A stretch of 64,000 nucleotides of DNA from Clostridia bacterium (GTDB taxonomy: Bacteria > Bacillota > Clostridia > Oscillospirales > Acutalibacteraceae). Of the stretch, positions 1 through 64,000 are shown piece by piece. A model generated the notes under the pieces. That model made no database searches, had not been told where the DNA came from, and saw only the letters and a program-made list of their open reading frames with translations. The stretch covers positions 33,185-97,184 of the forward strand of contig JAFXCH010000061.1 of NCBI GenBank assembly GCA_017516485.1, written 5' to 3'. Position numbers and translations under genes: made by a program. Within the stretch, counting starts at the first letter, position 1, and each line of letters starts with the position of its first letter.

Positions 1-1143
1 GTCGGAGAAGGGGATAGGTGTAGAGTGGTCGTTTTCGTACTTCACTCTGTCCTCTTCCTTGCGGAAATCGGGGATGTCAAATGGCTGATTGCCGTTTAAA
101 ATACTGCGGTGTGCGAGGATTGCGACTGATGCCATTGTTGTTGCAAAGTATACGTCAAACGGTGGTTTCTTGCCTGTGCGGATACACTCAAGGAATTCGC
201 GTGTTACAAAGAAGTCTCCTCCGCCGTGGCCTGCATTCTTTGCAAGCTCGGCATCCTCAGGGCTATGCTCGGGGTCGTAGCAGTTTACTTCCTGCATACC
301 CTCGGGTATCTGCCAGCTGTTATAGCGCAGCATTATTTTTTCGCCCATACCTCTTATATTCTCAATCTGACCGTTTACACCGCAGATTCGGTAAGAGTTG
401 CTGTGTGCACCTAATCCGGCACAGCCTGTCACCTTGAATACGGAGCCGTCACTATTGAGCGTTGTGATAATTGCGGCGGCATCATTTACGTATCTTGCCG
501 TAAAGCAATCGGCGGGTATTTCGTTTGCTACAGGCATCGCAGTGACTCTTACTGGTACAGAGCCTGTTGCGTACATAATCGGTGCGAGTGAATGGGTGAT
601 GTAATATGAGCGTGGCAGAAAATTCCGCCAGTGTCTTTCGTCAGGTGCGAGTGTTGCACAGGCTTCGGCATCGTACATATTGAATGGGTGGTTGTATTCG
701 CCCTCTGCATAGAGAATTCTGCCGAGTGTGCCGCCGTCGCATACACGCTTCATCTCTTTGTTAAACAGCATAAACGGGTAGTTTTCGGCAAGCATATAAA
801 TTGCGTTGCTTTTTTCTGCCGCTCTTACAAGCGCTACACCCTGAGCCATTGTGCCGTTTGATGTGCATTCGCTGAGCACGTGTATGCCTTTTTCAAGGCA
901 ACGTATTGCGTATGGTGCGTGCTCGGCAAAGTAATTTGTGAGCAGAACAGCATCCATAGGGTGCTCAATAAATTTATCGAAGTCAGTGTAAACAGCAGCA
1001 TCTCCGATTTTTTCTTTACATTCTGCTATTTTCTTTTCGCTCTGCTCGCATACTGCAACAATCTCACCGCCGTTTACTTTTAAGCTGTCGATAAGGTTTT
1101 CGCCGCGTCCGAGTCCGAATATACCGATACGAATTTTTTCCAT
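1..1143 (-). CDS. Gfo/Idh/MocA-family NAD(P)-dependent oxidoreductase (C-terminus cut by window edge)
   Basis: The frame opens at an ATG at 1143 and stays open for 381 codons to the edge, so the C-terminus is missing. The N-terminus reads MEKIRIGIFGLGRGENLID, a Rossmann GxGxG-type nucleotide site, followed by an LSECTSNG segment typical of the family's cofactor domain; later GEYNHP and GHGGGDFF fit the Gfo/Idh/MocA substrate domain. These enzymes oxidise or reduce sugars and cyclitols with NAD(P); the substrate cannot be told here. The ribosome site AAAGGTG follows directly on the T-run of an upstream intrinsic terminator, so expression may depend on readthrough from the membrane-protein pair. 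GH109-type glycosidases share this fold and are an alternative. Confidence 0.85.
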   Translation of the reverse strand, partial: MEKIRIGIFGLGRGENLIDSLKVNGGEIVAVCEQSEKKIAECKEKIGDAAVYTDFDKFIEHPMDAVLLTNYFAEHAPYAIRCLEKGIHVLSECTSNGTMAQGVALVRAAEKSNAIYMLAENYPFMLFNKEMKRVCDGGTLGRILYAEGEYNHPFNMYDAEACATLAPDERHWRNFLPRSYYITHSLAPIMYATGSVPVRVTAMPVANEIPADCFTARYVNDAAAIITTLNSDGSVFKVTGCAGLGAHSNSYRICGVNGQIENIRGMGEKIMLRYNSWQIPEGMQEVNCYDPEHSPEDAELAKNAGHGGGDFFVTREFLECIRTGKKPPFDVYFATTMASVAILAHRSILNGNQPFDIPDFRKEEDRVKYENDHSTPIPFSD

Positions 1144-1156
1144 ATTTATCACCTTT

Positions 1157-1199
1157 AAAAAATGCTCAATCTCCGATTGGTGAAAGCAGAGATTGAGCA
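1157..1199 (-). terminator. Intrinsic terminator between the membrane-protein pair and the oxidoreductase
   Basis: An 11-bp perfect stem (TGCTCAATCTC at 1163-1173 with GAGATTGAGCA at 1189-1199) is followed on the minus strand by six T (1162-1157). It lies only about 14 bases before the start codon of the oxidoreductase, so it may act as a partial terminator inside one transcription unit. Confidence 0.8.
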
Positions 1200-1216
1200 G
1201 AAATTAAAACTTAAAA

Positions 1217-1906
1217 TCAGTCTTTAACGTTATCAAGCCAACCAATCTTGTGCATTGCAAGAGCGCCGCCGACGGAAGCTACAATACCGATGAAGAGAAG
1301 TGTACTTGCACCTGTTTCGCCCATACCGGGGATGAGAAGTGTAACTACCATAATAATAATCGGGAAGAAGGAAATTCTCCAGTGCTTGATGAAGTAGCCT
1401 GCGCCGAGTGCACCGAAGAGTGCGGGAAGCACCATCTTGAATGCGGGCTGAAGCAGGGGACTCTTTGTAAAGCTGTCAAGGAAAGGAGCAAAGGCAATAA
1501 CGCCGATTGCGAGAATTACTGTTGTAACAATTGAAGAAGCTGCGATAGCAATTGTAGAAATAACTTCGCCTTCTTCGGAGTTAGCCTTTACCTTTGCACC
1601 CTCCATTGCGTTGATAGCGCAGGGGAGCTTGAGGTTTGCAATATTACCTGTAACGAATGAAAGGTAAGTACCGCCTGCACCGAGCATGGGAGTGTAAACT
1701 ATAACCTCGACAACGGCAACTGTCCAATATGTCGGGATGAGCTTGAGAAGACCTTTCCAGATTAAGTTAAGGTCAGGGAAAACATTGAGATAAAGGCAGA
1801 TTGCTATGGGGAACATAAGCAGAGCACAGAGTGCTGTTACGGAAGAAATTCTGCCCCATGAATGGACGCTGTCAATATAAGATTTCTGCTTTTTATTTTT
1901 AGCCAT
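1217..1906 (-). CDS. Multi-spanning membrane protein, partner of the upstream DUF5058-like protein
   Basis: The 229-residue protein has a charged N-terminus (MAKNKKQKSY) and about five to six hydrophobic segments, for example residues 20-45, 55-80, 115-145, 155-170 and 175-215. There are no catalytic motifs I recognise. It starts 3 bases after the stop of the upstream gene, so the two are almost certainly co-translated and probably form one membrane complex. A GGAGG-type site lies before the start at the end of the upstream gene. I infer a small-molecule transporter made of two subunits, but no substrate is suggested by the neighbours. Confidence 0.7.
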   Translation of the reverse strand: MAKNKKQKSYIDSVHSWGRISSVTALCALLMFPIAICLYLNVFPDLNLIWKGLLKLIPTYWTVAVVEVIVYTPMLGAGGTYLSFVTGNIANLKLPCAINAMEGAKVKANSEEGEVISTIAIAASSIVTTVILAIGVIAFAPFLDSFTKSPLLQPAFKMVLPALFGALGAGYFIKHWRISFFPIIIMVVTLLIPGMGETGASTLLFIGIVASVGGALAMHKIGWLDNVKD

Positions 1907-1909
1907 TTC

Positions 1910-2752
1910 TTAACCCCTCCATTCAAGTGTTGCAATGTCTGCAGGCAGAACATTGTAAAGTACGATTGCGGCTACCATTGCAACAATCATACCTATAGGC
2001 ATAACGAAAGGCTCGAGCCATGTGAGCTTGAGCTTCTTGACAAGAATCTCAAGAAGAATTGAAACAACAATTGCAACGATAAGAGTACAGACAGAAAGCA
2101 CACCTGCACCGTCAAGCTCTTTAGGCTCTTTTGTGCTGCCCTGACCTGCGATTGCTACGGCGATGAAAGCGCCGATAAGACCGATAAAGATTGCAGGTGT
2201 TGCAAACTTGTTGATAAACTCACCGATTGTTCTCTTGGGTTTGGTTTCGGAAACTTCATCTTCATCTTCGTTTACTTTTTCTTTATTGCTTGCTGCCATA
2301 AACTTCTTGTGAAGGGGCTTTGCAAGGAAAGGAAGAATAACGAGAGAGAAACAGATACCGAGAGTCATAACCCAGGCAATACCTGCATAAACCGTCGGGT
2401 CTGTAACTGCGTTAGCGATACCGCCCTTATGGCCGAAAGCTTCCATAGCAGCTTCAGCAGCTGTTGTTTCGTACATCAGGTTACCGATAACGGAAAGACG
2501 TACCCACGGAATAACGAGACCGAGAGCGGGAGCAAGAGCAATAACCGTAGCGAGTACGGAAAGTGCTGACGGAATTGTGAAAAGTGCACTTGATGTGACT
2601 GCGTTACGCAGTTTTGATTTGTCGAGACCCAGCTTCTTACCTTGCTTCCATGCTTTTACAAGGAAGAAGATTGACTGAATCAGAACAAAGAGGATAACAG
2701 CACCGGCTATGAGGTATAAGCCGAGACTGCCGTTGTCGAATGTTGTGGACAT
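1910..2752 (-). CDS. Membrane protein resembling the DUF5058 family
   Basis: The 280-residue protein has a first membrane span near residues 12-32, further spans through about residue 150, a charged cytoplasmic stretch around 155-175 (rich in E, D and K), and three to four spans to the C-terminus. The pattern 'SIFFLVKAWKQGKKLGLDK' after helix 1 is what I associate with DUF5058 proteins of Clostridia; that is recall, not a search. The gene is first of a two-gene unit with its own sigma-A promoter. Function is unknown; transport is the likely class. Confidence 0.65.
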   Translation of the reverse strand: MSTTFDNGSLGLYLIAGAVILFVLIQSIFFLVKAWKQGKKLGLDKSKLRNAVTSSALFTIPSALSVLATVIALAPALGLVIPWVRLSVIGNLMYETTAAEAAMEAFGHKGGIANAVTDPTVYAGIAWVMTLGICFSLVILPFLAKPLHKKFMAASNKEKVNEDEDEVSETKPKRTIGEFINKFATPAIFIGLIGAFIAVAIAGQGSTKEPKELDGAGVLSVCTLIVAIVVSILLEILVKKLKLTWLEPFVMPIGMIVAMVAAIVLYNVLPADIATLEWRG

Positions 2753-2791
2753 TCAGTTTCACCAACCTTATTTTTTAAAATTCAATTAATT

Positions 2792-2820
2792 ATAATATAT
2801 TAAAAAACTTTATATGTCAA
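2792..2820 (-). promoter_or_regulatory. Sigma-A promoter of the two-gene membrane-protein unit
   Basis: On the minus strand TTGACA (2820-2815), a 17-base spacer and TATTAT (2797-2792) precede the ATG at 2752 by about 40 bases. It sits just beyond the stop codon of the GH16 gene, so the pair has its own transcript. Confidence 0.75.
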
Positions 2821-2825
2821 GGATA

Positions 2826-3764
2826 TTACTTGACGAATTCTTTATACTGGTAGCATCTTACATAGTCGATAACAAATTCTGCAGGCCAGTTTTCTTCGGG
2901 AGTCTTGTCGATTTCGCCCGTACCGTGTCTGTCAGACCACTGTACACCGTTTTTACCTGCAAATTCACAGGAGAGGATAAGGTATTCGGGGTTCTGCGAA
3001 ACACCGCCGGTGGATAGTCTGCCTGTTTCAATGCCGTTTACATAGAATATGTACTCTGTCGGGCTCCACTCGAGGCCGTAGGTGTTGAATTCATTATAGG
3101 GGTCCCCATCAACATAAACCTTGCCTATGGAGTCACCCTTCTTGTCTGCACCGTAGCCGTCGTAAACAATACCGCTGATTACTGCATCGTTGCCCCACCA
3201 GTAGTCTTTGTAGTACATTGACTCGAATATATCAACCTCTGTGCCGTCCTGACCTGTGCCGTCAACATCTTCAACATTGTGGTTCATCATCCAGAATGCG
3301 CTCCACATACCTGTAGCGGCAGGCAGTTTGCAACGGACTTCAAAATAGCCGTAGCACTGCTCGTAAAGGTCTGCTGTGCGAAGGCAGGCAGTATACCAGC
3401 CGGGCTTGTACTCTTTGAAATTTATTTCGTCTTTCCAGTCTTCGTAATATCTGTTTTCAAGCGGCTCTTCAAGATATTCAGCGCGGATAATGAGGTTGCC
3501 GTCTTTTACGCTTGCCATATCCTCGTGCCAGTAGCCGCCCTTACGCTCTGTTTCCCACCAGGGGAAATTCCACTTTGTGCGGTCGATTTCAGTGCCGTCA
3601 AATTCGTCTGCCCATACGGGCTCGTCGGTGAATTTGCTCATATCGATTGTTTTGGTTTTGTCAGGAATTCTGCCCATATCAAGTGTGCCGAGAAAAGAAG
3701 GATTGATTGCCATTATGATTGCGATGAGGATTTCTACAAATTTCTTTAAAACAAGTCTGAGCAT
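2826..3764 (-). CDS. GH16 endo-beta-glucanase (laminarinase/lichenase type), copy 1
   Basis: The 312-residue protein carries the GH16 catalytic signature GTEVDIFES; its two glutamates are nucleophile and acid/base, in the ExDxxE form typical of laminarinase-like members. WADEFDG near residue 50 begins the beta-jelly-roll and VRCYQY ends it. The N-terminus is basic then hydrophobic (about residues 5-25), consistent with a signal peptide or membrane anchor. I chose the ATG at 3764 because AGGAGGT lies 6 bases upstream; the longer frame to 3800 would bury that site. The ribosome site overlaps the stop of the GH78 gene, so the two are coupled. Hydrolysis of beta-1,3 or mixed beta-glucans is expected; exact linkage is unknown. 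Confidence 0.9.
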   Translation of the reverse strand: MLRLVLKKFVEILIAIIMAINPSFLGTLDMGRIPDKTKTIDMSKFTDEPVWADEFDGTEIDRTKWNFPWWETERKGGYWHEDMASVKDGNLIIRAEYLEEPLENRYYEDWKDEINFKEYKPGWYTACLRTADLYEQCYGYFEVRCKLPAATGMWSAFWMMNHNVEDVDGTGQDGTEVDIFESMYYKDYWWGNDAVISGIVYDGYGADKKGDSIGKVYVDGDPYNEFNTYGLEWSPTEYIFYVNGIETGRLSTGGVSQNPEYLILSCEFAGKNGVQWSDRHGTGEIDKTPEENWPAEFVIDYVRCYQYKEFVK

Positions 3765-3768
3765 TTTG

Positions 3769-5865
3769 TTACCTCCTGAATGTATGTGTACCGGCTTCAA
3801 TGTCGTATGAATTGCCGCCGATAATTACCGTTGCGTTTTTGGGTACCGTTACTGTAAGCTCTTGTTTATTCCAACGCACACTTATATCTCTGTGTGTTGC
3901 TTTTGCCCAGTCGAGTGCAGGCAGAAAATTCGGGTTTATAACGATGCCGTTTTCGTCAATGCGGATACCTGCAATATGGCGATAAAACCAGTGATCAACC
4001 TCGCTGTACATATGGTGATTGAGAGAGTTTTTCATCTCCCAGTCTTCACACAGTGTTGTCATACCGCTGTTTATCCAGTATGCGTAGCTCGGATACGTTG
4101 GTTCGGTTACCATTTTGTAAAGTACGTCGCAGTAGCCGTTGTCGTCAAGGGCAGAGAATATGTACTTTGCGCCGAGTATGCCGCAGTCAATATGCCGGCC
4201 GTTGTCTTCTATAAGCTTTGCAAGTTGAACGGATTTTTTAGGAATTTCCTCAGGCTCGTACATTTTGAAATAAATTCCGCAGGCAAGGCAGGTCTGCTTT
4301 TTTTCAAGCTCTTCGTCGCCGAGAAATTTTTTTCGCCACGCAAGTCTGATTCTTTCGGAAAGCTCTTTGTACGGTGTCGGGTCTTCTCCCATTATTACCG
4401 CACATTTCGACATTGTTTTTGCAAGGTCAAAGTAGTCCGCCGTGCTTGTGACGTAGTTCGGGCAACGCTGAGTATACTCAGGTGCGCACCAGTCGGTAAG
4501 ACCGATATAGAGTATGCCCTCATCCTGCACAGTGTTGAGATATGAGATATATAGTTTCATATTCTCCCACATCTGTTTTATTGCACTGTCATCGCCCGTA
4601 AGCTGATAAATCTGCCAGGGGATGTTGATAATTGCACCGTCCCAAGCAGGACCTATATACCAGTCGTACCAGCTTGCTGTGGGGATTATTGCAGGTAATG
4701 AGCCGTCGGGTCGCTGTGCATCTTTGAAATCATTGAGCCACTTTTTGTAAGCCTTGACCATGTCAAAGTTGTGAAGTGCCTGCTGACACGAAAGCTGTGC
4801 GTCACCCGTCCAGCCGTTCTGCTCACGGTGCGGACAGTCGGTAGGTAAGCCCATATAGTTCGTAAGAGTTGCAAGCCTTGTTGCAGCGTGAATTTTGTTG
4901 AGCATCCCGTCTGAACACTCAAAAGAGCCGATGCTCTGTAAATCCGTGTGTACAACACATCCCTCAACCTCAAAATCTTCGGGTGCGTTTACAGCTTTTA
5001 TGTAGCGGAAACCGTGATACACAAACTTCGGTTCCCATTCCTCGGTGCCTTCGCCTTTGAGAATGTATTTGTCGGTGTGGAATTGCTGATGTGTGAAAGA
5101 GTTGATGTTTTCGTTGTCGATATCGCTGCCGTCTTTTTTCAGCTGTTCTGCATAAACAAGCTGAATTTCGGTGTCTTTTTCGCCGCTTGTTTTAATCTTT
5201 ACCCAGCCTGAAATATTTTCGCCGAAATCGTATATTCCGTTGCCGAGATATTTGCTCTTTAATGTGCGGATTTTTCTTATCGGCACCCAGTCTGCAGGCT
5301 CGATTATACCGCCGGGACCTGCGCAGACATTAGCGTTTATCCAAACGCTGTCATCAAAGCACGGCAGATTCCAACCGGGGATTTCAAGCCTTGCATCGTA
5401 GGTTTCACCCTCGCGGATATGGTTGTATGTAACGGGGCCGTTTTCGGTTTTCCAGCTGCTGTCGGATATAACACAGTCGCTTGTGCCGTCGGTGTATTCG
5501 ATGTCGAGCTGCATTATCATTTTTATGTTGTTTCGCCACGTTGCCGCCTGATAGTGCCAGGTTTTTCCCACGTCGTTATACCAGCCGTTGCCTGCAAAAA
5601 CACCGATTACGTTTTCACCTTCGGTGATGAAATCGGTCACATCGTAGGTGAGGTATAGTGTGCGAGAATCAAACTTTGTAAACGGAGTAGAAAGCACCTC
5701 GTCAGTTATGATTTTACCGTTTATTGTATATTCACCGTAGCCAAGTGCAACGGTGTTCATAACAGCCTTTTTGACCGCTTTTTCAATGTTGATGCTCTTG
5801 CGGAAAAGCCTGCTGCCGTCATCGCGCTTTGTGCCTTTGGATATCCACTTTGCTTTTTCAAACAT
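3769..5865 (-). CDS. GH78 alpha-L-rhamnosidase
   Basis: The 698-residue protein begins with a rhamnosidase N-terminal beta-domain (AKWIS..., GYGEYTINGK), then the accessory jelly-roll, then an (alpha/alpha)6 barrel with the family's GLPTDCPHREQNGWTGDAQ block containing acidic catalytic residues, and a C-terminal beta-domain (DISVRWN...LTVTVP). It removes terminal alpha-L-rhamnose from plant glycans, flavonoid glycosides or bacterial polysaccharides. There is no signal peptide, so it is probably cytoplasmic and acts on imported oligosaccharides. AAGGAGAT lies before the ATG at 5865. It is slightly short for GH78. It is translationally coupled to the GH16 gene; upstream sits a 182-bp hairpin-chain repeat. 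Confidence 0.92.
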   Translation of the reverse strand: MFEKAKWISKGTKRDDGSRLFRKSINIEKAVKKAVMNTVALGYGEYTINGKIITDEVLSTPFTKFDSRTLYLTYDVTDFITEGENVIGVFAGNGWYNDVGKTWHYQAATWRNNIKMIMQLDIEYTDGTSDCVISDSSWKTENGPVTYNHIREGETYDARLEIPGWNLPCFDDSVWINANVCAGPGGIIEPADWVPIRKIRTLKSKYLGNGIYDFGENISGWVKIKTSGEKDTEIQLVYAEQLKKDGSDIDNENINSFTHQQFHTDKYILKGEGTEEWEPKFVYHGFRYIKAVNAPEDFEVEGCVVHTDLQSIGSFECSDGMLNKIHAATRLATLTNYMGLPTDCPHREQNGWTGDAQLSCQQALHNFDMVKAYKKWLNDFKDAQRPDGSLPAIIPTASWYDWYIGPAWDGAIINIPWQIYQLTGDDSAIKQMWENMKLYISYLNTVQDEGILYIGLTDWCAPEYTQRCPNYVTSTADYFDLAKTMSKCAVIMGEDPTPYKELSERIRLAWRKKFLGDEELEKKQTCLACGIYFKMYEPEEIPKKSVQLAKLIEDNGRHIDCGILGAKYIFSALDDNGYCDVLYKMVTEPTYPSYAYWINSGMTTLCEDWEMKNSLNHHMYSEVDHWFYRHIAGIRIDENGIVINPNFLPALDWAKATHRDISVRWNKQELTVTVPKNATVIIGGNSYDIEAGTHTFRR

Positions 5866-5888
5866 AGGGCAAATCTCCTTCGAATAAA

Positions 5889-6070
5889 ATGAATTGATTT
5901 ATCAATTCAAATCATGTTGCTTACAGCAACAAATCATGGCTGCAAGCCAAATCATGCTCAAGCAAATCATTTATTAATTTATTTAATGATTTGTCTTACG
6001 GCATTATTTGTTTTTTTCAAAACATGATTTGCAAAAGTTTTGCATGATTTGCGCTTTTACAAAAACGCAT
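5889..6070. repeat. Hairpin-chain repeat, family A copy 1
   Basis: This element fills most of the 305-bp gap between GH78 and kdgK. The motif CAAATCATG recurs in the left half and its reverse complement CATGATTTG in the right half. Between linkers sit small palindromes: GAATTGATTTATCAATTC at the left end, then TTGCTTACAGCAA and GCTGCAAGC, a centre of A/T, then CAAAAGTTTTG and finally CGCTTTTACAAAAACGC. The ends read ATGAATTGAT... and ...CGCAT. A second copy lies at 33157-33340 in reverse orientation. No open frame is present. Confidence 0.85.
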
Positions 6071-6120
6071 TTATATAATCACAGTTTATCAATGATAATT
6101 ATAAAAAGCAACATAAATAT

Positions 6121-6155
6121 AAAAAACGGCGTAACGAAAATTACACCGTTTTTTT
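6121..6155 (-). terminator. Intrinsic terminator of the uronate operon
   Basis: Stem ACGGcGTAA / TTACaCCGT (one mismatch) with loop CGAAAA, flanked by A-run and T-run, so it could work on both strands. It lies 16 bases beyond the kdgK stop. Confidence 0.8.
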
Positions 6156-6170
6156 GTGAAATATGAAAAT

Positions 6171-7199
6171 TTATCTCTGTACTCTGCCTGATGCGTTGCC
6201 GCCCGCAAGCTTTTCGACTTCGTCAACCGTTACGAAGTTATAGTCGCCCTCGATTGAGTGCTTGAGTGCGGATGCCGCAACAGCAAATTCAACAGCAGCC
6301 TGAGTATCCTTACCGCTGAGAAGTGCGTAGATAAGACCGCCGCCAAAGCTGTCACCGCCGCCTACACGGTCGATAATGTGCAGGTGATATACCTTTGAGA
6401 AGCAGTATTCGTCACTTGCAACATCGTAGAGCATAGCACTCCAGTCGTTGTCAAATGCGCTCTTGCTCTCGCGCAGTGTGATTGCAACCTTCTCGAAGCC
6501 GAATTTGTCGGCAAGCTGACGTGCAACTGATTTGTAGCCCTCTTTATTGAGCTCACCTGCAGTGATGTCGGTGTTTTCAGCTTCAATGCCGAAAACATCC
6601 TTTGCATCCTCTTCGTTGGAAATGCATACGTCAACGTATTTGCAAAGCTCGGTCATAGCTGCTCTTGCCTCGTCACGTGTCCAGAGCTTGCCTCTGTAGT
6701 TGAGGTCACAGCTTACCTTGACTCCGTGTACCTTTGCTGCAATACAAGCCTGCTTGCAGATTTCTACAAGGTCGCCGCCGAGTGCGGGAGTGATACCTGT
6801 GAAGTGAAACCACTCTGCACCGTCGAAGATTTTATCCCAATCAAAATCCTCTGCCTTTGCTTCTGCTATAGCGGAGTGAGCTCTGTCGTAAATACATACA
6901 CTGCCACGCTGTGAAGCACCTTTTTCGAGGAAGTAGATGCCTACTCTGTCGCCGCCTCTTGTAATGTCGCAGGTGTTGACACCGTATTTGCGAAGCGAGT
7001 TTACAGCCATCTGACCGATTGCGTGCTTGGGCAGCTTTGTTACATAGTGTGCATCAAAGCCGTAGTTTGCAAGTGAAACAGCAACGTTTGCCTCACCGCC
7101 GCCGAAGGTAGCTTCAAATGAATCTGCCTGCACAAAGCGGAGATAATCGTATGGCTGAAGACGGAGCATAAGCTCGCCGAAGGTTACAACCTTTTTCAT
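6171..7199 (-). CDS. kdgK: 2-dehydro-3-deoxygluconate kinase (PfkB family)
   Basis: The 342-residue protein starts VVTFGELMLRLQP, has FGGGEANVAVSLANYG (sugar-binding region of PfkB/ribokinase enzymes) and near the C-terminus DRVGGGDSFGGGL, the PfkB signature with the catalytic aspartate. It phosphorylates KDG to KDPG. The start at 7199 has GGAGG 10 bases upstream and overlaps the eda stop as ATGA, so the two are coupled; the longer frame to 7262 is not needed. Its place directly after eda and downstream of uxuA/uxuB supports the KDG kinase call over other PfkB sugars. It is the last gene before a terminator. Confidence 0.9.
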   Translation of the reverse strand: MKKVVTFGELMLRLQPYDYLRFVQADSFEATFGGGEANVAVSLANYGFDAHYVTKLPKHAIGQMAVNSLRKYGVNTCDITRGGDRVGIYFLEKGASQRGSVCIYDRAHSAIAEAKAEDFDWDKIFDGAEWFHFTGITPALGGDLVEICKQACIAAKVHGVKVSCDLNYRGKLWTRDEARAAMTELCKYVDVCISNEEDAKDVFGIEAENTDITAGELNKEGYKSVARQLADKFGFEKVAITLRESKSAFDNDWSAMLYDVASDEYCFSKVYHLHIIDRVGGGDSFGGGLIYALLSGKDTQAAVEFAVAASALKHSIEGDYNFVTVDEVEKLAGGNASGRVQR

Positions 7200-7840
7200 T
7201 TTGCACGTGCCTCCTTGACAATCTGTACGGATTTTTCGCAAAGCTCGGTAATTTCGTCCCACTTGCCGTTGTCAATAAGGTCTGCGGTTACCATATATGA
7301 GCCGCCGCAGGCAGCGATAACAGGGCAGGAAACGTATTCGCCGAGATTTTTAAGGGAAATGCCGCCTGTGGGCATAACCTTGAACATCGGGAAGGGTGCA
7401 CTCATAGCCTTGATTTTTGCAAGACCGCCGCTCTGCTCTGCAGGGAAGAACTTGAGCACTTCAAGGCCGAGCTTGTATGCTGCGTGATAATCGGTCGGTG
7501 TGGTACAGCCTGCGTAAATCTCAATGCCTTTTTCCTGACAGTATTTTACGATTTCGATATCAAGACCGGGTGTTACAATAAACTTTGCACCTGCCTCGAT
7601 TGCCTCGTCAACCTGAGCGGTTGTGAGTACTGTGCCTGCACCGACAAGCATATCAGGCTGAGCCTCACTCATAAGCTTTATTGCCTTTGCCGCACCTGCC
7701 GCACGGAATGTGACCTCTGCAACGGGCACGCTACCCTTGCAAAGAGCCGCAGCAAGCGGTGCCGCATCTCTTTCGGGGTTGTTGAGTTTAATTACGGGCA
7801 CAACGCCGATTGATGAAATTTTTTCAGAAATTGCATTCAT
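7196..7840 (-). CDS. eda: KDPG aldolase (2-dehydro-3-deoxyphosphogluconate/4-hydroxy-2-oxoglutarate aldolase)
   Basis: The 214-residue length is normal for the class I KDPG aldolases. Visible motifs are VAEVTFR (catalytic glutamate), GAGTVLT, and LKFFPAE with the Schiff-base lysine, followed by PTGGI for phosphate binding. It cleaves KDPG to pyruvate and glyceraldehyde-3-phosphate, the last step of hexuronate breakdown. AGGAGT precedes the ATG at 7840, and the stop overlaps kdgK by 4 bases. Confidence 0.95.
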   Translation of the reverse strand: MNAISEKISSIGVVPVIKLNNPERDAAPLAAALCKGSVPVAEVTFRAAGAAKAIKLMSEAQPDMLVGAGTVLTTAQVDEAIEAGAKFIVTPGLDIEIVKYCQEKGIEIYAGCTTPTDYHAAYKLGLEVLKFFPAEQSGGLAKIKAMSAPFPMFKVMPTGGISLKNLGEYVSCPVIAACGGSYMVTADLIDNGKWDEITELCEKSVQIVKEARAK

Positions 7841-7868
7841 TTTAATTACTCCTTATCTGTAAGCTGAC

Positions 7869-8720
7869 TTAAACACCTGAGTAAGCTGAGAAGCCGCCGT
7901 CTACGGGAATTACGACACCGGTGATGAAGCTTGCGGCATCGTTGTTCAGAAGGAAAAGAAGGCTGCCGTCGAGCTCTTCACTCTTGCCGAATCTGCCCAT
8001 AGGTGTTGCGGCAAGGATCTTGCCTGTACGTGCTGTGGGTGAGCCGTCAGGATTCCAGAGAAGAGCGGCATTCTGTTTTGTTGAGAAGAAGCCGGGAGCG
8101 ATAGCGTTTACTCTGATACCGACTCTGCTGAAGTGTACTGCAAGCCACTGTGTGAAATTTGAAATTGCTGCCTTTGCACCTGAGTAAGCAGGAATTTTTG
8201 TAAGAGGTGTGTAAGCATTCATACTGCTGATGTTTATTATGTTACAGCCCTCTCTGCCTACCATCTGGCGTGCAAATGCCTGTGTGGGTATAAGTGTGCC
8301 CAGGAAGTTGAGGTTAAATACAAAGCCTACGCCTGCACTGTCAAGGTCAAAGAAGCTCTTGGTGTCGGTATCAATGTCGCCGAGCTCAAAATATTCCTTG
8401 TCTGTTGTAGCCTTGGGGTTGTTGCCGCCTGCACCGTTTATAAGTATATCGCACTTGCCGATTTCTTTCTCAATAAGGTCAGCAACCTCGTAGCATATAT
8501 CTTTGTTTAGTACATCGCATTTATATGCTTTGGCTTCACCGCCTTCAGCACGGATTTCGGCTGCCACTTCTTCAGCGGCAACATCATTGAGGTCGAGCAA
8601 AGCAACCTTTGCGCCTGCACGTGCAAGCGTTTTTGAAAAAGCACTGCAAAGCACGCCGCCTGCACCTGTAACTACGGCAACTTTGCCTGTAAGGTCTGTA
8701 TTGAGTACATTCTTTTGCAT
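7869..8720 (-). CDS. uxuB: SDR-family D-mannonate oxidoreductase (fructuronate reductase)
   Basis: The 283-residue protein is a classical short-chain dehydrogenase: TGAGGVLCS cofactor loop, NGAGG, the catalytic serine in INISSM, and YSGAKAA with the Tyr-x-x-x-Lys pair. In Firmicutes an SDR enzyme of this type (like Bacillus YjmF) replaces the long-chain E. coli UxuB and interconverts D-fructuronate and D-mannonate with NAD(H). The call rests on position between uxuA and eda; sequence alone shows only an SDR. CGGAGG precedes the ATG. Confidence 0.85.
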   Translation of the reverse strand: MQKNVLNTDLTGKVAVVTGAGGVLCSAFSKTLARAGAKVALLDLNDVAAEEVAAEIRAEGGEAKAYKCDVLNKDICYEVADLIEKEIGKCDILINGAGGNNPKATTDKEYFELGDIDTDTKSFFDLDSAGVGFVFNLNFLGTLIPTQAFARQMVGREGCNIINISSMNAYTPLTKIPAYSGAKAAISNFTQWLAVHFSRVGIRVNAIAPGFFSTKQNAALLWNPDGSPTARTGKILAATPMGRFGKSEELDGSLLFLLNNDAASFITGVVIPVDGGFSAYSGV

Positions 8721-8737
8721 TTTATTATTCCTCCGTT

Positions 8738-9784
8738 TTATTTTGCCGCTTTTTCGCAGGCTTCAAACAGTCCGTTGATATACGCCGCACCGAGTGCACG
8801 GTCGTAAAGACCGTAGCCTGGCTTGCCTGTTTCGCCCCATATCATTCTGCCGTGGTCGGGTCTGACATAGCCGTCAAAGCCTGTTTCGGCAAGAGCCTTT
8901 GTGATTTCGTACATATCAAGACTGCCGCAGGATGAAAGGTGGCCGCTCTCTTCAAAGCTGCCGTCCTCCATAATGAGGATATTTCTCATATGCATGAAAG
9001 CGATTCTGTCCATCTCACTGTATTTTCTTACCATAGCCACAACGTCGTTTGTCGCTGCACATCCGAGTGAGCCTGTGCAAAGGCAGAGGCTGTTTGCAGG
9101 GGAGTCGACAATGCTGAGCATACGGTCAAGGTTTTCTTCGTTAGTGATAATTCTCGGCAGACCGAAAATCGGGTAGGGCGGATCATCGGGATGAATAGCC
9201 ATTCTGACACTGCACTCTTCTGCTACGGGAATAACCTTCTTGAGGAATTTCTCAAGATTTGCCCAGAGACCGTCTGCACCGATTTCGCCGTAAGCAGAGA
9301 TAAGCTCCCTTACCTCGTCCTGGGTGTAGCTTGAATCCCAACCGGGCAGGTGAATATCATCCTTGAGCGGGTCAAGACCCTTCATCTGCTCCCAGTACAT
9401 TACAAGGCTTGTTGAGCCGTCAGCCGCAACCTTGTCAAGCTGTGTTCGTGTCCAGTCAAATACGGGCATAAAGTTGTAGGTTACGCACTTTACACCGTAC
9501 TTTGCACAGCGGCGGATGTTTTCACAGTAGACCTCAAGAAGCTCGTCTACATTACCTCTGCCGAGCTTGATGTTTTCGTGTACGGGAATTGACTCGACAA
9601 CATCAAAGACAAGACCGTTATCTTCACACTGCTTTGCCATTTTTGCAATTGATTCTTCGGGCCATACTTCGCCGGGCTTTACATCGTAAACAGCACTGAC
9701 GATTGATTTCATATTGGGAATCTGACGGATATATTCAAGAGAAATCGGGTCGGACTCGCCGTACCAACGGAATGAAAGTTTCAT
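8738..9784 (-). CDS. uxuA: D-mannonate dehydratase
   Basis: The 348-residue protein starts MKLSFRWYGESDPISLEYIRQ and keeps the UxuA pattern FRWYG, YNFMPVFDWTRT, MAIHPDDPP and RPDHGRM; the His/Asp/Cys residues in these blocks bind the catalytic metal. It dehydrates D-mannonate to 2-dehydro-3-deoxygluconate in the cytoplasm. AAGGAGA lies before the ATG. It follows the GH2 gene by 10 bases and precedes the mannonate oxidoreductase, so glucuronate released from a glycoside could be processed by the same transcript. Uronate isomerase (uxaC) is not in this window. Confidence 0.96.
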   Translation of the reverse strand: MKLSFRWYGESDPISLEYIRQIPNMKSIVSAVYDVKPGEVWPEESIAKMAKQCEDNGLVFDVVESIPVHENIKLGRGNVDELLEVYCENIRRCAKYGVKCVTYNFMPVFDWTRTQLDKVAADGSTSLVMYWEQMKGLDPLKDDIHLPGWDSSYTQDEVRELISAYGEIGADGLWANLEKFLKKVIPVAEECSVRMAIHPDDPPYPIFGLPRIITNEENLDRMLSIVDSPANSLCLCTGSLGCAATNDVVAMVRKYSEMDRIAFMHMRNILIMEDGSFEESGHLSSCGSLDMYEITKALAETGFDGYVRPDHGRMIWGETGKPGYGLYDRALGAAYINGLFEACEKAAK

Positions 9785-9794
9785 TTTTATCTCC

Positions 9795-12074
9795 TTAGTT
9801 TTTAGCTTTGGGTTTATTTATCTTGTTGAGCTTTTTGTTGATTGAAAGAAGCTGCTCTTTGGTAAGGCTGACATTAACCATTCCCAACATGCTTGACGCT
9901 CTGAGGATAGAAAATCCGCCGAGCATTTTGAGCAAATCGGGCGAGAATTTGAAGCCTGATATTGAAAATCCGCCGCCGCTCTTCTCTTTTGACTTGGAGT
10001 TTGATTTCATTTCTTTCATTATGACTCTGCCGAATGAAACAAGCACGAACTTGCCGCGGAATGTTTTGAGAACTTCGCTGATGGGTGTGTTGATTGAAAG
10101 CTTGCCTTCAGGTTCGGTTACGTCAAACCAGTTGAGCACTGCACCCTTTTCACGCAGCAGATAATCCTCGTTGAATTTGTCAACCTTGCGGATTACGCTC
10201 TCATCCTTGTATTCGCCTGCAACTGCGGTAAGTGTAGTTTCGCCTGCGTTGGGTACGTCAAAGTAGAAGAAGTGGTCAGCCGCAGTCTTTTTGCCTAATG
10301 ATTTGCCGTTTGCAAAAAGCTCAACCTCGGGCTGATTTGAGTAAACGGTTACCTTTGTTGTGTCTTCGACACGGTCAATATATCTCTTGCCGCAAAGGTG
10401 AACGAAAGGCTCGTCGGAAAGCCATGCCTTATATGCGTAGAATGAGTCCTTCTTATACTTGCGGTCGAATGTTACAAGACCCTTATGATTCTGACCGTTT
10501 TCGCCGCCCTCAGCTCTTGCGTCTGCACCGAAGTCAAACATATTCCATACGTGAGTTGCCCAGATGTAGGGGCGTGAGAAAAGCTGTTTGATAAGCTCTT
10601 CGTGGTAGAATGCCTGATACTCTTCGGAGTAGTCGCCCTGTTTCGGGTCGGAGTTGTGCCAGTTGAGAGCTTCACAGCCGTATTCGCTCATACCTATCGG
10701 GATATTGGGATACTTTGCATGGAATTTATCAAACCACGGGCCGTTCATTGAAGTGTCACCGCCATACCAGCCGAAGTAGTGGTTGTAGGAAACGAGATCG
10801 GGAATTTTGATATATGATGCATCAATACCGCACATTGAAACAACAGCGATAGTAGTAAGACGGGTTTTATCCATCTTGTGCACAAGGTCGTTGAGAAGCT
10901 TGTGGTTTTCGATAAGGTCGGGGTCTTCTGCACCGCCCATTGTGATTTCGTTTGAAAGTCCCCAGAAAAAGATTGATGCGTGATTGTAATTCTGTGCAAC
11001 AAGCTCTGTCATCTGTGAGATTGTGTTCTTTCTGCCGTCGGGAAGATGTTTTGAAATATAGGGAATCTCAGCCCATATTACAAGACCCTTTTCATCGCAA
11101 AGGTCGTAGAAATACTGGTCGTGCTGATAGTGAGCAAGGCGTATTGTGTTTGCGCCTACTTCAAGTATAAGCTCAATATCTTCCTCGTGGTGCTCGTGAA
11201 GAAGTGCGTTGCCTATGCCGAGTCTGTCCTGATGGCGTGATACACCTCTGAGCGGATAGCTTTCGCCGTTGAGGAAGAATCCTTTTTCGGGGTCAACTTT
11301 AAATGTGCGACAACCGAAGCGTGCACTTACGTTGTCAAGCACTGTGTCACCGTCGAGCAGTTCGACAGTTGCAGTGTAGAGATAGGGGTCTTTTTTGCCG
11401 TGCCAGAGATGGACATTTTTGATGTCAAAATCTTCGTCGGTGTCATCGGTTGTTTCGGTTGCGACAACGTTACCCTCTGCATCTGTGATTGTATAGCGCA
11501 GTGTCTGACCGTCTTTTTTATTTGTTACATAGACTTCAATGTCGATTTCTGCGTCGTTGCCCTTGATTTCGGGTGTAACCTTAATACCGGGTGCACCGTA
11601 GTAATCGAGGTCAAAGTGGGATTCGCTTACACCGATAATGTTTACATCGCGGTAAAGACCGCCGTAGAATGTGAAGTCAGCCATCTGCGGATAAACGTAG
11701 TCGTTGGGGGAGTTGTCTACAGTGATTATAAGGAGATTATCTTCCTTAAGTGCGTCGGTCATATCGACTCGCCATGTTGAATAACCGCCGTCGTGTGAAG
11801 CGAGCTTTGTGCCGTTGAGGTAAACCTCAGCAGAGGAGTTTGCACCTTTTATTTCAAGGTAAATGCGGTCGGTCTGCGGAAGGTCAGCCTTTGCAAACTG
11901 CTTTGCATAGCAGCAGGTGCCTCTGTGGTAATCGTTGCCGCCGTCCTGTCCGTCGGTAGCGTTCCAGGTGTGGGGCAGGCTTATCTGTTCACACTCTGCA
12001 GGTGCGGCAGAGGGGATACCTTCGGTTGATTTTGAAAAAAGCCAATCGCTGTTAAAATTTACAATGTTTCTCAA
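9795..12074 (-). CDS. GH2 beta-glycosidase (probable beta-glucuronidase or beta-galactosidase)
   Basis: The 759-residue protein has the GH2 order: sugar-binding jelly-roll (about 1-170), Ig-like domain (about 170-285), TIM barrel with the acid/base in WGLSNEIT and the nucleophile in GMSEYGCEA. An NHKGL segment after the barrel gives the Asn-x-Lys arrangement that beta-glucuronidases use for the uronate carboxylate, but some GH2 galactosidases have a similar NDKGL, so this is supportive only. Leading a uronate operon favours glucuronidase. Start is TTG at 12074 with AGGAGG 8 bases upstream. The last ~110 residues are odd: a short beta segment, then a Lys/Ser/Gly-rich linker and a basic tail. 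No signal peptide. Confidence 0.88.
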   Translation of the reverse strand: MRNIVNFNSDWLFSKSTEGIPSAAPAECEQISLPHTWNATDGQDGGNDYHRGTCCYAKQFAKADLPQTDRIYLEIKGANSSAEVYLNGTKLASHDGGYSTWRVDMTDALKEDNLLIITVDNSPNDYVYPQMADFTFYGGLYRDVNIIGVSESHFDLDYYGAPGIKVTPEIKGNDAEIDIEVYVTNKKDGQTLRYTITDAEGNVVATETTDDTDEDFDIKNVHLWHGKKDPYLYTATVELLDGDTVLDNVSARFGCRTFKVDPEKGFFLNGESYPLRGVSRHQDRLGIGNALLHEHHEEDIELILEVGANTIRLAHYQHDQYFYDLCDEKGLVIWAEIPYISKHLPDGRKNTISQMTELVAQNYNHASIFFWGLSNEITMGGAEDPDLIENHKLLNDLVHKMDKTRLTTIAVVSMCGIDASYIKIPDLVSYNHYFGWYGGDTSMNGPWFDKFHAKYPNIPIGMSEYGCEALNWHNSDPKQGDYSEEYQAFYHEELIKQLFSRPYIWATHVWNMFDFGADARAEGGENGQNHKGLVTFDRKYKKDSFYAYKAWLSDEPFVHLCGKRYIDRVEDTTKVTVYSNQPEVELFANGKSLGKKTAADHFFYFDVPNAGETTLTAVAGEYKDESVIRKVDKFNEDYLLREKGAVLNWFDVTEPEGKLSINTPISEVLKTFRGKFVLVSFGRVIMKEMKSNSKSKEKSGGGFSISGFKFSPDLLKMLGGFSILRASSMLGMVNVSLTKEQLLSINKKLNKINKPKAKN

Positions 12075-12122
12075 GTTTGTTTCCTCCTGTAATTTATCTG
12101 AACAATAATCCCAATAAATATA

Positions 12123-12151
12123 ATTATATAACTTTTATTATATACAGTCAA
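12123..12151 (-). promoter_or_regulatory. Sigma-A promoter of the GH2-uxuA-uxuB-eda-kdgK operon
   Basis: Minus strand TTGACT (12151-12146), 17-base spacer, TATAAT (12128-12123), about 50 bases before the TTG start of GH2. No obvious operator palindrome was seen around it. Confidence 0.8.
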
Positions 12152-12191
12152 CAATGATTAATACCAAAACAGCAAAAAAGAAAATTTGATT

Positions 12192-12878
12192 TTAAATTTT
12201 CATTGTGTTGAGAAAATCCTTGTGCTCCTGTCTGATTCTGTAGCTTTCCTTGGCTTTCTGTATGGCTTTGTTGTGCGTCCACAAGTCGAGTTTATTGTTC
12301 TTTATAAAAGGTATTGTTTCATCATACCGTTTTGCAAGTGCCGTTGCAAAATACCACGCAACCGCCATTTTTATGTAGTATTCTTCGCTTCTTATTTGAG
12401 ATATTTTTTCGGGGATTGATATGTCAAATTCATCGTCGAGAAAATGAGTCATAAGCATTACTATACCGAACCGTACGGCATAAGTATGCGGCGAATCAAG
12501 CCATTCAAAGCATTTTTCTTTCAATTTCGGCAGATGTTTTTTAAATATTTTCGGCTTCATCATATCGCAGGTTGCCCAGTTGTCGATATATGGCAGAAAT
12601 TCGTCAAGTTTTGCTATAATTTCACCGTAATCATTAATCTGTTCAATAAGAAACGCGTGGAGATTGTCCTCTTCATAATATTTGTGCGGAAGCTGTGATA
12701 AAAATTTATCTGCTTCGGGTGTGCCGTAAAGCTGTTTTGCATATTTTCGAAGCTCGGGAGTACGCACACCTATTACTTTTTCTTTGTCGGTTTCGGGCAT
12801 AAGTCTGCTGTGAAAATCACGGTAAGATAAATCCTGCATTTCAAACAGCTTTTTCTGAATGTCGGTCAAATTCTTCAC
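12192..12878 (-). CDS. AlkD-like DNA alkylation repair protein
   Basis: The 228-residue protein matches the AlkD family of HEAT-repeat DNA glycosylases: early DLSYRDFHSRLMP, the GVRTPELRKYAKQL block, NWATCDMMKP, and helical repeats throughout. Such enzymes remove cationic alkylated bases (3-methyladenine, 7-methylguanine). Two starts are possible: GTG at 12878, which is itself inside the AGAGGTG ribosome site, or TTG at 12869, which that site serves with a 6-base spacing and which gives the family-like MTDIQKKLF start; I think 12869 is the more likely. It stands alone, divergent from pnuC. Confidence 0.85.
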   Translation of the reverse strand: MKNLTDIQKKLFEMQDLSYRDFHSRLMPETDKEKVIGVRTPELRKYAKQLYGTPEADKFLSQLPHKYYEEDNLHAFLIEQINDYGEIIAKLDEFLPYIDNWATCDMMKPKIFKKHLPKLKEKCFEWLDSPHTYAVRFGIVMLMTHFLDDEFDISIPEKISQIRSEEYYIKMAVAWYFATALAKRYDETIPFIKNNKLDLWTHNKAIQKAKESYRIRQEHKDFLNTMKI

Positions 12879-12904
12879 CTCTCATATACCGATTTTAACA
12901 TATC

Positions 12905-12933
12905 TTGACATAAAATAAAAGCTGTGATAAAAT
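12905..12933 (+). promoter_or_regulatory. Sigma-A promoter of pnuC
   Basis: TTGACA, 17-base spacer, TAAAAT. It places the transcript start near 12940 and leaves a leader of about 110 bases before the pnuC ATG at 13050. Confidence 0.8.
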
Positions 12934-12952
12934 CACAAAAAATATTGTACTG

Positions 12953-13044
12953 CCACCGGGTAGTGAAGATGCTTTGCATCCGTTTCGGTTACATCGTTAG
13001 GTCTTTGAAGATGTGCCGTGCGGGTGTTTTTTGTTTAACGGAGG
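12953..13044 (+). promoter_or_regulatory. Structured leader of pnuC, riboswitch-like three-way junction
   Basis: CACC (12954-12957) pairs with GGTG (13023-13026) to close a junction holding two hairpins: GATGC-TTT-GCATC (12968-12980), and CGG..ACATC / GATGT..CCG (12986-13018) with a 13-base loop. A six-T run follows at once (13027-13032). CCGT at 13016-13019 could instead pair with ACGG at 13038-13041, part of the ribosome site, giving a plausible switch. I do not recognise it as a known riboswitch class. Confidence 0.55.
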
Positions 13045-13049
13045 TTTTT

Positions 13050-13733
13050 ATGAATATACTCAGTTCAATAAAATCGCTCACAAAATTTGAATGGATGCTA
13101 TGGATATGCTCTGTAGTCACCGTTGTGACAGCGTTTGTATTCAGTGGTGACGTGCTCAACCTTGTTGCATCGCTGATTGGTGTCACCGCTTTGATTTTTG
13201 TTGCAAAGGGCTTAGTGCTCGGTCAGGTGCTGACGGTTGTTTTCAGCATTTTTTATGGCATAATTTCTTTTGAATTTCGCTATTACGGCGAGATGATAAC
13301 GTATCTCGGTATGACTGCACCAATTGCTGTTGCGGCTGTTTTTTCGTGGCTGAGGCATCCATATAAAGAAACTGCACAGGTTGAAATCAGCAGGATTTCA
13401 TCAAAACAAAAGGCAGTGCTCGGAATCGGTGCGGCAGTTGTTACGGTTACCTTTTATTTTATTCTTAAAGCTATGGGTAACAGCTCGCTCATACCGAGTA
13501 CAGTTTCCGTCACTACGAGCTTTCTGGCTTCGGGGCTCACTTTCTTCCGCAGTCCGTATTATGCACTCGGCTATTCGGCAAACGACGTTGTGCTGATTGT
13601 TTTGTGGATTATTGCAAGTATGGAGGATATATCATATCTGCCTATGGTTTTCTGTTTTGTTGCGTTCCTTGCGAACGACCTGTACGGATTTTTTAATTGG
13701 AAAAGAATTGAAAAATCTCAGCAAAAATATTGA
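13050..13733 (+). CDS. pnuC: PnuC-family vitamin (nicotinamide riboside-type) transporter
   Basis: The 227-residue protein has the PnuC pattern: a soluble start (LTKFEWMLW), about seven hydrophobic spans, the IFYGIISFEFRYYGEMITY segment and a C-terminal ...FLANDLYGFFNWKR, close to the family's conserved Trp/Asn-rich end. PnuC proteins carry uncharged vitamin precursors by facilitated diffusion: nicotinamide riboside (PnuC), thiamine (PnuT) or riboflavin (PnuX). The substrate cannot be fixed from sequence by eye; the structured leader may report it. ACGGAGG precedes the ATG at 13050; the longer frame from 12924 would run through the leader and is rejected. Confidence 0.88.
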   Translation: MNILSSIKSLTKFEWMLWICSVVTVVTAFVFSGDVLNLVASLIGVTALIFVAKGLVLGQVLTVVFSIFYGIISFEFRYYGEMITYLGMTAPIAVAAVFSWLRHPYKETAQVEISRISSKQKAVLGIGAAVVTVTFYFILKAMGNSSLIPSTVSVTTSFLASGLTFFRSPYYALGYSANDVVLIVLWIIASMEDISYLPMVFCFVAFLANDLYGFFNWKRIEKSQQKY

Positions 13734-13759
13734 TTACTCTATATTGTTTGTGCTAATAT
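13730..13759 (+). promoter_or_regulatory. Probable promoter of the secreted phosphatase gene
   Basis: TTGATT, 18-base spacer, TAATAT, 32 bases before the ATG at 13792; the -35 overlaps the pnuC stop region. Moderate match to sigma-A. Confidence 0.5.
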
Positions 13760-13791
13760 GAAAATATAAATAAACCAAGGAGGCAAAATTT

Positions 13792-15228
13792 ATGAAGCGT
13801 ACATTTAAAATTCTTGCAGTGCTCCTTTCAATGATACTCACACTGCAGTGTGCAATGGTTTCATCTTTTGCGGCATTTGACGACAAGTCAATGACAAAGG
13901 AAGAATGGGACAGCACATACAGCTCTCTCAGAGACGAAAACACACTGCCCATGCTTTGTGTCGGTGCTGACGAAACTCAGCTCAACATCTGCTGGCACGC
14001 CGCAAAGGATAAAGCTCAGCCGAAGGTAAGGCTGGCAAAGAGTGCAGATATGAGCGGATATGTTGAGTTTACGGGTGAAACAACACCTGCCGAAACCGAT
14101 GAGCAGCTTGTGTGCCGTGTCACAATGACAGGTATCGAAGAAAACACAACGTATTACTATCAGTGGCTCGGTGAAGACGGCTGGAGTGATGCATATAAGT
14201 ACGAATCAAAGGGCTTTGACAGCTACAAGATGCTGCTTGTAGGCGATATTCAGATTGGCGGTCAGAGCACCGATAACCCCGAAGAGCAGTCGAGAATCGG
14301 TTATGTCTGGCAGGGCGTGCTCGATGAAGCACTCAGTAAAAATCCCGATATCAGCTTCCTTCTTTCTCCCGGTGACAACACCTCTACAGGTAAGGCAGCC
14401 GATGAGTGGCAGACACTTCTTATGCCCGAGTATACACGCAGCCTGCCTCTTGCACTTGCAATAGGTAACCACGATAAAAAGGGTATGATGTACGATTACT
14501 ATACCCATATGCCAAATGAGTTTTTCGGTAAGTACTTCACAGGTCTCGACAGAGATTTCTGGTTCAGATACGGCGATGTGCTCTACCTTGTTTTTGATGC
14601 CTGCTCAGGCTCTGTAGCAGACCACAGAGCTATGGCAAAGGAAGCTGTTGAAGCAAATCCCGATGCAAAATGGCGTGTAGGCGTTATGCACCAGGGCCTT
14701 TATGCACCCGGTATTGCTATGCTTGAGCCTGAAACAAATATCCTGCTCAATGCCGTATTCCAGCCGATATTCGAGATGTATGACCTCGATATTGTTTTCA
14801 CAGGCCATACACATATGCAGGGCCGTTCAAACTTTATCAGTGACGGTGTTGTAGTCGGCAAGGCTGAAAGCGGCAAGACTTATACCGACCCCAACGGTAT
14901 AATTTACCTTAACACAAACGCTTGCTGTGACCAGGGCTCAATGGATGATATGTATCTCTGGCCTTACACTGCATACGGCTTTGAAAATGCCGATGTCACA
15001 ACATACTCAACGGTTGAATTTACCGACACCACTATGAGCGTCAAGACATTCCGCGGTGACAACAGCGAGCTTCTTGACAGCATTACAATCGAAAAAACAA
15101 AGGGCTTCAAAGATAATCCCGTAAACATCTTCATTCGCACAGCCCTTTATAAGATTGTAGAGGTACTCGGTCTTGTTTATATGAAGATAGACGAAGTGGT
15201 AGTTGCAATCAGAGGCGGACACTTTTAA
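13792..15228 (+). CDS. Secreted purple-acid-phosphatase-like metallophosphoesterase
   Basis: The 478-residue protein has a signal peptide (basic start, hydrophobic residues 8-28, cleavage near SSFAA), a fibronectin-like purple acid phosphatase N-domain (about 50-140, ending in TTYYYQW) and a calcineurin-type domain with the metal ligands in VGDIQ, SPGDN, IGNHDK, VMHQG and FTGHTHMQG. It should hydrolyse phosphate monoesters outside the cell or at the membrane; the substrate is unknown. A hydrophobic stretch near the end (IFIRTALYKIVEVLGLVYM) may anchor it. AAGGAGG precedes the ATG. Two other phosphoesterase genes lie in this window (23748 and 53576), one with the same domain order. Confidence 0.9.
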   Translation: MKRTFKILAVLLSMILTLQCAMVSSFAAFDDKSMTKEEWDSTYSSLRDENTLPMLCVGADETQLNICWHAAKDKAQPKVRLAKSADMSGYVEFTGETTPAETDEQLVCRVTMTGIEENTTYYYQWLGEDGWSDAYKYESKGFDSYKMLLVGDIQIGGQSTDNPEEQSRIGYVWQGVLDEALSKNPDISFLLSPGDNTSTGKAADEWQTLLMPEYTRSLPLALAIGNHDKKGMMYDYYTHMPNEFFGKYFTGLDRDFWFRYGDVLYLVFDACSGSVADHRAMAKEAVEANPDAKWRVGVMHQGLYAPGIAMLEPETNILLNAVFQPIFEMYDLDIVFTGHTHMQGRSNFISDGVVVGKAESGKTYTDPNGIIYLNTNACCDQGSMDDMYLWPYTAYGFENADVTTYSTVEFTDTTMSVKTFRGDNSELLDSITIEKTKGFKDNPVNIFIRTALYKIVEVLGLVYMKIDEVVVAIRGGHF

Positions 15229-15258
15229 TACCTCAATAAAACAGATGCACAAAGTAAA

Positions 15259-15299
15259 GACAGTGGCACCGAGAAAATCGAGTGCCACTGTCTTTTTTT
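15259..15299 (+). terminator. Intrinsic terminator after the secreted phosphatase
   Basis: GACAGTGGCAC (15259-15269) pairs with GTGCCACTGTC (15282-15292), with further CGA/TCG pairs inside, followed by seven T. It also lies at the 3' end of the converging GH16 gene and may serve both. Confidence 0.92.
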
Positions 15300-15300
15300 A

Positions 15301-16233
15301 TTATATGTATTGATAACAGCGTACATAGTCGACAACCATTGATGACGGCATATACTCGTTGTCGTAAACTCTTTCGTCAACACCCAGTGAAATAATAAGA
15401 TAAAGCGGTACCTGACATACACCGCCGAAGGATGTTCTTGCGGTTTCGACACCATTGATGTAGAAAATGTACTCATCTTTGTTCCACTCCACACCGTAAG
15501 TGTTGAATTTGTTGTATGGGTCATCGGCATAGTATGAGCCCTGGTTTTCCCACTTGTGAGCTTCTCCGTAATCGTCTACGTGAATTGTCTGTACTATTGA
15601 ATTGAAGCTCGGGCTTAACGGGTCGTAATCTGTATTGGTTTCGAGAATATCAATCTCCGCACCTGTAACACCGCCGTCTGTAGTGTCGCCGAACATACCG
15701 TCACTCAGCAGCCAGAATGCAGGGTTGAGGCCTGCACCCTTGGGAAGAATACAGCTTATCTCAAAGTAACCGTAAAGCTGTTCGTAGCCCTCATAGCCTT
15801 CATCATAGCATTTATTGGGGTTGGTTTCCATTCCGTAGGAGTAGTAGCCTGCACCTTTGGGACCGTCTTCACGGTATTCTGCGGTTATAAGGAGATATCC
15901 GTCATCGGTGAAGCTTACCTGTTCTCTGTTCCACATTGCCGTATCACGCGGCTGTGTGTCGTTTGCGCCGTAAACATAGTGACCCTGCCACATTTTCGTA
16001 TCAAAGCCGTTATCAAAATCGTCTTCCCACTTCAGCTCAAATCGGCTCATATCTATCATATCTTTGTACGGTGTTACGGGCGTATCGAAAATTACAAGTC
16101 CGATAAGCTGAAAGAAAGCGACGATAAGTGCGATAACTCTTTTGAAGTCAAATTTGAAAATTGCCTTGAGCACCATTCCGGGTATGCTCTTTAAATCTTC
16201 AATACCTCGCAGCTGTCTTGTTGCAAAATTCAT
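15301..16233 (-). CDS. GH16 endo-beta-glucanase, copy 2
   Basis: The 310-residue protein has the catalytic motif GAEIDILET and the shared family start KWEDDFD; it ends VDYVRCYQY as in copy 1. An unusual N-terminal extension (about residues 1-32, polar and basic) precedes a hydrophobic stretch (about 33-50), so it is more likely membrane-anchored with the N-terminus inside than freely secreted. It is last in a minus-strand run: zinc-ribbon protein, Ig-like protein, GPH symporter, GH16. Co-location with the symporter, 3 bases upstream, suggests hydrolysis of a glucan and uptake of its products. Confidence 0.9.
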   Translation of the reverse strand: MNFATRQLRGIEDLKSIPGMVLKAIFKFDFKRVIALIVAFFQLIGLVIFDTPVTPYKDMIDMSRFELKWEDDFDNGFDTKMWQGHYVYGANDTQPRDTAMWNREQVSFTDDGYLLITAEYREDGPKGAGYYSYGMETNPNKCYDEGYEGYEQLYGYFEISCILPKGAGLNPAFWLLSDGMFGDTTDGGVTGAEIDILETNTDYDPLSPSFNSIVQTIHVDDYGEAHKWENQGSYYADDPYNKFNTYGVEWNKDEYIFYINGVETARTSFGGVCQVPLYLIISLGVDERVYDNEYMPSSMVVDYVRCYQYI

Positions 16234-16236
16234 AAA

Positions 16237-17724
16237 TTAAGTAGTCTCCTTGATTTCGTTCATGTAGCCGATAACCGTTTCCTGACGTCTGCTTGCAAGG
16301 TCATCGTACATTTTTTCACGTTTTTCGCGTGATATCGGCCAGAGGAATTTGGGCACGATTCGCAGTATGCCCGTAACAGTCGGTACGATTGTGCACAGAG
16401 CGAACTCCCAGAACTTTGTGCGGTCGTTCTGCGTGCCGATTTCAAGGCCCTGGACATAGCCGATTTTCTTCATAATAATGCTTGTAACGGAGCCTAAAAG
16501 AGCACTCTGCAATTTGAGAATAAGTCCTTTGGCAACACCTGTTGTAGCCTCCATTCGGTAGCCGTTTTTCCATTCGCAGTAGTCCATAGCTTCGTTCCAA
16601 AGGTCAGCTGTAATAACCTTTGAAATACCCCACGACCACTTTATAAACCATTCTTTCAGACCGAATGCAATACACATCGGTACCGTCTGATAGAACATCT
16701 TTTTGCCTTTTGTCATACCAAAGAGGAATACGCCTATTGAAAGTGCGCTTGTATAGATATCGTTGAATATCCACAGCGATTTTGAAGAGAAGCGTTTTCT
16801 CAGCGGCTCAACAAACATATAGCTCAATGTTCCGTTGATACCGGAGGGAATGTTGAGAATTGTTATAAGTGAGTAACTGCCGAGTACGTCAATAAAGTAG
16901 TTCGTTTCACTCTTGCTGATTGAGAAGTTGCCGAGGAATTCTGACAGACACATCAGCAGTACAGGGTAGTTGGAGAATATTGCTTTTATGCCTTCTTTTA
17001 CGCTTGGTTTTTCTATTGACTGCGGTACTCTCTCTTTTGATTTCAGGAAGAACCAGAATGTGCACAGCGAAGAAATAAGTGCTGTGCCGCCGCCCATAAC
17101 CATAAACACTGTACTGAGCTTCCACGTTACAACCTTATTATTTACAAGGTCAATCAGTACGCCCATTATATATCGCGGCAGGTCTTCACCCATAAAGCCT
17201 GTCAGAAGCTCGGCAAGCGTGATCAGCCTTATTCGTTCTGCAGGGTTGGGCGTGATTGTGGACATATAGCCGCTTTTTGCAACTGTAGTAAATGTTCCTG
17301 CGGTTTCGTTTATGATAAGGAAAAAATAGTAGTAGAGCAGTTTGGGCAGATATGTGCCGCTTGTACCGTAGAAAAACAGCGGCAGAAGCCATGTGAATAT
17401 GCTCATTATTGTAAGAGGTAACTGCATTCCTACAAGGAACGGTCTGAATTTACCGATTCGTGTACGTGTGCTGTCCACGATTACGGATATAAAGGTGTCG
17501 TTGATAATATCCCACACCGTGGCGGCGATATTCATAACCGCATTGACTGTAAAATCGATATTTACAACGTCCCAGATATAGCGCTCAGAAAAAGAGTTGA
17601 TGTTGAATGAGTTTGACCAGTCATTCAGAAGGTAGGCTGTTGTTTCCTTAACGCCTACATAATTTCTGCCTTTGTAGTACGAAACTTTTTCGTTTTCAGT
17701 CTGCTTTGACTTGTTTTCGGTCAC
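16237..17724 (-). CDS. GPH-family (glycoside-pentoside-hexuronide:cation symporter) transporter
   Basis: The 495-residue protein has about 12 hydrophobic spans and the GPH hallmark DIINDTFISVIVDSTRTRIGKFRPFL between helices 2 and 3, with the conserved aspartates used in cation and sugar coupling. These symporters import di- and oligosaccharides or glycosides with Na+ or H+. The N-terminal 35 residues are polar and longer than in most members. It sits 3 bases before the GH16 gene, and 12 bases after an Ig-like membrane protein. Substrate is unknown; beta-gluco-oligosaccharides are an inference from the neighbour. Confidence 0.88.
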   Translation of the reverse strand: MTENKSKQTENEKVSYYKGRNYVGVKETTAYLLNDWSNSFNINSFSERYIWDVVNIDFTVNAVMNIAATVWDIINDTFISVIVDSTRTRIGKFRPFLVGMQLPLTIMSIFTWLLPLFFYGTSGTYLPKLLYYYFFLIINETAGTFTTVAKSGYMSTITPNPAERIRLITLAELLTGFMGEDLPRYIMGVLIDLVNNKVVTWKLSTVFMVMGGGTALISSLCTFWFFLKSKERVPQSIEKPSVKEGIKAIFSNYPVLLMCLSEFLGNFSISKSETNYFIDVLGSYSLITILNIPSGINGTLSYMFVEPLRKRFSSKSLWIFNDIYTSALSIGVFLFGMTKGKKMFYQTVPMCIAFGLKEWFIKWSWGISKVITADLWNEAMDYCEWKNGYRMEATTGVAKGLILKLQSALLGSVTSIIMKKIGYVQGLEIGTQNDRTKFWEFALCTIVPTVTGILRIVPKFLWPISREKREKMYDDLASRRQETVIGYMNEIKETT

Positions 17725-17736
17725 ACTGCCACCTCC

Positions 17737-18867
17737 TTATTTGTTGTCATTTTCTGTTACATTTACCGTACATTCATCTGTAAATATTTCACCCAGATAC
17801 TCGAGAGTAACAGTAATTGTTACAGGCTCGTCGCTTGATTTGATTCCCTTTATGTAGCCCATTTCATCTATTGTTACAACACTGCTGTCGGACGAAATAA
17901 AGCTTACTTTATAATCGCTGTCGTTTTCAATAACTGCGTTGACGGAAAGCATCGCTTCGGCATCGGGGGCAACCGTTACGGAATCTTCGGCAAAGCGTAT
18001 GCCTGCATAGAAGTATTCTGCTTTTTCGGTGACCTTATAATCAAACGAAATGTTCTTCTTGCCGAATACGGCAAGCTCACCTTTGAACGTTACGTCTGCG
18101 GTAACGGTGTAGATTTTTTCAAGCTCAATCCACACGATTTCATCCGTAATACGGTTTATCTTTGCTTTTACGCTCAGCTTCTGTGCAGATACCTTGTAGT
18201 TGTCTGCAGTCAATTCGTTTTTTGTGCCTTCAAGGAATTTTTTTATGATTCTGTCCTTTTCGTCAAGGTTGAAGAGTGCAGCTATGCTTTCGGCTTCAAT
18301 GCTGTTTAAGTTGAATGTCAGGAAGTAGCAATCACTGTCAATTAGTTCACCGCTTTCACTGTCATATACCGGGTTGCCGTTTTCGTCAGCTTCGCCTACA
18401 GTGTAGAAACAATCGGTTATGCTGTCGGCAGAGAAATCAATTACCGGCAGGTCGGGGTTTACTGTACCGAATACACCTGTGACATCTTCGGGATAATACA
18501 GATCAATCTGCGGCATCATCTTGTTTTTTGCATATACTATCAGTGCTTTGTCAGATTCGCTTACTGTGCCGTCTGCTTTTTTTACGGTAATTGTTGAATC
18601 GTCAACAGAAACATCAGAGTAAATATTTGCTTTGATAAATTTGTTGCCCGAAGCGGTTTTTGTAAGGCTGCTTATGTAGTCGAGCAAAGCCTGCTTGTCT
18701 GCGGTCAGCTGAGTCTTGCTCTGTGTTTCGTATTCGGCTGTGATGCTTTCCGATTTTTCTACCGAGCGCACTGTTACAACAAGTACTGCAGCACACACAG
18801 CCATAGCAATAAGACTGCACAGACCGAAAAGCAGAAACTGAGTTTTTTTACCGTGCTTTTTAGCCAT
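17737..18867 (-). CDS. Membrane-anchored extracellular protein with C-terminal Ig-like (Big_2-type) domain
   Basis: The 376-residue protein starts MAKKHGKKTQFLLFG and has one membrane span (about 10-32), then a long extracellular region without cysteines or catalytic motifs. The last ~80 residues (from VTVAPDAEAMLSVNA through VVTIDEMGYIKGI to ECTVNV) look like a bacterial Ig-like group 2 domain. I chose the ATG at 18867 because AGGAGG sits 8 bases upstream; it overlaps the upstream gene by 8 bases. The longer frame to 18951 lies within that gene. Function unknown; its place before a GPH symporter and a GH16 suggests a surface role in glycan handling. Confidence 0.75.
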   Translation of the reverse strand: MAKKHGKKTQFLLFGLCSLIAMAVCAAVLVVTVRSVEKSESITAEYETQSKTQLTADKQALLDYISSLTKTASGNKFIKANIYSDVSVDDSTITVKKADGTVSESDKALIVYAKNKMMPQIDLYYPEDVTGVFGTVNPDLPVIDFSADSITDCFYTVGEADENGNPVYDSESGELIDSDCYFLTFNLNSIEAESIAALFNLDEKDRIIKKFLEGTKNELTADNYKVSAQKLSVKAKINRITDEIVWIELEKIYTVTADVTFKGELAVFGKKNISFDYKVTEKAEYFYAGIRFAEDSVTVAPDAEAMLSVNAVIENDSDYKVSFISSDSSVVTIDEMGYIKGIKSSDEPVTITVTLEYLGEIFTDECTVNVTENDNK

Positions 18868-19702
18868 TCTTCTCAGCCTCCTTTCGCTCTTCTTCAAGGC
18901 GTTTTTCACGTTCTTCGTCAGACTCGAATACGGGCAGCGGAAGCTCATCAAAAGTGATTTCGCCCGCTTTGATTTTTTTCATCGTTTCAACACGCTTGAG
19001 GTCGGTTTCGGATATATCGGGTTGAAAATTCTTTTTGAGTGTTATAAAGTTGAGTACGAATATCAATACAAAAACCACAAAAAGTGCGAATGCACCGAAA
19101 CCCGTTTTTGCATTGATAAATGTCGGCTCGGCAATTGACGGCATAAGTACCGAGAGCACACAGGCCGCAACCGACAAAGCGATACCTGCAACCGAAAAAC
19201 CGCAGCACACTTTTGCTGAGCGGTTGAGGTTGAGAAATGAGAGGACAAGGGCAATGAATACGCCGAGTCCCATCAGGAATATCAACACAAAAATTATCGC
19301 AAGTGCGGCAAACGCACCGAAAAACTCGGGCATATATTCCGCCAGATTTAAGAATGCGTTAAGCTCACCGCCCGAAACAGCCTGATACACACCGAATGCA
19401 CCGAGGCTGATTTTGGATGAAAACAGCGACAGCTCAACACTCAATGTCACAACAGGTATAAAGATAAAGCCGATTGCAATAAGCATTGCAACCAGACGCA
19501 TTATACGTATAGGACCGCCGATAAAAGCGGATTTGAGTTTTGCTTTGAGAATTCTGAAAGAAGCGAATTCAAGCTCACATCTTTTTGCATCTTCAGTAAG
19601 CAGCTTTTCTTGCTGGCTGTAAAATATGTTTGCACCGCAGTGCTTACAGTCGGGCGCAAGCTCAAATCTGCCGATTTCACCGCCGCAATTGGGACATTTC
19701 AT
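18860..19702 (-). CDS. Zinc-ribbon membrane protein
   Basis: The 280-residue protein begins with a zinc ribbon (CPNCGGEIG ... CKHCGANIF, four cysteines), then an amphipathic segment and four hydrophobic spans (about 70-95, 125-165, 170-195, 210-235), ending in a charged, Glu/Arg-rich coiled-coil-like tail (EREKRLEEERKEAEK). Such zinc-ribbon plus membrane-helix proteins are common in Firmicutes and uncharacterised. The ATG at 19702 is best placed relative to GAGGTG; upstream GTG/ATG codons in frame overlap that site. It overlaps and is co-translated with the Ig-like protein. Confidence 0.75.
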   Translation of the reverse strand: MKCPNCGGEIGRFELAPDCKHCGANIFYSQQEKLLTEDAKRCELEFASFRILKAKLKSAFIGGPIRIMRLVAMLIAIGFIFIPVVTLSVELSLFSSKISLGAFGVYQAVSGGELNAFLNLAEYMPEFFGAFAALAIIFVLIFLMGLGVFIALVLSFLNLNRSAKVCCGFSVAGIALSVAACVLSVLMPSIAEPTFINAKTGFGAFALFVVFVLIFVLNFITLKKNFQPDISETDLKRVETMKKIKAGEITFDELPLPVFESDEEREKRLEEERKEAEKNG

Positions 19703-19826
19703 TTGCATCACCTCATTTATATAATTGTATCATAAGGCTAATTCTTTGACAACATTTCAATGTACTAAATAAAGGGTGGTATTCTCTGTGCAATTGTGCT
19801 AAATTTGTATTGTAAAGAGGTGGATT

Positions 19827-20207
19827 ATGGACAGAAAAGAGCTTGTAGACTACATTTACGAAATTTACGGTGCAAAGGAAGAATATCCGTGGGAGAGTGC
19901 ACCGGGCTACGCAGTATTCAGACACTCCGACAACAAAAAATGGTTTGCGGTAATAATGAACATATCAAAAAGCAAGCTGGGTTTATCTGAAACAGAGGTT
20001 GCGGATGTAGTAAACCTCAAGTGCGACCCTATTCTTATCGGTTCACTACGTAACGAAAAAGGAATTTTTCCTGCCTACCATATGAGCAAAACAAACTGGA
20101 TTTCCGTTTTGCTTGACGGCAGTGTGGATGATGACAAGTTTAAATGGTTGCTTGATATCAGCTTTGACCTGACGATGAAGAAAACAAAAAATAAATTCAG
20201 AATATAA
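19827..20207 (+). CDS. MmcQ/YjbR-family protein
   Basis: The 126-residue protein matches YjbR/MmcQ in length and in the order EYPWE, YAVFRH-x-DNKKWFAVI, LKCDP, GIFPAYHMSKTNWISVLL and DGSV. The fold is like the cysteine-free DNA-binding 'double wing' of CyaY-type proteins; molecular role is not established. GAGGTG precedes the ATG. Stand-alone gene divergent from the zinc-ribbon cluster, followed by spoVAD 38 bases later. Confidence 0.88.
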   Translation: MDRKELVDYIYEIYGAKEEYPWESAPGYAVFRHSDNKKWFAVIMNISKSKLGLSETEVADVVNLKCDPILIGSLRNEKGIFPAYHMSKTNWISVLLDGSVDDDKFKWLLDISFDLTMKKTKNKFRI

Positions 20208-20245
20208 ACATCTTTTACGGTTAATAATAACCTAAAAAAGGTGTG

Positions 20246-21277
20246 ATGAATTTGCCTGAAAAAATCGGCAGACAGACGGTGAACCTTACTTTTTCGCCGT
20301 GTATTATTTCGTCGGCAGGTGTTGTCGGCAAAAAAGAGGGCGACGGTCCCCTCGGCAGTGAATTTGACCGTGTGTTTGAAGACGGCAGAATGAATGAGGC
20401 TTCATGGGAGAAAGCAGAGAGTGCACTTCAGAAAAGTGCGGTTGAAACCGCACTTGCAAAAGCAGGCAAATCTCCCGAGGATATCGACATTATCCTTGCA
20501 GGTGACCTGCTTGGTCAGAGCATGGGTACAACCTTTGGCATAAGAGGTTTAAGCATTCCGTTTGCAGGTCTTTACGGTGCGTGCTCTACAATGGCACTTT
20601 CGCTTGCAACAGCTTCGCTTTTTGTTGACAGCGGTGCAGCAAATACAGCGGTTGCGGCAACCTCGTCACATTTCTGCTCGGCAGAAAAGCAATTCCGTCT
20701 GCCGCTTGAATACGGCGGTCAGCGACCTCCGCAGGCTCAGTGGACAGCTACTGCGGCAGGTGCGGCGGTAATCGGCAGAGAGGGTGGCAAGATAACGGCA
20801 GAGTGTGTTACGTTCGGAAAAATATGCGACCTCGGCATAACGGACGCAAACAATATGGGGGCTGCAATGGCACCTGCAGCCGCAGATACAATATCGGTGC
20901 ACTTTGCCGAAACAGGACTTACACCCGATTATTACGACTGCATAGTTACGGGTGACCTCGGTGCGGTCGGTTCATCACTTTTGTATGAGCTTTTGCAAAA
21001 AGATTACGGGCTCGATATTTCAAGCAGACATAAAGACTGCGGATTGATGATTTACGATATGAATGACCGTGACGTTAATTCGGGCGGTTCAGGATGCGGT
21101 TGCAGCGGTGCGGTTATCTGTACGCATTTTATGCGTCGGTTAAGCTCGGGTGAGCTTGGCAGAATACTCTTTGTCGGCACAGGTGCTCTGCTTTCACAGC
21201 TTTCGCCTTTGCAGGGTGAGAGTATACCGTCAATCGCTCACGCAGTAGTGCTGAAAGGAGCGTGCAACAATGCTTGA
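20246..21277 (+). CDS. spoVAD: Stage V sporulation protein AD
   Basis: The 343-residue protein has the thiolase-like fold of SpoVAD: FSPCIISSAGVVGKKEG at the start, LAGDLLGQ, the YGACSTM region that aligns with the thiolase active site, GQRPPQAQWTATAAGA, and GSGCGCSG towards the end. SpoVAD is a spore inner-membrane-associated component of the SpoVA channel, which loads dipicolinic acid into the forespore and releases it on germination. In Bacillus it lies between spoVAC and spoVAE; here neither is next to it. AAGG lies just before ATG 20246 and a GTG at 20243 is an alternative. The stop overlaps a small membrane-protein gene by 8 bases. Confidence 0.93.
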   Translation: MNLPEKIGRQTVNLTFSPCIISSAGVVGKKEGDGPLGSEFDRVFEDGRMNEASWEKAESALQKSAVETALAKAGKSPEDIDIILAGDLLGQSMGTTFGIRGLSIPFAGLYGACSTMALSLATASLFVDSGAANTAVAATSSHFCSAEKQFRLPLEYGGQRPPQAQWTATAAGAAVIGREGGKITAECVTFGKICDLGITDANNMGAAMAPAAADTISVHFAETGLTPDYYDCIVTGDLGAVGSSLLYELLQKDYGLDISSRHKDCGLMIYDMNDRDVNSGGSGCGCSGAVICTHFMRRLSSGELGRILFVGTGALLSQLSPLQGESIPSIAHAVVLKGACNNA

Positions 21278-21422
21278 AAAGGTTTGTAAAATTATGAGTA
21301 CAATGGGCTCGGCAAACAAGCTGATTAGAATTCTTACTGTATTGAGGCTGACTGTTTTTGCAGGTGCGTTTGTTTATGCCGGTGTGATGTTTGTTTCGAT
21401 TATAAAACAATTGCGTGCGTGA
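21270..21422 (+). CDS. Small single-span membrane protein, overlapping spoVAD
   Basis: A 50-residue frame begins at ATG 21270 inside the end of spoVAD, with AAAGGAG 9 bases upstream. It reads MLEKVCKIMSTMGSANKLI, then a hydrophobic span (LRLTVFAGAFVYAGVMFVSI) and a short basic tail. A 13-bp terminator follows about 65 bases later. The overlap and good ribosome site suggest co-translation with spoVAD, so a role in sporulation is possible. I recognise no family. Confidence 0.6.
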   Translation: MLEKVCKIMSTMGSANKLIRILTVLRLTVFAGAFVYAGVMFVSIIKQLRA

Positions 21423-21486
21423 TTCGCCCACGCCCGATAAGGCAGTATTTCTTTAAAATGTGAATTTTCGGTACAATAATGCGTCA

Positions 21487-21530
21487 AACTCCCCCGATAT
21501 ACGCGAGTATTATCGGGGGAGTTTTCCTTT
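21487..21530 (+). terminator. Intrinsic terminator of the spoVAD unit
   Basis: A perfect 13-bp stem (AACTCCCCCGATA with TATCGGGGGAGTT) with an 11-base loop, followed by TTTTCCTTTTC. Confidence 0.93.
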
Positions 21531-21539
21531 TCTTGCTTC

Positions 21540-21722
21540 TTAAAATTTTAAAGTGCTTCGCAGTTTCGTAAGAGTATAAAATTCTTGTATCGAAGCCAAA
21601 AACACAGCAAGGCTGTCGCCTTGCGAGGCTTTTGTCAAAGATACGGGGAATTTTACTCGAGAAACAAATACTTCCTTACCGGGCTTGGGCGTTATGTCAC
21701 GCACTTTTTGTTTTCTTGACAT
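21540..21722 (-). other. Open frame of 60 codons without a ribosome site, in the 352-bp gap after spoVAD
   Basis: The gap 21423-21774 holds the spoVAD terminator, the promoter of the third GH16 and this minus-strand frame. The frame starts MSRKQKVRDITPKPGKEV and has a protein-like middle (VSLTKASQGDSLAVFLASI), but there is no Shine-Dalgarno sequence and its start overlaps the -35 box of the GH16 promoter. The same DNA contains short inverted repeats (for example AGCAAGGCTGTCGCCTTGC). It may be a relic, a structured repeat, or a real small protein. I cannot decide. Confidence 0.3.
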
Positions 21723-21744
21723 ATAAATGCAATGGATTTATAAT
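21716..21744 (+). promoter_or_regulatory. Sigma-A promoter of the third GH16 gene
   Basis: Consensus TTGACA (21716-21721), 17-base spacer, consensus TATAAT (21739-21744). It rules out the longer frame from 21727 and fixes the GH16 start downstream at 21775. Confidence 0.9.
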
Positions 21745-21774
21745 TGCTTTATAACAAAAAAGGAGAATAATGTT

Positions 21775-22635
21775 ATGAGCTTTTTCGGTAAAATAATTGC
21801 TTTTTTTACTTCGCTTATTATTTCTTTTTGCGTAAACCTTGATATCCCTTGCTACCCTATGGGTCAGAAGGTTGATATGGAAAAGTTTACCGAAACCTTT
21901 GTTGAGGGTTTTGAAGGTGAGCTTAACAGAAAAGTATGGTCGGGTCATTATCAGTACGGCAATACAACCGAGGCACGCAAAGGCAGCTACTGGAATCAGA
22001 ACCTTGCAAAAACGGAGGACGGCAACCTTATTATTCCCGTTGTATATCTTGAAGAAGGTATGGGCGGCAAGGGCGCAGGCTGGTACACTGCAGGTATCGA
22101 TACCGATTCTGATGCTCCTGACGGTTTCAGCCAGAAGTTCGGCTATTTCGAGTGCCGCTGTATTCTGCCCAAGGGTGCTGATATATGGAGTGCATTCTGG
22201 CTTATGAATGACGGTGTTTATGATGTCGGTGACGATGGCAGAGACGGCACCGAGATCGATATTTTCGAGAGCGATTGCTACGGCGATTTTCTTGAAAACA
22301 GCATCACTTCAAATCTTCATTTCGACGGCTACGGCGATTATCATCAGAAGCACGGTGCAACAAAGTTTATGCTCAAAAACAATCCGTATGAAGAGTTCAA
22401 TACCTACGGTCTTGAGTGGAATGAAAATGAATACATTTTCTATATCAACGGCGTTGAGACCTTCCGTACCGATTTCGGCGGAGTCAGTCAGAATGAAGAA
22501 TATCTGATACTCTCAGTTGAAATGAAAGGCGAAAACGGCATACCTTCTGAGCGTGAGAATGTGCCGGGTGAAGATGCGTATTTTATAGTCGACTATGTGA
22601 AGGTTTACCAATATAATGATTTAATTGAGAAATAA
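21775..22635 (+). CDS. GH16 endo-beta-glucanase, copy 3
   Basis: The 286-residue protein has the catalytic motif GTEIDIFES, the shared FVEGFEG start and VDYVKVYQYN end, and a hydrophobic N-terminus (about 4-22, FFGKIIAFFTSLIISF) that should export or anchor it. ATG 21775 is chosen because AAGGAG lies 9 bases upstream and the promoter's -10 box ends at 21744. It resembles copy 2 in the WSGHYQYG segment (copy 2: WQGHYVYG). It is monocistronic, with its own strong promoter, unlike copies 1 and 2 that sit in operons. Expected activity: cleavage of beta-1,3 or mixed-linkage glucans. Confidence 0.9.
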   Translation: MSFFGKIIAFFTSLIISFCVNLDIPCYPMGQKVDMEKFTETFVEGFEGELNRKVWSGHYQYGNTTEARKGSYWNQNLAKTEDGNLIIPVVYLEEGMGGKGAGWYTAGIDTDSDAPDGFSQKFGYFECRCILPKGADIWSAFWLMNDGVYDVGDDGRDGTEIDIFESDCYGDFLENSITSNLHFDGYGDYHQKHGATKFMLKNNPYEEFNTYGLEWNENEYIFYINGVETFRTDFGGVSQNEEYLILSVEMKGENGIPSERENVPGEDAYFIVDYVKVYQYNDLIEK

Positions 22636-22719
22636 TTTTTTTAGAATTTATTATTGAATCTTTAAAACCTTTGTGATATATTTTCGTTTGTTACAAGTCG
22701 TACGGAGGTTAAATGAAAA

Positions 22720-23703
22720 ATGATAAGAGTTGGTATTTATGGCTACGGCAATCTCGGCAGAGGTGTTGAAAACGCAATAAAGCAGAATGACGATATGGAG
22801 CTTGTTGCAGTTTTTTCACGCCGTGATCCCGCAACGGTTAAGGTAAACACTCCCGGTGTTACCGTTTGTAAGGCAGAGGATGCCGAAAAGATGACCGATA
22901 AGATTGATGTTATGATTATCTGCGGTGGCAGTGCAACCGACCTGCCTGTGCAGACACCTGCACTTGCAAAGCTGTTCAATGTTGTTGACAGTTTTGACAC
23001 TCACGCAAAAATCCCCGAGCATTTCGACAATGTTGACGAGGCTGCCAAAGCTTCGGGCAAAACAGCGTTTATCTCTGTTGGTTGGGACCCGGGTATGTTC
23101 TCTCTCAACCGCCTTTACGGCAGTGTAATTCTGCCCGACGGTAAGGACTATACCTTCTGGGGTAAGGGTGTAAGCCAAGGCCACTCCGATGCAATCCGTC
23201 GTGTTGACGGTGTTGCAGACGGCAAGCAGTATACAGTGCCCGTGCAGGCTGCACTTGATGCTGTAAGAAGCGGCTCAAATCCCGAGCTTACAACACGCGA
23301 GAAGCACACACGCGAGTGCTATGTTGTTGCTGAAGACGGTGCAGACAAGGCGAGAATTGAGCAGGAAATCAAGTCTATGCCCAACTATTTTGCCGATTAC
23401 GACACAACAGTCAATTTCATTTCACAGGAAGAGCTTAACGCAAACCACGCAGGCATTCCCCACGGCGGTTTTGTTATCCGCAGCGGCAAGACGGGTGCAA
23501 ACCTTGAACACAATCACATTATTGAGTACAGCCTCAAGCTCGACTCTAACCCCGAGTTTACTGCAAGCGTAATTGTTTGCTATGCACGTGCGGCTGTAAG
23601 AATGAATAAAGAGGGTATGACAGGCTGTAAAACAGTCTTCGACGTGCCCCCTGCATATCTCAGTGCAAAGTCAAGCGCAGAGCTTCGTAAGATTCTTCTG
23701 TAA
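22720..23703 (+). CDS. ddh: meso-Diaminopimelate D-dehydrogenase
   Basis: The 327-residue protein matches Ddh in length and motifs: VGIYGYGNLGRGVE (NADPH site), VFSRRDP, CGGSATDLP, VDSFDTHAKIPEHF, SVGWDPGMFSLNR and FWGKGVSQGHSDAIRR. It makes meso-diaminopimelate from tetrahydrodipicolinate in one NADPH-dependent step, bypassing the acylase or aminotransferase routes of lysine and peptidoglycan synthesis. It is monocistronic and ends at a terminator. Distinct from the Gfo/Idh/MocA enzyme at the left edge despite a similar fold. Confidence 0.97.
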   Translation: MIRVGIYGYGNLGRGVENAIKQNDDMELVAVFSRRDPATVKVNTPGVTVCKAEDAEKMTDKIDVMIICGGSATDLPVQTPALAKLFNVVDSFDTHAKIPEHFDNVDEAAKASGKTAFISVGWDPGMFSLNRLYGSVILPDGKDYTFWGKGVSQGHSDAIRRVDGVADGKQYTVPVQAALDAVRSGSNPELTTREKHTRECYVVAEDGADKARIEQEIKSMPNYFADYDTTVNFISQEELNANHAGIPHGGFVIRSGKTGANLEHNHIIEYSLKLDSNPEFTASVIVCYARAAVRMNKEGMTGCKTVFDVPPAYLSAKSSAELRKILL

Positions 23704-23712
23704 ACAGAATAT

Positions 23713-23746
23713 AAAAAGAGCTGTCTGCAAAGATAGCTCTTTTTTG
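23713..23746 (+). terminator. Intrinsic terminator of ddh, probably bidirectional
   Basis: AAAAAGAGCT..TCT pairs with AGA..AGCTCTTTTTT; A-run on one side and T-run on the other allow use by the converging phosphoesterase gene that ends at 23748. Confidence 0.85.
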
Positions 23747-23747
23747 C

Positions 23748-24839
23748 TTAGAATATTAACTTGAGAATTATTGTAATAACTGCTATTGCGACGGGGATTG
23801 CAAGGATTTTAACTATCCTTGATACGGCATCGTATACGTTTGTCGGCATAATCTGATAAAAGGCATACCACAGCTTTTCTTTTACCTTTTTACCAACTAT
23901 ATCGCGGTAACGCAGGTCATATGTTTCAAATGTGCCGTCGATATTCAGGTTAATCATACGCACACCACGGTCAAGTCCGGGGCCGTAAATATGAAAGCCT
24001 GCACCCTGTGTATAGCCGAGGTCAATACCACGCACCTTGCCGTTGAATGAGTTTATGTGGTCGTGACCGAAATACATTCCGACTACATCGCCTTTTTCAG
24101 CCATTGCATCAAATTCGCCGCTGTTTTCCATAGGGTCAGCAGGTGACTCCTTCATAAATCCCGTCGGGTTCACTCTGTCTTTGTTTAGTGTAAACCACTT
24201 GCCCTTATGGTTGCGGAAGCCCTGCACAGCACCCTTTGTGCCTTTTTTTACTTCGTCCATAAGCTCAAATATTTCGGGCACGGGTATATGCTGAATCACT
24301 ATTGACGGTATAACTCTGCCGCACTTTTTTTCATAAGAATCGCGTGTGCGTTTGTACCACTCAATCTGATTCGCATGCACATTGTCATAGCCGATTTTAA
24401 GGCTTGTGTTGCTGTCAATACAGTAAAGCAGAAACTTGATTTCATCGCCGTCGGCAATCTCAATCACATGGTTTGCACAGCCGTCAATTCCTTCGGTGCT
24501 TTCACCTACAAAGCAGGGCAGAGAACGGTAGATTTCAAACTGTTCCTCGTTTGATAAGCCTACCTGCCTGTCGTGGTTGCCGAAGCATATTGTGAAAGGA
24601 ATATCTCTGGAATATGCAGGCTCGATAAGCTTTGAGAGCACCGATTTAACAGTATCTTTGTTGCCTTTGAACGATGCGTAATTCCATATCTGGTCACCTG
24701 AGTATACAACAAGGTCTGGCTTTTCTTTTTCGATTGCGGCATTGATGAGAGCCAGTGTATCGGGGCTGACATTTTTGCCCTCCTGCGTGTCTGCAATCTG
24801 CATTATTTTAAATTGATTGTTTTTGAATTTCAGCTGCAT
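23748..24839 (-). CDS. Membrane-anchored calcineurin-like metallophosphoesterase
   Basis: The 363-residue protein has metal-ligand motifs IADTQEG, YSGDQIW, CFGNHDRQ, IQHIP and FGHDHINSF in the usual order. It lacks a signal peptide but ends with a hydrophobic span (about 340-362, ILAIPVAIAVITIILKLIF), so the catalytic domain is probably held at the membrane by its tail. It follows the GPH symporter by 3 bases and is surely co-transcribed, which links it to a sugar or glycoside, perhaps removing phosphate from an imported or secreted ligand. The substrate is unknown. Confidence 0.85.
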   Translation of the reverse strand: MQLKFKNNQFKIMQIADTQEGKNVSPDTLALINAAIEKEKPDLVVYSGDQIWNYASFKGNKDTVKSVLSKLIEPAYSRDIPFTICFGNHDRQVGLSNEEQFEIYRSLPCFVGESTEGIDGCANHVIEIADGDEIKFLLYCIDSNTSLKIGYDNVHANQIEWYKRTRDSYEKKCGRVIPSIVIQHIPVPEIFELMDEVKKGTKGAVQGFRNHKGKWFTLNKDRVNPTGFMKESPADPMENSGEFDAMAEKGDVVGMYFGHDHINSFNGKVRGIDLGYTQGAGFHIYGPGLDRGVRMINLNIDGTFETYDLRYRDIVGKKVKEKLWYAFYQIMPTNVYDAVSRIVKILAIPVAIAVITIILKLIF

Positions 24840-24842
24840 AGT

Positions 24843-26228
24843 TTATTCTGCTTTCGCTCTTTTTTCTGCAATGTGGTCGTGCACTTTGTTGCGAAGCTCG
24901 CCGTGAAGCTTGAACTTTGTTGCAAATATAACAAGTGAAGCCAATATTAGTACGGGCGGAATCGCAAAACATATGATACCGATTGCAGACTTTGTCTGTG
25001 CATTAATAGCGTGCTCTTTTATCTGTGCGTTGTAATTCATAATGCCCAGACCGCCGAAGAGAAATACAGTCTGCATTGTGTATGCCATCTTCTGCAGAAA
25101 GCCCTTCATAGAGAAAGTGATGCTTTCATTTCGTTTGCCTGTTTTATATTCGCCGTAGTCGACAATATCTGCAAGGAATATCGTCTGGTTAACAAACATT
25201 GAGCCGATGCCTATACTTGCAACAGTGTAGCTCAGGTCGAGTGCGATGTTGATTCTGAGAATCGGACCGAATACAAACATAAGTATATATCCGACTATGG
25301 CGGTGCTCAGTGAAATCATATATATAATGCGGTTGGAGAATTTTTTGCTCAGTATCGGTATTACAAGCAGACCGAGTGCCGAGCCGACAGCGCCGATTGT
25401 TGAGAAAAGGCTCTGTGCCTCGGGGTCGCCGAGTACATCGCTGAAGAAATATACGGCAGTACCGCTTGTAAGATACCAGCCTGCGTTTGAAATCATCGCA
25501 AAAATCATAAACACAACAAGCTGGTCATTGGTCTTTATAACCTTGAATACCTTTTTGAAGCTGAATTTATCGTTGCTATATACAACGTTTCTTTCTTTTG
25601 TGGAGAAGAAGGAAATAAGTGCAAAGCCTACAAGGAACCCGCCGCATATGATTGCCCAACGGGAGAAACCGGATGCACTGTAACCTTTATCGGTAGTCAT
25701 GCCGCTTGAAAGCATGGGCAGAATGATGGGTGTAAGGATTGAAATAAGACCCTGGCCGATACCGCTGAATGTACGGGCAACGGTAGCGATAAGGTTTCTG
25801 TCCTTAGGGTCGTTTGTGAAGCTGGGTACCATTGACCAGTATGGTATATCGACCATGGTGTTAGTCATACCCCAGAGGATGTACATAACGGCTATGTAAA
25901 TATAAAGCTTCATTCCGCTCATACCGAATGAAGTAAAGAGAAGTGAGAGTACTATCGCATTGGAAAGTGCACCGATAAGAATCCACGGTCTGTATTTACC
26001 GATTTTGGTCTTTGTGCTGTCAACGATTGAGCCCATCATAGGGTCGTTTATACCGTCCCATATTCTTGCCAGCGGTGTAAGGATAAGCAAAAAAGCTTCG
26101 GGCAAAAGCAGTACGCTTGACAGATAGTAGGAAAGATAGGAGTAAAAAAGACCGTATGAAAGGTCGAGACCTACGGCACCGACACCGTAGCCGAGCTTTT
26201 CACCCCAGGTGGTTTTGTGTTCGTTCAT
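24843..26228 (-). CDS. GPH-family sugar:cation symporter
   Basis: The 461-residue protein has 12 predicted spans and the family core GYGVGAVGLDLSYGLF, ARIWDGINDPMMGSIVDST and GKYRPWI. This is a more standard GPH member than the one at 16237, and similar to YjmB/UxuP-like hexuronide carriers, although the uronate operon is 12 kb away. AAGGAGACAG precedes the ATG, and a TATAAT-like box lies at 26262-26267 on the minus strand. It forms a two-gene unit with the metallophosphoesterase. Confidence 0.88.
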   Translation of the reverse strand: MNEHKTTWGEKLGYGVGAVGLDLSYGLFYSYLSYYLSSVLLLPEAFLLILTPLARIWDGINDPMMGSIVDSTKTKIGKYRPWILIGALSNAIVLSLLFTSFGMSGMKLYIYIAVMYILWGMTNTMVDIPYWSMVPSFTNDPKDRNLIATVARTFSGIGQGLISILTPIILPMLSSGMTTDKGYSASGFSRWAIICGGFLVGFALISFFSTKERNVVYSNDKFSFKKVFKVIKTNDQLVVFMIFAMISNAGWYLTSGTAVYFFSDVLGDPEAQSLFSTIGAVGSALGLLVIPILSKKFSNRIIYMISLSTAIVGYILMFVFGPILRINIALDLSYTVASIGIGSMFVNQTIFLADIVDYGEYKTGKRNESITFSMKGFLQKMAYTMQTVFLFGGLGIMNYNAQIKEHAINAQTKSAIGIICFAIPPVLILASLVIFATKFKLHGELRNKVHDHIAEKRAKAE

Positions 26229-26337
26229 ATTTTCTGTCTCCTTATGAGAATAGTTTTTTACATTATATCATAAACTGAGAAAAAATAAATACCTGTACGC
26301 CAAACAACTTGTTTATTATAGAAATGATTCATAATTA

Positions 26338-26366
26338 TTGACTTAATCGAATAATACTGTTATTAT
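26338..26366 (+). promoter_or_regulatory. Promoter of the aquaporin gene
   Basis: TTGACT, 17-base spacer, TATTAT, about 40 bases before ATG 26407. Confidence 0.7.
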
Positions 26367-26406
26367 TTAGTCAGCTTTAAGCTAATATTTTTTGGAGGTA
26401 TACATA

Positions 26407-27075
26407 ATGAACTCAATTAAAAAGTATGTTGCAGAGTTTATCGGTACATTCGTGCTTGTGCTCTTTGCTTGCGGTACTGCAGCAGTAAGCGGTTGTGCAA
26501 CAAATGACAAAAACATCAGCTATTTTATTACGGCACTTGCTTTCGGCCTTGTGATTGTGGCTATGGCTTACTCAATCGGTAACGTTTCCGGTTGTCACAT
26601 CAACCCTGCAGTTTCAATCGCAATGCTTGTCAGCGGTAAGCTCGGCATCAAGGATTTTATCGGCTACATTGTTGCTCAGTTTGCCGGTGCAATTGCAGGC
26701 GCAGCTGCTCTTATGGGTATCATCGGTAAGGATTACGGCCTTGGTGCAAACGGTTTGTTTGAGGGCAGTGCAGGCAAGTCTTTCCTTGTTGAGGTTATTC
26801 TTACTTTCGTGTTTGTAATCGCAATTCTCGGTGTTACATCAAAGGTTGAGAACGGTGCGGTTGCAGGTATCGTTATCGGTCTTACTCTTACACTCGTTCA
26901 CATCTTCGGTATCCATTTCACAGGTACTTCCGTAAACCCTGCAAGAAGCTTCGGACCTGCTCTTCTTCTTGGCGGCGACGCACTCTCCTGCGTATGGGTG
27001 TTTATCGCAGCTCCTCTTGTAGGCGGTGTGCTTGCAGCACTTGTTTACAAATTTCTTGATTCAAAGAAAGCATAA
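26407..27075 (+). CDS. aqpZ: Aquaporin (MIP family, water-channel type)
   Basis: The 222-residue protein has six spans and two NPA loops: HINPAVSI after helix 2 and SVNPARSFGPA after helix 5. The residue after NPAR is Ser rather than the Asp of glycerol facilitators, and a His precedes the second loop in the position of the AqpZ selectivity filter (VHIFGI), so water rather than glycerol is the likely substrate. GGAGG is 8 bases before ATG 26407. Monocistronic, with its own promoter and a strong terminator. Confidence 0.92.
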   Translation: MNSIKKYVAEFIGTFVLVLFACGTAAVSGCATNDKNISYFITALAFGLVIVAMAYSIGNVSGCHINPAVSIAMLVSGKLGIKDFIGYIVAQFAGAIAGAAALMGIIGKDYGLGANGLFEGSAGKSFLVEVILTFVFVIAILGVTSKVENGAVAGIVIGLTLTLVHIFGIHFTGTSVNPARSFGPALLLGGDALSCVWVFIAAPLVGGVLAALVYKFLDSKKA

Positions 27076-27095
27076 ATCAGGCTTATAAAGAATTA

Positions 27096-27131
27096 AACAG
27101 GCAATCGACTAAGGTCGGTTGCCTGTTTTTT
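27096..27131 (+). terminator. Intrinsic terminator of the aquaporin gene
   Basis: AACAGGCAATCGAC pairs with GTCGGTTGCCTGTT (14 bp, one wobble), loop of four, then a T-run. It also lies 12 bases from the end of the converging permease gene. Confidence 0.92.
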
Positions 27132-27142
27132 CTTGCTTTGTT

Positions 27143-28507
27143 TTACGGTTTCCAGATGAACCAGAGGAGAGTATAGCCTGTAATAACTGCAGCAAGTGTG
27201 AACGGTACGCCGTATTTCATAAATGTTTTAGCTTTGACTTCGTAACCTTCTTTACGCAGAATACCGATACCTGCAATATTTGCACTTGCACCGATGGGTG
27301 TGAGGTTACCGCCGAGGGTTGCACCGCAGAGCAGACCGTAGTAGAGCAGAGTAGGCTCAATGCCGATGTCGCCTGCAATTACGGGTACAATTGAGAGCAT
27401 AGTTGCAGTGTAGGGAATATTGTCGATAACTGCTGAGAGAAGGACAGACATCCATACGATAATAGTGAAAATAAGGAAGGGTGAGCCTGCACCAAGCTTT
27501 GCTATAGCCTGACCGATAACATCGATAACGCCTGCATTCTTGATACCGCCGATTACAACGAAGAGACCTGTGAGCAGTACAATTGTATAGTAGTCAATTT
27601 CCTTGAATGCGTTTTTGACGATGTTTTTGTTCTTTTTGATCAAAAGCTCACGGATAACACCAACGAGAAAGAAGCCGATACAGATGATACCGTTTGTGAT
27701 TTCCGGCTTGTAGAATCCGCCGTCTGCGTTGTCTTTGTAAGGGATAAACGATACGGCTATAAGAGCAATAACCGTACCTGCAAGGAGGAAAGTCGGAAAT
27801 TTGTCTTCAACCTTTGTGCGTGTGTTAATTTCAATCTTTTTCTTTTCCTTGCGGAACATAAACAGTATTATAAAGGCGCTGACAACTGCACCTGCTTCAA
27901 CAACCCAGAACATACCGGGCTTGCCTCTGTCGATAAAGAAGTCAGAAAAATCAAGGTCAGCTTCCTTAGCGAGCAGTATTGATGTTGTATCGCCGACGAG
28001 TGTAGCCGCACCCTGAAGGTTGGATGAAACTGCAATACATATAATTGACGGTACGGGTGAAATATTTATCTTCTTACAGAAAGCAAGAGCGACAGGTGCA
28101 ATCATAATAACGGTTGCGACATTATCGACAAATGCAGAAACTATACCTGCAAACAGTGAGAGCGAAACAATAATCCACTTTACATTAGGCATCTTTGATA
28201 TAAGAATGTCTGACATAAGTTGCGGCATTTTGGACTCGATGAAGAGATAGACAGTGCCCATAGTGCCGGCAATCATCATAATTACGTTCCAGTCAATTTC
28301 ACTCAATGCCGGTAAAAAACCGTAACTGAACATTTCTCCGCCGCCGAGTGAAAAGAAATCCGAACCCGAGAACTGAGCCGTTAAGCCGAGGATGACAAAA
28401 ATTATTGCCGATGTGACCGTAATGTAAGGTCTGAACTTTTGTGAAACGAGCATCAGTACGTATGTAATTGCGAATATTACCAATGCCGTTATGGTGATAG
28501 GTGCCAT
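27143..28507 (-). CDS. SLC13/ArsB-NhaD-type anion permease
   Basis: The 454-residue protein has 11-12 spans and the inverted-repeat pattern of the ion-transporter superfamily: ALSEIDWNVIMMIAGTMG, FVDNVATVIMIAP in the first half and VIDNIPYTATMLSIVP, ATLGGNLTPIGASANI in the second half. The SNLQGAATLVGDTTS and LGGNLTPIGAS hairpins are the substrate- and Na+-binding loops. Candidates are sulfate, dicarboxylates, arsenite or Na+/H+ exchange; I cannot choose. The leader carries an attenuator-like terminator and a short cysteine-containing frame, which would suit sulfate, but this is speculative. CGGAGG precedes the ATG. Confidence 0.82.
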   Translation of the reverse strand: MAPITITALVIFAITYVLMLVSQKFRPYITVTSAIIFVILGLTAQFSGSDFFSLGGGEMFSYGFLPALSEIDWNVIMMIAGTMGTVYLFIESKMPQLMSDILISKMPNVKWIIVSLSLFAGIVSAFVDNVATVIMIAPVALAFCKKINISPVPSIICIAVSSNLQGAATLVGDTTSILLAKEADLDFSDFFIDRGKPGMFWVVEAGAVVSAFIILFMFRKEKKKIEINTRTKVEDKFPTFLLAGTVIALIAVSFIPYKDNADGGFYKPEITNGIICIGFFLVGVIRELLIKKNKNIVKNAFKEIDYYTIVLLTGLFVVIGGIKNAGVIDVIGQAIAKLGAGSPFLIFTIIVWMSVLLSAVIDNIPYTATMLSIVPVIAGDIGIEPTLLYYGLLCGATLGGNLTPIGASANIAGIGILRKEGYEVKAKTFMKYGVPFTLAAVITGYTLLWFIWKP

Positions 28508-28543
28508 AATTACCTCCGTAATTCAGAGTCACGAAATCAAATT

Positions 28544-28573
28544 AAAAAGCAGAACCTGAAAAACAGATTCTGC
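28544..28573 (-). terminator. Terminator hairpin inside the permease leader (attenuator candidate)
   Basis: On the minus strand GCAGAATCTG-TTTTT-CAGGTTCTGC (10 bp, one wobble) is followed by five T, only 37 bases before the permease ATG and about 100 bases after the promoter. A second hairpin (28621-28642, ATAGAGTGT-TTAT-ACATTCTAT) precedes it. A 21-codon frame (28661-28596, three Cys codons) lies upstream but has no ribosome site. Confidence 0.65.
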
Positions 28574-28677
28574 CATTATAACCGGAAAAATATATTCATC
28601 CAATTACAATACAAAAACAAATAGAATGTATAAACACTCTATGACAGACTCCACCACTCATTTTTGATTGTGTTGTC

Positions 28678-28706
28678 ATTATACTCCCCGAGTATAGACT
28701 TGTCAA
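28678..28706 (-). promoter_or_regulatory. Sigma-A promoter of the permease
   Basis: Minus strand TTGACA (28706-28701), 17 bases, TATAAT (28683-28678): a full consensus match. It leaves a ~165-base leader. Confidence 0.9.
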
Positions 28707-28775
28707 CTTAAATTTTTGCTGTTAACTGAAATGTGACGAAAAATGTACCGGTAGAATTTCTCTGCTAAATTATTC

Positions 28776-28826
28776 TGTCATCCTGAGTGAAACGGGTTAA
28801 GATTCTTCGCTATGCTCAGAATGACA
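28776..28826. repeat. REP-like palindrome
   Basis: TGTCATCCTGAG ... CTCAGAATGACA with an inner AGATTCTTCGC: the widespread 'GTCATnCTGAGCGAAG' palindromic repeat type known from many bacteria, here a single diverged copy in the 525-bp gap 28508-29032. The rest of that gap holds the permease leader and promoter and the control region of the 98-residue protein. Confidence 0.7.
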
Positions 28827-28884
28827 TTGGTAAATAATTGCGAATTGCATATTTTACATTGCAAACTATAAAAACATCGACCTT

Positions 28885-28902
28885 AGTCCCGAAAATAGGA
28901 CT
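28885..28902. promoter_or_regulatory. 18-bp dyad, copy 1 (AGTCCC-N6-AGGACT)
   Basis: AGTCCCGAAAATAGGACT, 29 bases upstream of the -35 box of the small membrane-protein gene. A near-identical dyad with the same spacing lies at 35440-35457 upstream of another small membrane protein. An activator or response-regulator site is likely; the regulator is unknown. Confidence 0.5.
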
Positions 28903-28931
28903 GAAACTGCAATTTTTTTCGAACATTTGTA

Positions 28932-28959
28932 TTGACTTGTTCGAAAAACGTGCTATAAT
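28932..28959 (+). promoter_or_regulatory. Sigma-A promoter of the 98-residue membrane protein
   Basis: TTGACT, 16-base spacer, TATAAT. CGAAC and GTTCGA half-sites (28919-28923 and 28939-28944) flank the -35 box. Confidence 0.8.
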
Positions 28960-28971
28960 CGTAGTTGTAAA

Positions 28972-28983
28972 GAACAAACGTTC
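28972..28983. promoter_or_regulatory. LexA (SOS) operator candidate
   Basis: GAACAAACGTTC fits the Firmicutes LexA box GAAC-N4-GTTC exactly, about 12 bases after the -10 box. A degenerate second palindrome, CGAAATGTTCG, follows at 28985-28995. Confidence 0.65.
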
Positions 28984-29032
28984 ACGAAATGTTCGGCGAA
29001 AAATCACGTCAGCAAAGAAAGGAAGTTTAAAT

Positions 29033-29329
29033 ATGTTTGGATTACAGATAGTTTTTGGTGTGTTCGCTCTTACAGCCGTCCTTGCCGGTATATGGTATGA
29101 GGATAAGATTATCGCTTTTGAAGACAGAGTATGGGATTTCGTTGCGGACAGAATAGGTTATATTGCCGCACGCATCGTTATTACTTTCAGAAGGAAGAAG
29201 GTTGCAAAGCTCCGTGCTCAGCGTAATGCACGTGCAAACGAAATTGCAGCAGCAAGACGCAGCAGACTTCATATTGTCAAAGACAATACATCTGCAGAAA
29301 GCAGAGCAACCGACAAGTATATTGCATAA
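29033..29329 (+). CDS. Small membrane protein under probable SOS control
   Basis: The 98-residue protein has one N-terminal membrane span (about 2-22, FGLQIVFGVFALTAVLAGIWY), a charged helix and a very basic C-terminal half (FRRKKVAKLRAQRNARANE...). AAAGGAAG precedes ATG 29033. The LexA-type box over its transcript start suggests DNA-damage induction. Several unrelated small single-span proteins induced this way (YneA, SosA, DivS) block cell division; this could be an analogue, but it lacks YneA's LysM domain and I recognise no family. It ends before a strong terminator, so it is monocistronic. Confidence 0.75.
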   Translation: MFGLQIVFGVFALTAVLAGIWYEDKIIAFEDRVWDFVADRIGYIAARIVITFRRKKVAKLRAQRNARANEIAAARRSRLHIVKDNTSAESRATDKYIA

Positions 29330-29366
29330 AAGGACAATTATCTCATTTCCCACCCCATTCCTGATG

Positions 29367-29398
29367 CAGGCGTAACGGCTTAAAAGTCGTTACGCCTG
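29367..29398 (+). terminator. Intrinsic terminator of the small SOS-type gene
   Basis: CAGGCGTAACG pairs with CGTTACGCCTG (11 bp), followed by TTTCCCTTTT. Confidence 0.88.
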
Positions 29399-29410
29399 TT
29401 TCCCTTTTAC

Positions 29411-29439
29411 TTGACATATAAGTTGTATTAGTATATTAT
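29411..29439 (+). promoter_or_regulatory. Promoter of the TSCPD-darA-holB-ricT-hflX run
   Basis: TTGACA, 17-base spacer, TATTAT, about 50 bases before ATG 29492. Confidence 0.75.
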
Positions 29440-29491
29440 TTATTAATAATGGGTTAAAATTATCATTAACACCGAGTGAGGTATTAAAGCT

Positions 29492-29749
29492 ATGACTTTT
29501 TCATACAAAACAATGGGCACTTGCTCACAGTTAATCAACATTACGGTTGAGGGCTATACAATCGAAGAAGTAAAATTTATGGGCGGCTGTGCAGGTAACC
29601 TTAAAGGTATCGCCGCACTTGTCAAGGGTATGCATATTGACGATGCTATAGCAAAGCTTTCCGGTATTACCTGCGGTTTTAAGCCGACTTCCTGTCCCGA
29701 CCAGCTCGCAAGAGCACTCAAGGCTTATAAAGAGCAGAATAATCTTTGA
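29492..29749 (+). CDS. TSCPD-domain protein (TIGR03905-type)
   Basis: The 85-residue protein contains GGCAGNLKGIAALVKGM and the eponymous TSCPD motif with four conserved cysteines (C12, C33, C61, C68 by my count), as in the C-terminal domain of some ribonucleotide reductases but as a free small protein. Zinc or metal binding is inferred; role unknown. First gene of a plus-strand run with darA 19 bases downstream. Confidence 0.9.
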   Translation: MTFSYKTMGTCSQLINITVEGYTIEEVKFMGGCAGNLKGIAALVKGMHIDDAIAKLSGITCGFKPTSCPDQLARALKAYKEQNNL

Positions 29750-29768
29750 TTTTTAAGGAGCGGATAAT

Positions 29769-30095
29769 ATGAGCATGAAGCTTGTAATCGCAATTGTTCA
29801 CAGTGACGATGCCAATGCTGTGTTGAATGAAATATCACGCTCGGGTTACAGTGCAACTAAGCTCTCTACCACGGGCGGATTTATGCGTGCCGGAAATACA
29901 ACCCTGCTTATCGGTGTTGAAGAAGAGCAGGTTGACGATGTAATAGCACTTATAGGTAAAAAAGCTCACAGCCACAAGCAGGTTGTGACTTCCCCTTCAA
30001 AGAGTGAAGGCTCGGTTGCTTCAATGCCGTTTGAGGTAAAGGTCGGCGGCGCAACTGTTTTTGTTGTAGATGTAGATAAATTTGTAAAGCTGTAA
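29769..30095 (+). CDS. darA: Cyclic-di-AMP receptor, PII-like (DarA/PstA/YaaQ)
   Basis: The 108-residue protein matches DarA: KLVIAIVHSDDA at the start, LSTTGGFMRAGNTTLLIGVEEEQVD in the middle, and a C-terminal GGATVFVVDVDKF strand. It forms a PII-like trimer that binds c-di-AMP; its downstream target is not established in general. In Bacillus the order is yaaQ-yaaR-holB-yaaT; here yaaR is absent and holB and ricT follow directly. AAGGAG precedes ATG 29769; a second ATG two codons later is an alternative. Confidence 0.94.
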   Translation: MSMKLVIAIVHSDDANAVLNEISRSGYSATKLSTTGGFMRAGNTTLLIGVEEEQVDDVIALIGKKAHSHKQVVTSPSKSEGSVASMPFEVKVGGATVFVVDVDKFVKL

Positions 30096-30106
30096 GGGAC
30101 TGACAG

Positions 30107-30997
30107 ATGAATTTTCAGGGTCTTGAAATAAATAAGGATTTGCAGAGTCTGCTCAGCACTGCGGCAGATGCCGACAGGTTGCCCCACGCAATAATTCTTG
30201 AAGGCGGCAACGAAAAGGAGAGACTTGAGCTTGCACGTCTTATCAGCCGTACTCACGTTTGCTCGGGTGCAGGCGAAAAGCCGTGCGGTATATGCCCCGA
30301 TTGTGTAAAAGCAGGCAAGGGTTTTCACCCCGATATATCCGAATCACTTGCTTCGCAGGACGATGCGGCACCGCTTAAGGTTGATGCCGTGCGTACAATA
30401 CGCAGTAATGCTTTCGTTTTTCCGAATGAAGCAAAACGCCGCGTATTTCTGCTTCACAATATGCAGTATGCTAACGAGCAGGCACAGAATGCACTGCTTA
30501 AAATACTCGAGGAGCCGCCTGAGTACGTACGCTTTGTGCTTACTCTCCCGAATGCATCCGTGCTGCTTGAAACAATAATTTCGCGTGCGGCTGTTTACAG
30601 CCTCGGTCAGCAGCTGAGCGATTCGCTCAATAAGAAGCACGAGGATGCCTGCGAAAAGGCAAGGCTTGTAACTGCAGCACTCATTTCTCCGAATGAGTTT
30701 GACCTGATGAGCGAAACGGGTATATTCGAGCGTGACCAGGAGCTTCTTGTGCTCACTCTCGCACAGCTCAGGCTTGTATTCAGAGACGCCGTTGCACGCA
30801 AGCAGAGTTCGTCTGCGGTTTTCCTTTCGGGTGCGGTCAACGAAGCTACGGCACTTTCACGCATCTGCACCTTGCAGCAGCTTATGAGACTGCTCGATAC
30901 GGTTGCCGAGCTTGAAAAAAATGCCGCACAAAACGCAAACAAAACCCTTCTCGTAACACGCTTCTGCAGTATGCTGAGACGGGCTATAGATAAATAA
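30107..30997 (+). CDS. holB: DNA polymerase III delta-prime subunit
   Basis: The 296-residue protein has the clamp-loader layout: RLPHAIILEGG in place of an intact Walker A, a zinc cluster CSGAGEKPCGICPDC, VFPNEAKRRVFLL, and the conserved NAQNALLKILEEPP block, with a C-terminal helical domain. Delta-prime is a structural member of the pentameric clamp loader and does not hydrolyse ATP. It sits 11 bases after darA, a conserved Firmicutes linkage, with ricT next. Confidence 0.93.
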   Translation: MNFQGLEINKDLQSLLSTAADADRLPHAIILEGGNEKERLELARLISRTHVCSGAGEKPCGICPDCVKAGKGFHPDISESLASQDDAAPLKVDAVRTIRSNAFVFPNEAKRRVFLLHNMQYANEQAQNALLKILEEPPEYVRFVLTLPNASVLLETIISRAAVYSLGQQLSDSLNKKHEDACEKARLVTAALISPNEFDLMSETGIFERDQELLVLTLAQLRLVFRDAVARKQSSSAVFLSGAVNEATALSRICTLQQLMRLLDTVAELEKNAAQNANKTLLVTRFCSMLRRAIDK

Positions 30998-31026
30998 CAA
31001 CTAAAAAATATAAAGAAGGTAAAACA

Positions 31027-31896
31027 ATGGCAATAGTAGTAGGTGTCCGTTTCAAGGAAGCGGGCAAGGTATATAACTTTGACCCTATCGGTCTTGATTT
31101 TGAGCTTGGCGAAAAGGTAGTTGTCGAAACAGCAAGAGGAATCGAATGCGGTGAGGTTGCAGCAGAGCCTGCCGATGTACCCGAGAGCGAAATCGTAAAG
31201 CCTCTCAAGAAAATAATCCGCAAAGCTACAAAGGAAGATATAGCAAAGCTTGAAGAAAATAAGAAAAAAGAGGCTGAAGCACTCGAAATCTGCGAAAAGA
31301 AGATTGAAAAGCACGGCCTCGGTATGAAGCTTGTTGACGTTGAGTATACACTCGACGGCAGTAAGATTCTGTTTTACTTTACAGCCGACGGCAGAGTCGA
31401 TTTCCGTGAGCTTGTAAAAGATCTTGCAGGTGTATTTCATACAAGAATCGAGCTCAGACAAATCGGTGTGCGTGATGAGGCAAAGATGCTCGGCGGTCTC
31501 GGAATCTGCGGCAGACCTTTCTGCTGCAGCACATATATTGATGACCTTCAGTCGGTTTCTATTTCTATCAAGATGGCTAAAGAGCAGGGTCTTTCTCTCA
31601 ACCCCACCAAAATCAGCGGCACCTGCGGCAGGCTTATGTGCTGTCTTAAGTATGAGCAGGAGTCTTACGAGCATCTGCTCCGTGTAACTCCCAAGGTAGG
31701 TGCAATCGTAAATACAAGAGAGGGCAAGGGTGTTGTAAGCGATGTCAATCTGCTTACGGGTATGCTCAAGGTTACTCTTGACCGTAACCCCAATGCCGCA
31801 CCCATCAGTGTGCACAGACATGACGTAAACATTATCAAAGACACAAAAATTAAAGTTGAAAAAGCTGAATTAGAAGCATTAAAAGGCATAGAATAA
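31027..31896 (+). CDS. ricT: PSP1-domain regulatory protein RicT (YaaT)
   Basis: The 289-residue protein has the PSP1 C-terminal domain with the cysteine blocks LGGLGICGRPFCC and SGTCGRLMCCLKYE that bind iron-sulfur clusters in the RicA-F-T (Y) complex. In Bacillus that complex helps RNase Y process mRNA and promotes sporulation, competence and biofilm formation. ricA and ricF homologues are not nearby. Located between holB and hflX; holB-ricT linkage matches Bacillus yaa genes. Confidence 0.94.
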   Translation: MAIVVGVRFKEAGKVYNFDPIGLDFELGEKVVVETARGIECGEVAAEPADVPESEIVKPLKKIIRKATKEDIAKLEENKKKEAEALEICEKKIEKHGLGMKLVDVEYTLDGSKILFYFTADGRVDFRELVKDLAGVFHTRIELRQIGVRDEAKMLGGLGICGRPFCCSTYIDDLQSVSISIKMAKEQGLSLNPTKISGTCGRLMCCLKYEQESYEHLLRVTPKVGAIVNTREGKGVVSDVNLLTGMLKVTLDRNPNAAPISVHRHDVNIIKDTKIKVEKAELEALKGIE

Positions 31897-31900
31897 GTTT

Positions 31901-33154
31901 ATGAAAGAATTTTACGAAAACTCTCAGCAGCCCGAAAAAGCTGTGCTTGTGTGCGTTGATTTCGATCAGTACGACCCCGACAGCTCACTTGATGAGCTTG
32001 AGGAGCTTGCAAAAACTGCAGGCGCAGAAGTCGTTGCACGAATGACGCAAAAGCGCGATAAACCCGACAATGCAACCTATATAGGTTCGGGTAAACTTGA
32101 AGAACTGAAAATGTTTTGCGAGGACAGTGAAGTCGACCTGCTGATTTTTGATGCAGAGCTTACTCCGTCGCAGACACGCAATATTGAAGACGAAACAGGC
32201 GTGCGTGTTGTTGACCGTACAACCCTTATTCTTGACATTTTTGCAGGACGTGCAGTATCGGGTGAGGGTAAGCTGCAGGTTGAGCTTGCACAGCTCAAGT
32301 ATTCGCTTCCGCGTCTTACGGGTAAGGGTGTTCAGCTTTCGCGTCTCGGTGGCGGTATCGGCACAAGAGGTCCCGGTGAAACCAAGCTTGAAAGTGACAG
32401 ACGTCATATCCGCCGCAGAATTTCCGCACTTGAGGAGCAGCTTGAAGGTCTTGAGAAAAGACGAGGCAATCTCCGCTCCAGACGTGCTAAGGACGGTGTG
32501 CAGACTGTTGCAATAGTCGGCTACACAAATGCGGGCAAGTCTACTCTTATGAATACGCTCACCGAAGCAGGCGTGCTGGCTGAGGATAAGCTTTTTGCAA
32601 CTCTTGACCCTACCTCAAGAGGTCTTGATTTGCCCGACGGCAGACGCGTAATGCTTATTGATACAGTCGGCCTTATCCGCAGACTGCCTCACCACCTTGT
32701 CGAAGCGTTCAAATCCACGCTTGAAGAGGCGGCGAGTGCAACCGTAATTCTCAACGTGTGCGACGCATCGTCAGACGAATGTGCTGAGCATCTTCGTGTT
32801 ACGGCAGACCTGCTTACAGAGCTCGGTTGTATGAATAAGCCGATAATTTCTGTTATGAATAAATGCGACCTTATCGAATCGACAGGTGACCTGCCAACAG
32901 TCGGTAAGAGCGTTATGATAAGTGCGAAAAACGGCACGGGGCTTGATAAGCTTCTTGCCGAAATTGCCGCCGCACTTCCGCCCACACGCAGGCAGGCAAA
33001 GCTGATACTGCCTTATTCAAAGTCTGCTGTTGCGGCACGCTTCCGTACAGAGGGCAAGGTGCTTTGCGAGGATTACCGACCTGAGGGAATTTACCTCGAG
33101 GTAATAGCAGAGATGTATCTGCTCGATGAGAATAAGGAATATATTGTCGAATAA
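31901..33154 (+). CDS. hflX: Ribosome-associated GTPase HflX
   Basis: The 417-residue protein has the N-terminal HflX domain (GSGKLEELK, FDAELTPSQTRNIE, DRTTLILDIFA), the glycine-rich RLGGGIGTRGPGETKLE linker, coiled coil (about 165-190) and a G domain with G1 GYTNAGKST, G3 DTVGL, and G4 NKCD. HflX splits stalled or hibernating 70S ribosomes. A C-terminal YxxxLP-like extension is present. It is 4 bases after ricT, so co-translated, and the last gene before the second family-A repeat. Confidence 0.96.
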   Translation: MKEFYENSQQPEKAVLVCVDFDQYDPDSSLDELEELAKTAGAEVVARMTQKRDKPDNATYIGSGKLEELKMFCEDSEVDLLIFDAELTPSQTRNIEDETGVRVVDRTTLILDIFAGRAVSGEGKLQVELAQLKYSLPRLTGKGVQLSRLGGGIGTRGPGETKLESDRRHIRRRISALEEQLEGLEKRRGNLRSRRAKDGVQTVAIVGYTNAGKSTLMNTLTEAGVLAEDKLFATLDPTSRGLDLPDGRRVMLIDTVGLIRRLPHHLVEAFKSTLEEAASATVILNVCDASSDECAEHLRVTADLLTELGCMNKPIISVMNKCDLIESTGDLPTVGKSVMISAKNGTGLDKLLAEIAAALPPTRRQAKLILPYSKSAVAARFRTEGKVLCEDYRPEGIYLEVIAEMYLLDENKEYIVE

Positions 33155-33156
33155 TA

Positions 33157-33340
33157 ATGCGTTTGCAAAAACGCAAATCACGCAAAATGAAATTTTGCAA
33201 ATCATGATTTCGAAGAAATCAAATCATGCCGTAAGGCAAATCATAAAAGTAAACATAAAATGATTTGCTTCGCATGATTTGGCGTAAAGCCATGATTTGT
33301 TGCTTAGCGCAACATGATTTGAATTGATAAATCAATTCAT
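33157..33340. repeat. Hairpin-chain repeat, family A copy 2
   Basis: This begins 3 bases after the hflX stop. Reading left to right: ATGCGTTTGCAAAAACGC, then mini-hairpins TTTCGAAGAAA and GCCGTAAGGC separated by AAATCATG, a short centre near 33250, then CATGATTTG linkers separated by GGCGTAAAGCC and TTGCTTAGCGCAA, and GAATTGATAAATCAATTC at the end. It is copy 1 (5889-6070) in reverse orientation: the end palindromes match, the inner hairpin stems differ in sequence but keep pairing. Confidence 0.85.
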
Positions 33341-33380
33341 TGTTAAATAAACAGGCAAAAAATTTGTCAGATTATTTTTC

Positions 33381-33408
33381 TTGACAATGCAAAAAAATAT
33401 GATAAAAT
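33381..33408 (+). promoter_or_regulatory. Sigma-A promoter of smpB
   Basis: TTGACA, 16-base spacer, TAAAAT, about 38 bases before the TTG start. Confidence 0.78.
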
Positions 33409-33446
33409 GATTCTTCCAAGGACATAGGAAAGGAAGTGATAACGCC

Positions 33447-33911
33447 TTGGAAACACAAAACGGCAGAACGGTTGCCCAAAACAAAAAGGCATATCACGAT
33501 TACTTTGTTCTTGAAGAGTACGAGGCAGGTATCGAGCTTTTCGGTACAGAGGTTAAGTCAATCCGTCAGGGCAGAGTGAATCTCAAGGATTCATGGTGCT
33601 CAATCAAAGATGGCGAGATTTTTGCCAACGGTATGCATATCAGCCCTTATGAGCAGGGTAATATCTTCAACCGTGACCCTCTCAGAGTTAAAAAACTGCT
33701 TATGCATAAGCGTGAAATCAATCACCTTTACGGCACGGTAAAGCAGGACGGTCTTTCATTGATTCCTCTTTCAATCTATTTTGTAAAGGGCAGAGCAAAG
33801 CTCAAAATCGGTCTTTGCAAGGGTAAAAAGCTCTATGACAAACGAGCTGTAGCCGCAAAGAAAGATGCACAAAGAGATATCGAACGAAATTTAGCGGCAA
33901 GAAACCAATAA
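33447..33911 (+). CDS. smpB: SsrA-binding protein SmpB
   Basis: The 154-residue protein has the SmpB OB-fold sequence: [55 protein letters not shown]-like LLMHKREI, and a basic tail ([22 protein letters not shown]) that reaches the ribosomal A site. It delivers tmRNA to stalled ribosomes. The start is TTG at 33447, with AGGAAG 10 bases upstream, and fits the family N-terminus. tmRNA lies 765 bases downstream with one regulator gene between. Confidence 0.96.
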
Positions 33912-34041
33912 CAACCAACGGTTGAGCGGTTTAGGTAGTGCATTTAACTGTTGGTTTAGTGAAATCAACCTTTGTTCGCTTCATTTTCGAAGCATTCTCC
34001 GTTAGAATGAAGGCAACACAAAGCCGAAAGGAGAAAATAAA

Positions 34042-34593
34042 ATGACACTGTTCCATAAGAGTAAAAAAGAGGATGAGCCGAATCAGCCGATTAATGATGA
34101 AAAGGCTTCTACTCTCGGTTCAAGAATTGCTGAACTCAGAAAGAAAAAAGGTTATACTCAGGAGGAGTTCTCACAGCTTCTCGGTGTTACGGCACAGGCT
34201 GTTTCAAAATGGGAAAATGATAATTCTTGTCCCGATATTATGCTGTTGCCCAAAATTTCAATGCTTCTCGGTACAAGCACAGACGAGTTGCTCAGCGGCA
34301 CTGCTCCCGAAAAGCCTGAAAAAGCTAAGCCTGCAGATTTAAGTAACCTTAACCTGAAAATTAAAGTTACAGGCGAAGGCAAAAAACCTGTAAATGTTTC
34401 GTTGCCTTTGAGTACCGTAAAAAAATTCACAAAGCTCGGTCTGAAAATTTCGGGAATAGTCAATGTGGATTCGTCGTCACTCAACAACAGTCAGATTGAT
34501 AATATTTTTAATCTTATTGATGATGGCGTAACCGGTGAAATACTGAATGTTGTTGACGAAAACGGACAGCACGTGGTTATTGAAATAAGTTAA
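34042..34593 (+). CDS. XRE-family transcriptional regulator with C-terminal beta-domain
   Basis: The 183-residue protein has a polar start, a helix-turn-helix of the XRE/Cro type (about 27-85: IAELRKKKGYTQEEFSQLLG, VTAQAVSKWEND, LPKISMLLGTSTDELL), a linker, and a C-terminal region (about 108-183; LKIKVTGEGKKPVNVSLPLS ... GEILNVVDENGQHVVIEI) that resembles the short YvlB/SHOCT-like beta-domain seen in Firmicutes regulators and membrane-stress proteins. AAAGGAG precedes the ATG. Between smpB and ssrA; any role in trans-translation is unproven. Confidence 0.82.
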   Translation: MTLFHKSKKEDEPNQPINDEKASTLGSRIAELRKKKGYTQEEFSQLLGVTAQAVSKWENDNSCPDIMLLPKISMLLGTSTDELLSGTAPEKPEKAKPADLSNLNLKIKVTGEGKKPVNVSLPLSTVKKFTKLGLKISGIVNVDSSSLNNSQIDNIFNLIDDGVTGEILNVVDENGQHVVIEIS

Positions 34594-34601
34594 TAACATA
34601 T

Positions 34602-34665
34602 CTTGCGTTGAGTGTAGGGTAATAACTATTCACTATTCATTATTACTTATTCACTCACACGCAAG
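34602..34665. repeat. 64-bp nested inverted repeat between the XRE gene and tmRNA
   Basis: Outer arms CTTGCGTTGAGTG (34602-34614) and CACTCACACGCAAG (34652-34665) pair with one bulge; the interior GTAATAACTATTC...TATTATTAC (34619-34646) is itself a near-palindrome. It has no T-run for a standard terminator. It may end the XRE transcript or shield the tmRNA 5' end. Confidence 0.55.
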
Positions 34666-34675
34666 TGTGATATAC

Positions 34676-35027
34676 GGGGATGAAAGGATTTCGACGGGGA
34701 TTCAGAGTCATGATAAGCGAGTAGCGGTGCAGACCCGCTATAAAAGCTGCAGTTTATTAAAAATAAACGACAACAATACAGTTCTTAAAGCTGCTTAACT
34801 TATAGCAGCCGTCGTTACCGGGAGTACCGCGGCCGGATAACGGCGTCGATTAGCGGTGAACGTGCGTGTCGGATTAGCCTTGTACGACACCATGAATTAA
34901 AGGCTACCGTAGGGTGAAGCCTGCCGTCCGGCGTCACCTGAGGGGAATCCTAAAAGAACGGATACACTCGTAGAAAGTTGTGGTAATGGGTTTTCGGACG
35001 CGGTTTCGACTACCGCCATCTCCACCA
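34676..35027 (+). ncRNA. ssrA: Transfer-messenger RNA
   Basis: The acceptor stem pairs GGGGATG at the 5' end with CATCTCC before ACCA at the 3' end; the tRNA-like T arm GGTTTCGACTACC is followed by GCCATCTCCACCA, and CCA is encoded. The tag frame ends AAC GAC AAC AAT ACA GTT CTT AAA GCT GCT TAA, giving ...NDNNTVLKAA. The resume codon is not certain; no GCN codon stands at the expected place. The Ala-Ala end is standard for protease recognition, but Lys before it is less common than Leu or Val. Length 352 bases is normal. smpB is upstream. Confidence 0.97.
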
Positions 35028-35029
35028 AG

Positions 35030-35062
35030 AAAAAAGCACTTGCATTACGCAAGTGCTTTTTT
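35030..35062 (+). terminator. Intrinsic terminator of ssrA
   Basis: GCACTTGC-ATTAC-GCAAGTGC flanked by six A and six T, beginning 3 bases after the CCA end. Confidence 0.93.
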
Positions 35063-35064
35063 CA

Positions 35065-35164
35065 GTTATATTCGCCTGCGGCGAGTTATGATGCTTCGCA
35101 GTTATGAGATGCTTCGCATCGTTATATTGCCCTTCGGGCAGTTTGAAGGCGAATATATCATAAC
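35065..35164. repeat. Hairpin-chain repeat, family B
   Basis: Outer inverted arms GTTATATTCGCC (35065-35076) and GGCGAATATATCATAAC (35148-35164) enclose mini-hairpins TGCTTCGCA, GATGCTTCGCATC and GCCCTTCGGGC separated by GTTATGA/GTTATA linkers. A further hairpin AAAAGCCGTAAGGCTTTT follows. Same design as family A but another linker. No coding frame. Confidence 0.75.
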
Positions 35165-35221
35165 AAAAGCCGTAAGGCTTTTTTAAAATTCAAAACTGTA
35201 AACTAAAGATATAATATCAAA

Positions 35222-35365
35222 TCACCCGAAGAACACACCTATAAGCCACAGTATAAAAATGACGGCAGCTAACGCAATAAAACCTGTAGAACATCCTGAT
35301 TCACTGCCCGAATTATTGTCGGAAGAAGTCATTTTGAATGCAAAAAAGTCATCAAAGTCAGGCAT
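35222..35365 (-). CDS. Small membrane protein, 47 residues
   Basis: The frame starts MPDFDDFFAFKMTSSDN, has a Ser/Gly-rich stretch with one Cys and a C-terminal membrane span (GFIALAAVIFILWLIGVFFG) ending at the stop codon. AAAGGAGC is 7 bases before the ATG and a full sigma-A promoter lies upstream, so I regard it as real although too short for most gene callers. No family recognised. It is divergent from the sulfatase operon and shares a control region containing an 18-bp dyad. Confidence 0.72.
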   Translation of the reverse strand: MPDFDDFFAFKMTSSDNNSGSESGCSTGFIALAAVIFILWLIGVFFG

Positions 35366-35394
35366 AATGTCAGCTCCTTTCAGTGTTCATATAT

Positions 35395-35423
35395 ATTATA
35401 TTACTTGAAAAAAGCAATCTCAA
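35395..35423 (-). promoter_or_regulatory. Sigma-A promoter of the 47-residue protein
   Basis: Minus strand TTGAGA (35423-35418), 17-base spacer, TATAAT (35400-35395). Confidence 0.78.
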
Positions 35424-35439
35424 TATGCCTGAAGCCCTG

Positions 35440-35457
35440 AGTCCCGTAAATGGGACT
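35440..35457. promoter_or_regulatory. 18-bp dyad, copy 2 (AGTCCC-N6-GGGACT)
   Basis: AGTCCCGTAAATGGGACT is a perfect 6-bp dyad, 16 bases upstream of the -35 box of the 47-residue protein and 53 bases from that of the sulfatase. It differs from the dyad at 28885 in only two or three positions. Confidence 0.55.
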
Positions 35458-35510
35458 GTGGTGTAAGTGTTTTATGTTAATCGTACACCTACAATTCCTT
35501 TCCTTCTCTC

Positions 35511-35538
35511 TTGACAATTTACAATGTAATAATATAAT
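35511..35538 (+). promoter_or_regulatory. Sigma-A promoter of the sulfatase-maturase operon
   Basis: TTGACA, 16-base spacer, TATAAT, about 30 bases before the start codon. Confidence 0.82.
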
Positions 35539-35570
35539 TAAAACATAATATAAAATTCGGAGGGACTGTG

Positions 35571-37583
35571 ATGAAAAAAGATATTCAGCTCGATTCCGGT
35601 AAAAAGATTTTTCCGATTATTCTTATGGTAGTCGGTGCACTGCTTGCGGTGTCGCTTCTTGTTATCCGCCTCAACATCGTTGCGGTTGTATTGGTTGCGT
35701 TTAACTGCATTATGGCGGCGGTTATTACGCTCAGCCTTATATTCAAACGAAAAGTCTACACGCCTATGATTCTCGGCTATGCACTGTCGGGTCTGGGTGT
35801 TGTGCTTTACTACATAATTTTCGGTGCCGATGCAGGCTTCGGTGCATTCACTTCGGGTCTTGCAGGCTTTTCTTCTGCGGCACATCCGCTGTTTACGGGC
35901 GAAGGTAATTTCTTTACCCGACTTCTCGGCAATCTTCTTATTGCATCCCCGTGGATTTTGTCACTGTTGGGTTTGTATTTTTCTGCAAAGCATACTTTTA
36001 AAAAGAGCGGAATAAAGGCAACCGTTTGTGCTGTTATGTGCGTTTGTCTGCTTGGTACAAGTGTGCTTTACGTGCTTACAATGAATCTGCGTTCAAAGCC
36101 CAACACAGAAAGACTCTGGGAGGGTCACGACAAATATCTCAACGGTGTTGATAAAAAAGACGGTGCCGATTCACCAAACGTGCTTGTTGTTATGATGGAT
36201 GACCTCGGCTGGGGTGACGTGTCGCTCAACGGTGCGATTTATGACACACCCAATATTGATTCAATCGGTGAAAACGGACTTAATTTCACTAACTTCTATT
36301 CGGCTTACTCCGTTTGTTCTCCTGCACGCTTTGCCGCACTTACGGGCAGATATCCCTACAGAGGCTATGCAGATAATGTTATCTATCCTACTGTTGCAAC
36401 TCTTTCTCCGTTTGCACAGACAAGAATTTTCAATTCCATTGAAATGGGCAACAATGCCGACGGTATGCTCGGCGATGAAATTACTATTGCTGAAACTTTC
36501 AAGGCTGCAGGTTACTCCACAGGCTGTTTCGGCAAATGGCATCTCGGCGATTACGGCGAGTATCTGCCAACAAATCAAGGCTTTGACTATTTCTACGGCA
36601 GCCACCATGTAAACGATATGAAGCCCTTCTACCATGTGACCGAAGAAAACGGCGAGTGGCAGATTGTACATGGCACAGACGAGCTTAAAGACCAGAGCAA
36701 TGCAACCGAGTGGATTCACAACGAAATCACCGACTGGATTACCGACAAAGCACAAAACGATGAGCCTTTCTTTGCCTACTATGCTTCGCCGTGGCCTCAT
36801 GGTCCTGTATATGCAGGTGACGATTTTGACGGTACAAGCGGTATGGGTACATATGTCGACTGCGTGACGGAATTTGACCATTACCTCGGTATTCTCTTTG
36901 ATGAAATGGAAAAGCTCGGTGTGCTTGACGATACAATAATCATTTTCACAAGCGATAACGGCCCTGCACTTGAAGGCTCGGTAGGTGACCTGCGCGGCGG
37001 TAAATACCTTGCCTACGAGGGCGGCCAGAAGGTGCCGTTTATGATTCGTTGGGATAACGATAACGGTGCACTCGGCGAAAAACAGACCGAAAGAGAGAGC
37101 AGTGCAGTGCTCGTTGACCTTTATCCGACACTTGTCGACCTTTGCGGTATTACAGGCAACGGCGGACAGAAAAGTTATCTGCCGACTGACCGTGTGATTG
37201 ACGGTATTTCAATGGCTCAGCTTATAAAGGATGATAAGGTTATTCATACCGAAGAGCATCCGATTCTGCATATGAAGCGTGAGAAGATAAAAGCAATTCA
37301 GTATGCCGTGCCGACAGCTGAGGTTAAATCCCTCTATCCCGATTACGATTACAGTGTGCTGGATGACGAATATATTTCGTTCAAATATTTTGAAAAGATA
37401 CAGAATGACAACTCTGCATTCTTTGATAAAAACCGCAAAAACTGGCTTCACATACTCAACGATGACTATGCGGAAAACTACAACCGCACTCCCGTATATC
37501 CCGAAATCTCCGACAGATACAAAGCAAAACTTCACGAAGTGATAGACGATTTCAAACACAACAGACGAGGTGTGATTTCATAA
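35571..37583 (+). CDS. Membrane-bound Cys-type sulfatase
   Basis: The 670-residue protein has an N-terminal membrane domain of about five spans (residues ~12-165), then a sulfatase domain: MMDDLGWGD metal ligands, CSPARFAALTGRYP with Cys249 as the residue converted to formylglycine, GKWHLG, and FTSDNGP near the end. It hydrolyses sulfate esters outside the membrane. GGAGG favours ATG 35571 over the GTG one codon earlier. The next gene, one base after the stop, encodes the maturase that modifies this Cys, so activity is built into the operon. Sulfated mucin, host glycosaminoglycan or algal glycan are possible substrates. The attached membrane domain is unusual for this sulfatase class. Confidence 0.92.
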   Translation: MKKDIQLDSGKKIFPIILMVVGALLAVSLLVIRLNIVAVVLVAFNCIMAAVITLSLIFKRKVYTPMILGYALSGLGVVLYYIIFGADAGFGAFTSGLAGFSSAAHPLFTGEGNFFTRLLGNLLIASPWILSLLGLYFSAKHTFKKSGIKATVCAVMCVCLLGTSVLYVLTMNLRSKPNTERLWEGHDKYLNGVDKKDGADSPNVLVVMMDDLGWGDVSLNGAIYDTPNIDSIGENGLNFTNFYSAYSVCSPARFAALTGRYPYRGYADNVIYPTVATLSPFAQTRIFNSIEMGNNADGMLGDEITIAETFKAAGYSTGCFGKWHLGDYGEYLPTNQGFDYFYGSHHVNDMKPFYHVTEENGEWQIVHGTDELKDQSNATEWIHNEITDWITDKAQNDEPFFAYYASPWPHGPVYAGDDFDGTSGMGTYVDCVTEFDHYLGILFDEMEKLGVLDDTIIIFTSDNGPALEGSVGDLRGGKYLAYEGGQKVPFMIRWDNDNGALGEKQTERESSAVLVDLYPTLVDLCGITGNGGQKSYLPTDRVIDGISMAQLIKDDKVIHTEEHPILHMKREKIKAIQYAVPTAEVKSLYPDYDYSVLDDEYISFKYFEKIQNDNSAFFDKNRKNWLHILNDDYAENYNRTPVYPEISDRYKAKLHEVIDDFKHNRRGVIS

Positions 37584-37584
37584 T

Positions 37585-38676
37585 ATGCCGCCTTTATCAT
37601 TGATGATAAAACCTGCTTCATCGCTGTGCAATCTTTCGTGCGAATACTGCTTTTACCGTGACGTTTCCGAGCACCGTGAGCACCTCGGCTTCGGTGTTAT
37701 GAGTAAAGATACAGCCCGTGTGCTTATAGAAAAGGCACTTAAATACGCTGACGGTCAGGGTGTAGCTTTCGCTTTTCAGGGCGGTGAGCCAACTCTTGCA
37801 GGGCTTGACTATTTTGAGTATTTTGTTAAAACGGTAAACGAACTGAATATTAAGAAAAGCCCTGTTTTCTACAGTATGCAGACCAACGGCACGGTTATTG
37901 ATGAAAAATGGGCAGAGTTTTTGAGAGAAAACAACTTCCTTGTCGGCTTAAGTCTTGACGGTGACATTGAAGCAAACAAATTTCGCAAAAAGCCCGGCGG
38001 TGAGAATTCGTTTTACACCATTATAGACACTGCACGCCTTTTGGAAAAGCACAAGGTAGATTTCAACATTCTCACTGTTTTGACAGGCTACTGTGCGGAA
38101 AATATTGAGCGGATATACAGCTTTTTCCGCTTTCAGCATTTCGGTTATCTGCAGTTTATACCCTGCCTGCGACCCTTCGGCTCGACTGAAAAAAGCGAAC
38201 TGTATATGACTCCCGAGCAGTATGGTGATTTCCTTATAAAGCTGTTTAATCTTTATGTCAAGGATTATGTGCGGCATCAATACGTCAGCATCCGTCAGTT
38301 TGACAATTGGGTCAGGCTTTACCTCGGCCAGCCTACCGAGCAGTGCGGAATTATGGGTCACTGTTCGCATCAGTTTGTAAGCGAAGCAAACGGCAACATC
38401 TATCCATGTGATTTTTACTGCACCGATGAATACCTGCTCGGCAATATTCACGATACGGATTTCACGCAAATGGAGCACAGCGAAACTGCCGTGAACTTTA
38501 TCAGAGAAAGTCTTACAATACCCGAAAGGTGTAAGGAGTGTAAGCTCTACCCAATCTGCAGAGGCGGTGGCTGCAAAAGAACACAGCAAAGCGAAGACTA
38601 CTGCAAAGCGTATAAAAAATTCTTCACATCCTGCCTGCCGCTTTTCAGAGTGTTTATAAATGAAAAACCGCAATAA
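37585..38676 (+). CDS. Anaerobic sulfatase-maturating enzyme (radical SAM)
   Basis: The 363-residue protein has the radical-SAM cluster CNLSCEYC (Cys15, Cys19, Cys22), then FAFQGGEPTLAG, and a C-terminal SPASM domain with several cysteines (CGIMGHC, YPCDFYC, CKECKLYPICRGGGC) for two auxiliary iron-sulfur clusters. It oxidises the sulfatase Cys to formylglycine without oxygen. ATG 37585 begins one base after the sulfatase stop; the operon ends at a terminator. Confidence 0.95.
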   Translation: MPPLSLMIKPASSLCNLSCEYCFYRDVSEHREHLGFGVMSKDTARVLIEKALKYADGQGVAFAFQGGEPTLAGLDYFEYFVKTVNELNIKKSPVFYSMQTNGTVIDEKWAEFLRENNFLVGLSLDGDIEANKFRKKPGGENSFYTIIDTARLLEKHKVDFNILTVLTGYCAENIERIYSFFRFQHFGYLQFIPCLRPFGSTEKSELYMTPEQYGDFLIKLFNLYVKDYVRHQYVSIRQFDNWVRLYLGQPTEQCGIMGHCSHQFVSEANGNIYPCDFYCTDEYLLGNIHDTDFTQMEHSETAVNFIRESLTIPERCKECKLYPICRGGGCKRTQQSEDYCKAYKKFFTSCLPLFRVFINEKPQ

Positions 38677-38705
38677 AAAAACTCCTTGCTCAGCAAGGAG
38701 TTTTT
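38675..38705. terminator. Bidirectional intrinsic terminator between maturase and xylA
   Basis: AAAAACTCCTTGC-TCA-GCAAGGAGTTTTT, 13-bp stem; A and T runs allow termination from both sides. Confidence 0.9.
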
Positions 38706-38719
38706 ACTTTATGTGATTA

Positions 38720-40039
38720 TCAACCAAACAACACGCTGTTGACGATGCCTTCAAGTCTTTCCTGCTTGCCTGAAATGGGTGCAGGTGTGTTCTTAAGCTC
38801 GGCTGCGTATGCTGCAAGCTCCTCAAGTGAGGTTTCGCCTGCAACAATCTTTGCGCCGATGCCGCTGTTGAAGCTTGAGTACTTCTCTGCTACGAAGCTG
38901 TCGAGTCTGCCGTCCTCAATAAGTGCGGCAGCCTTGATAAGACCGAGTGCGAATGTATCCATACCGAGGATGTAGCTTTCAAACATATCTTCATATGTGT
39001 TGCTGGGTCTGCGGCACTTTGCGTCGAAGTTGAAGCCGCCTGTAAGGCCGCCTGCCTTTATTACCTCATACATACACATTGTTGCTTCATAAACGTCGAA
39101 GGGGAATTCGTCAGTATCCCAACCGAGCAGGTAGTCGCCCTGGTTGGCGTCAATACTGCCGAGCATACCGTTGATTGCACTTATGCGAAGCTCATGCTGG
39201 AATGTGTGGCCTGCAAGTGTTGCGTGGTTAGCTTCAATGTTCATCTTGAAGTCCTTATCAAGACCGTACTGACGAAGGAAGCCGATTGCTGTTGCGGCAT
39301 CAAAATCGTACTGGTGCTTCATAGGCTCCTTCGGCTTGGGCTCGATATAAAAGTCGCCTGTGAAGCCGATCTTTCTGCCGTATTCGACAGCCATTTTCAT
39401 AAGGCGTGCGATGTTCTCCTGCTCAAACTTTACGTCTGTGTTGAGAAGAGTCTCATAACCCTCTCTGCCGCCCCAGAAAACGTAGCCCTTACCGCCGAGT
39501 TTAACGGTCAGCTCAAGTGCCTTCTTAATCTGTGCTGCTGCAAAGCAGTAAACGTCAGCAGAGTTTGTGCTGCCTGCACCGTTCATAAAGCGGGGGTTGG
39601 AGAACATATTTGCTGTGCCCCACAGACACTTGATGCCTGTTTCCTTCATTTTCTCAAGCATATAGTCTGTGATTTCGTCGAGTCTTGCGTTTGTAACATT
39701 GATGTCGTCTGCCTCGGGCACAAGGTCAACATCGTGGAAGCAGAAGTACTCAACACCGAGCTTGCTCATAAATTCAAAGCCTGCATCGACCTTTGCCTTT
39801 GCGTGCTCCATTGTGCCTTTCTCTGTTGCACCGAAAGCCTTGTCGGCTGTATCTCTGCCGAACATATCCGTACCTGCGGCACAGAGGTTGTGCCACCAAG
39901 CCATAGCAAAGGGCAGGTAGTCCTTCATAGGCTTGCCCATTATAATTTTTTCTGCATCGTAAAACTTGAATGCGAGGGGATTGGTGCTCTTTGCACCCTC
40001 ATACTTTATTTTTGAAATACCTGCAAAAATCTCACTCAT
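38720..40039 (-). CDS. xylA: Xylose isomerase
   Basis: The 439-residue protein matches class II xylose isomerases: FCFHDVDL with catalytic His/Asp, [38 protein letters not shown] and DANQGD metal ligands. It converts D-xylose to D-xylulose. It begins 2 bases after the xylB stop and ends at a shared terminator. No xylR or xylose transporter is adjacent. Confidence 0.98.
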
Positions 40040-40041
40040 TT

Positions 40042-41517
40042 TTATATCTCCTTATTAAATATTGCTTTAAGTGACGGATAAATTTCTTTGAATGTACCGT
40101 ACTTTTCGTCGTACAGTGAACTTAACTTTTCGTCAGGATAAACCGTATCGGATATTTCGACAAGGCTTTCACAAGCGGCAACAACTGACTCGAATTCACC
40201 GCAACCGACCATTGCGAGTATTGCACCGCCGTAGCCGGGACCCTGTTCGGTTTTGACAGTGTCAAGCGGAATTCCGAGTATGTTTGCCATAATCTTCTTC
40301 CACAGCTCACTCTTTGCACCGCCGCCGCAGATGTTACTGCGTGCAATGTCTATACCGAGTGACTTTGCAACCTCAAAGCTGTCGCGGATTGCGAACGCAA
40401 CACCTTCAAAAACAGCCTGAAGCATATCTGCACGGGTTGTGTCCATACTCATACCGAGGAAAGTACCGCGTGCAGAAGTATCATTAATCGGGCTACGCTC
40501 ACCCATAAGGTAGGGGAGGAAGAAAACATTGTTTCTGCCGAGCTTATCTTCTGTGATAGGAGCCTGGTTTGACTTGTAGTCGGTATCGTGAAGTATGTCT
40601 TCCATAAACCATTTGTTGCACGATGCGGCAGAGAGCATACATCCCATAAGGTGATAGCAGCCGTCTGCGTGTGCAAAGGCGTGGAGTGCGTTGTTGGGGT
40701 CAACGCCGAAATTGGTGCTGGAAATAAATATCGTGCCCGAAGTGCCGAGCGAAATGTTGCACTTGCCGTTGCCTACAGTGCCTGTGCCTATTGCGGCTGC
40801 AGCATTGTCGCCTGCACCTGCAACAACCTTTACGTTTTCGCCAAGACCGAGCTCGCTTGCTATATCGGCTTTTACTGTGCCGATAATATCACTGCTCTCA
40901 TAAAGAGAAGGCATCTGCTCTTTTGTAACGAAACAGATTTCAAGCATTTTATCAGACCAGCACTTGTTTTTTACGTCGAGCAACAGCATGCCTGAAGCAT
41001 CGGAATAATCGCAGGAGTGTACACCTGTGAGCATATAGTTTATGTAATCCTTCGGGAGCATAATCTTTTTGATTTTTGCAAAAAGTTCAGGCTCGTTTTC
41101 TTTCATCCAGAGGATTTTCGGTGCGGTAAAGCCTGCAAAAGCGATGTTTGCAGTGTTTTGGCTTAATACATCTTTGCCGATAACACCATTGAGGTAATCA
41201 ACTTGTTTCTGTGTCCTGCCGTCATTCCAGAGGATAGCAGGGCGGATAACCTCGTCGTTTTTATCAAGCACGACAAGACCGTGCATCTGACCGCCTGCGC
41301 CTATACCTGCGATTTGCTCTTTATCGCAGTCGGCAGTAAGTTCGGCTATACCGCTTTTGACAGCCTCCCACCAGTCGGCAGGATTCTGTTCAGACCAGCC
41401 TGACTGAGGGTAGTAAACGGGATATTCCTTTGAAACCTCGCCGAGAATATCGCCATGCTCGTTTACAAGCAGCAGCTTTACGGCGGAGGTGCCAAGGTCA
41501 ACACCTATATAAAGCAC
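40042..41517 (-). CDS. xylB: Xylulokinase
   Basis: The 491-residue FGGY-family kinase begins [16 protein letters not shown] (phosphate loop), has [10 protein letters not shown] typical for xylulokinases, [22 protein letters not shown] and [15 protein letters not shown] signature 2 region. It phosphorylates D-xylulose to xylulose-5-phosphate. Start is GTG at 41517 with AAAGGAT about 11 bases upstream. First gene of the xylB-xylA operon. Confidence 0.95.
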
Positions 41518-41552
41518 AAATATGCACCATCCTTTATATTGATATCTTTTTT

Positions 41553-41581
41553 ATTATAATATTTATGCACATTGCGGTCAA
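41553..41581 (-). promoter_or_regulatory. Sigma-A promoter of xylBA
   Basis: Minus strand TTGACC (41581-41576), 17-base spacer, TATAAT (41558-41553). Confidence 0.82.
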
Positions 41582-41675
41582 TCTGTTTTATAAATTTTTC
41601 CATAGCCGAAACGGTATTATAACCCGATTCTCATCCCATACTTTTCTTATACTGTCAAGGAGGGTAACGGGATAA

Positions 41676-42446
41676 ATGCAGTTTAACAAGGTAGAGATAT
41701 GCGGAGTAAATACGTCAAAGCTGAAAGTGCTAAAGGAAAGCGAAAAACGTGTGCTTCTCGAAAAATCAAAAGCAGGCGACAAAAGGGCAAGAGATGAGCT
41801 TGTAAACGGTAATCTGCGACTTGTGCTCAGCGTGATTCAACGCTTTGCAAACCGAAGTGAAAATATGGATGACCTTTTTCAGGTAGGGTGCATAGGGCTT
41901 ATAAAATCTATAGATAACTTTGACATAAACCAGCAGGTGCGGTTTTCGACTTATGCTGTGCCGATGATTGCGGGCGAGATAAGACGATACCTGCGTGACA
42001 ATAACCCTGTAAGGGTCAGCCGCTCCATGCGTGACACTGCTTATCACGCAATCCAGGCGAAGGATAAGCTTGTAAACGAGCTTGGCAGAGAGCCTACAAT
42101 AAACGAAATTGCCGACGAAATGGGAATAAAAAAAGAAGAGGTTGTGATTGCACTCGAGTCAATTGTAGACCCCGTTTCACTTTATGAGCCTGTTTATAAT
42201 GACGGCGGAGATACTATATATGTTATGGACCAGATAGGTGACGGAGGCAATGATGAAGGCTGGATTGATGAAATACTGATAAGACAGTCGATAGAGGATT
42301 TGTCTGCACGAGAAAAAAGAATTCTCGGTCTGCGTTTTATGAAAGGCCTGACACAGATTGAGGTTGCAAACGAAATAGGTATATCTCAGGCACAGGTGTC
42401 AAGGCTCGAAAAAGGTGCACTGCTGAAAATAAGAAACCACGAATAA
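41676..42446 (+). CDS. sigG: RNA polymerase sporulation sigma factor, forespore-specific
   Basis: The 256-residue protein begins NKVEICGVNTSKLKVL, very close to the SigG N-terminus, then region 2 with NGNLRLVLSVIQRF, DLFQVGCIGLIKSIDNFD and RFSTYAVPMIAGEIRRYLRDN, region 3, and region 4 LGLRFMKGLTQIEVANEIGISQAQVSRLEK. SigG drives late forespore genes such as spoVA and small acid-soluble protein genes. AGGAGG precedes the ATG with a rather long 12-base spacing. It lacks the spoIIGA-sigE neighbours seen in Bacillus. SigF is the nearest alternative, but the N-terminal CGV motif favours SigG. Confidence 0.93.
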   Translation: MQFNKVEICGVNTSKLKVLKESEKRVLLEKSKAGDKRARDELVNGNLRLVLSVIQRFANRSENMDDLFQVGCIGLIKSIDNFDINQQVRFSTYAVPMIAGEIRRYLRDNNPVRVSRSMRDTAYHAIQAKDKLVNELGREPTINEIADEMGIKKEEVVIALESIVDPVSLYEPVYNDGGDTIYVMDQIGDGGNDEGWIDEILIRQSIEDLSAREKRILGLRFMKGLTQIEVANEIGISQAQVSRLEKGALLKIRNHE

Positions 42447-42452
42447 AAAATA

Positions 42453-42485
42453 ACGGGTAACCTCTATGGTTGCCCGTTGCGTTTT
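42453..42485 (+). terminator. Intrinsic terminator of sigG
   Basis: AACGGGTAACC pairs with GGTTGCCCGTT (one wobble or mismatch), followed by GCGTTTTAGTTTT; weak T-run. It abuts the stop of the converging lipase gene. Confidence 0.7.
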
Positions 42486-43617
42486 AGTTTTCTGTTGTGC
42501 GAAGAAGTTGTGCAAGGTCAAGATAAAACTTCTTTGTTTTTTCTTTATTTGCAAGCAGACCTATAGCTGTGCCGTGGTCGCCGACAAACAACGGCATAAC
42601 ATTCCATTTGCCTTTTTGAAGAGGTTGACCCTGCTCATATCTGACATAAGGCTCATCGGCAGGATATTCGGCGGACTGAACATCAACCAGTCCATCATTG
42701 TGCTTCCTGCGTTCATCCTTCATAATTGAACCTGCCGCTATCATAAGTGCCGATGTCATCGTCATAAGCGGCAGACATGTTTTGGTGGGCAGATTTATGA
42801 TTTTCTTTTCAACGCTGTTGAACTGGTATGATATGTAATACACATTCTCGCATATTTCAATATAGTTATTCAGCCTTGCTGTACCTGAGGGTGACATATT
42901 GTTATCTATTGAATCAATATCCTTCATCGCGGCTCGGTATGCGTCAACAAATCTTACCCTATCCTTTTGGCCTGGCGTATCGTGCATTCCGATGCGTTCA
43001 AGGTGAAAATCTGCAAAGTTGCCTTGAAGAGAGCTTCTTGTTAAAGCGGCGGCGTATATGAGTGAAAGATTTTTTGTATAGGTTATAAGACCCAGATTTT
43101 TTGCAACCTCATAAGCACCTGAACAATTGAGCGGTGAACAGATTGCGGTAATGCTCGTTATAAGGTTATTGTTACCGCCGAGGAACAACGGCGACACGTT
43201 TTCTCTGCCGCTCATTTCTATCTCTTCCGGTGCACCGTAGGTGAGCAGATGCGCAAACAGCCTTATTGTCATACCGCCGAAGCTGTGACCGATAAGGTGA
43301 ACCTTTTTATCTTCGCCCCAGCCATCAAACAGCGGCTTTTTATACTCTCTGCCAAAACGTCGCTGACCGAAGCATTTTGAATGATACTCGCCGTAATCAA
43401 CACGGGTGCCTGTCAGCTGAGCGTAAAGCTCGCACGCCTGATACCACGCACCTGATATAGGACCGACTGATGCGGCATAGGCTTCATATCCGTTATTGCG
43501 CAGTAAACCGACAATACTGCCCGAGGTTGCACCCCAGTAAGGCAAAGTTTTGTCAATTCCTTCGTTTTCACCCCAGCCAAACATGCCGTGAACAAAAACA
43601 TATACATTTTCACCCAT
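42484..43617 (-). CDS. Alpha/beta-hydrolase, lipase I.5-like
   Basis: The 377-residue protein begins VYVFVHGMFGWGE (oxyanion loop) and has HLIGHSFGGMTIRLFAHLL around the nucleophile Ser, as in staphylococcal and Geobacillus lipases (GHSMGGQT). Acid and His are probably in the C-terminal third (NDGLVDVQS and VGDHGTAIG fit the lipase Asp and His regions). It lacks a signal peptide, unlike most lipases of this family, so it may act on cytoplasmic or membrane lipids. ATG 43617 is preceded by a GGGCGG site; the longer start is three codons earlier. Confidence 0.82.
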   Translation of the reverse strand: MGENVYVFVHGMFGWGENEGIDKTLPYWGATSGSIVGLLRNNGYEAYAASVGPISGAWYQACELYAQLTGTRVDYGEYHSKCFGQRRFGREYKKPLFDGWGEDKKVHLIGHSFGGMTIRLFAHLLTYGAPEEIEMSGRENVSPLFLGGNNNLITSITAICSPLNCSGAYEVAKNLGLITYTKNLSLIYAAALTRSSLQGNFADFHLERIGMHDTPGQKDRVRFVDAYRAAMKDIDSIDNNMSPSGTARLNNYIEICENVYYISYQFNSVEKKIINLPTKTCLPLMTMTSALMIAAGSIMKDERRKHNDGLVDVQSAEYPADEPYVRYEQGQPLQKGKWNVMPLFVGDHGTAIGLLANKEKTKKFYLDLAQLLRTTEN

Positions 43618-43788
43618 AATAATCACCGCCCTTTTTAATTTTATTATAACATAACTTTGTTAAAAAAAAGTAAATGCATGAAAACGATGCAGTTAAAAAT
43701 GAAATGACTGATAGATTGAAGCTTTTTCAACCGTAGTAAAAACTGATTTTAAAAGGTGCACTGCCGTAAGTTTGAATCACGAACAGAT

Positions 43789-43830
43789 AAAAACAGCAGA
43801 TATCAGCATCGATGGATATCTGCTGTTTTT
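43789..43830. terminator. Bidirectional terminator between the lipase region and the ATPase-like gene
   Basis: AAAAACAGCAGATATC pairs with GATATCTGCTGTTTTT (16 bp, 10-base loop), 4 bases beyond the stop of the ATPase-like gene on the minus strand. The 140 bases upstream (43650-43788) hold no frame I can support. Confidence 0.93.
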
Positions 43831-43833
43831 ATG

Positions 43834-46800
43834 TTATTCTCTTTCGAAGAGAGGTATTATTGCGGCGATTGCAATCCATACAAAATGTGATATGCAAACC
43901 GGTAACGCAGTCAGACTCAGCGGACCGCTGAAAATCATTATAAGCACAGTGAGAAGCAGACCTGCAGCCATGCAGAATGTCTGAAGTGTGCTTATTTTGC
44001 CTGCGATTGCACAGAGCTTACTTGCCGAGCTTACTGCGTGCAGGAATGCGGCGGCTGTGCCGTTATGTATCAGCTTTGCACCTTCATGAGGTATGGTGTG
44101 CTCTGCATAGTTTCTGAGCACTTCGCCGGCAGCGTTGCTTACCACCTTTACGGAGTTGAGCGGCAGGTCGAAGCATTGCGCTATAAACTTTTCGTTTATA
44201 TTGGAGTCTGTAGTGCGTACAAGAATATTGATACCGTTGTTTTCAATTTGTCTGAGATATTCTGCAATCTTCTTGTTTCTGCCGTAGCTTACTACGAAGA
44301 ATGCGGCTATCTTGCCTGCGTCGGCAAGGTAGATAATCTGTCTGTTACCGCCGATGTATTTGGATTCGTCAATACTCATCGGTATTTCGATGTTGTGGTT
44401 TTCGAGCAGTTTACGGTTACCGACAAAAACTCTGCGGTTTCTTATCCAACCGGTAAGGCCGAGTCTCTCTTCATATTTGAGGTCTTCAACCGTAAGCAGC
44501 AGCTCATTATGCTCCATAATGACGTTTTTAAACAGACTGCTTATCGGGCCGCCTGCTGCTATCAACATTGATGCTGCTGTAAGCACTGCATCGTCAACGC
44601 GTACGCCGTTGAAGGTCTTCATGCCGTGTATGTTGCAGTTTTCGCCGGGGAAAAGTTCTGATGCGTCGATTGCAACTGCGTTTGTTGATTCATATTCAAA
44701 CGCTGCGGCATAGCCCGAAATTATTGCACCGTCTTCGCGGAGCTTTTTATTTTCAAGCAGCAGGGGCAGGTTGGCTGCAATAAGTGCACAGGCAGGTGCA
44801 CCCATACAGAGCGTGCCGCTGAATACGGTGACTGCACCGATAAAGCTCTTTGTGATAATGCCGCCGATTACTGCAATTATCAGGCTTACACCTGCAAGTA
44901 TCGGTACAAGCTTTGCACAAAGGTCATCAGCAGAGTCGCTTGAAAGTGAGTAAGCCATAAATCTGTCGGCAAATCTTATTTTGCCGGAGTAACGTATATC
45001 TGCATTACCCATAACGACATTCTGGCTGACGCGGTTTGCGTCTATCGCGTTATCTATTGAACGCACGCTATAGAGACCTTCACGGCCCTGCTTATACAGG
45101 AATGCAAAGTTTGCTCCCGTGCGTGAATAAACGAGTATATTTCCGAATGAGCAGCAGCAAAGCAGGAAAGTTGCCGCAAGTGCAAACAGAGGATATGTTT
45201 CGCCGTTATAAGTGCTCAGTGCCACTATATTCTGTATCAGTGCCGCGATAGCAGCGATTATTACAGGTGTCTGTGAATTGGGCTTACCTGAGCCGTTGAA
45301 GAAGCAGGTTATACCCGTAATACAGCTCGGTATTGCACCGCTGATTGTAACAAGAAGGCAGATGAGTGATATTAAATAGGTTGCGGGAATATCGGCTGAG
45401 CTTGCATTTATTTTATCTGCAACCGCAGGAATAGCGGTTGTTATCAGAAGTACAAGTGAGCAGATTCCCGATATTGCTGTGCCGAGCAATGCCATCAGCT
45501 TTTTGTTTGTGATAAAGGTGTGCACTGATTTTCCGTCTGAGGGGCGGTTGAACTCAACACGCTGTCTGGCAAGGCGATGGTGCGTTTTTGTTGCGGAAAA
45601 TCTGCGCTTTTTGGTATCGCTGTTTCCCTGTGCAAGCTCCTGTGATACATCGTCGCTCATAGAAGTTTCTTCGATTTCTGCACCTTCAAGGCGGAAACTG
45701 TTGACCTTGCGACTTCTTGTTCGCTTAAGCTCTTCTTCGACAACATCTTCGTCAACCCGTATAATTTCTTCTTTATCAAAGAAGCCGGGCAATACCATCT
45801 GCTCGTCTTCCTCGTGCCTTACTACGGGAGCTTTGGGCGTGGACGCAATTTTTGGTATTTCGCCTGTGCGTACGAATTTTTTCGGCTCGTTGCCGATGAA
45901 TTCATCGGCAGGTAATATGTGCGGCAGTGCGTTAAGGTCGGACGTTTTGTCATAAGCACTGCTTGTTGTAACAATACCGGGGCGCTCAAATACAGCACCG
46001 AAATCTACAGCTCTTGTTTTGTCGTCTGCTGTAGTGGGGATTGATTTGGTTTTATCATCCGCTACGGGAGGAATTGCTTTCGTCTTATCGTCTTGTGTGG
46101 GCGATATAACTCTTGTTTTGTCATCTGTTGCGGGAGTGATAACTCGCGTTTTTTCGATTGAAGACGGAGTTGTTGTGACAGAGCTGACAGACACGCTGTT
46201 GTTGATGTTGATATCGGAAAAAGAATCAATATCATCCTCTGATATATCGGGGAAAAGTGAGGAAATATCTGCCTCTATATTAAATCCGCCGAAATCAATA
46301 TCGCCGGATTTTTTTGGAGGTGTGTAAATCTTAATCGGCTCTTCTTCTGTGTTCTCTTCAGATTGTATAAGTTCAATCGGCTCTGCAGTTACGGGTGGGA
46401 TATATATACTTTCAGCAACTTCAGCTGTTGCCTCCGACTCTGACTGAATAACAGTTTCATCCTCTTTAAGAGTTGACGGGCGATAGGTTTCGGCTGTGAA
46501 ATCGGGCATACGCCATATCGGAGTGTCCTCTTCTTCAATCTGATCTGTTTCAAAGAGGCTGAGCGGCGTTGCAGGCGGAGTAAATATCTGTTCTGTATCC
46601 GACCCGGACGTAACGGTTGCTTCGGGTTCGTAAATTACAGTATCTTCTGCCGCTGTTTCTTCAGAAGCTGAAAGTATTACCGTTGCTTTTTCGGTAATTT
46701 CGGTGGGGTTTTCGATTACAACTTCTTCGAAATTTTCCTCAATCTCTTCTGATTTGCCTGAAACAGATTCATCGACAGCTTCAACTGCAGTTTCTTGGTT

Positions 46801-47037
46801 TTCTGAGAGAAACTCCTCGGTTTGTGTTGCTTCGTAAACAGCTGCAGCTTCTTCGGTTGCTTCGGATGCTTCTTCAGTCTGAGGTTCTTCATAAACAACA
46901 GACTCTTCGAAAGCTTTTTCTGCAACCTCGGAAACAGCTTTTTCTTTATTCAATTTTTCTGCTTGCGCATTCTGATAGCCACTGTCGCTTCTGATTGCGT
47001 CAAGCAGTTCATCAAATGTTAAGTTATTCAGATCCAT
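43834..47037 (-). CDS. P-type-ATPase-derived membrane protein without catalytic motifs, with acidic disordered N-terminus
   Basis: The 1067-residue protein has three parts. Residues ~1-500 are acidic and low-complexity (Glu/Thr/Val-rich) and include a five-fold 11-residue repeat DKTR/K-x-I-x-P-x-x-D (about 295-350). Residues ~510-780 hold six or more spans, with GAPACALIAANLP where copper-type P-ATPases have the CPC metal helix. Then AFEYESTNAVAIDASELF aligns with the phosphorylation site, but DKTGT is replaced by DASEL; VFVGNRKLLENHNI and a GDGxND-less hinge region follow, and two final spans. The aspartate remains, but KTGT and GDGxND are gone, so it should not pump. It may sense or regulate. 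It is 23 bases after rlmB, in one operon. Confidence 0.75.
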   Translation of the reverse strand: MDLNNLTFDELLDAIRSDSGYQNAQAEKLNKEKAVSEVAEKAFEESVVYEEPQTEEASEATEEAAAVYEATQTEEFLSENQETAVEAVDESVSGKSEEIEENFEEVVIENPTEITEKATVILSASEETAAEDTVIYEPEATVTSGSDTEQIFTPPATPLSLFETDQIEEEDTPIWRMPDFTAETYRPSTLKEDETVIQSESEATAEVAESIYIPPVTAEPIELIQSEENTEEEPIKIYTPPKKSGDIDFGGFNIEADISSLFPDISEDDIDSFSDININNSVSVSSVTTTPSSIEKTRVITPATDDKTRVISPTQDDKTKAIPPVADDKTKSIPTTADDKTRAVDFGAVFERPGIVTTSSAYDKTSDLNALPHILPADEFIGNEPKKFVRTGEIPKIASTPKAPVVRHEEDEQMVLPGFFDKEEIIRVDEDVVEEELKRTRSRKVNSFRLEGAEIEETSMSDDVSQELAQGNSDTKKRRFSATKTHHRLARQRVEFNRPSDGKSVHTFITNKKLMALLGTAISGICSLVLLITTAIPAVADKINASSADIPATYLISLICLLVTISGAIPSCITGITCFFNGSGKPNSQTPVIIAAIAALIQNIVALSTYNGETYPLFALAATFLLCCCSFGNILVYSRTGANFAFLYKQGREGLYSVRSIDNAIDANRVSQNVVMGNADIRYSGKIRFADRFMAYSLSSDSADDLCAKLVPILAGVSLIIAVIGGIITKSFIGAVTVFSGTLCMGAPACALIAANLPLLLENKKLREDGAIISGYAAAFEYESTNAVAIDASELFPGENCNIHGMKTFNGVRVDDAVLTAASMLIAAGGPISSLFKNVIMEHNELLLTVEDLKYEERLGLTGWIRNRRVFVGNRKLLENHNIEIPMSIDESKYIGGNRQIIYLADAGKIAAFFVVSYGRNKKIAEYLRQIENNGINILVRTTDSNINEKFIAQCFDLPLNSVKVVSNAAGEVLRNYAEHTIPHEGAKLIHNGTAAAFLHAVSSASKLCAIAGKISTLQTFCMAAGLLLTVLIMIFSGPLSLTALPVCISHFVWIAIAAIIPLFERE
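46011..46159 (-). repeat. 33-bp in-frame tandem repeat within the ATPase-like gene
   Basis: About four and a half diverged units encode the 11-residue repeat with core DKT(R/K)xI. Spacing is exactly 33 bases, but third positions differ, so it is an old, selected repeat rather than a recent slippage product. Confidence 0.8.
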
Positions 47038-47060
47038 GCTTGTTTCAATCCTTCCGGTGG

Positions 47061-47798
47061 TTATCTTTGCCTTGAAACCTCAAACATAAGTATGCCTGCC
47101 GCAACGGAGGCGTTAAGGGAATTGACCTTACCTTTCATAGGCAGGGAAACTATAAAGTCACATTTTTCTTTGACAAGTCTGCCCAGGCCTCTGCCTTCGG
47201 AGCCTATAACGAGTGCGACACCGCCTGAAAAATCGGTCTCACACCAACTCTGACCGTCCATATCCGCGCCGTACACCCATACACCGCGCTCTTTAAGCTC
47301 ATCGAGCATAGAGGGGAGATTCGATACGCGTGCTACCGGTACGTGCTCAACAGCACCTGCAGAGGTTTTGCCTACAACATAACTGAGAGTTGCGTTGCGG
47401 CGCTTAGGTATGATTACGCCGTGTGCGCCTGCCGCATCGGCTGTACGGATTATCGCTCCGAGATTATGCGGGTCTTCAACTTCGTCACATACGATTATAA
47501 AGGGTGCTTCACCCTTTGCTTCGGCTGCGGTAAAGATATCGTCTACATCTGCATATTCGTGAGCGGCTGCATATGCGGCAACGCCTTGATGACTGCCGCC
47601 GCCGCACATAAAGTCGAGCTTTTTGCGGTCGACCTCTTTTACGACGATGCCTCTTTCGCGGCATTCGCCAATGATTTTGCCGAGGCTGCCACCTCTGTCA
47701 CCCTTTGCAATAAGCAGCGTATCTATAGCACGGTTGCTTTTGAGTGCTTCTGAAACGGCATTTCTGCCGATTATGAGGTCATTGTTCTTTTCTTCCAT
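47061..47798 (-). CDS. rlmB: 23S rRNA 2'-O-ribose methyltransferase, TrmH/SpoU family
   Basis: The 245-residue protein has an N-terminal substrate-binding domain (LIIGRNAVSEALKS) and the SPOUT knot domain with motifs DPHNLGAIIRTADAAGAHG, LVIGSEGRGL and LPMKGKVNSLNASVAAGI. It methylates a guanosine in 23S rRNA or possibly another site; family members are hard to tell apart. First gene of a two-gene unit with the ATPase-like protein. Confidence 0.93.
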   Translation of the reverse strand: MEEKNNDLIIGRNAVSEALKSNRAIDTLLIAKGDRGGSLGKIIGECRERGIVVKEVDRKKLDFMCGGGSHQGVAAYAAAHEYADVDDIFTAAEAKGEAPFIIVCDEVEDPHNLGAIIRTADAAGAHGVIIPKRRNATLSYVVGKTSAGAVEHVPVARVSNLPSMLDELKERGVWVYGADMDGQSWCETDFSGGVALVIGSEGRGLGRLVKEKCDFIVSLPMKGKVNSLNASVAAGILMFEVSRQR

Positions 47799-47920
47799 AG
47801 TCCCAATCTTCCTTACACAACATATATAGATGTATTATACCATATATATAGTAAAAAACCAACACTTTTTCAAAAAAAGACACAAAATAGCGACATTTTT
47901 TTCTTTGTATAAAAAGTTAT

Positions 47921-47950
47921 ACTTTTGTATGTGATTTAATGTACAAAAGT
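47921..47950. promoter_or_regulatory. 30-bp inverted repeat before spoIIE
   Basis: ACTTTTGTA (47921-47929) and TACAAAAGT (47942-47950), 9-bp perfect arms with a 12-base spacer, end 5 bases before the spoIIE ribosome site. A second small palindrome, GTATAA-AAAG-TTATAC (47907-47922), abuts it. An operator or mRNA hairpin; I see no convincing Spo0A box. Confidence 0.5.
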
Positions 47951-47968
47951 AACAGTGAGGACGTATAA

Positions 47969-50029
47969 ATGAGTATAAAATCGGTTGTGATTAAGAGAAT
48001 ACACGAGCTAATGCCACCTGCAAGCAGCAGTTTTTACAGTCATGCACTCACTTTTGCTGCGGCATTTGTGCTTGCCAATGCAAGGGTAGTATGGGATATG
48101 TCACCTTTTGTTGCGGCGTTTGCGGCATCGGTGCCGGGCAGAAGGAGTATAGCGGCAACGCTCGGAGGCTGTTGCGGCTGTCTGCTGAATATAGAAGGAG
48201 CTTATACAGCAAGGCTTATTGCGGTTACGGCCTGTACGGGTCTTATAAATTACTGCTTGTATCGTTCAGGTTTTATAAAGAATAACAGATTGACAGCACC
48301 GCTGAGCAGCGGACTTTGCAGTCTGCTGACGGGTTTAACGGTAATGGTGGCACAGGGATTTGATGCTGACGGTCTGATTACATATCTTTGTGAAGGTATT
48401 ATCAGTGCGGGCTGTGCCTGCTTTTTGAGCAGACTCACTTTTCCTGCAGGCTTTTTCAAGGGCAAAGAACCGTTGGATATCAGAAGCCTTTCGGGTGCAC
48501 TTGTTTTTGCGGCGATGCTGACGGTAGCTTTGAAATCACTGACACTCGGAGGTATCAGTTTTTCGAATATTGCCGCAGCAGTGGTAATTTTGCTTTCCGC
48601 ACAGATGACAGGTGTGTCGGGAGGCTGTGTTGCAGGCGGTGTTATGGGGTTTGCTGTCAGCATAACTCCGTCAAATCTGTTGCTCGGGGGACTCTATACC
48701 TTCGGAGGGCTTGTATCGGGATTGCTTGCACGGTTTGGCAGGGTTATGGTATGCATGGGTTATGCCGGTGTTGCCGCAGTTACGGTTATTGCAAATTCAG
48801 ACAGATACAGCGTGATTACTATTATATACGAAACTATCATTTCTCTTCTGATTTTTGCTCTTATTCCCAAAGGCTTCTTTGAGATGAATTCAAGATTCTT
48901 TGTTTCTGATGATACGCTGCCCGAGTTTGAGACAATGAAAAAAGCTCTCCTGCTTGAGCTTGAAAGCATCGGCGGAGGGCTTGAAGAAGTGTCGCAGACT
49001 GTTGAAAGAATTGCGGACGAAATGGTGAAGCTCGGAGCGGGCGAAGATGAAAAAAGCGTGACGGCACAGACAAGACATCTTGTGCGTGATCAATTTTCTG
49101 TTTTGTCAACCGCTGTCAGAGAAATATCGCACAGCTTTGCGGATGAAACGAGGTTTGATACTCAGGCGAGCGCAAGAGTCACCGCGGTGCTTTCGGGATA
49201 CGGGATAAACCCGAAAGAGGTAGTCTGCTCAACTACGGGTGCACGCTCAAAAATCGATATAAAGGCAGAGAAAATAAACAGCAAAATCAGTCGCTCGGCG
49301 CTGACGGATGATATGGAAAATGCCTGCGGTTATAAGCTTGCCACACCGTCTGTTACGCATACGGATGATGCGACGCTGATAAGCTTTGAGAAAAAACCGA
49401 AATATAATCTGCGTACGGGACAGGCTCAGCATATAGCGGAGGGAAAGCTTTGCGGCGATAAAATCGACAGCTTCAGCGACAGAGAGGGTAACAGAATTAT
49501 AGTTATCAGCGACGGAATGGGTACGGGGCCGAAGGCGGCGGTTGACGGTACGGTTGCCTCGTGGCTTTTTTCAAAACTGATTGCTTCGGGTCTCGGATTT
49601 GAAAGCTCGCTAAGGCTTGCTAACTCTGCGTTGATTGTAAAATCTGCCGATGAAACGCTTGCAACAATAGATTCGGTGAGCATAAATCTTCACACGGGAA
49701 AAACAGAATTCTTCAAAGCAGGCGCAGGAATAAGTTTTGTCTGTAAAGGTAAAAAGGTTTACAAAATCGGAAAAGCATCGATGCCTTTGGGCATTCTGCG
49801 TGAAATTGAGTTTGACAGGGCAGAGCTGAAGCTCAGGCGCGGCGACCGCTTGCTTATGATGTCAGACGGAGTGCCGCAGGCGGCTTACGGTGAAATTGCC
49901 GAAAAACTCAGTAGTTTCAACAAAAACGACCCCTCCGTATTGGCGGAAAGGGTCGTTGAAATTGCTCTTAAATATTCGGATTTACACCGTCCTGACGATA
50001 TAACAGCGGTTGTTATTATTGTCGGGTAA
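47969..50029 (+). CDS. spoIIE: Stage II sporulation protein E (SpoIIE phosphatase)
   Basis: The 686-residue protein has an N-terminal membrane domain of about ten spans (30-320), a coiled linker (about 325-420) and a C-terminal PPM/PP2C phosphatase with IIVISDGMGTGPKA metal-binding aspartate, FKAGAGISFVCKGKK and LLMMSDGVPQA. It dephosphorylates SpoIIAA-P to release sigma-F in the forespore and takes part in polar septation. It is shorter than the ~820 residues in Bacillus, mainly in the linker. GTGAGGACG precedes the ATG. Its last 14 bases overlap the end of ksgA on the other strand. Confidence 0.93.
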   Translation: MSIKSVVIKRIHELMPPASSSFYSHALTFAAAFVLANARVVWDMSPFVAAFAASVPGRRSIAATLGGCCGCLLNIEGAYTARLIAVTACTGLINYCLYRSGFIKNNRLTAPLSSGLCSLLTGLTVMVAQGFDADGLITYLCEGIISAGCACFLSRLTFPAGFFKGKEPLDIRSLSGALVFAAMLTVALKSLTLGGISFSNIAAAVVILLSAQMTGVSGGCVAGGVMGFAVSITPSNLLLGGLYTFGGLVSGLLARFGRVMVCMGYAGVAAVTVIANSDRYSVITIIYETIISLLIFALIPKGFFEMNSRFFVSDDTLPEFETMKKALLLELESIGGGLEEVSQTVERIADEMVKLGAGEDEKSVTAQTRHLVRDQFSVLSTAVREISHSFADETRFDTQASARVTAVLSGYGINPKEVVCSTTGARSKIDIKAEKINSKISRSALTDDMENACGYKLATPSVTHTDDATLISFEKKPKYNLRTGQAQHIAEGKLCGDKIDSFSDREGNRIIVISDGMGTGPKAAVDGTVASWLFSKLIASGLGFESSLRLANSALIVKSADETLATIDSVSINLHTGKTEFFKAGAGISFVCKGKKVYKIGKASMPLGILREIEFDRAELKLRRGDRLLMMSDGVPQAAYGEIAEKLSSFNKNDPSVLAERVVEIALKYSDLHRPDDITAVVIIVG

Positions 50030-50882
50030 CGGTAAAAATTTCGTTTGCAAGTGATGCTAATTCGTTAAGTGTAAAGCTCTCCGCCCTTACGTTCTCGCCA
50101 TAACCTGCAGCTTCTATAGCTTTGTAAACTGTCTCTTTAGGCAGTGACATTCCTGCACTGATTGAATTGGCGGCGGTCTTTCTGCGCTGGGCAAAAACAG
50201 CTTTTACCATACGGAAAAACAGCTTCTCATCGGAAAGGTCGATTGGGGGCTGTTTTCTGACGTTGAGCCTTATTACGCTGCTGTCAACCTTGGGTGCAGG
50301 CATAAACGAGCCTGCCGAAACGTCGAATATTTTTTCAGCATCTGCATAGTAATCTACCGCTACTGTGACCGCGCCTGCATCTCTGCTGCCGACGGGTGCG
50401 CACAGCCTCTGTGCTGCTTCCTTCTGTACCATTACGGTGATATTTTCAACGGGCAACTTGCTCTCGAGAAGATGCATTATTACGGGGGAAGTGATGTAGT
50501 AGGGGAGATTTGCACATACAGCAACCTTCATACCGCTGAATTTTTCTTCAATCAGCTTGTGCAAGTCGACTTTGAGCACATCGGAATTGATTACTTCTAC
50601 ATTGTCAAACTCTGCAAGTGTTTCGTCAAGCACGGGCAAAAGCCTTTCATCAAGCTCAATTGATACAACCTTTTCAGCTCTTTTTGCAAGCTCTGCCGTA
50701 AGCACGCCGAAACCCGGACCTACCTCTATTACGCCTGTGTTTTCGTCTGCACCGCAGGCTTCAGCCATTCTCGGGCAAACCGTAGGGTTTATAAGGAAAT
50801 TCTGACCGAGTGCTTTGGAGAATTTGAAGCCGTGACGGTTGAGTAAATCTTTTACAACTGAAATATCCGATAAATTCTGCAT
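50016..50882 (-). CDS. ksgA: 16S rRNA dimethyladenosine transferase
   Basis: The 288-residue protein has SKALGQNFLINP, EVGPGFGVLT (SAM site), the acidic VSIELDERLLP and catalytic NLPYYIT. It dimethylates two adjacent adenosines near the 3' end of 16S rRNA. ATG 50882 is chosen because AGGAGC is 6 bases upstream; the frame to 50912 lacks a site. Convergent with spoIIE, overlapping by 14 bases. Confidence 0.96.
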   Translation of the reverse strand: MQNLSDISVVKDLLNRHGFKFSKALGQNFLINPTVCPRMAEACGADENTGVIEVGPGFGVLTAELAKRAEKVVSIELDERLLPVLDETLAEFDNVEVINSDVLKVDLHKLIEEKFSGMKVAVCANLPYYITSPVIMHLLESKLPVENITVMVQKEAAQRLCAPVGSRDAGAVTVAVDYYADAEKIFDVSAGSFMPAPKVDSSVIRLNVRKQPPIDLSDEKLFFRMVKAVFAQRRKTAANSISAGMSLPKETVYKAIEAAGYGENVRAESFTLNELASLANEIFTVTRQ

Positions 50883-50977
50883 ACTGTTGCTCCTGAAAAT
50901 TTTTATTTTCACTTTACTTATTGACCGAATCGTTATATAATATTATTTCAGATAATGAGTAAAGCGAGGTAAATGAT

Positions 50978-51988
50978 ATGGCAATTCTTGTAACCGGCGG
51001 TGCGGGCTACATCGGCTCACACACCAGCATCGAGCTTATTAAAAGCGGATATGATGTTATTATACTCGATAACTTCTATAACAGCAAGCCCGAAGCGCTT
51101 AATCGTATCAAAAAAATTTCAGGCGGCGACTTCAAATTTTATGAATGTGATATCCGTGACAAGGCAGGTCTTGACAAAGTCTTTGCCGAAAACGATATCG
51201 AGGCTGTAATTCACTTTGCAGGTCTTAAGGCTGTCGGCGAAAGCTGCCGCAAGCCTCTTGAATATTATGAAAACAATATCGGCGGCACAGTTACTCTTTG
51301 CGAGGCTATGCGCGATGCAGGCTGCAAGAAGATTGTTTTCAGCTCGTCTGCCACAGTTTACGGCAGTAACAATCCGTCACCTCTTCGTGAGGATATGCCT
51401 GCAGGCGGTACTACAAACCCTTACGGCACAACAAAGCTTTATATCGAAACAGTACTTTCCGACCTTTATGCATCGGATAATGAGTGGAGTGTTGTAATTC
51501 TCCGTTACTTCAATCCCATCGGTGCACACAAGAGCGGACTTATAGGTGAGGACCCCAACGGTATTCCCAACAACCTTATGCCTTACATTACTCAGGTTGC
51601 TATCGGTAAGCTTGACCATCTTAATGTTTTCGGTGACGATTATCCGACACATGACGGTACAGGTGTGCGTGACTATATCCACGTTGTTGACCTTGCGCTG
51701 GGTCATATCTGCGCTGTTAAAAAGGCTTGCTCGGGCACAGGTCTCAACATCTATAATCTCGGTACAGGTAACGGCTACAGCGTGCTTGATGTTGTCAAGG
51801 CTTTCGAGAAGGCAAGCGGTCAGACCGTCAAGTATGTAATCGGCCCCAGACGTGATGGCGATATCGCAACCTGCTACTCCGACCCCTCAAAGGCAAAGGC
51901 AGAGCTTGGCTGGGAAGCAAAATTCGGCATCGACGAAATGTGTGCCGACAGCTGGAACTGGCAGAAAAACAATCCTCAGGGTCTTTGA
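50978..51988 (+). CDS. galE: UDP-glucose 4-epimerase
   Basis: The 336-residue extended SDR protein has VTGGAGYIGSHTSIELI (NAD site), FAGLKAVGES, FSSSATVYGSN and NPYGTTKLYIE with the Tyr-x-x-x-Lys pair. It interconverts UDP-glucose and UDP-galactose for cell-surface glycans and galactose use. GCGAGGT precedes the ATG; monocistronic with terminator. Confidence 0.96.
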   Translation: MAILVTGGAGYIGSHTSIELIKSGYDVIILDNFYNSKPEALNRIKKISGGDFKFYECDIRDKAGLDKVFAENDIEAVIHFAGLKAVGESCRKPLEYYENNIGGTVTLCEAMRDAGCKKIVFSSSATVYGSNNPSPLREDMPAGGTTNPYGTTKLYIETVLSDLYASDNEWSVVILRYFNPIGAHKSGLIGEDPNGIPNNLMPYITQVAIGKLDHLNVFGDDYPTHDGTGVRDYIHVVDLALGHICAVKKACSGTGLNIYNLGTGNGYSVLDVVKAFEKASGQTVKYVIGPRRDGDIATCYSDPSKAKAELGWEAKFGIDEMCADSWNWQKNNPQGL

Positions 51989-52006
51989 TTAAAATAACAG
52001 CAATCG

Positions 52007-52042
52007 AAAAGAGATGCATTTTTAAAAGTGCATCTCTTTTTT
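52007..52042 (+). terminator. Intrinsic terminator of galE
   Basis: AAAAGAGATGCA pairs with TGCATCTCTTTT (12 bp), 10-base loop, followed by TT. Confidence 0.9.
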
Positions 52043-52129
52043 ATATTTATTTTATTGCTTTTTATATTTTAAAATGTTATATTATAATTGGTCTAATATT
52101 TACCTGAAAATATAAAGGAGGATAAAACT

Positions 52130-53560
52130 ATGGATCTCGGCGATCTTGCAACCAAAGTGTTAAAGAAGGTTGCGACAAATAAGGGCAAGAAGTTTGCAAA
52201 GAAGGGTAATGCACCCGTTATTGAAAAAGCTCAGCCTATCAGAATGAAAAACAAAACCGATAATTTCTACAACGCAGGCTTTGCCTGTGCAGAGATTATG
52301 CCTGCAGACGTAACTGCAAAGAAATATTACATAGCAGGTTACAAGATGGATCATCCCGTTACAGGTGTACACGATCCCCTTACGGTACGTGCAATGTGGC
52401 TCGACTGTAAAGACGGCGGTGGTATTGTGCTTGTAAGTGCTGATATCATCGGTCTTACAGGTTATGATGTCAAGACGGTACGTGATTCACTCAGTGATTT
52501 CACGAAGCAGACCGGCTGTAAGCTTATTAATATCAGCTGCTCACACTCCCACGCAAGTATCGATACAGTTGGCTATTGGGGCAGACTTATGCCTCCTCAG
52601 AGTGGTATGGATAAGGAATATATGCAGCTTGTTTTCGATAAGATCAAGCAGGTTTGTATCGAAGCTTACGAAAACCGTAAGGAAGGTAAGCTTTATATCG
52701 GCTCCGTTCGTGTTCCCAATGTAATCAGCGAAGGCAGAGCTGCAAGTGACGACAAGCTTTCCAGATTCCGTTTTGTTCCAAATGACGGCAGTGCGGAAAC
52801 ATGGTTCATCAACTGTGGTGCTCACCCCAACACAATGGGCGGTGATTGCACCGAGGTAAGTGCGGATTATCCCTACTATCTGCGTGAAGCAATCAATAAG
52901 GTCAAGCCCGTCAATGTTCTTTTCAGTGTCGGCGCAATTGCAGCGGTCAATATTGAGGATGTTGCTGAGGACAGAGCTGAACGCACAAAGCTTGGCGGCG
53001 AAATGCTTGCCAAGGCTGCACTCGGAATTGACAATGATGAGGAGCTTGATGCAGAGATTACTCTCGTACACCAGCCTTACTATGCTCCTATCGAAAACTA
53101 TGTGCTCGCATTTATGTTCATTCTCAAGCTCTGCAATTCAAGAGCTTATCACTGTGCAGAGAGCTCACTCGGTCTCGGCCTTCTTACCGAGATGAACTAT
53201 ATCAAGCTCGGTAAGCAGAAAATTCTCACTCTCGGCGGTGAGGCATTTGCCGAAAGTATATACGGTGGCTATTTTGATGCTGAAAATTCAGGCACAGGTA
53301 TCGGCCCCGAGGTCAATGCAACACCTCTTGCAGAAATTGCAAACGACCCTGACCTTATTATCTTTGGTGTTACAAACGATATGACAGGTTATATGGTACC
53401 CTCCAATAATGCTGTGCTTCATCCGACTCAGGCTTATCTTTCAAGCTACAGAGATAACCTTGACCGTAACCATTACCACGAAACAAACGGTCTGAGTGTT
53501 GAGATAACTCACGTTATTGCAAGAGAGTTCAAAGATATTATTGACCGCACAGAAAAGTAA
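52130..53560 (+). CDS. Neutral/alkaline ceramidase-like hydrolase
   Basis: The 476-residue protein resembles the N-terminal catalytic domain of neutral ceramidases: FACAEIMPAD, VHDPLTVRAMWL, VLVSADIIGL, and SCSHSHASIDTVG with the zinc histidines, then WFINCGAHPNTMGG. It lacks the C-terminal Ig-like domain, and the first 40 residues are basic with no clear signal peptide. Such bacterial proteins often have unknown substrates. AAGGAGG precedes the ATG. The double phosphoesterase starts 15 bases later, so they share a transcript and possibly a lipid or glycan-related task. Confidence 0.82.
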   Translation: MDLGDLATKVLKKVATNKGKKFAKKGNAPVIEKAQPIRMKNKTDNFYNAGFACAEIMPADVTAKKYYIAGYKMDHPVTGVHDPLTVRAMWLDCKDGGGIVLVSADIIGLTGYDVKTVRDSLSDFTKQTGCKLINISCSHSHASIDTVGYWGRLMPPQSGMDKEYMQLVFDKIKQVCIEAYENRKEGKLYIGSVRVPNVISEGRAASDDKLSRFRFVPNDGSAETWFINCGAHPNTMGGDCTEVSADYPYYLREAINKVKPVNVLFSVGAIAAVNIEDVAEDRAERTKLGGEMLAKAALGIDNDEELDAEITLVHQPYYAPIENYVLAFMFILKLCNSRAYHCAESSLGLGLLTEMNYIKLGKQKILTLGGEAFAESIYGGYFDAENSGTGIGPEVNATPLAEIANDPDLIIFGVTNDMTGYMVPSNNAVLHPTQAYLSSYRDNLDRNHYHETNGLSVEITHVIAREFKDIIDRTEK

Positions 53561-53575
53561 CAGGGAGCATTGATT

Positions 53576-56500
53576 ATGAAAAAAGGATTTATCAAAATTA
53601 TTTCTGCAATTCTTGTGGCTGCACTGCTCGTTTGCGCAGTGCCTGCAAGTGTATTTGCACAGAATTCGGACTTTGGTGAAATTCAGATTGGTGTTATGAC
53701 CGATCTGCACTACTATGCACAGGCAAATATTGACGACAAGGATAAAGCAACAGAAGTTTGCGAAAAGACAATAAGCACATCTCACCTTGCTGATTCAATT
53801 CTCAGAACGGCACTTAACTTTTACAAGAAGCAGGCTGAGCAGGGCAAGCTTGATTATCTGCTTCTTCCCGGTGACCTTACAAAGGATGGTGACTATGTAA
53901 GCCATACAACGCTTGCAGGTATCCTTGAAAAATGGGAGAAGGAAACAGGCGTTCCCGTTATTGTTACCAACGGTAACCACGATATAAACAACCCGAATGC
54001 ACAGACATTTGAAAACGGCAAGTTTGTCAAGGGCGCACGTATGACTACACCCGAAGAGTTCCGCGAGATTTATGCAAACCTCGGCTTTGACCTTGCTGTT
54101 GAGGAATTTACTCCTCCTGCAGGCGAAAAAGCAGGCGGCCTCTCGTATGTTGCCGAGCTTGAAAACGGCTACCGTATTGTTGTAATGGATGGCGGTATCT
54201 ATTCTGCCGATGCTACAGAAAGCGGACTTGATGAGAAAGAAACTGCAGGCAGATTTTCTGAAGCTGTTTTCGAGTGGGTACTTGAGCAGGTTGAAGAAAG
54301 CTCAGACAAGGGCTACAGTGTTATCGGTATGACTCACTGGAATCTGGTTTCTCATTTCCATGAGAAAGAGCTTGTAACACTTACAGACTTCCTTATCGAA
54401 GACTGTGAATATGTAAGTGAGTGCCTTGCTGATGCAGGTATGCAGTATGTTTTCACAGGCCATATGCATATCCACGATATCGCACAGCACATATCCGATA
54501 ACGGCAACATTATCTACGATATTGCAACAGCTTCCGTTATTAACTTCCCTAACCTTATCAGAAACGTAACATTTGACAACACAAAAAAGGGTGTGCTTAC
54601 CGCTCAAATCGAGAGCCATGCTTTCGATGAGCTTGAGCCCCTTACATACAACGGCAAGACTTATGAGCAGCCTTTCAGCAACTACTGCTTCGGTATCAAC
54701 TTTGTAGGCGACTCTGCAAAGGGTATGCTTATGGATCTTGCAGGCTATTATCTTGACACTTACGCAGAGGAAATCAAGGCTGCAGGCGGCCTTTACAATT
54801 TCCTTTGCGAAATGCTTGACCTTGAGACTCTTTTTGATGACCTTCTCGGCGGCGGAATCGGCTTTGCAGGCATAACAGTTCTCGGTTCAAGAAACATTAT
54901 GGGGCTTATCAAGGATCTCTGTGACCAGATTGATGAGGCTTACCTTTCTGATACAGATGCACTTATGGGTATTGCAAGCGATCTGCTTGACGACCTGCTT
55001 AATATGCAGTTCTCCGAAGTGCCTTGCACCAAGTTCCTTGATTCATACGGCTTCGGTGATGCAACAAAGGGTGGCACGTTCGGCGACTTTGTTTCAAGCG
55101 TAATTGCTTATATGTACGGTAATGAGGGCACATTTGAAGATGATCCGTTTATGACAGATATGATGACTCAACTTCAGACAGGTGCTGTTTCAAGTGCACT
55201 TCTCGACGGTATTATTGAGTATGTTCTCAATGATTTCCTGCTTGGTGAGCTGTTCTCAACGCTTGAGCTTAATCTTCCCTCTGCTTTCCCGTTCGGCACA
55301 ATTGGCTTTGTGCTTGTCAGAGCAGTAAATGTTCTGCTTCGCGTAATCTGCCTTAACGATATGTCCTTTACAAATATTATCAACAAGGTTTTTGTAATTC
55401 TCAATGCAGTAGGCGTGCTTGAGCAGTCAACTCTCAACGGCTTGCTTGAGCATCTTATGGAGGAGTATATTACAACCAGCCAGATGGAAACAATTGACTG
55501 GGAGCTTGCTTCTTTTGTAGAGGCTTTCTGTGTGGATGAGGAGCCAAGCGATTATAACCTCACTCTTACAGCAAATACAGACGGCGGCTACGAAGTAGTT
55601 GCAACTGCTGATAATCTTCGTCTGCCTTCAACTGTAGCGGTTACTTTTGGTAAGGATGCGGCAACTTCAAGAAATATCAGCTGGTATACAAAGAAGAGCG
55701 TAGACGGCACAGATATCGAGATTTCACTTGATAAGAATGACCTTGCTTCAACACCCGACGGTGTTGAAATTACAGCAAAGACCGAGCTTGTAAGACGCGA
55801 GATGCCCGGTATTGATATCGGCCTTGCAGGCATTCTCACTTATGAGTTTGATGTAAACAGACACTATGTAACAATCGAAGGTCTTAAGCCCGGTACTACT
55901 TATTACTACCGTATAGGCGATGCTCAAAAGGGCTACTGGAGTGAAACGGCAACTATCAAAACTGCCGACAACTCCGATTCATTCACTTTCTTCCACGTAA
56001 GTGACAGCCAGGGCGGCTCCGAAAGACACTATGACAAGTGGGCAAACCTTGTAGATACGGCATTTGAGCTGTATCCCGATGCATCATTCTTTATGCATAC
56101 AGGTGACCACGTTGACCACGGTGACAACTTCAAGCAGTGGAAGTGGCTGTTCAATTCGGCATCTGACCACCTTATGAGCAGCGTGCTTATGCCTACTGCA
56201 GGTAATCACGAAAACCACGGCGAGTATGCACTTGACGATAACTTCATCCTCTCCAACGTGCCCGAGCAGGATACAATTTCAGGTGCTTACTACTCATTTG
56301 ATTACAACAACGCACACTTTATCGTGCTTAATTCAAATGATGACGAGGATAACGGTATCTCCGATGAGCAGATTGAGTGGATGAAGGCTGACGCTGCCGC
56401 AAGCGATGCAACATGGAAGTTCGTTATGCTTCACAAGGCTCCCTACTCAAACGGCTCACACTATGATGACGGCGACGTAATCGAGCTTCGTAAAACTCTT

Positions 56501-56956
56501 TCAAAACTTATGCCTGAGCTTGATATTGATATGGTGCTTCAGGGTCACGACCACGTATACCTGAGAACAGATGCTATGAATAACAACGAGGTTGTTGAGG
56601 TTTACGAAATGAGCGTTGACAACAACGGTAAGACATATACCGCAAAGGTCAACCCCGACGGCACAATATATGCAATCAACGGCTGTTCAGGCGTCAAGTA
56701 CTACCAGACAAAAGACCCTGCAGATACAGATGAGCTCTTCCCGAGAGCAGAGGCTATTGTTGATGCAACATATCCCGTCTTTGCGGCAATCCGTATCGAT
56801 GGCAACTCACTCTACTTCGATTCATACGGTATTATCGACGGTGAAGCAGAGTGTATCGATTCTTTTGCAATCGTAAAGGATTCTTCAATCGATACACCCA
56901 AGTACGAGTCTGAAACTTCTTTTATCGATTGGTTTAAAAACTTGTTTGCAGCATAA
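53576..56956 (+). CDS. Secreted double metallophosphoesterase (calcineurin-like domain plus purple acid phosphatase domain)
   Basis: The 1126-residue protein has a signal peptide (about 1-27), then a first phosphoesterase domain (~36-310) with VMTDLHYY, LPGDLTKDG, TNGNHDIN, MTHWN and FTGHMHIHD. A helical region of ~340 residues follows with no motif I know. From ~660 a fibronectin-like purple-acid-phosphatase N-domain (ending TTYYYRIGD) leads to a second phosphoesterase domain (~803-1000) with HVSDSQGG, HTGDHVDHG, AGNHENHG, LHKAPYS and LQGHDHVYLRT. Both domains keep their metal ligands, so both should be active. ATG 53576 has AGGGAG 8 bases upstream. The C-terminus carries WFKNLF-type hydrophobic residues but no sortase motif. 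The second half resembles the gene at 13792. Confidence 0.88.
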   Translation: MKKGFIKIISAILVAALLVCAVPASVFAQNSDFGEIQIGVMTDLHYYAQANIDDKDKATEVCEKTISTSHLADSILRTALNFYKKQAEQGKLDYLLLPGDLTKDGDYVSHTTLAGILEKWEKETGVPVIVTNGNHDINNPNAQTFENGKFVKGARMTTPEEFREIYANLGFDLAVEEFTPPAGEKAGGLSYVAELENGYRIVVMDGGIYSADATESGLDEKETAGRFSEAVFEWVLEQVEESSDKGYSVIGMTHWNLVSHFHEKELVTLTDFLIEDCEYVSECLADAGMQYVFTGHMHIHDIAQHISDNGNIIYDIATASVINFPNLIRNVTFDNTKKGVLTAQIESHAFDELEPLTYNGKTYEQPFSNYCFGINFVGDSAKGMLMDLAGYYLDTYAEEIKAAGGLYNFLCEMLDLETLFDDLLGGGIGFAGITVLGSRNIMGLIKDLCDQIDEAYLSDTDALMGIASDLLDDLLNMQFSEVPCTKFLDSYGFGDATKGGTFGDFVSSVIAYMYGNEGTFEDDPFMTDMMTQLQTGAVSSALLDGIIEYVLNDFLLGELFSTLELNLPSAFPFGTIGFVLVRAVNVLLRVICLNDMSFTNIINKVFVILNAVGVLEQSTLNGLLEHLMEEYITTSQMETIDWELASFVEAFCVDEEPSDYNLTLTANTDGGYEVVATADNLRLPSTVAVTFGKDAATSRNISWYTKKSVDGTDIEISLDKNDLASTPDGVEITAKTELVRREMPGIDIGLAGILTYEFDVNRHYVTIEGLKPGTTYYYRIGDAQKGYWSETATIKTADNSDSFTFFHVSDSQGGSERHYDKWANLVDTAFELYPDASFFMHTGDHVDHGDNFKQWKWLFNSASDHLMSSVLMPTAGNHENHGEYALDDNFILSNVPEQDTISGAYYSFDYNNAHFIVLNSNDDEDNGISDEQIEWMKADAAASDATWKFVMLHKAPYSNGSHYDDGDVIELRKTLSKLMPELDIDMVLQGHDHVYLRTDAMNNNEVVEVYEMSVDNNGKTYTAKVNPDGTIYAINGCSGVKYYQTKDPADTDELFPRAEAIVDATYPVFAAIRIDGNSLYFDSYGIIDGEAECIDSFAIVKDSSIDTPKYESETSFIDWFKNLFAA

Positions 56957-56982
56957 ATAAATTCAAATGTTCACAGAACAAA

Positions 56983-57014
56983 AAGACCTCCGACAAACTT
57001 GTCGGAGGTCTTAC
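56983..57014. terminator. Terminator between the phosphoesterase gene and fhs
   Basis: AAGACCTCCGACA pairs with TGTCGGAGGTCTT (13 bp, 4-base loop); a T-rich end on the plus side (TTACTTTTG) and an A-rich start (ACAAAAAG) serve both converging genes. Confidence 0.88.
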
Positions 57015-57033
57015 TTTTGTTTATGCTGTTTTA

Positions 57034-58704
57034 TTAGAACAGGCCTGTGATTACGCCTGCTTCGTCTACGTCGATTCGCTCTGCAGCAGGTACCTTGGGC
57101 AGACCGGGCATTGTCATAATGTCACCGGTGAGCACAACTATGAAGCCTGCGCCTGCGGAAATCTTGATATTCTTGATTGTAACTGTAAATCCTTCGGGCG
57201 CACCGATTTTTGTTGCATCGTCTGAGAAGCTGTACTGTGTCTTTGCAACACATACGGGAAGATTTGCATAACCAAGGTTGGTGAGCATATCAATCTGCTT
57301 CTTTGCGGCAGGAAGAATGCTTATACCTGCACCTCTGTAAATCTTCTTGACTATTGCTTCAATCTTACTCTCGATGCTGCCTTCAAGCTCGTAAGCAAAT
57401 GTGAAGTTGTCGTTCGGCTGCTCGCAAAGTCTTACAACTTCCTCTGCAAGCTCAACGCCGCCGTCGCCGCCGTTTGCCCATACAGTTGAAAGCACAACGT
57501 TTACTCCGAGCTCCTTGCACTTGTTGATAACAAGCTCAATTTCAGCATCGGTATCTGTCGGGAAACGGTTGACTGCAACAACACTCGGAATCTTATATAC
57601 ATCTTTAATGTTGGAAACGTGACGGAGAAGGTTGGGGATACCTTTTTCGAGTGATTCAAGGTTTTCTGCACCAAGCTCTGTCTTGGGTACACCGCCGTGC
57701 ATCTTGAGTGCGCGGATTGTGGCAACAATAACTGCTGCACTCGGAGCGATGCCTGCGTAGCGGCACTTGATATCAAGGAATTTCTCTGCACCGAGGTCAG
57801 CACCGAAGCCTGCCTCTGTGATAGCGTAGTCGCCAAGTCTCATAGCAAGCTTTGTTGCCATAACGGAGTTACAACCGTGTGCAATGTTTGCAAATGGGCC
57901 GCCGTGTACAAGTGCAGGTGTGCCCTCAAGTGTCTGTACAAGGTTGGGTTTGATAGCATCTTTAAGCAGTGCCGCCATAGCACCTGCAGCCTTGAGCTCG
58001 CCTGCTGTAACGGGCTTCTCGTCGTAAGTGTAGCCGACGATGATTCTGGAAAGTCTTTCTTTAAGGTCTGTCATTGAGGTTGAAAGACAGAGCACTGCCA
58101 TTATTTCGGATGCAACAGTAATGTCGTAGCCGTCCTCACGGGGCACACCGTTGATTCTGCCGCCCAGGCCGTCAGTAACGAAACGAAGCTGTCTGTCGTT
58201 CATATCCACACAGCGCTTCCATGTGATTCTTCTTGGGTCTATGTTGAGTGAATTGCCCTGATAGATGTGGTTGTCGAGCATTGCGGCAAGCAGGTTGTTT
58301 GCAGCACCGATTGCGTGGAAGTCACCTGTGAAGTGAAGGTTGATATCCTCCATCGGTACAACCTGAGCGTAACCGCCGCCTGCGGCACCGCCCTTGATAC
58401 CGAATACGGGGCCGAGTGAAGGCTCACGAAGTGCGACCATAACATTCTTGCCGATTTTTTTCATACCGTCGGCAAGACCGATTGTTGTAGTTGTTTTACC
58501 TTCGCCTGCAGGTGTGGGGGTAATAGCTGTAACAAGTACAAGCTTGCCCTTCTTGTCAAAATCTGCAGGAATATCGCCAAGGTTGATTTTTGCCTTATAC
58601 TTACCGTAAGGCTCAAGGCAGTCAACAGGAATACCTACTGCCTCGGCAATAGCTGTAATGGGTTGCATTTTAGCGGACTGAGCTATTTCAATATCTGTTA
58701 ACAT
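57034..58704 (-). CDS. fhs: Formate-tetrahydrofolate ligase
   Basis: The 556-residue length and motifs fit: [16 protein letters not shown] (ATP site), [41 protein letters not shown] and [11 protein letters not shown]. It makes 10-formyl-THF from formate, ATP and THF, feeding purine synthesis and, in acetogens, the Wood-Ljungdahl methyl branch; no other Wood-Ljungdahl genes are visible. GGAGATATC precedes the ATG. Monocistronic; the 178 bases upstream are A/T-rich with a TATAAT box near 58755. Confidence 0.98.
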
Positions 58705-58882
58705 TGTGTGATATCTCCAATCTCAATAGTATAAAAAGTGATAACAAAATGGATTATAACACGGTTTTGACAAAAAGTATAGTGATTTTTATGTTATTTT
58801 TAACAAATCAGGGTGCTGAAAAAGCCTTGCTTTATATATAATAATAAAAAACAAAAAAATTCTATTTTTTTTACAAATTTAG

Positions 58883-58911
58883 TTGACATTCTTTGTGCAC
58901 TATGATACAAT
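58883..58911 (+). promoter_or_regulatory. Sigma-A promoter of the S10 ribosomal operon
   Basis: TTGACA, 17-base spacer, TACAAT. It lies 317 bases upstream of rpsJ. The part of this gap from 58705 to 58880 shows nothing but A/T-rich DNA and the fhs promoter region. Confidence 0.85.
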
Positions 58912-58918
58912 ACGAGAG

Positions 58919-59227
58919 CATGCTAAATAGGATAGTGTGCAGATATGCGTGGAAACGGAAGGTGGCTGCTCTTTGAAGCAGGGAATTTCCGTGGAGCATG
59001 TCCGATCATTGAACCGGGCGACTAGTAATAGTTCTCACCTCAGGTGCGCTCATCTCACAGGCGTACTGCGCGTTCATCTCACGGATGCGGTATAGGTGAA
59101 ATTGCACTTTAGCCAGCCGGAAAGTACTCAGGGAAGAATACTTTTCCGGATTTTGAATGTAGCTGTTGGAAACACCCGGCAGCGTGTGCTAAAAGTGTTG
59201 CCCGCCAAATTTTTAGGAGGCGCAAAA
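58919..59227 (+). promoter_or_regulatory. Long structured leader of the S10 operon
   Basis: About 310 bases contain several helices: ACGGAA...TTCCGT around CTGC-TCTTTGAA-GCAG (58955-58992), a triplicated CTCA(C/T)CTCA motif (59036-59085), CCGGAAAGTA / TACTTTTCCGG with a following ATTTT (59117-59153, terminator-like), and GGCAGC / GTTGCC (59178-59202) just before AGGAGG. Autoregulation by a ribosomal protein of the operon (L4 is usual in other bacteria) is likely but not shown. Confidence 0.6.
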
Positions 59228-59539
59228 ATGGCAGTCAAAAACAAAATCAGAATCAGACTCAAGAGCTACGATCACAACCTCGTAGACAAAGCAGCAGAGA
59301 AGATCGTCGAAACAGCAAGACGTACAAACGCTCAGGTTTCCGGTCCCGTTCCGCTGCCGACCGAAAAAGAGGTCGTCACAATTCTCCGTGCTGTTCACAA
59401 GTATAAGGATTCCCGTGAGCAGTTCGAGCAGAGAACACACAAAAGGCTTATCGACATCGTAAGACCCTCAAACAAGACTGTTGAGGCTCTCACAGCACTT
59501 GAACTTCCCGCAGGTGTTGAGATCGAAATCAAGCTGTAA
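59228..59539 (+). CDS. rpsJ: Small ribosomal subunit protein S10
   Basis: The 103-residue protein is standard: [32 protein letters not shown] and [12 protein letters not shown] 59228 with AGGAGG 7 bases upstream; a frame running on to 59096 is leader RNA. First gene of the S10 operon; it joins the 30S head and also acts in transcription antitermination with NusB. Confidence 0.98.
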
Positions 59540-59634
59540 AATTGCCTGTTCCCTATATTATATACATCATAATATAGCTCTCACAGGTCATGTTGGCTGA
59601 ATGCCAACCAATAACCGAAAGGAGAAAAGTCAAA

Positions 59635-60270
59635 ATGCAAAAAGGTATTATCGGCAAGAAGATCGGTATGACACAGATCTTCGACGCAAACGGCAAGGTC
59701 GTTCCGGTTACTGTTGTTGAGGCAGGTCCCTGCCCCGTAACACAGAAGAAGACACTTGAGAACGACGGTTACGAGTCCGTTCAGCTCGGCTTCCAGGATG
59801 TAAAGGTCGAGCGTCTTACAAAGCCCCTCAAGGGTCACTTTGCTAAGGCAGACGTCGCTCCCAAGAAGGTTCTCAGAGAGTTCAGACTCTCCGATATCTC
59901 TTCAGTAAACGTTGGCGACGTTATCAAGGCTGATATCTTTGCTGTTGGTGACAGCGTAGACGTTACCGGCACAAGCAAGGGTAAAGGCACAGCAGGCGCA
60001 ATCAAGAGATGGAACTTCTCTCGCCTTAAGGAAACTCACGGTACAGGTCCTGTTGCAAGACACGCAGGTTCCCTTGGTGCATGTAGTGATCCTTCCCGCG
60101 TTTACAAGGGAAAGAAGCTTGCAGGTCACCTTGGCCATGAGAAAGTAACAGTTCAGAATCTGAGCATTGTCAAGATCGACGTTGAGAACAACCTCATCGC
60201 TATAAAGGGTGCCATCCCCGGCCCCAAGGGCAGCTTCGTCGTAATCAAAGACACTTGCAAGAAAGCGTAA
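59635..60270 (+). CDS. rplC: Large ribosomal subunit protein L3
   Basis: The 211-residue protein begins [16 protein letters not shown] and contains GKGFAG-like [14 protein letters not shown] and [19 protein letters not shown]... regions typical of L3. ATG 59635 with AAAGGAG upstream; a small hairpin TTGGC-TGAAT-GCCAA (59593-59607) lies in the 95-base gap after rpsJ. One of the first proteins to join 50S. Confidence 0.97.
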
Positions 60271-60287
60271 GGAAGGGAGTGTACTAA

Positions 60288-60911
60288 ATGCCTACAGTAT
60301 CAGTATTTGATATCAGCGGAAAGAAAGTTTCCGATATTGAGCTTGCAGACGGCATCTTCGCTATCGAGCCGAATATGTATGCAATGCATCTCGTAGTAGT
60401 CAACTATCTGGCAAACCAGCGTCAGGGTACACAGTCAACCCGTACACGCTCAGAAGTCAGCGGCGGCGGCAAGAAGCCGTGGCGCCAGAAGGGCACAGGT
60501 CGTGCTCGTCAGGGTTCAACAAGAGCTCCCCAGTGGTATCACGGCGGTATCGCTCACGGACCCAAGCCCCGCACATACGGCGGCGACATCAACAAGAAGG
60601 TCAGAAGACTTGCAATGAAGTCTGCACTTTCTTCTAAGGTAGCAGGTGATGAGCTCGTAGTTCTCGACTTCTTTAAGCTTGACGCAATCAAGACAAAGGA
60701 AGTTGCAAAGGTTCTCGGTGCTCTCAACACCGGCAAGAAGACACTCATCGTTCTCCCTGAGAAGGATGATGTCATCTACAGAAGCGCACGTAACATCGCA
60801 GGTGTTAAGGTTAGCCTTGTAAACACTCTGAATGTATACGACATCCTTAACTGTGACACACTCCTTGTTCTCAAGGATGCTGTTGCTAAGATCGAGGAGG
60901 TTTACGCATGA
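60288..60911 (+). CDS. rplD: Large ribosomal subunit protein L4
   Basis: The 207-residue protein has the extended loop [19 protein letters not shown] that lines the exit tunnel, and a typical globular part ending [20 protein letters not shown] precedes the ATG. The stop overlaps rplW as ATGA. In several bacteria L4 represses its own operon; that is the main candidate ligand for the leader. Confidence 0.97.
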
Positions 60912-61207
60912 GCAAGTTAGCACAGGATATCATCATTCGCCCCCTCATCACAGAGGAGAGCATGGCTGGCGTAGCAGACAAGAAGTACAGCTTCGTAGTT
61001 GCTAAGGATGCCAACAAGATCGAGATTGCTCAGGCAGTCGAAGCTCTTTTTGAGGGCACAAAGGTTGCAAAGGTTAACACAGTTAACTGCAACGGCAAGT
61101 TCCGCAGATACGGCCGTTTTGAGGGTATGACAGCTTCCTGGAAGAAAGCAATCGTTACTCTTACAGAGGACTCCAAGACAATTGAGTTCTTCGACGGCAT
61201 GATGTAA
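60908..61207 (+). CDS. rplW: Large ribosomal subunit protein L23
   Basis: The 99-residue protein has [34 protein letters not shown] and the [15 protein letters not shown] loop. It sits at the tunnel exit and docks trigger factor and SRP. ATG overlaps the rplD stop by 4 bases; AGGAGG lies at the end of rplD. Confidence 0.97.
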
Positions 61208-61250
61208 TGTTTATTATATAAGTAATAAATATTTAAAACAATTATTATCC

Positions 61251-61290
61251 GGCGGTAAGGTATGGAGTCAGACATACTCCGCAAAGCCGC
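61251..61290 (+). promoter_or_regulatory. Hairpin in the rplW-rplB gap
   Basis: GCGG (61252-61255) pairs with CCGC (61287-61290) and, inside, GGAGT (61264-61268) with ACTCC (61276-61280), leaving asymmetric internal loops. It ends 3 bases before the rplB ribosome site AAGGAG. The gap of 102 bases is long for this operon, so the structure may bind L2 or set its translation. Confidence 0.5.
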
Positions 61291-61309
61291 TTTAAGGAGA
61301 GTGAAAGTT

Positions 61310-62143
61310 ATGTCTATCAAGATCTATAGCCCGACAACAAACGCAAGACGTAACATGTCGGTTACAGATTACTCAGGACTTTCAAAGGTAGCACCTCACA
61401 AGAGTCTTCTCGCTCCGATGAACAAGAAGTCCGGCCGTAACAGCTACGGCAGAATCACCGTTCGCCATCGCGGCGGCGGCAATCGCACAAAGTACCGTAT
61501 TATCGATTTCAAGAGAGATAAGAGCGGCATGAACGCTACAGTTCAGACAATCGAGTATGATCCCAACCGTTCAGCTCACATTGCACTCCTCAAGTATGAG
61601 GACGGCGAGTTCAGATACATTCTTGCTCCCGAAGGTCTTAAGGTTGGTGCAACAGTAAGATCCGGTGCAGACGCTGACATCGTTGCAGGTAACGCACTTT
61701 CTCTTGTTAACATCCCTGTTGGTACATTCGTACACAACGTTGAGCTTTATCCCGGCAGAGGCGGCCAGCTTGCAAGATCAGCAGGTAACTCTGCACAGCT
61801 CATGGCTAAGGAAGGCGCATACGCTCTTCTCAGACTCCCCTCAGGTGAGCTGAGAAACGTTCCCGTAACTTGCATGGCAACAGTTGGTGTTGTTGGCAAC
61901 GGTACACACGAGAACGTAAAGATCGGTAAAGCCGGCCGTAAGCGTCACATGGGCTGGAGACCCACAGTCCGTGGCTCCGTCATGAACCCCTGTGATCACC
62001 CGCACGGCGGTGGTGAGGGTAAATCCCCCATCGGTCGTCCCGGCCCTGTCACACCTTGGGGCAAGCCTGCTCTTGGTCTCAAGACAAGAGCTCACAAGAA
62101 GCCTTCCGACAAGCTTATCGTAAAGCGTCGTAACGGCAAATAA
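61310..62143 (+). CDS. rplB: Large ribosomal subunit protein L2
   Basis: The 277-residue protein has [13 protein letters not shown], the [21 protein letters not shown] block with the conserved His near the peptidyl-transferase centre, and a basic tail. ATG 61310 is chosen because AAGGAG lies about 10 bases upstream; the frame extending to 61262 covers the hairpin. Essential for subunit joining and peptide-bond formation. Confidence 0.98.
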
Positions 62144-62166
62144 GTTGACGAAAGGAGCTATTAATA

Positions 62167-62442
62167 ATGGGTAGAAGTGTTAAAAAAGGACCCTACGTGC
62201 AGGCTAAGCTTGCAGCAAGAGTCAACGCTATGAATGCTGCCGGTGAGAAGATCGTTCTCAAGACTTGGAGCCGCAGCTCAACAATTTTCCCCGAGTTCGT
62301 AGGTCACACATTTGCTGTACATGACGGTCGTAAGCACGTTCCGGTTTATGTAACAGAAGATATGGTTGGTCACAAGCTCGGTGAATTCGCTCCGACGAGA
62401 ACATTCAAAGGTCACGCCGGTTCAAAAACATCAAACAGATAA
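62167..62442 (+). CDS. rpsS: Small ribosomal subunit protein S19
   Basis: The 91-residue protein begins [11 protein letters not shown] and has [27 protein letters not shown] and a [12 protein letters not shown] end. Binds 16S rRNA in the 30S head near the subunit interface. GAAAGGAG precedes the ATG. Confidence 0.98.
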
Positions 62443-62462
62443 GGTCGAAAGGAGTGTAAGAA

Positions 62463-62798
62463 ATGCAAGCAACAGCAAAAGCTACCTTCGTGCGTATCGC
62501 ACCCCGCAAGGTACAGATCGTGCTTGATTTAATCCGCAATCAGCCTGTTGATAAGGCAATTGCAATTCTCAAATACACGCCCAAGGCCGCGTGTGAGCCC
62601 GTTGGCAAGCTGCTCAAGTCAGCAATCGCTAACGCTGAGAATAACAACGATATGGATGTATCCAAGCTTTATGTTGCATCCTGCAACGTAGGCCCCGGCC
62701 CCATCCTCAAGAGAATCAGACCCAGAGCACAGGGTCGTGCGAACAGAATCAATAAGAGAACTTCGCACATCACAATTACTCTGGCTGAGAAAGAATAA
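62463..62798 (+). CDS. rplV: Large ribosomal subunit protein L22
   Basis: The 111-residue protein has [22 protein letters not shown] and the tunnel loop [18 protein letters not shown], where macrolide-resistance changes occur; the loop looks normal. GAAAGGAGTG precedes the ATG. Confidence 0.98.
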
Positions 62799-62816
62799 GA
62801 AAGGAGGAGGTTAAAA

Positions 62817-63488
62817 ATGGGACAGAAAATCAATCCTACCGGTCTTAGAATCGGTGTCATTAAAGACTGGGAATCCCGCTGGTATGCGGACAAGAGCTCT
62901 TTCGGCGATACACTCGTCGAGGACTACAATCTTCGTGAATACCTCCTCAAGACACTTGCTCCCGCAGGTGTTCCGAAGGTAGAGATCGAGCGTGACGCTA
63001 AGCGCGTTCGTATCAACATTCACTGCGCAAAGCCCGGCATGGTTATCGGCCGTGGCGGTTCCGAAATCGAGAAGCTCAAGAAGATCTGCGAGAAGAAGCT
63101 CTCCGGTGATAAGGAAGTTTTCATCAACATCGTAGAAATCAAGCAGCCTGACCTCAACGCACAGCTCGTTGCTGAGAACATCGCTGCTCAGCTTGAGAAG
63201 AGAGTTTCCTTCCGCCGTGCTCTTAAGCAGGCTATCAGCCGTACAATGAAGCTTGGTGCAAAGGGTATCAAGACTCAGGTTTCAGGCCGTATCGGCGGCG
63301 CAGAAATCGCTCGTACAGAGCGTTATCATGAGGGTACAATCCCGCTGCAGACAATTCGTGCAGATATTGACTATGGTTTTGCAGAGGCACATACCACATA
63401 CGGCATCATCGGTGTCAAGGTATGGCTTTACAAAGGCGAGGTTCTTCACGACACTCGCAAGCCTCGTAGGGAAGGGGGAGCAAAATAA
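62817..63488 (+). CDS. rpsC: Small ribosomal subunit protein S3
   Basis: The 223-residue protein begins [13 protein letters not shown], has a KH domain with [16 protein letters not shown] (GxxG loop) and a C-terminal domain ([31 protein letters not shown] with mRNA-entry basic residues). AAAGGAGGAGG precedes the ATG. The stop overlaps the rplP start by one base (TAATG). Confidence 0.98.
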
Positions 63489-63913
63489 TGCTGTTACCGA
63501 AACGTGTAAAATACCGCAGAGTCCACAGAGGTCGCCTTAAGGGTGCCGCTCACCGTGGTAACAAAGTTACTTACGGTCAGTTTGGTCTTGTTGCTCTCGA
63601 GCCCGCATGGATCACAGCAAACCAGATCGAGGCAGCCCGTATCGCTATGACTCGTTACACAAAGCGTGGCGGTAAGGTTTGGATCAAGATTTTCCCCGAT
63701 AAGCCGATCACAGAGAAGCCCGCTGAAACTCGAATGGGTTCAGGTAAAGGTTCTCCGGAATATTGGGTAGCAGTTGTTAAGCCCGGCAGAGTTATGTTCG
63801 AAGTCGCCGGCGTTGACGAAGCTGTAGCACGTGAGGCAATGCGTCTCGCTGCAAACAAACTTCCTATCAAGTGCAAGTTTGTAACTAAAGAAGAAACGGA
63901 TGGTGAGCAATAA
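63488..63913 (+). CDS. rplP: Large ribosomal subunit protein L16
   Basis: The 141-residue protein begins [19 protein letters not shown] and has [19 protein letters not shown] and [18 protein letters not shown]. It supports A-site tRNA binding in the 50S. Start overlaps rpsC and stop overlaps rpmC (both TAATG), so translation is coupled across three genes. Confidence 0.98.
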
Positions 63914-64000
63914 TGAAAGCCAGTGAAATCAGAAAGCTTTCCGCTAAAGAGCTGGATGCTAAGCTGCTTGAGCTGAAGGACGAGCTGTTTAAACTGCGCT
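63913..64000 (+). CDS. rpmC: Large ribosomal subunit protein L29 (cut by window edge)
   Basis: The first 29 codons read [18 protein letters not shown] then [11 protein letters not shown], the standard coiled start of L29. It overlaps the rplP stop by one base. The rest is outside the window. Confidence 0.95.

Follow-up and report, generated by a model that had tools for sequence, protein, structure and literature searches.

The DNA element described here is, in our judgement, probably (roughly 55%) one of a family of short mobile DNA elements, non-coding and non-autonomous, whose way of working resembles that of REP/BIME/REPIN arrays. It occurs twice in the 64,000-nucleotide stretch of Clostridia DNA that we analysed (the window), which is part of contig C12 in a 2.17-Mb assembly of 65 contigs. 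The family of elements is real, is found genome-wide and is present in more than one family of the bacterial order. By direct observation, its members are dispersed, share a conserved linker, keep their hairpins by pairing, are present or absent between sister species, lose hairpin 'beads' at linkers and, in one case, have been inverted in place.

The two copies in the window lie in opposite orientation, as the sequence-only reading had claimed; with their ends AATG...CATT included, copy 1 spans 5888–6071 (184 bp, plus strand) and copy 2 spans 33156–33341 (186 bp, minus strand). Both obey a common grammar: AATG, an end palindrome (H0, AATTGAT..ATCAATT in both copies), three repeats of the linker CAAATCATG followed by a small hairpin, then CAAATCAT and an AT-rich centre. 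The mirror half consists of ATGATTTG, three repeats of a hairpin followed by CATGATTTG or a variant, a second end palindrome (H0′) and CATT. The exact linker CAAATCATG occurs 10 times in the window, always inside copies 1 and 2, against an expectation of 0.94 and no more than four occurrences in 100 shuffles; in the window GAATTGATNNATCAATTC, with up to two mismatches allowed, is also found only at these two copies.

On the plus strand, copy 1 opens with the end hairpin H0 (TGAATTGATTTATCAATTCA, 5890–5909), followed by the first linker (5908–5916), hairpin H1 (TTGCTTACAGCAA, 5917–5929), the second linker (5930–5938), H2 (GCTGCAAGC, 5939–5947), the third linker (5948–5956) and H3 (CTCAAG, 5957–5962), the stem of which is lengthened by the G and C of the linkers. 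The last left linker, a short AT-rich centre and the first right linker (CAAATCATT...AATGATTTG) occupy 5963–5993. On the minus strand, the right half carries H3′, H2′ and H1′ spaced by CATTATTTG, CATGATTTG and CATGATTTG (5994–6051) and finishes with H0′ (TGCGCTTTTACAAAAACGCA, 6050–6069); this copy is partly decayed, in H3′, H2′ and the intervening linker CATTATTTG. Copy 2 reads from H0′ (33158–33175, minus) through a half with linkers CAAATCACG, CAAATCATG, CAAATCATG and CAAATCATA and hairpins CAAAATGAAATTTTG, ATTTCGAAGAAAT and CCGTAAGG (33174–33245, plus), the centre (33246–33258) and a half with AATGATTTG, three CATGATTTG linkers and hairpins CTTCG, GCGTAAAGC and TTGCTTAGCGCAA (33259–33321, minus) to H0 (33320–33339, plus).

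Copy 1 is flanked by the start of an alpha-L-rhamnosidase gene (3769–5865, minus strand; three Pfam rhamnosidase domains), which we take to be of the GH78 type, and by the end of a pfkB-type kinase gene (6171–7262, minus strand). The proposal that copy 1 occupies the upstream region of the GH78-type gene holds as to position, since it lies directly upstream, but the sister species G001 does without the element there. Copy 2 begins one base past the stop codon of an HflX-like GTPase gene (31901–33154) and stops before a sigma-70-like smpB promoter, as read by eye. Elsewhere in the window, Rfam identifies the tmRNA downstream of smpB (34676–35027) and a Clostridia S10 ribosomal leader (58942–59021).

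Further copies, the lack of which the sequence-only reading held to speak against its proposal, are plentiful both in the genome and in its relatives. A pattern of linker, hairpin and linker matched 97 times in the 2.17-Mb genome of the window (G000), with no match for the reversed control, and three of the 11 genomes of the genus were positive (G000, 97 matches; G001, 51; G007, 34). A stricter pattern matched two of 300 genomes of the family. Across the order, matches were found in eight of 394 genomes (G350, 62; G000, 47; G001, 25; G367, four; G614, two; three genomes, one each), and CAAATCATG arrays are also present in two genomes from a different family of that order; G350 and G367 carry the two halves in swapped order. 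A wider contig scan returned 33 stretches, 27 of which were judged by eye to be arrays (L050 among them being doubtful); the matches L037, L040, L041, L043, L044 and L054 were judged not to be. Records of the array stretches are named Clostridia, Clostridiales, Oscillospiraceae, Ruminococcaceae or Ruminococcus. The array-bearing metagenome-assembled genomes (MAGs) come mostly from the ruminant gut: RGIG records name ruminant hosts, RUG MAGs are presumably from cow rumen, and UBA4306 has no stated source. One and the same array was recovered from two MAGs (L031 and L042). When 19 genomes were searched, the 11 array-bearing ones besides G007 gave 2 to 40 matches each, while the other seven, chosen from doubtful or rejected matches, gave 1 to 3. 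Because genus genomes without the element had given 0, these 11 MAGs lie outside the 11 genomes of the genus; in them the linker is unchanged and most hairpins are different.

Viral contigs yielded no match to the genus-type array pattern and none to three linkers in a row; among 11 looser viral matches none was a hairpin array by eye, so the presence of linker words does not by itself entail hairpins. A 7.7-kb contig of G350 (C4, L227) carries five CAAATCATG arrays, near positions 256, 700, 1519, 3210 and 4978; it is phage-like, with genes for a terminase large subunit and a phage-type peptidase, and its arrays have the reversed order of halves. Arrays are clearly denser on contig C9 of G000 (111 kb) and the syntenic contigs C33 and C18 of G001 than in the window. 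A unit of about 80 bp (AAAGACAATGGC..CTCGGTG..TTTATTGAGGTATT) occupies the middle of many copies, in tandem runs of up to about four, for example at G000 C9:16920–17367 and in other long-centre copies, and also beside the element at C54:34371.

The same plan is followed by two further linker families. A scan of the fetched DNA for words repeated between hairpins returned CAAATCATG (family 1), GCGATAT/ATATCGC (family 2) and one stray match in L144; applied to 20 further stretches, it returned ACTTCAC/GTGAAGT (the third family) in G006, ATATCGC in G003 and a few five-letter matches. Both new families have the mirror plan with complementary halves. Representatives of the second are found in G001 (C33:91657–91893 and 93042–93279, L109), G003 (L185–L194) and G000 (L195, L196), and of the third at L168:14194–14318 in G006 and at L197–L214. 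GCGATAT pairs occur in all 11 genomes of the genus (59 in G003, 58 in G001, 28 in G000, 21 in G004 and 18 in G007, all plainly multi-copy, and 2 to 5 in the rest; the reversed control matched once, in G010), and ACTTCAC pairs in six of the 11 (45 in G006, 18 in G001, 14 in G002, eight in G000, two in G005 and one in G007; reversed control, three in G003 and one each in G000, G001 and G009). Since several contigs of G003 begin or finish inside similar GCGATAT copies, our results suggest a recent amplification of this family that breaks the assembly. Such arrays appear to break assemblies, and they may be located in gene leaders or between genes of phage type.

The sequence-only reading had supposed that pairing, and not sequence, is what is kept. 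This holds for the hairpins, but the linkers are kept by sequence. We assembled 58 distinct hairpins from eight MAGs, among the matches listed and leaving out those with an inner variant linker; 36 of the 58 pair at all three outer positions, compared to a mean of 3.3 and a maximum of 13 in 5000 rounds of re-dealing the 3′ ends, and 50 pair at two outer positions (re-dealt mean 8.3, maximum 20). The compensatory change that had been predicted for the inner stems is therefore strong across genomes, and within the genus it is seen in part. Four of the eight H0 pairs show two-sided change, and all cells are paired (10 distinct; none of 2000 shuffles as good); the 17-nt H2′ has one pair of this kind (1 of 2000 shuffles as good), but the signal is weak for H2 (69 of 2000) and H0′ (214 and 309 of 2000), and H1 and H3′ hardly vary within the genus and lend no support to compensatory change; H1′ contributes one cell. 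An alignment of 13 copies, with helix 7 out of register, contains eight hairpin cells changed on both sides versus 3.1 by shuffling (1 of 500) and three pairs changed on both sides versus 1.7, which is not unusual (71 of 500).

Fifteen pairs of copies, with orthology taken from position, allowed the same comparison at shorter range. In family-2 stems seven of nine two-sided changes keep the pair and three of four one-sided changes break it; some of the two-sided changes are whole differing beads, which may be replacements or misalignment. All 31 pairs compared in family-1 stems are unchanged. Linkers of orthologous copies are identical at 386 of 393 bases in family 1 and 252 of 257 in family 2. 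Across the two halves, linker variants are matched in 45 of 67 cases versus 48.8 by shuffling (one element, L053 = L120, being counted twice), and the 24 linker pairs across the centre contain no two-sided change: 17 never vary and seven vary by unpaired cells only. In-stem mismatches are rare, and in a strand test on wobble pairs, in which mismatches were few, most A.C cells were accounted for by one linker substitution. A hairpin with tandem G.A mismatches, which can form on one strand only, was recognised by eye in family 1 (in several genomes) and in family 2. Taken together, the tag is kept while the hairpins drift between genomes provided that pairing holds, on one plan and with at least three tags in a single genus. 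Arrays of this kind separate what would be read (the tag) from what would be needed merely as shape (the hairpin), and offer a handle for finding the reader.

Comparison of sister species, which had been proposed as a check, revealed presence and absence at orthologous sites. Copy 1 is in place in G007 and absent from G001, where window positions 1–5884 and 6070–12180 align to contig C7 up to 63880 and from 63878, respectively. Copy 2 is absent from both G007 and G001, with an additional deletion at the site in G001. A further site is filled in G000 (C9:54.76 kb) and without element in G001. Two 'empty' sites, C33:16.7 kb and C9:99.55 kb, bear scars, and absence can therefore be deletion. Rearrangements in place were also seen. 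The element at G000 C9:33913 shares its flanks and unusual H0 letters with G001 C33:67859 and is inverted end to end, the one such case. The copy at C9:63851 lacks the middle of an element that is complete at G001 C33:95868, with the deletion located at the linker word; at C54:34371 and G001 C18:7809 the core is inverted relative to the ends. At three sites (C9:59.6, 61.0 and 78.8 kb) G000 and G001 appear to have swapped families, but a rough estimate predicts about 1.5 such coincidences by chance, and we therefore do not lean on this observation. Counting orthologous copies apart, 26 of 27 true left ends have A before ATG and 35 of 37 right ends have the corresponding letter of CATT. At copies 1 and 2 we saw no sign of a target duplication; a few bases distinguish the empty sites from the filled flanks, and a small duplication may therefore have escaped notice.

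To account for these features, we propose the following mechanism. The unit would be a hairpin plus the constant linker tag CAAATCATG, with several units running each way about the centre and AATG/CATT as ends. A trans-acting DNA enzyme or the host recombination machinery would recognise the tags beside hairpins in single-stranded DNA, and the recognised element would be moved without target duplication. Beads would be gained and lost through recombination between linkers, and effects on RNA or on adjacent genes, if any, would be incidental.

A candidate mover was sought among Y1 transposases (IS200-like/RAYT, PF01797). Such genes are present in seven of the 11 genus genomes, and Y1 matches were found in 10 of the 17 genomes holding scan matches; six of the 13 array-bearing genomes searched had no match, although MAGs may be incomplete. 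Scanning 16 of the 20 Y1 loci of the genus, we found one (L089) with an array within 1.5 kb and one with a single linker word; L089 also contains another repeated palindrome. At seven of 14 loci inspected another palindrome is present at least twice, inside the gene or near it, for example GGAACGGTC..GACCGTTCC or GGGCGACC..GGTCGCCC, which suggests that the Y1 genes of the genus serve other repeats. With a single array near 16 loci, none of these genes in six of 13 array-bearing genomes and other palindromes at half of the inspected loci, we rejected RAYT/IS200 as the mover. The loci with other palindromes (L094, L085, L084, L089, L093, L095 and L091, with GGAACGGTC.., GGGCGACC.. and GGGCGGC..) apparently represent several REP families. 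No convincing recurrent protein family was detected beside arrays among the 25 largest groups of 257 ORFs within 1.5 kb; the neighbour groups that do recur are orthologues of one locus, ORFs running through arrays and one transporter-type ATPase. Inspection by eye of 43 clusters in G000 and G001 revealed no autonomous copy with a gene in its centre; since clusters were cut at 130 bp between linkers, a large centre would appear as two half elements.

Alternatively, the arrays could be structured RNA modules which, once transcribed, take the shape of a tree with four-way junctions, protecting mRNA ends or regulating them. The minimum-energy RNA fold of copy 2 is just such a tree (−57.9 kcal/mol, z −5.65), in which linkers pair across the centre and hairpins protrude in pairs. 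The single-strand fold of copy 1 is also more stable than its shuffles (z −3.56) with the tree only partly formed, and a long-centre copy folds in a partly tree-like manner (z −4.93); 27 of 43 clusters have three or more linkers in each half, and in their minimum-energy folds a mean of 55% of the left-linker bases are paired to right linkers. That three unrelated linker families all have complementary halves, and that the GH78-type gene has copy 1 immediately upstream, would also fit an RNA function. However, the unmatched linker variants and the 24 linker pairs without covariation argue against it, and since the linkers do not covary we regard the tree as following from the mirror plan rather than as a demonstrated product of selection. 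Of families 1 and 2, 66 copies have a gene on either side: 48 are flanked by genes of the same direction, 12 by convergent and six by divergent genes (crude ORF calls; orthologous copies counted separately, one G003 copy counted twice at the overlapping loci L172 and L190, three of 82 clusters dropped as doubtful and others left out for want of a gene on one side). In 42 of the 48 tandem cases both distances are below 300 bp; 21 of these copies are no more than 20 bp from the stop codon, as an mRNA-end module might be, and 12 are that close to the start, with no significant difference between stop-side and start-side distances (p 0.17). Relative to flanking genes, orientation is weakly biased in family 1 (22 of 33, 22 versus 11; p 0.08), no Rfam family hits an array at gathering score, and G.A hairpins can form on one strand in one half and on the opposite strand in the other. 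We consider the RNA explanation unlikely.

Two further readings were considered. In one, palindromes would grow selfishly and need no enzyme of their own, with template switching and recombination at short inverted linkers copying, correcting, inverting and spreading the arrays. Template-switch correction can yield compensatory changes without selection, and the rarity of in-stem mismatches is what it would produce; both bead loss and core inversion fall at linkers, and a family-2 element in G001 (C33 near 93279, 93.27 kb) has an end hairpin that borrows the last codons and stop of its host gene as one arm. But the constancy of AATG/CATT at unrelated sites, along with the end-to-end inversion at C9:33913, indicates defined ends, and a linker that stays unchanged across families of the order while the hairpins differ points to recognition by something; growth of this kind alone is therefore, to our mind, rather improbable. 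In the other, the arrays would be clustered sites for a host DNA-binding protein, as in a nucleoid or insulator element, with the linker as the site and the hairpins as spacers. The high conservation of the linker between orthologous copies is in line with this, but a plain binding site requires neither a hairpin in every spacer nor a G.A motif confined to one strand, and copies differ between sister species, all of which makes this reading very unlikely. The mobile-element reading thus remains the one that we favour. More tentatively, and perhaps with the odds somewhat against it, the arrays may constitute an undescribed class of modular mobile elements of gut Clostridia, with one grammar (tag plus free hairpin repeated, mirror halves, defined ends) and at least three unrelated tag families, each presumably read by its own member of a putative class of enzymes that recognise tag plus hairpin in single-stranded DNA. 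We found no description of these repeats among the best-ranked open-access papers (at most the top 12 to 20 of each search), which, with subscription journals and most preprints outside that scope, is weak evidence of novelty.

The arrays can be compared with several known systems. The sequence-only reading called them MITE-like, and they do resemble MITEs, as defined in PMC3049150, in being short, AT-rich, highly paired, non-coding and dispersed, and also in being structured and present or absent at orthologous sites. Unlike MITEs, they share no terminal inverted repeats beyond AATG/CATT, H0 and H0′ being different palindromes; target duplication was not seen, and the search with PF01797 found no cognate or parent transposase. 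Similar to pneumococcal BOX elements (PMC3049150), the arrays are intergenic, modular and structured if transcribed, and fixed end modules around a variable number of inner modules may also be common to both; array end palindromes are mostly fixed in the genus and bead number varies. However, each BOX module has a conserved sequence, which for boxA and boxC is about 50 nt long (PMC3049150), whereas the inner modules of arrays are not one sequence and share a linker, pairing and a mirror plan. Intergenic mosaic elements with dRS3 in Neisseria are named in PMC3049150 and PMC2267715. The arrays resemble the Neisserial elements in alternating a constant short repeat with variable segments. In Neisseria it is the constant repeat, dRS3, that is itself an inverted repeat; in the arrays it is the variable segments that are palindromic, whereas the linker, taken whole, is not.

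The closest parallel is with REP/BIME/REPIN sequences, which, according to PMC3116915 and PMC3733652, carry a GTAG or CGTC tag and have a cognate RAYT (Y1) transposase. Both are intergenic and present in many copies, both consist of palindromic units that bear a tag and face opposite ways, and both show compensatory stem changes and have a proposed mobility as single-stranded DNA. The arrays work like BIME/REPIN but are not members, since they have another tag and the Y1 genes that we examined lack flanking arrays: the tag CAAATCATG, shared by the genus and a different family of the order, is neither GTAG nor CGTC. Finally, the small bacterial repeats treated in PMC3116915 and PMC3733652 keep a hairpin sequence together with a short tag, whereas the arrays string several tandem units in each half and leave their hairpin sequences free between genomes.
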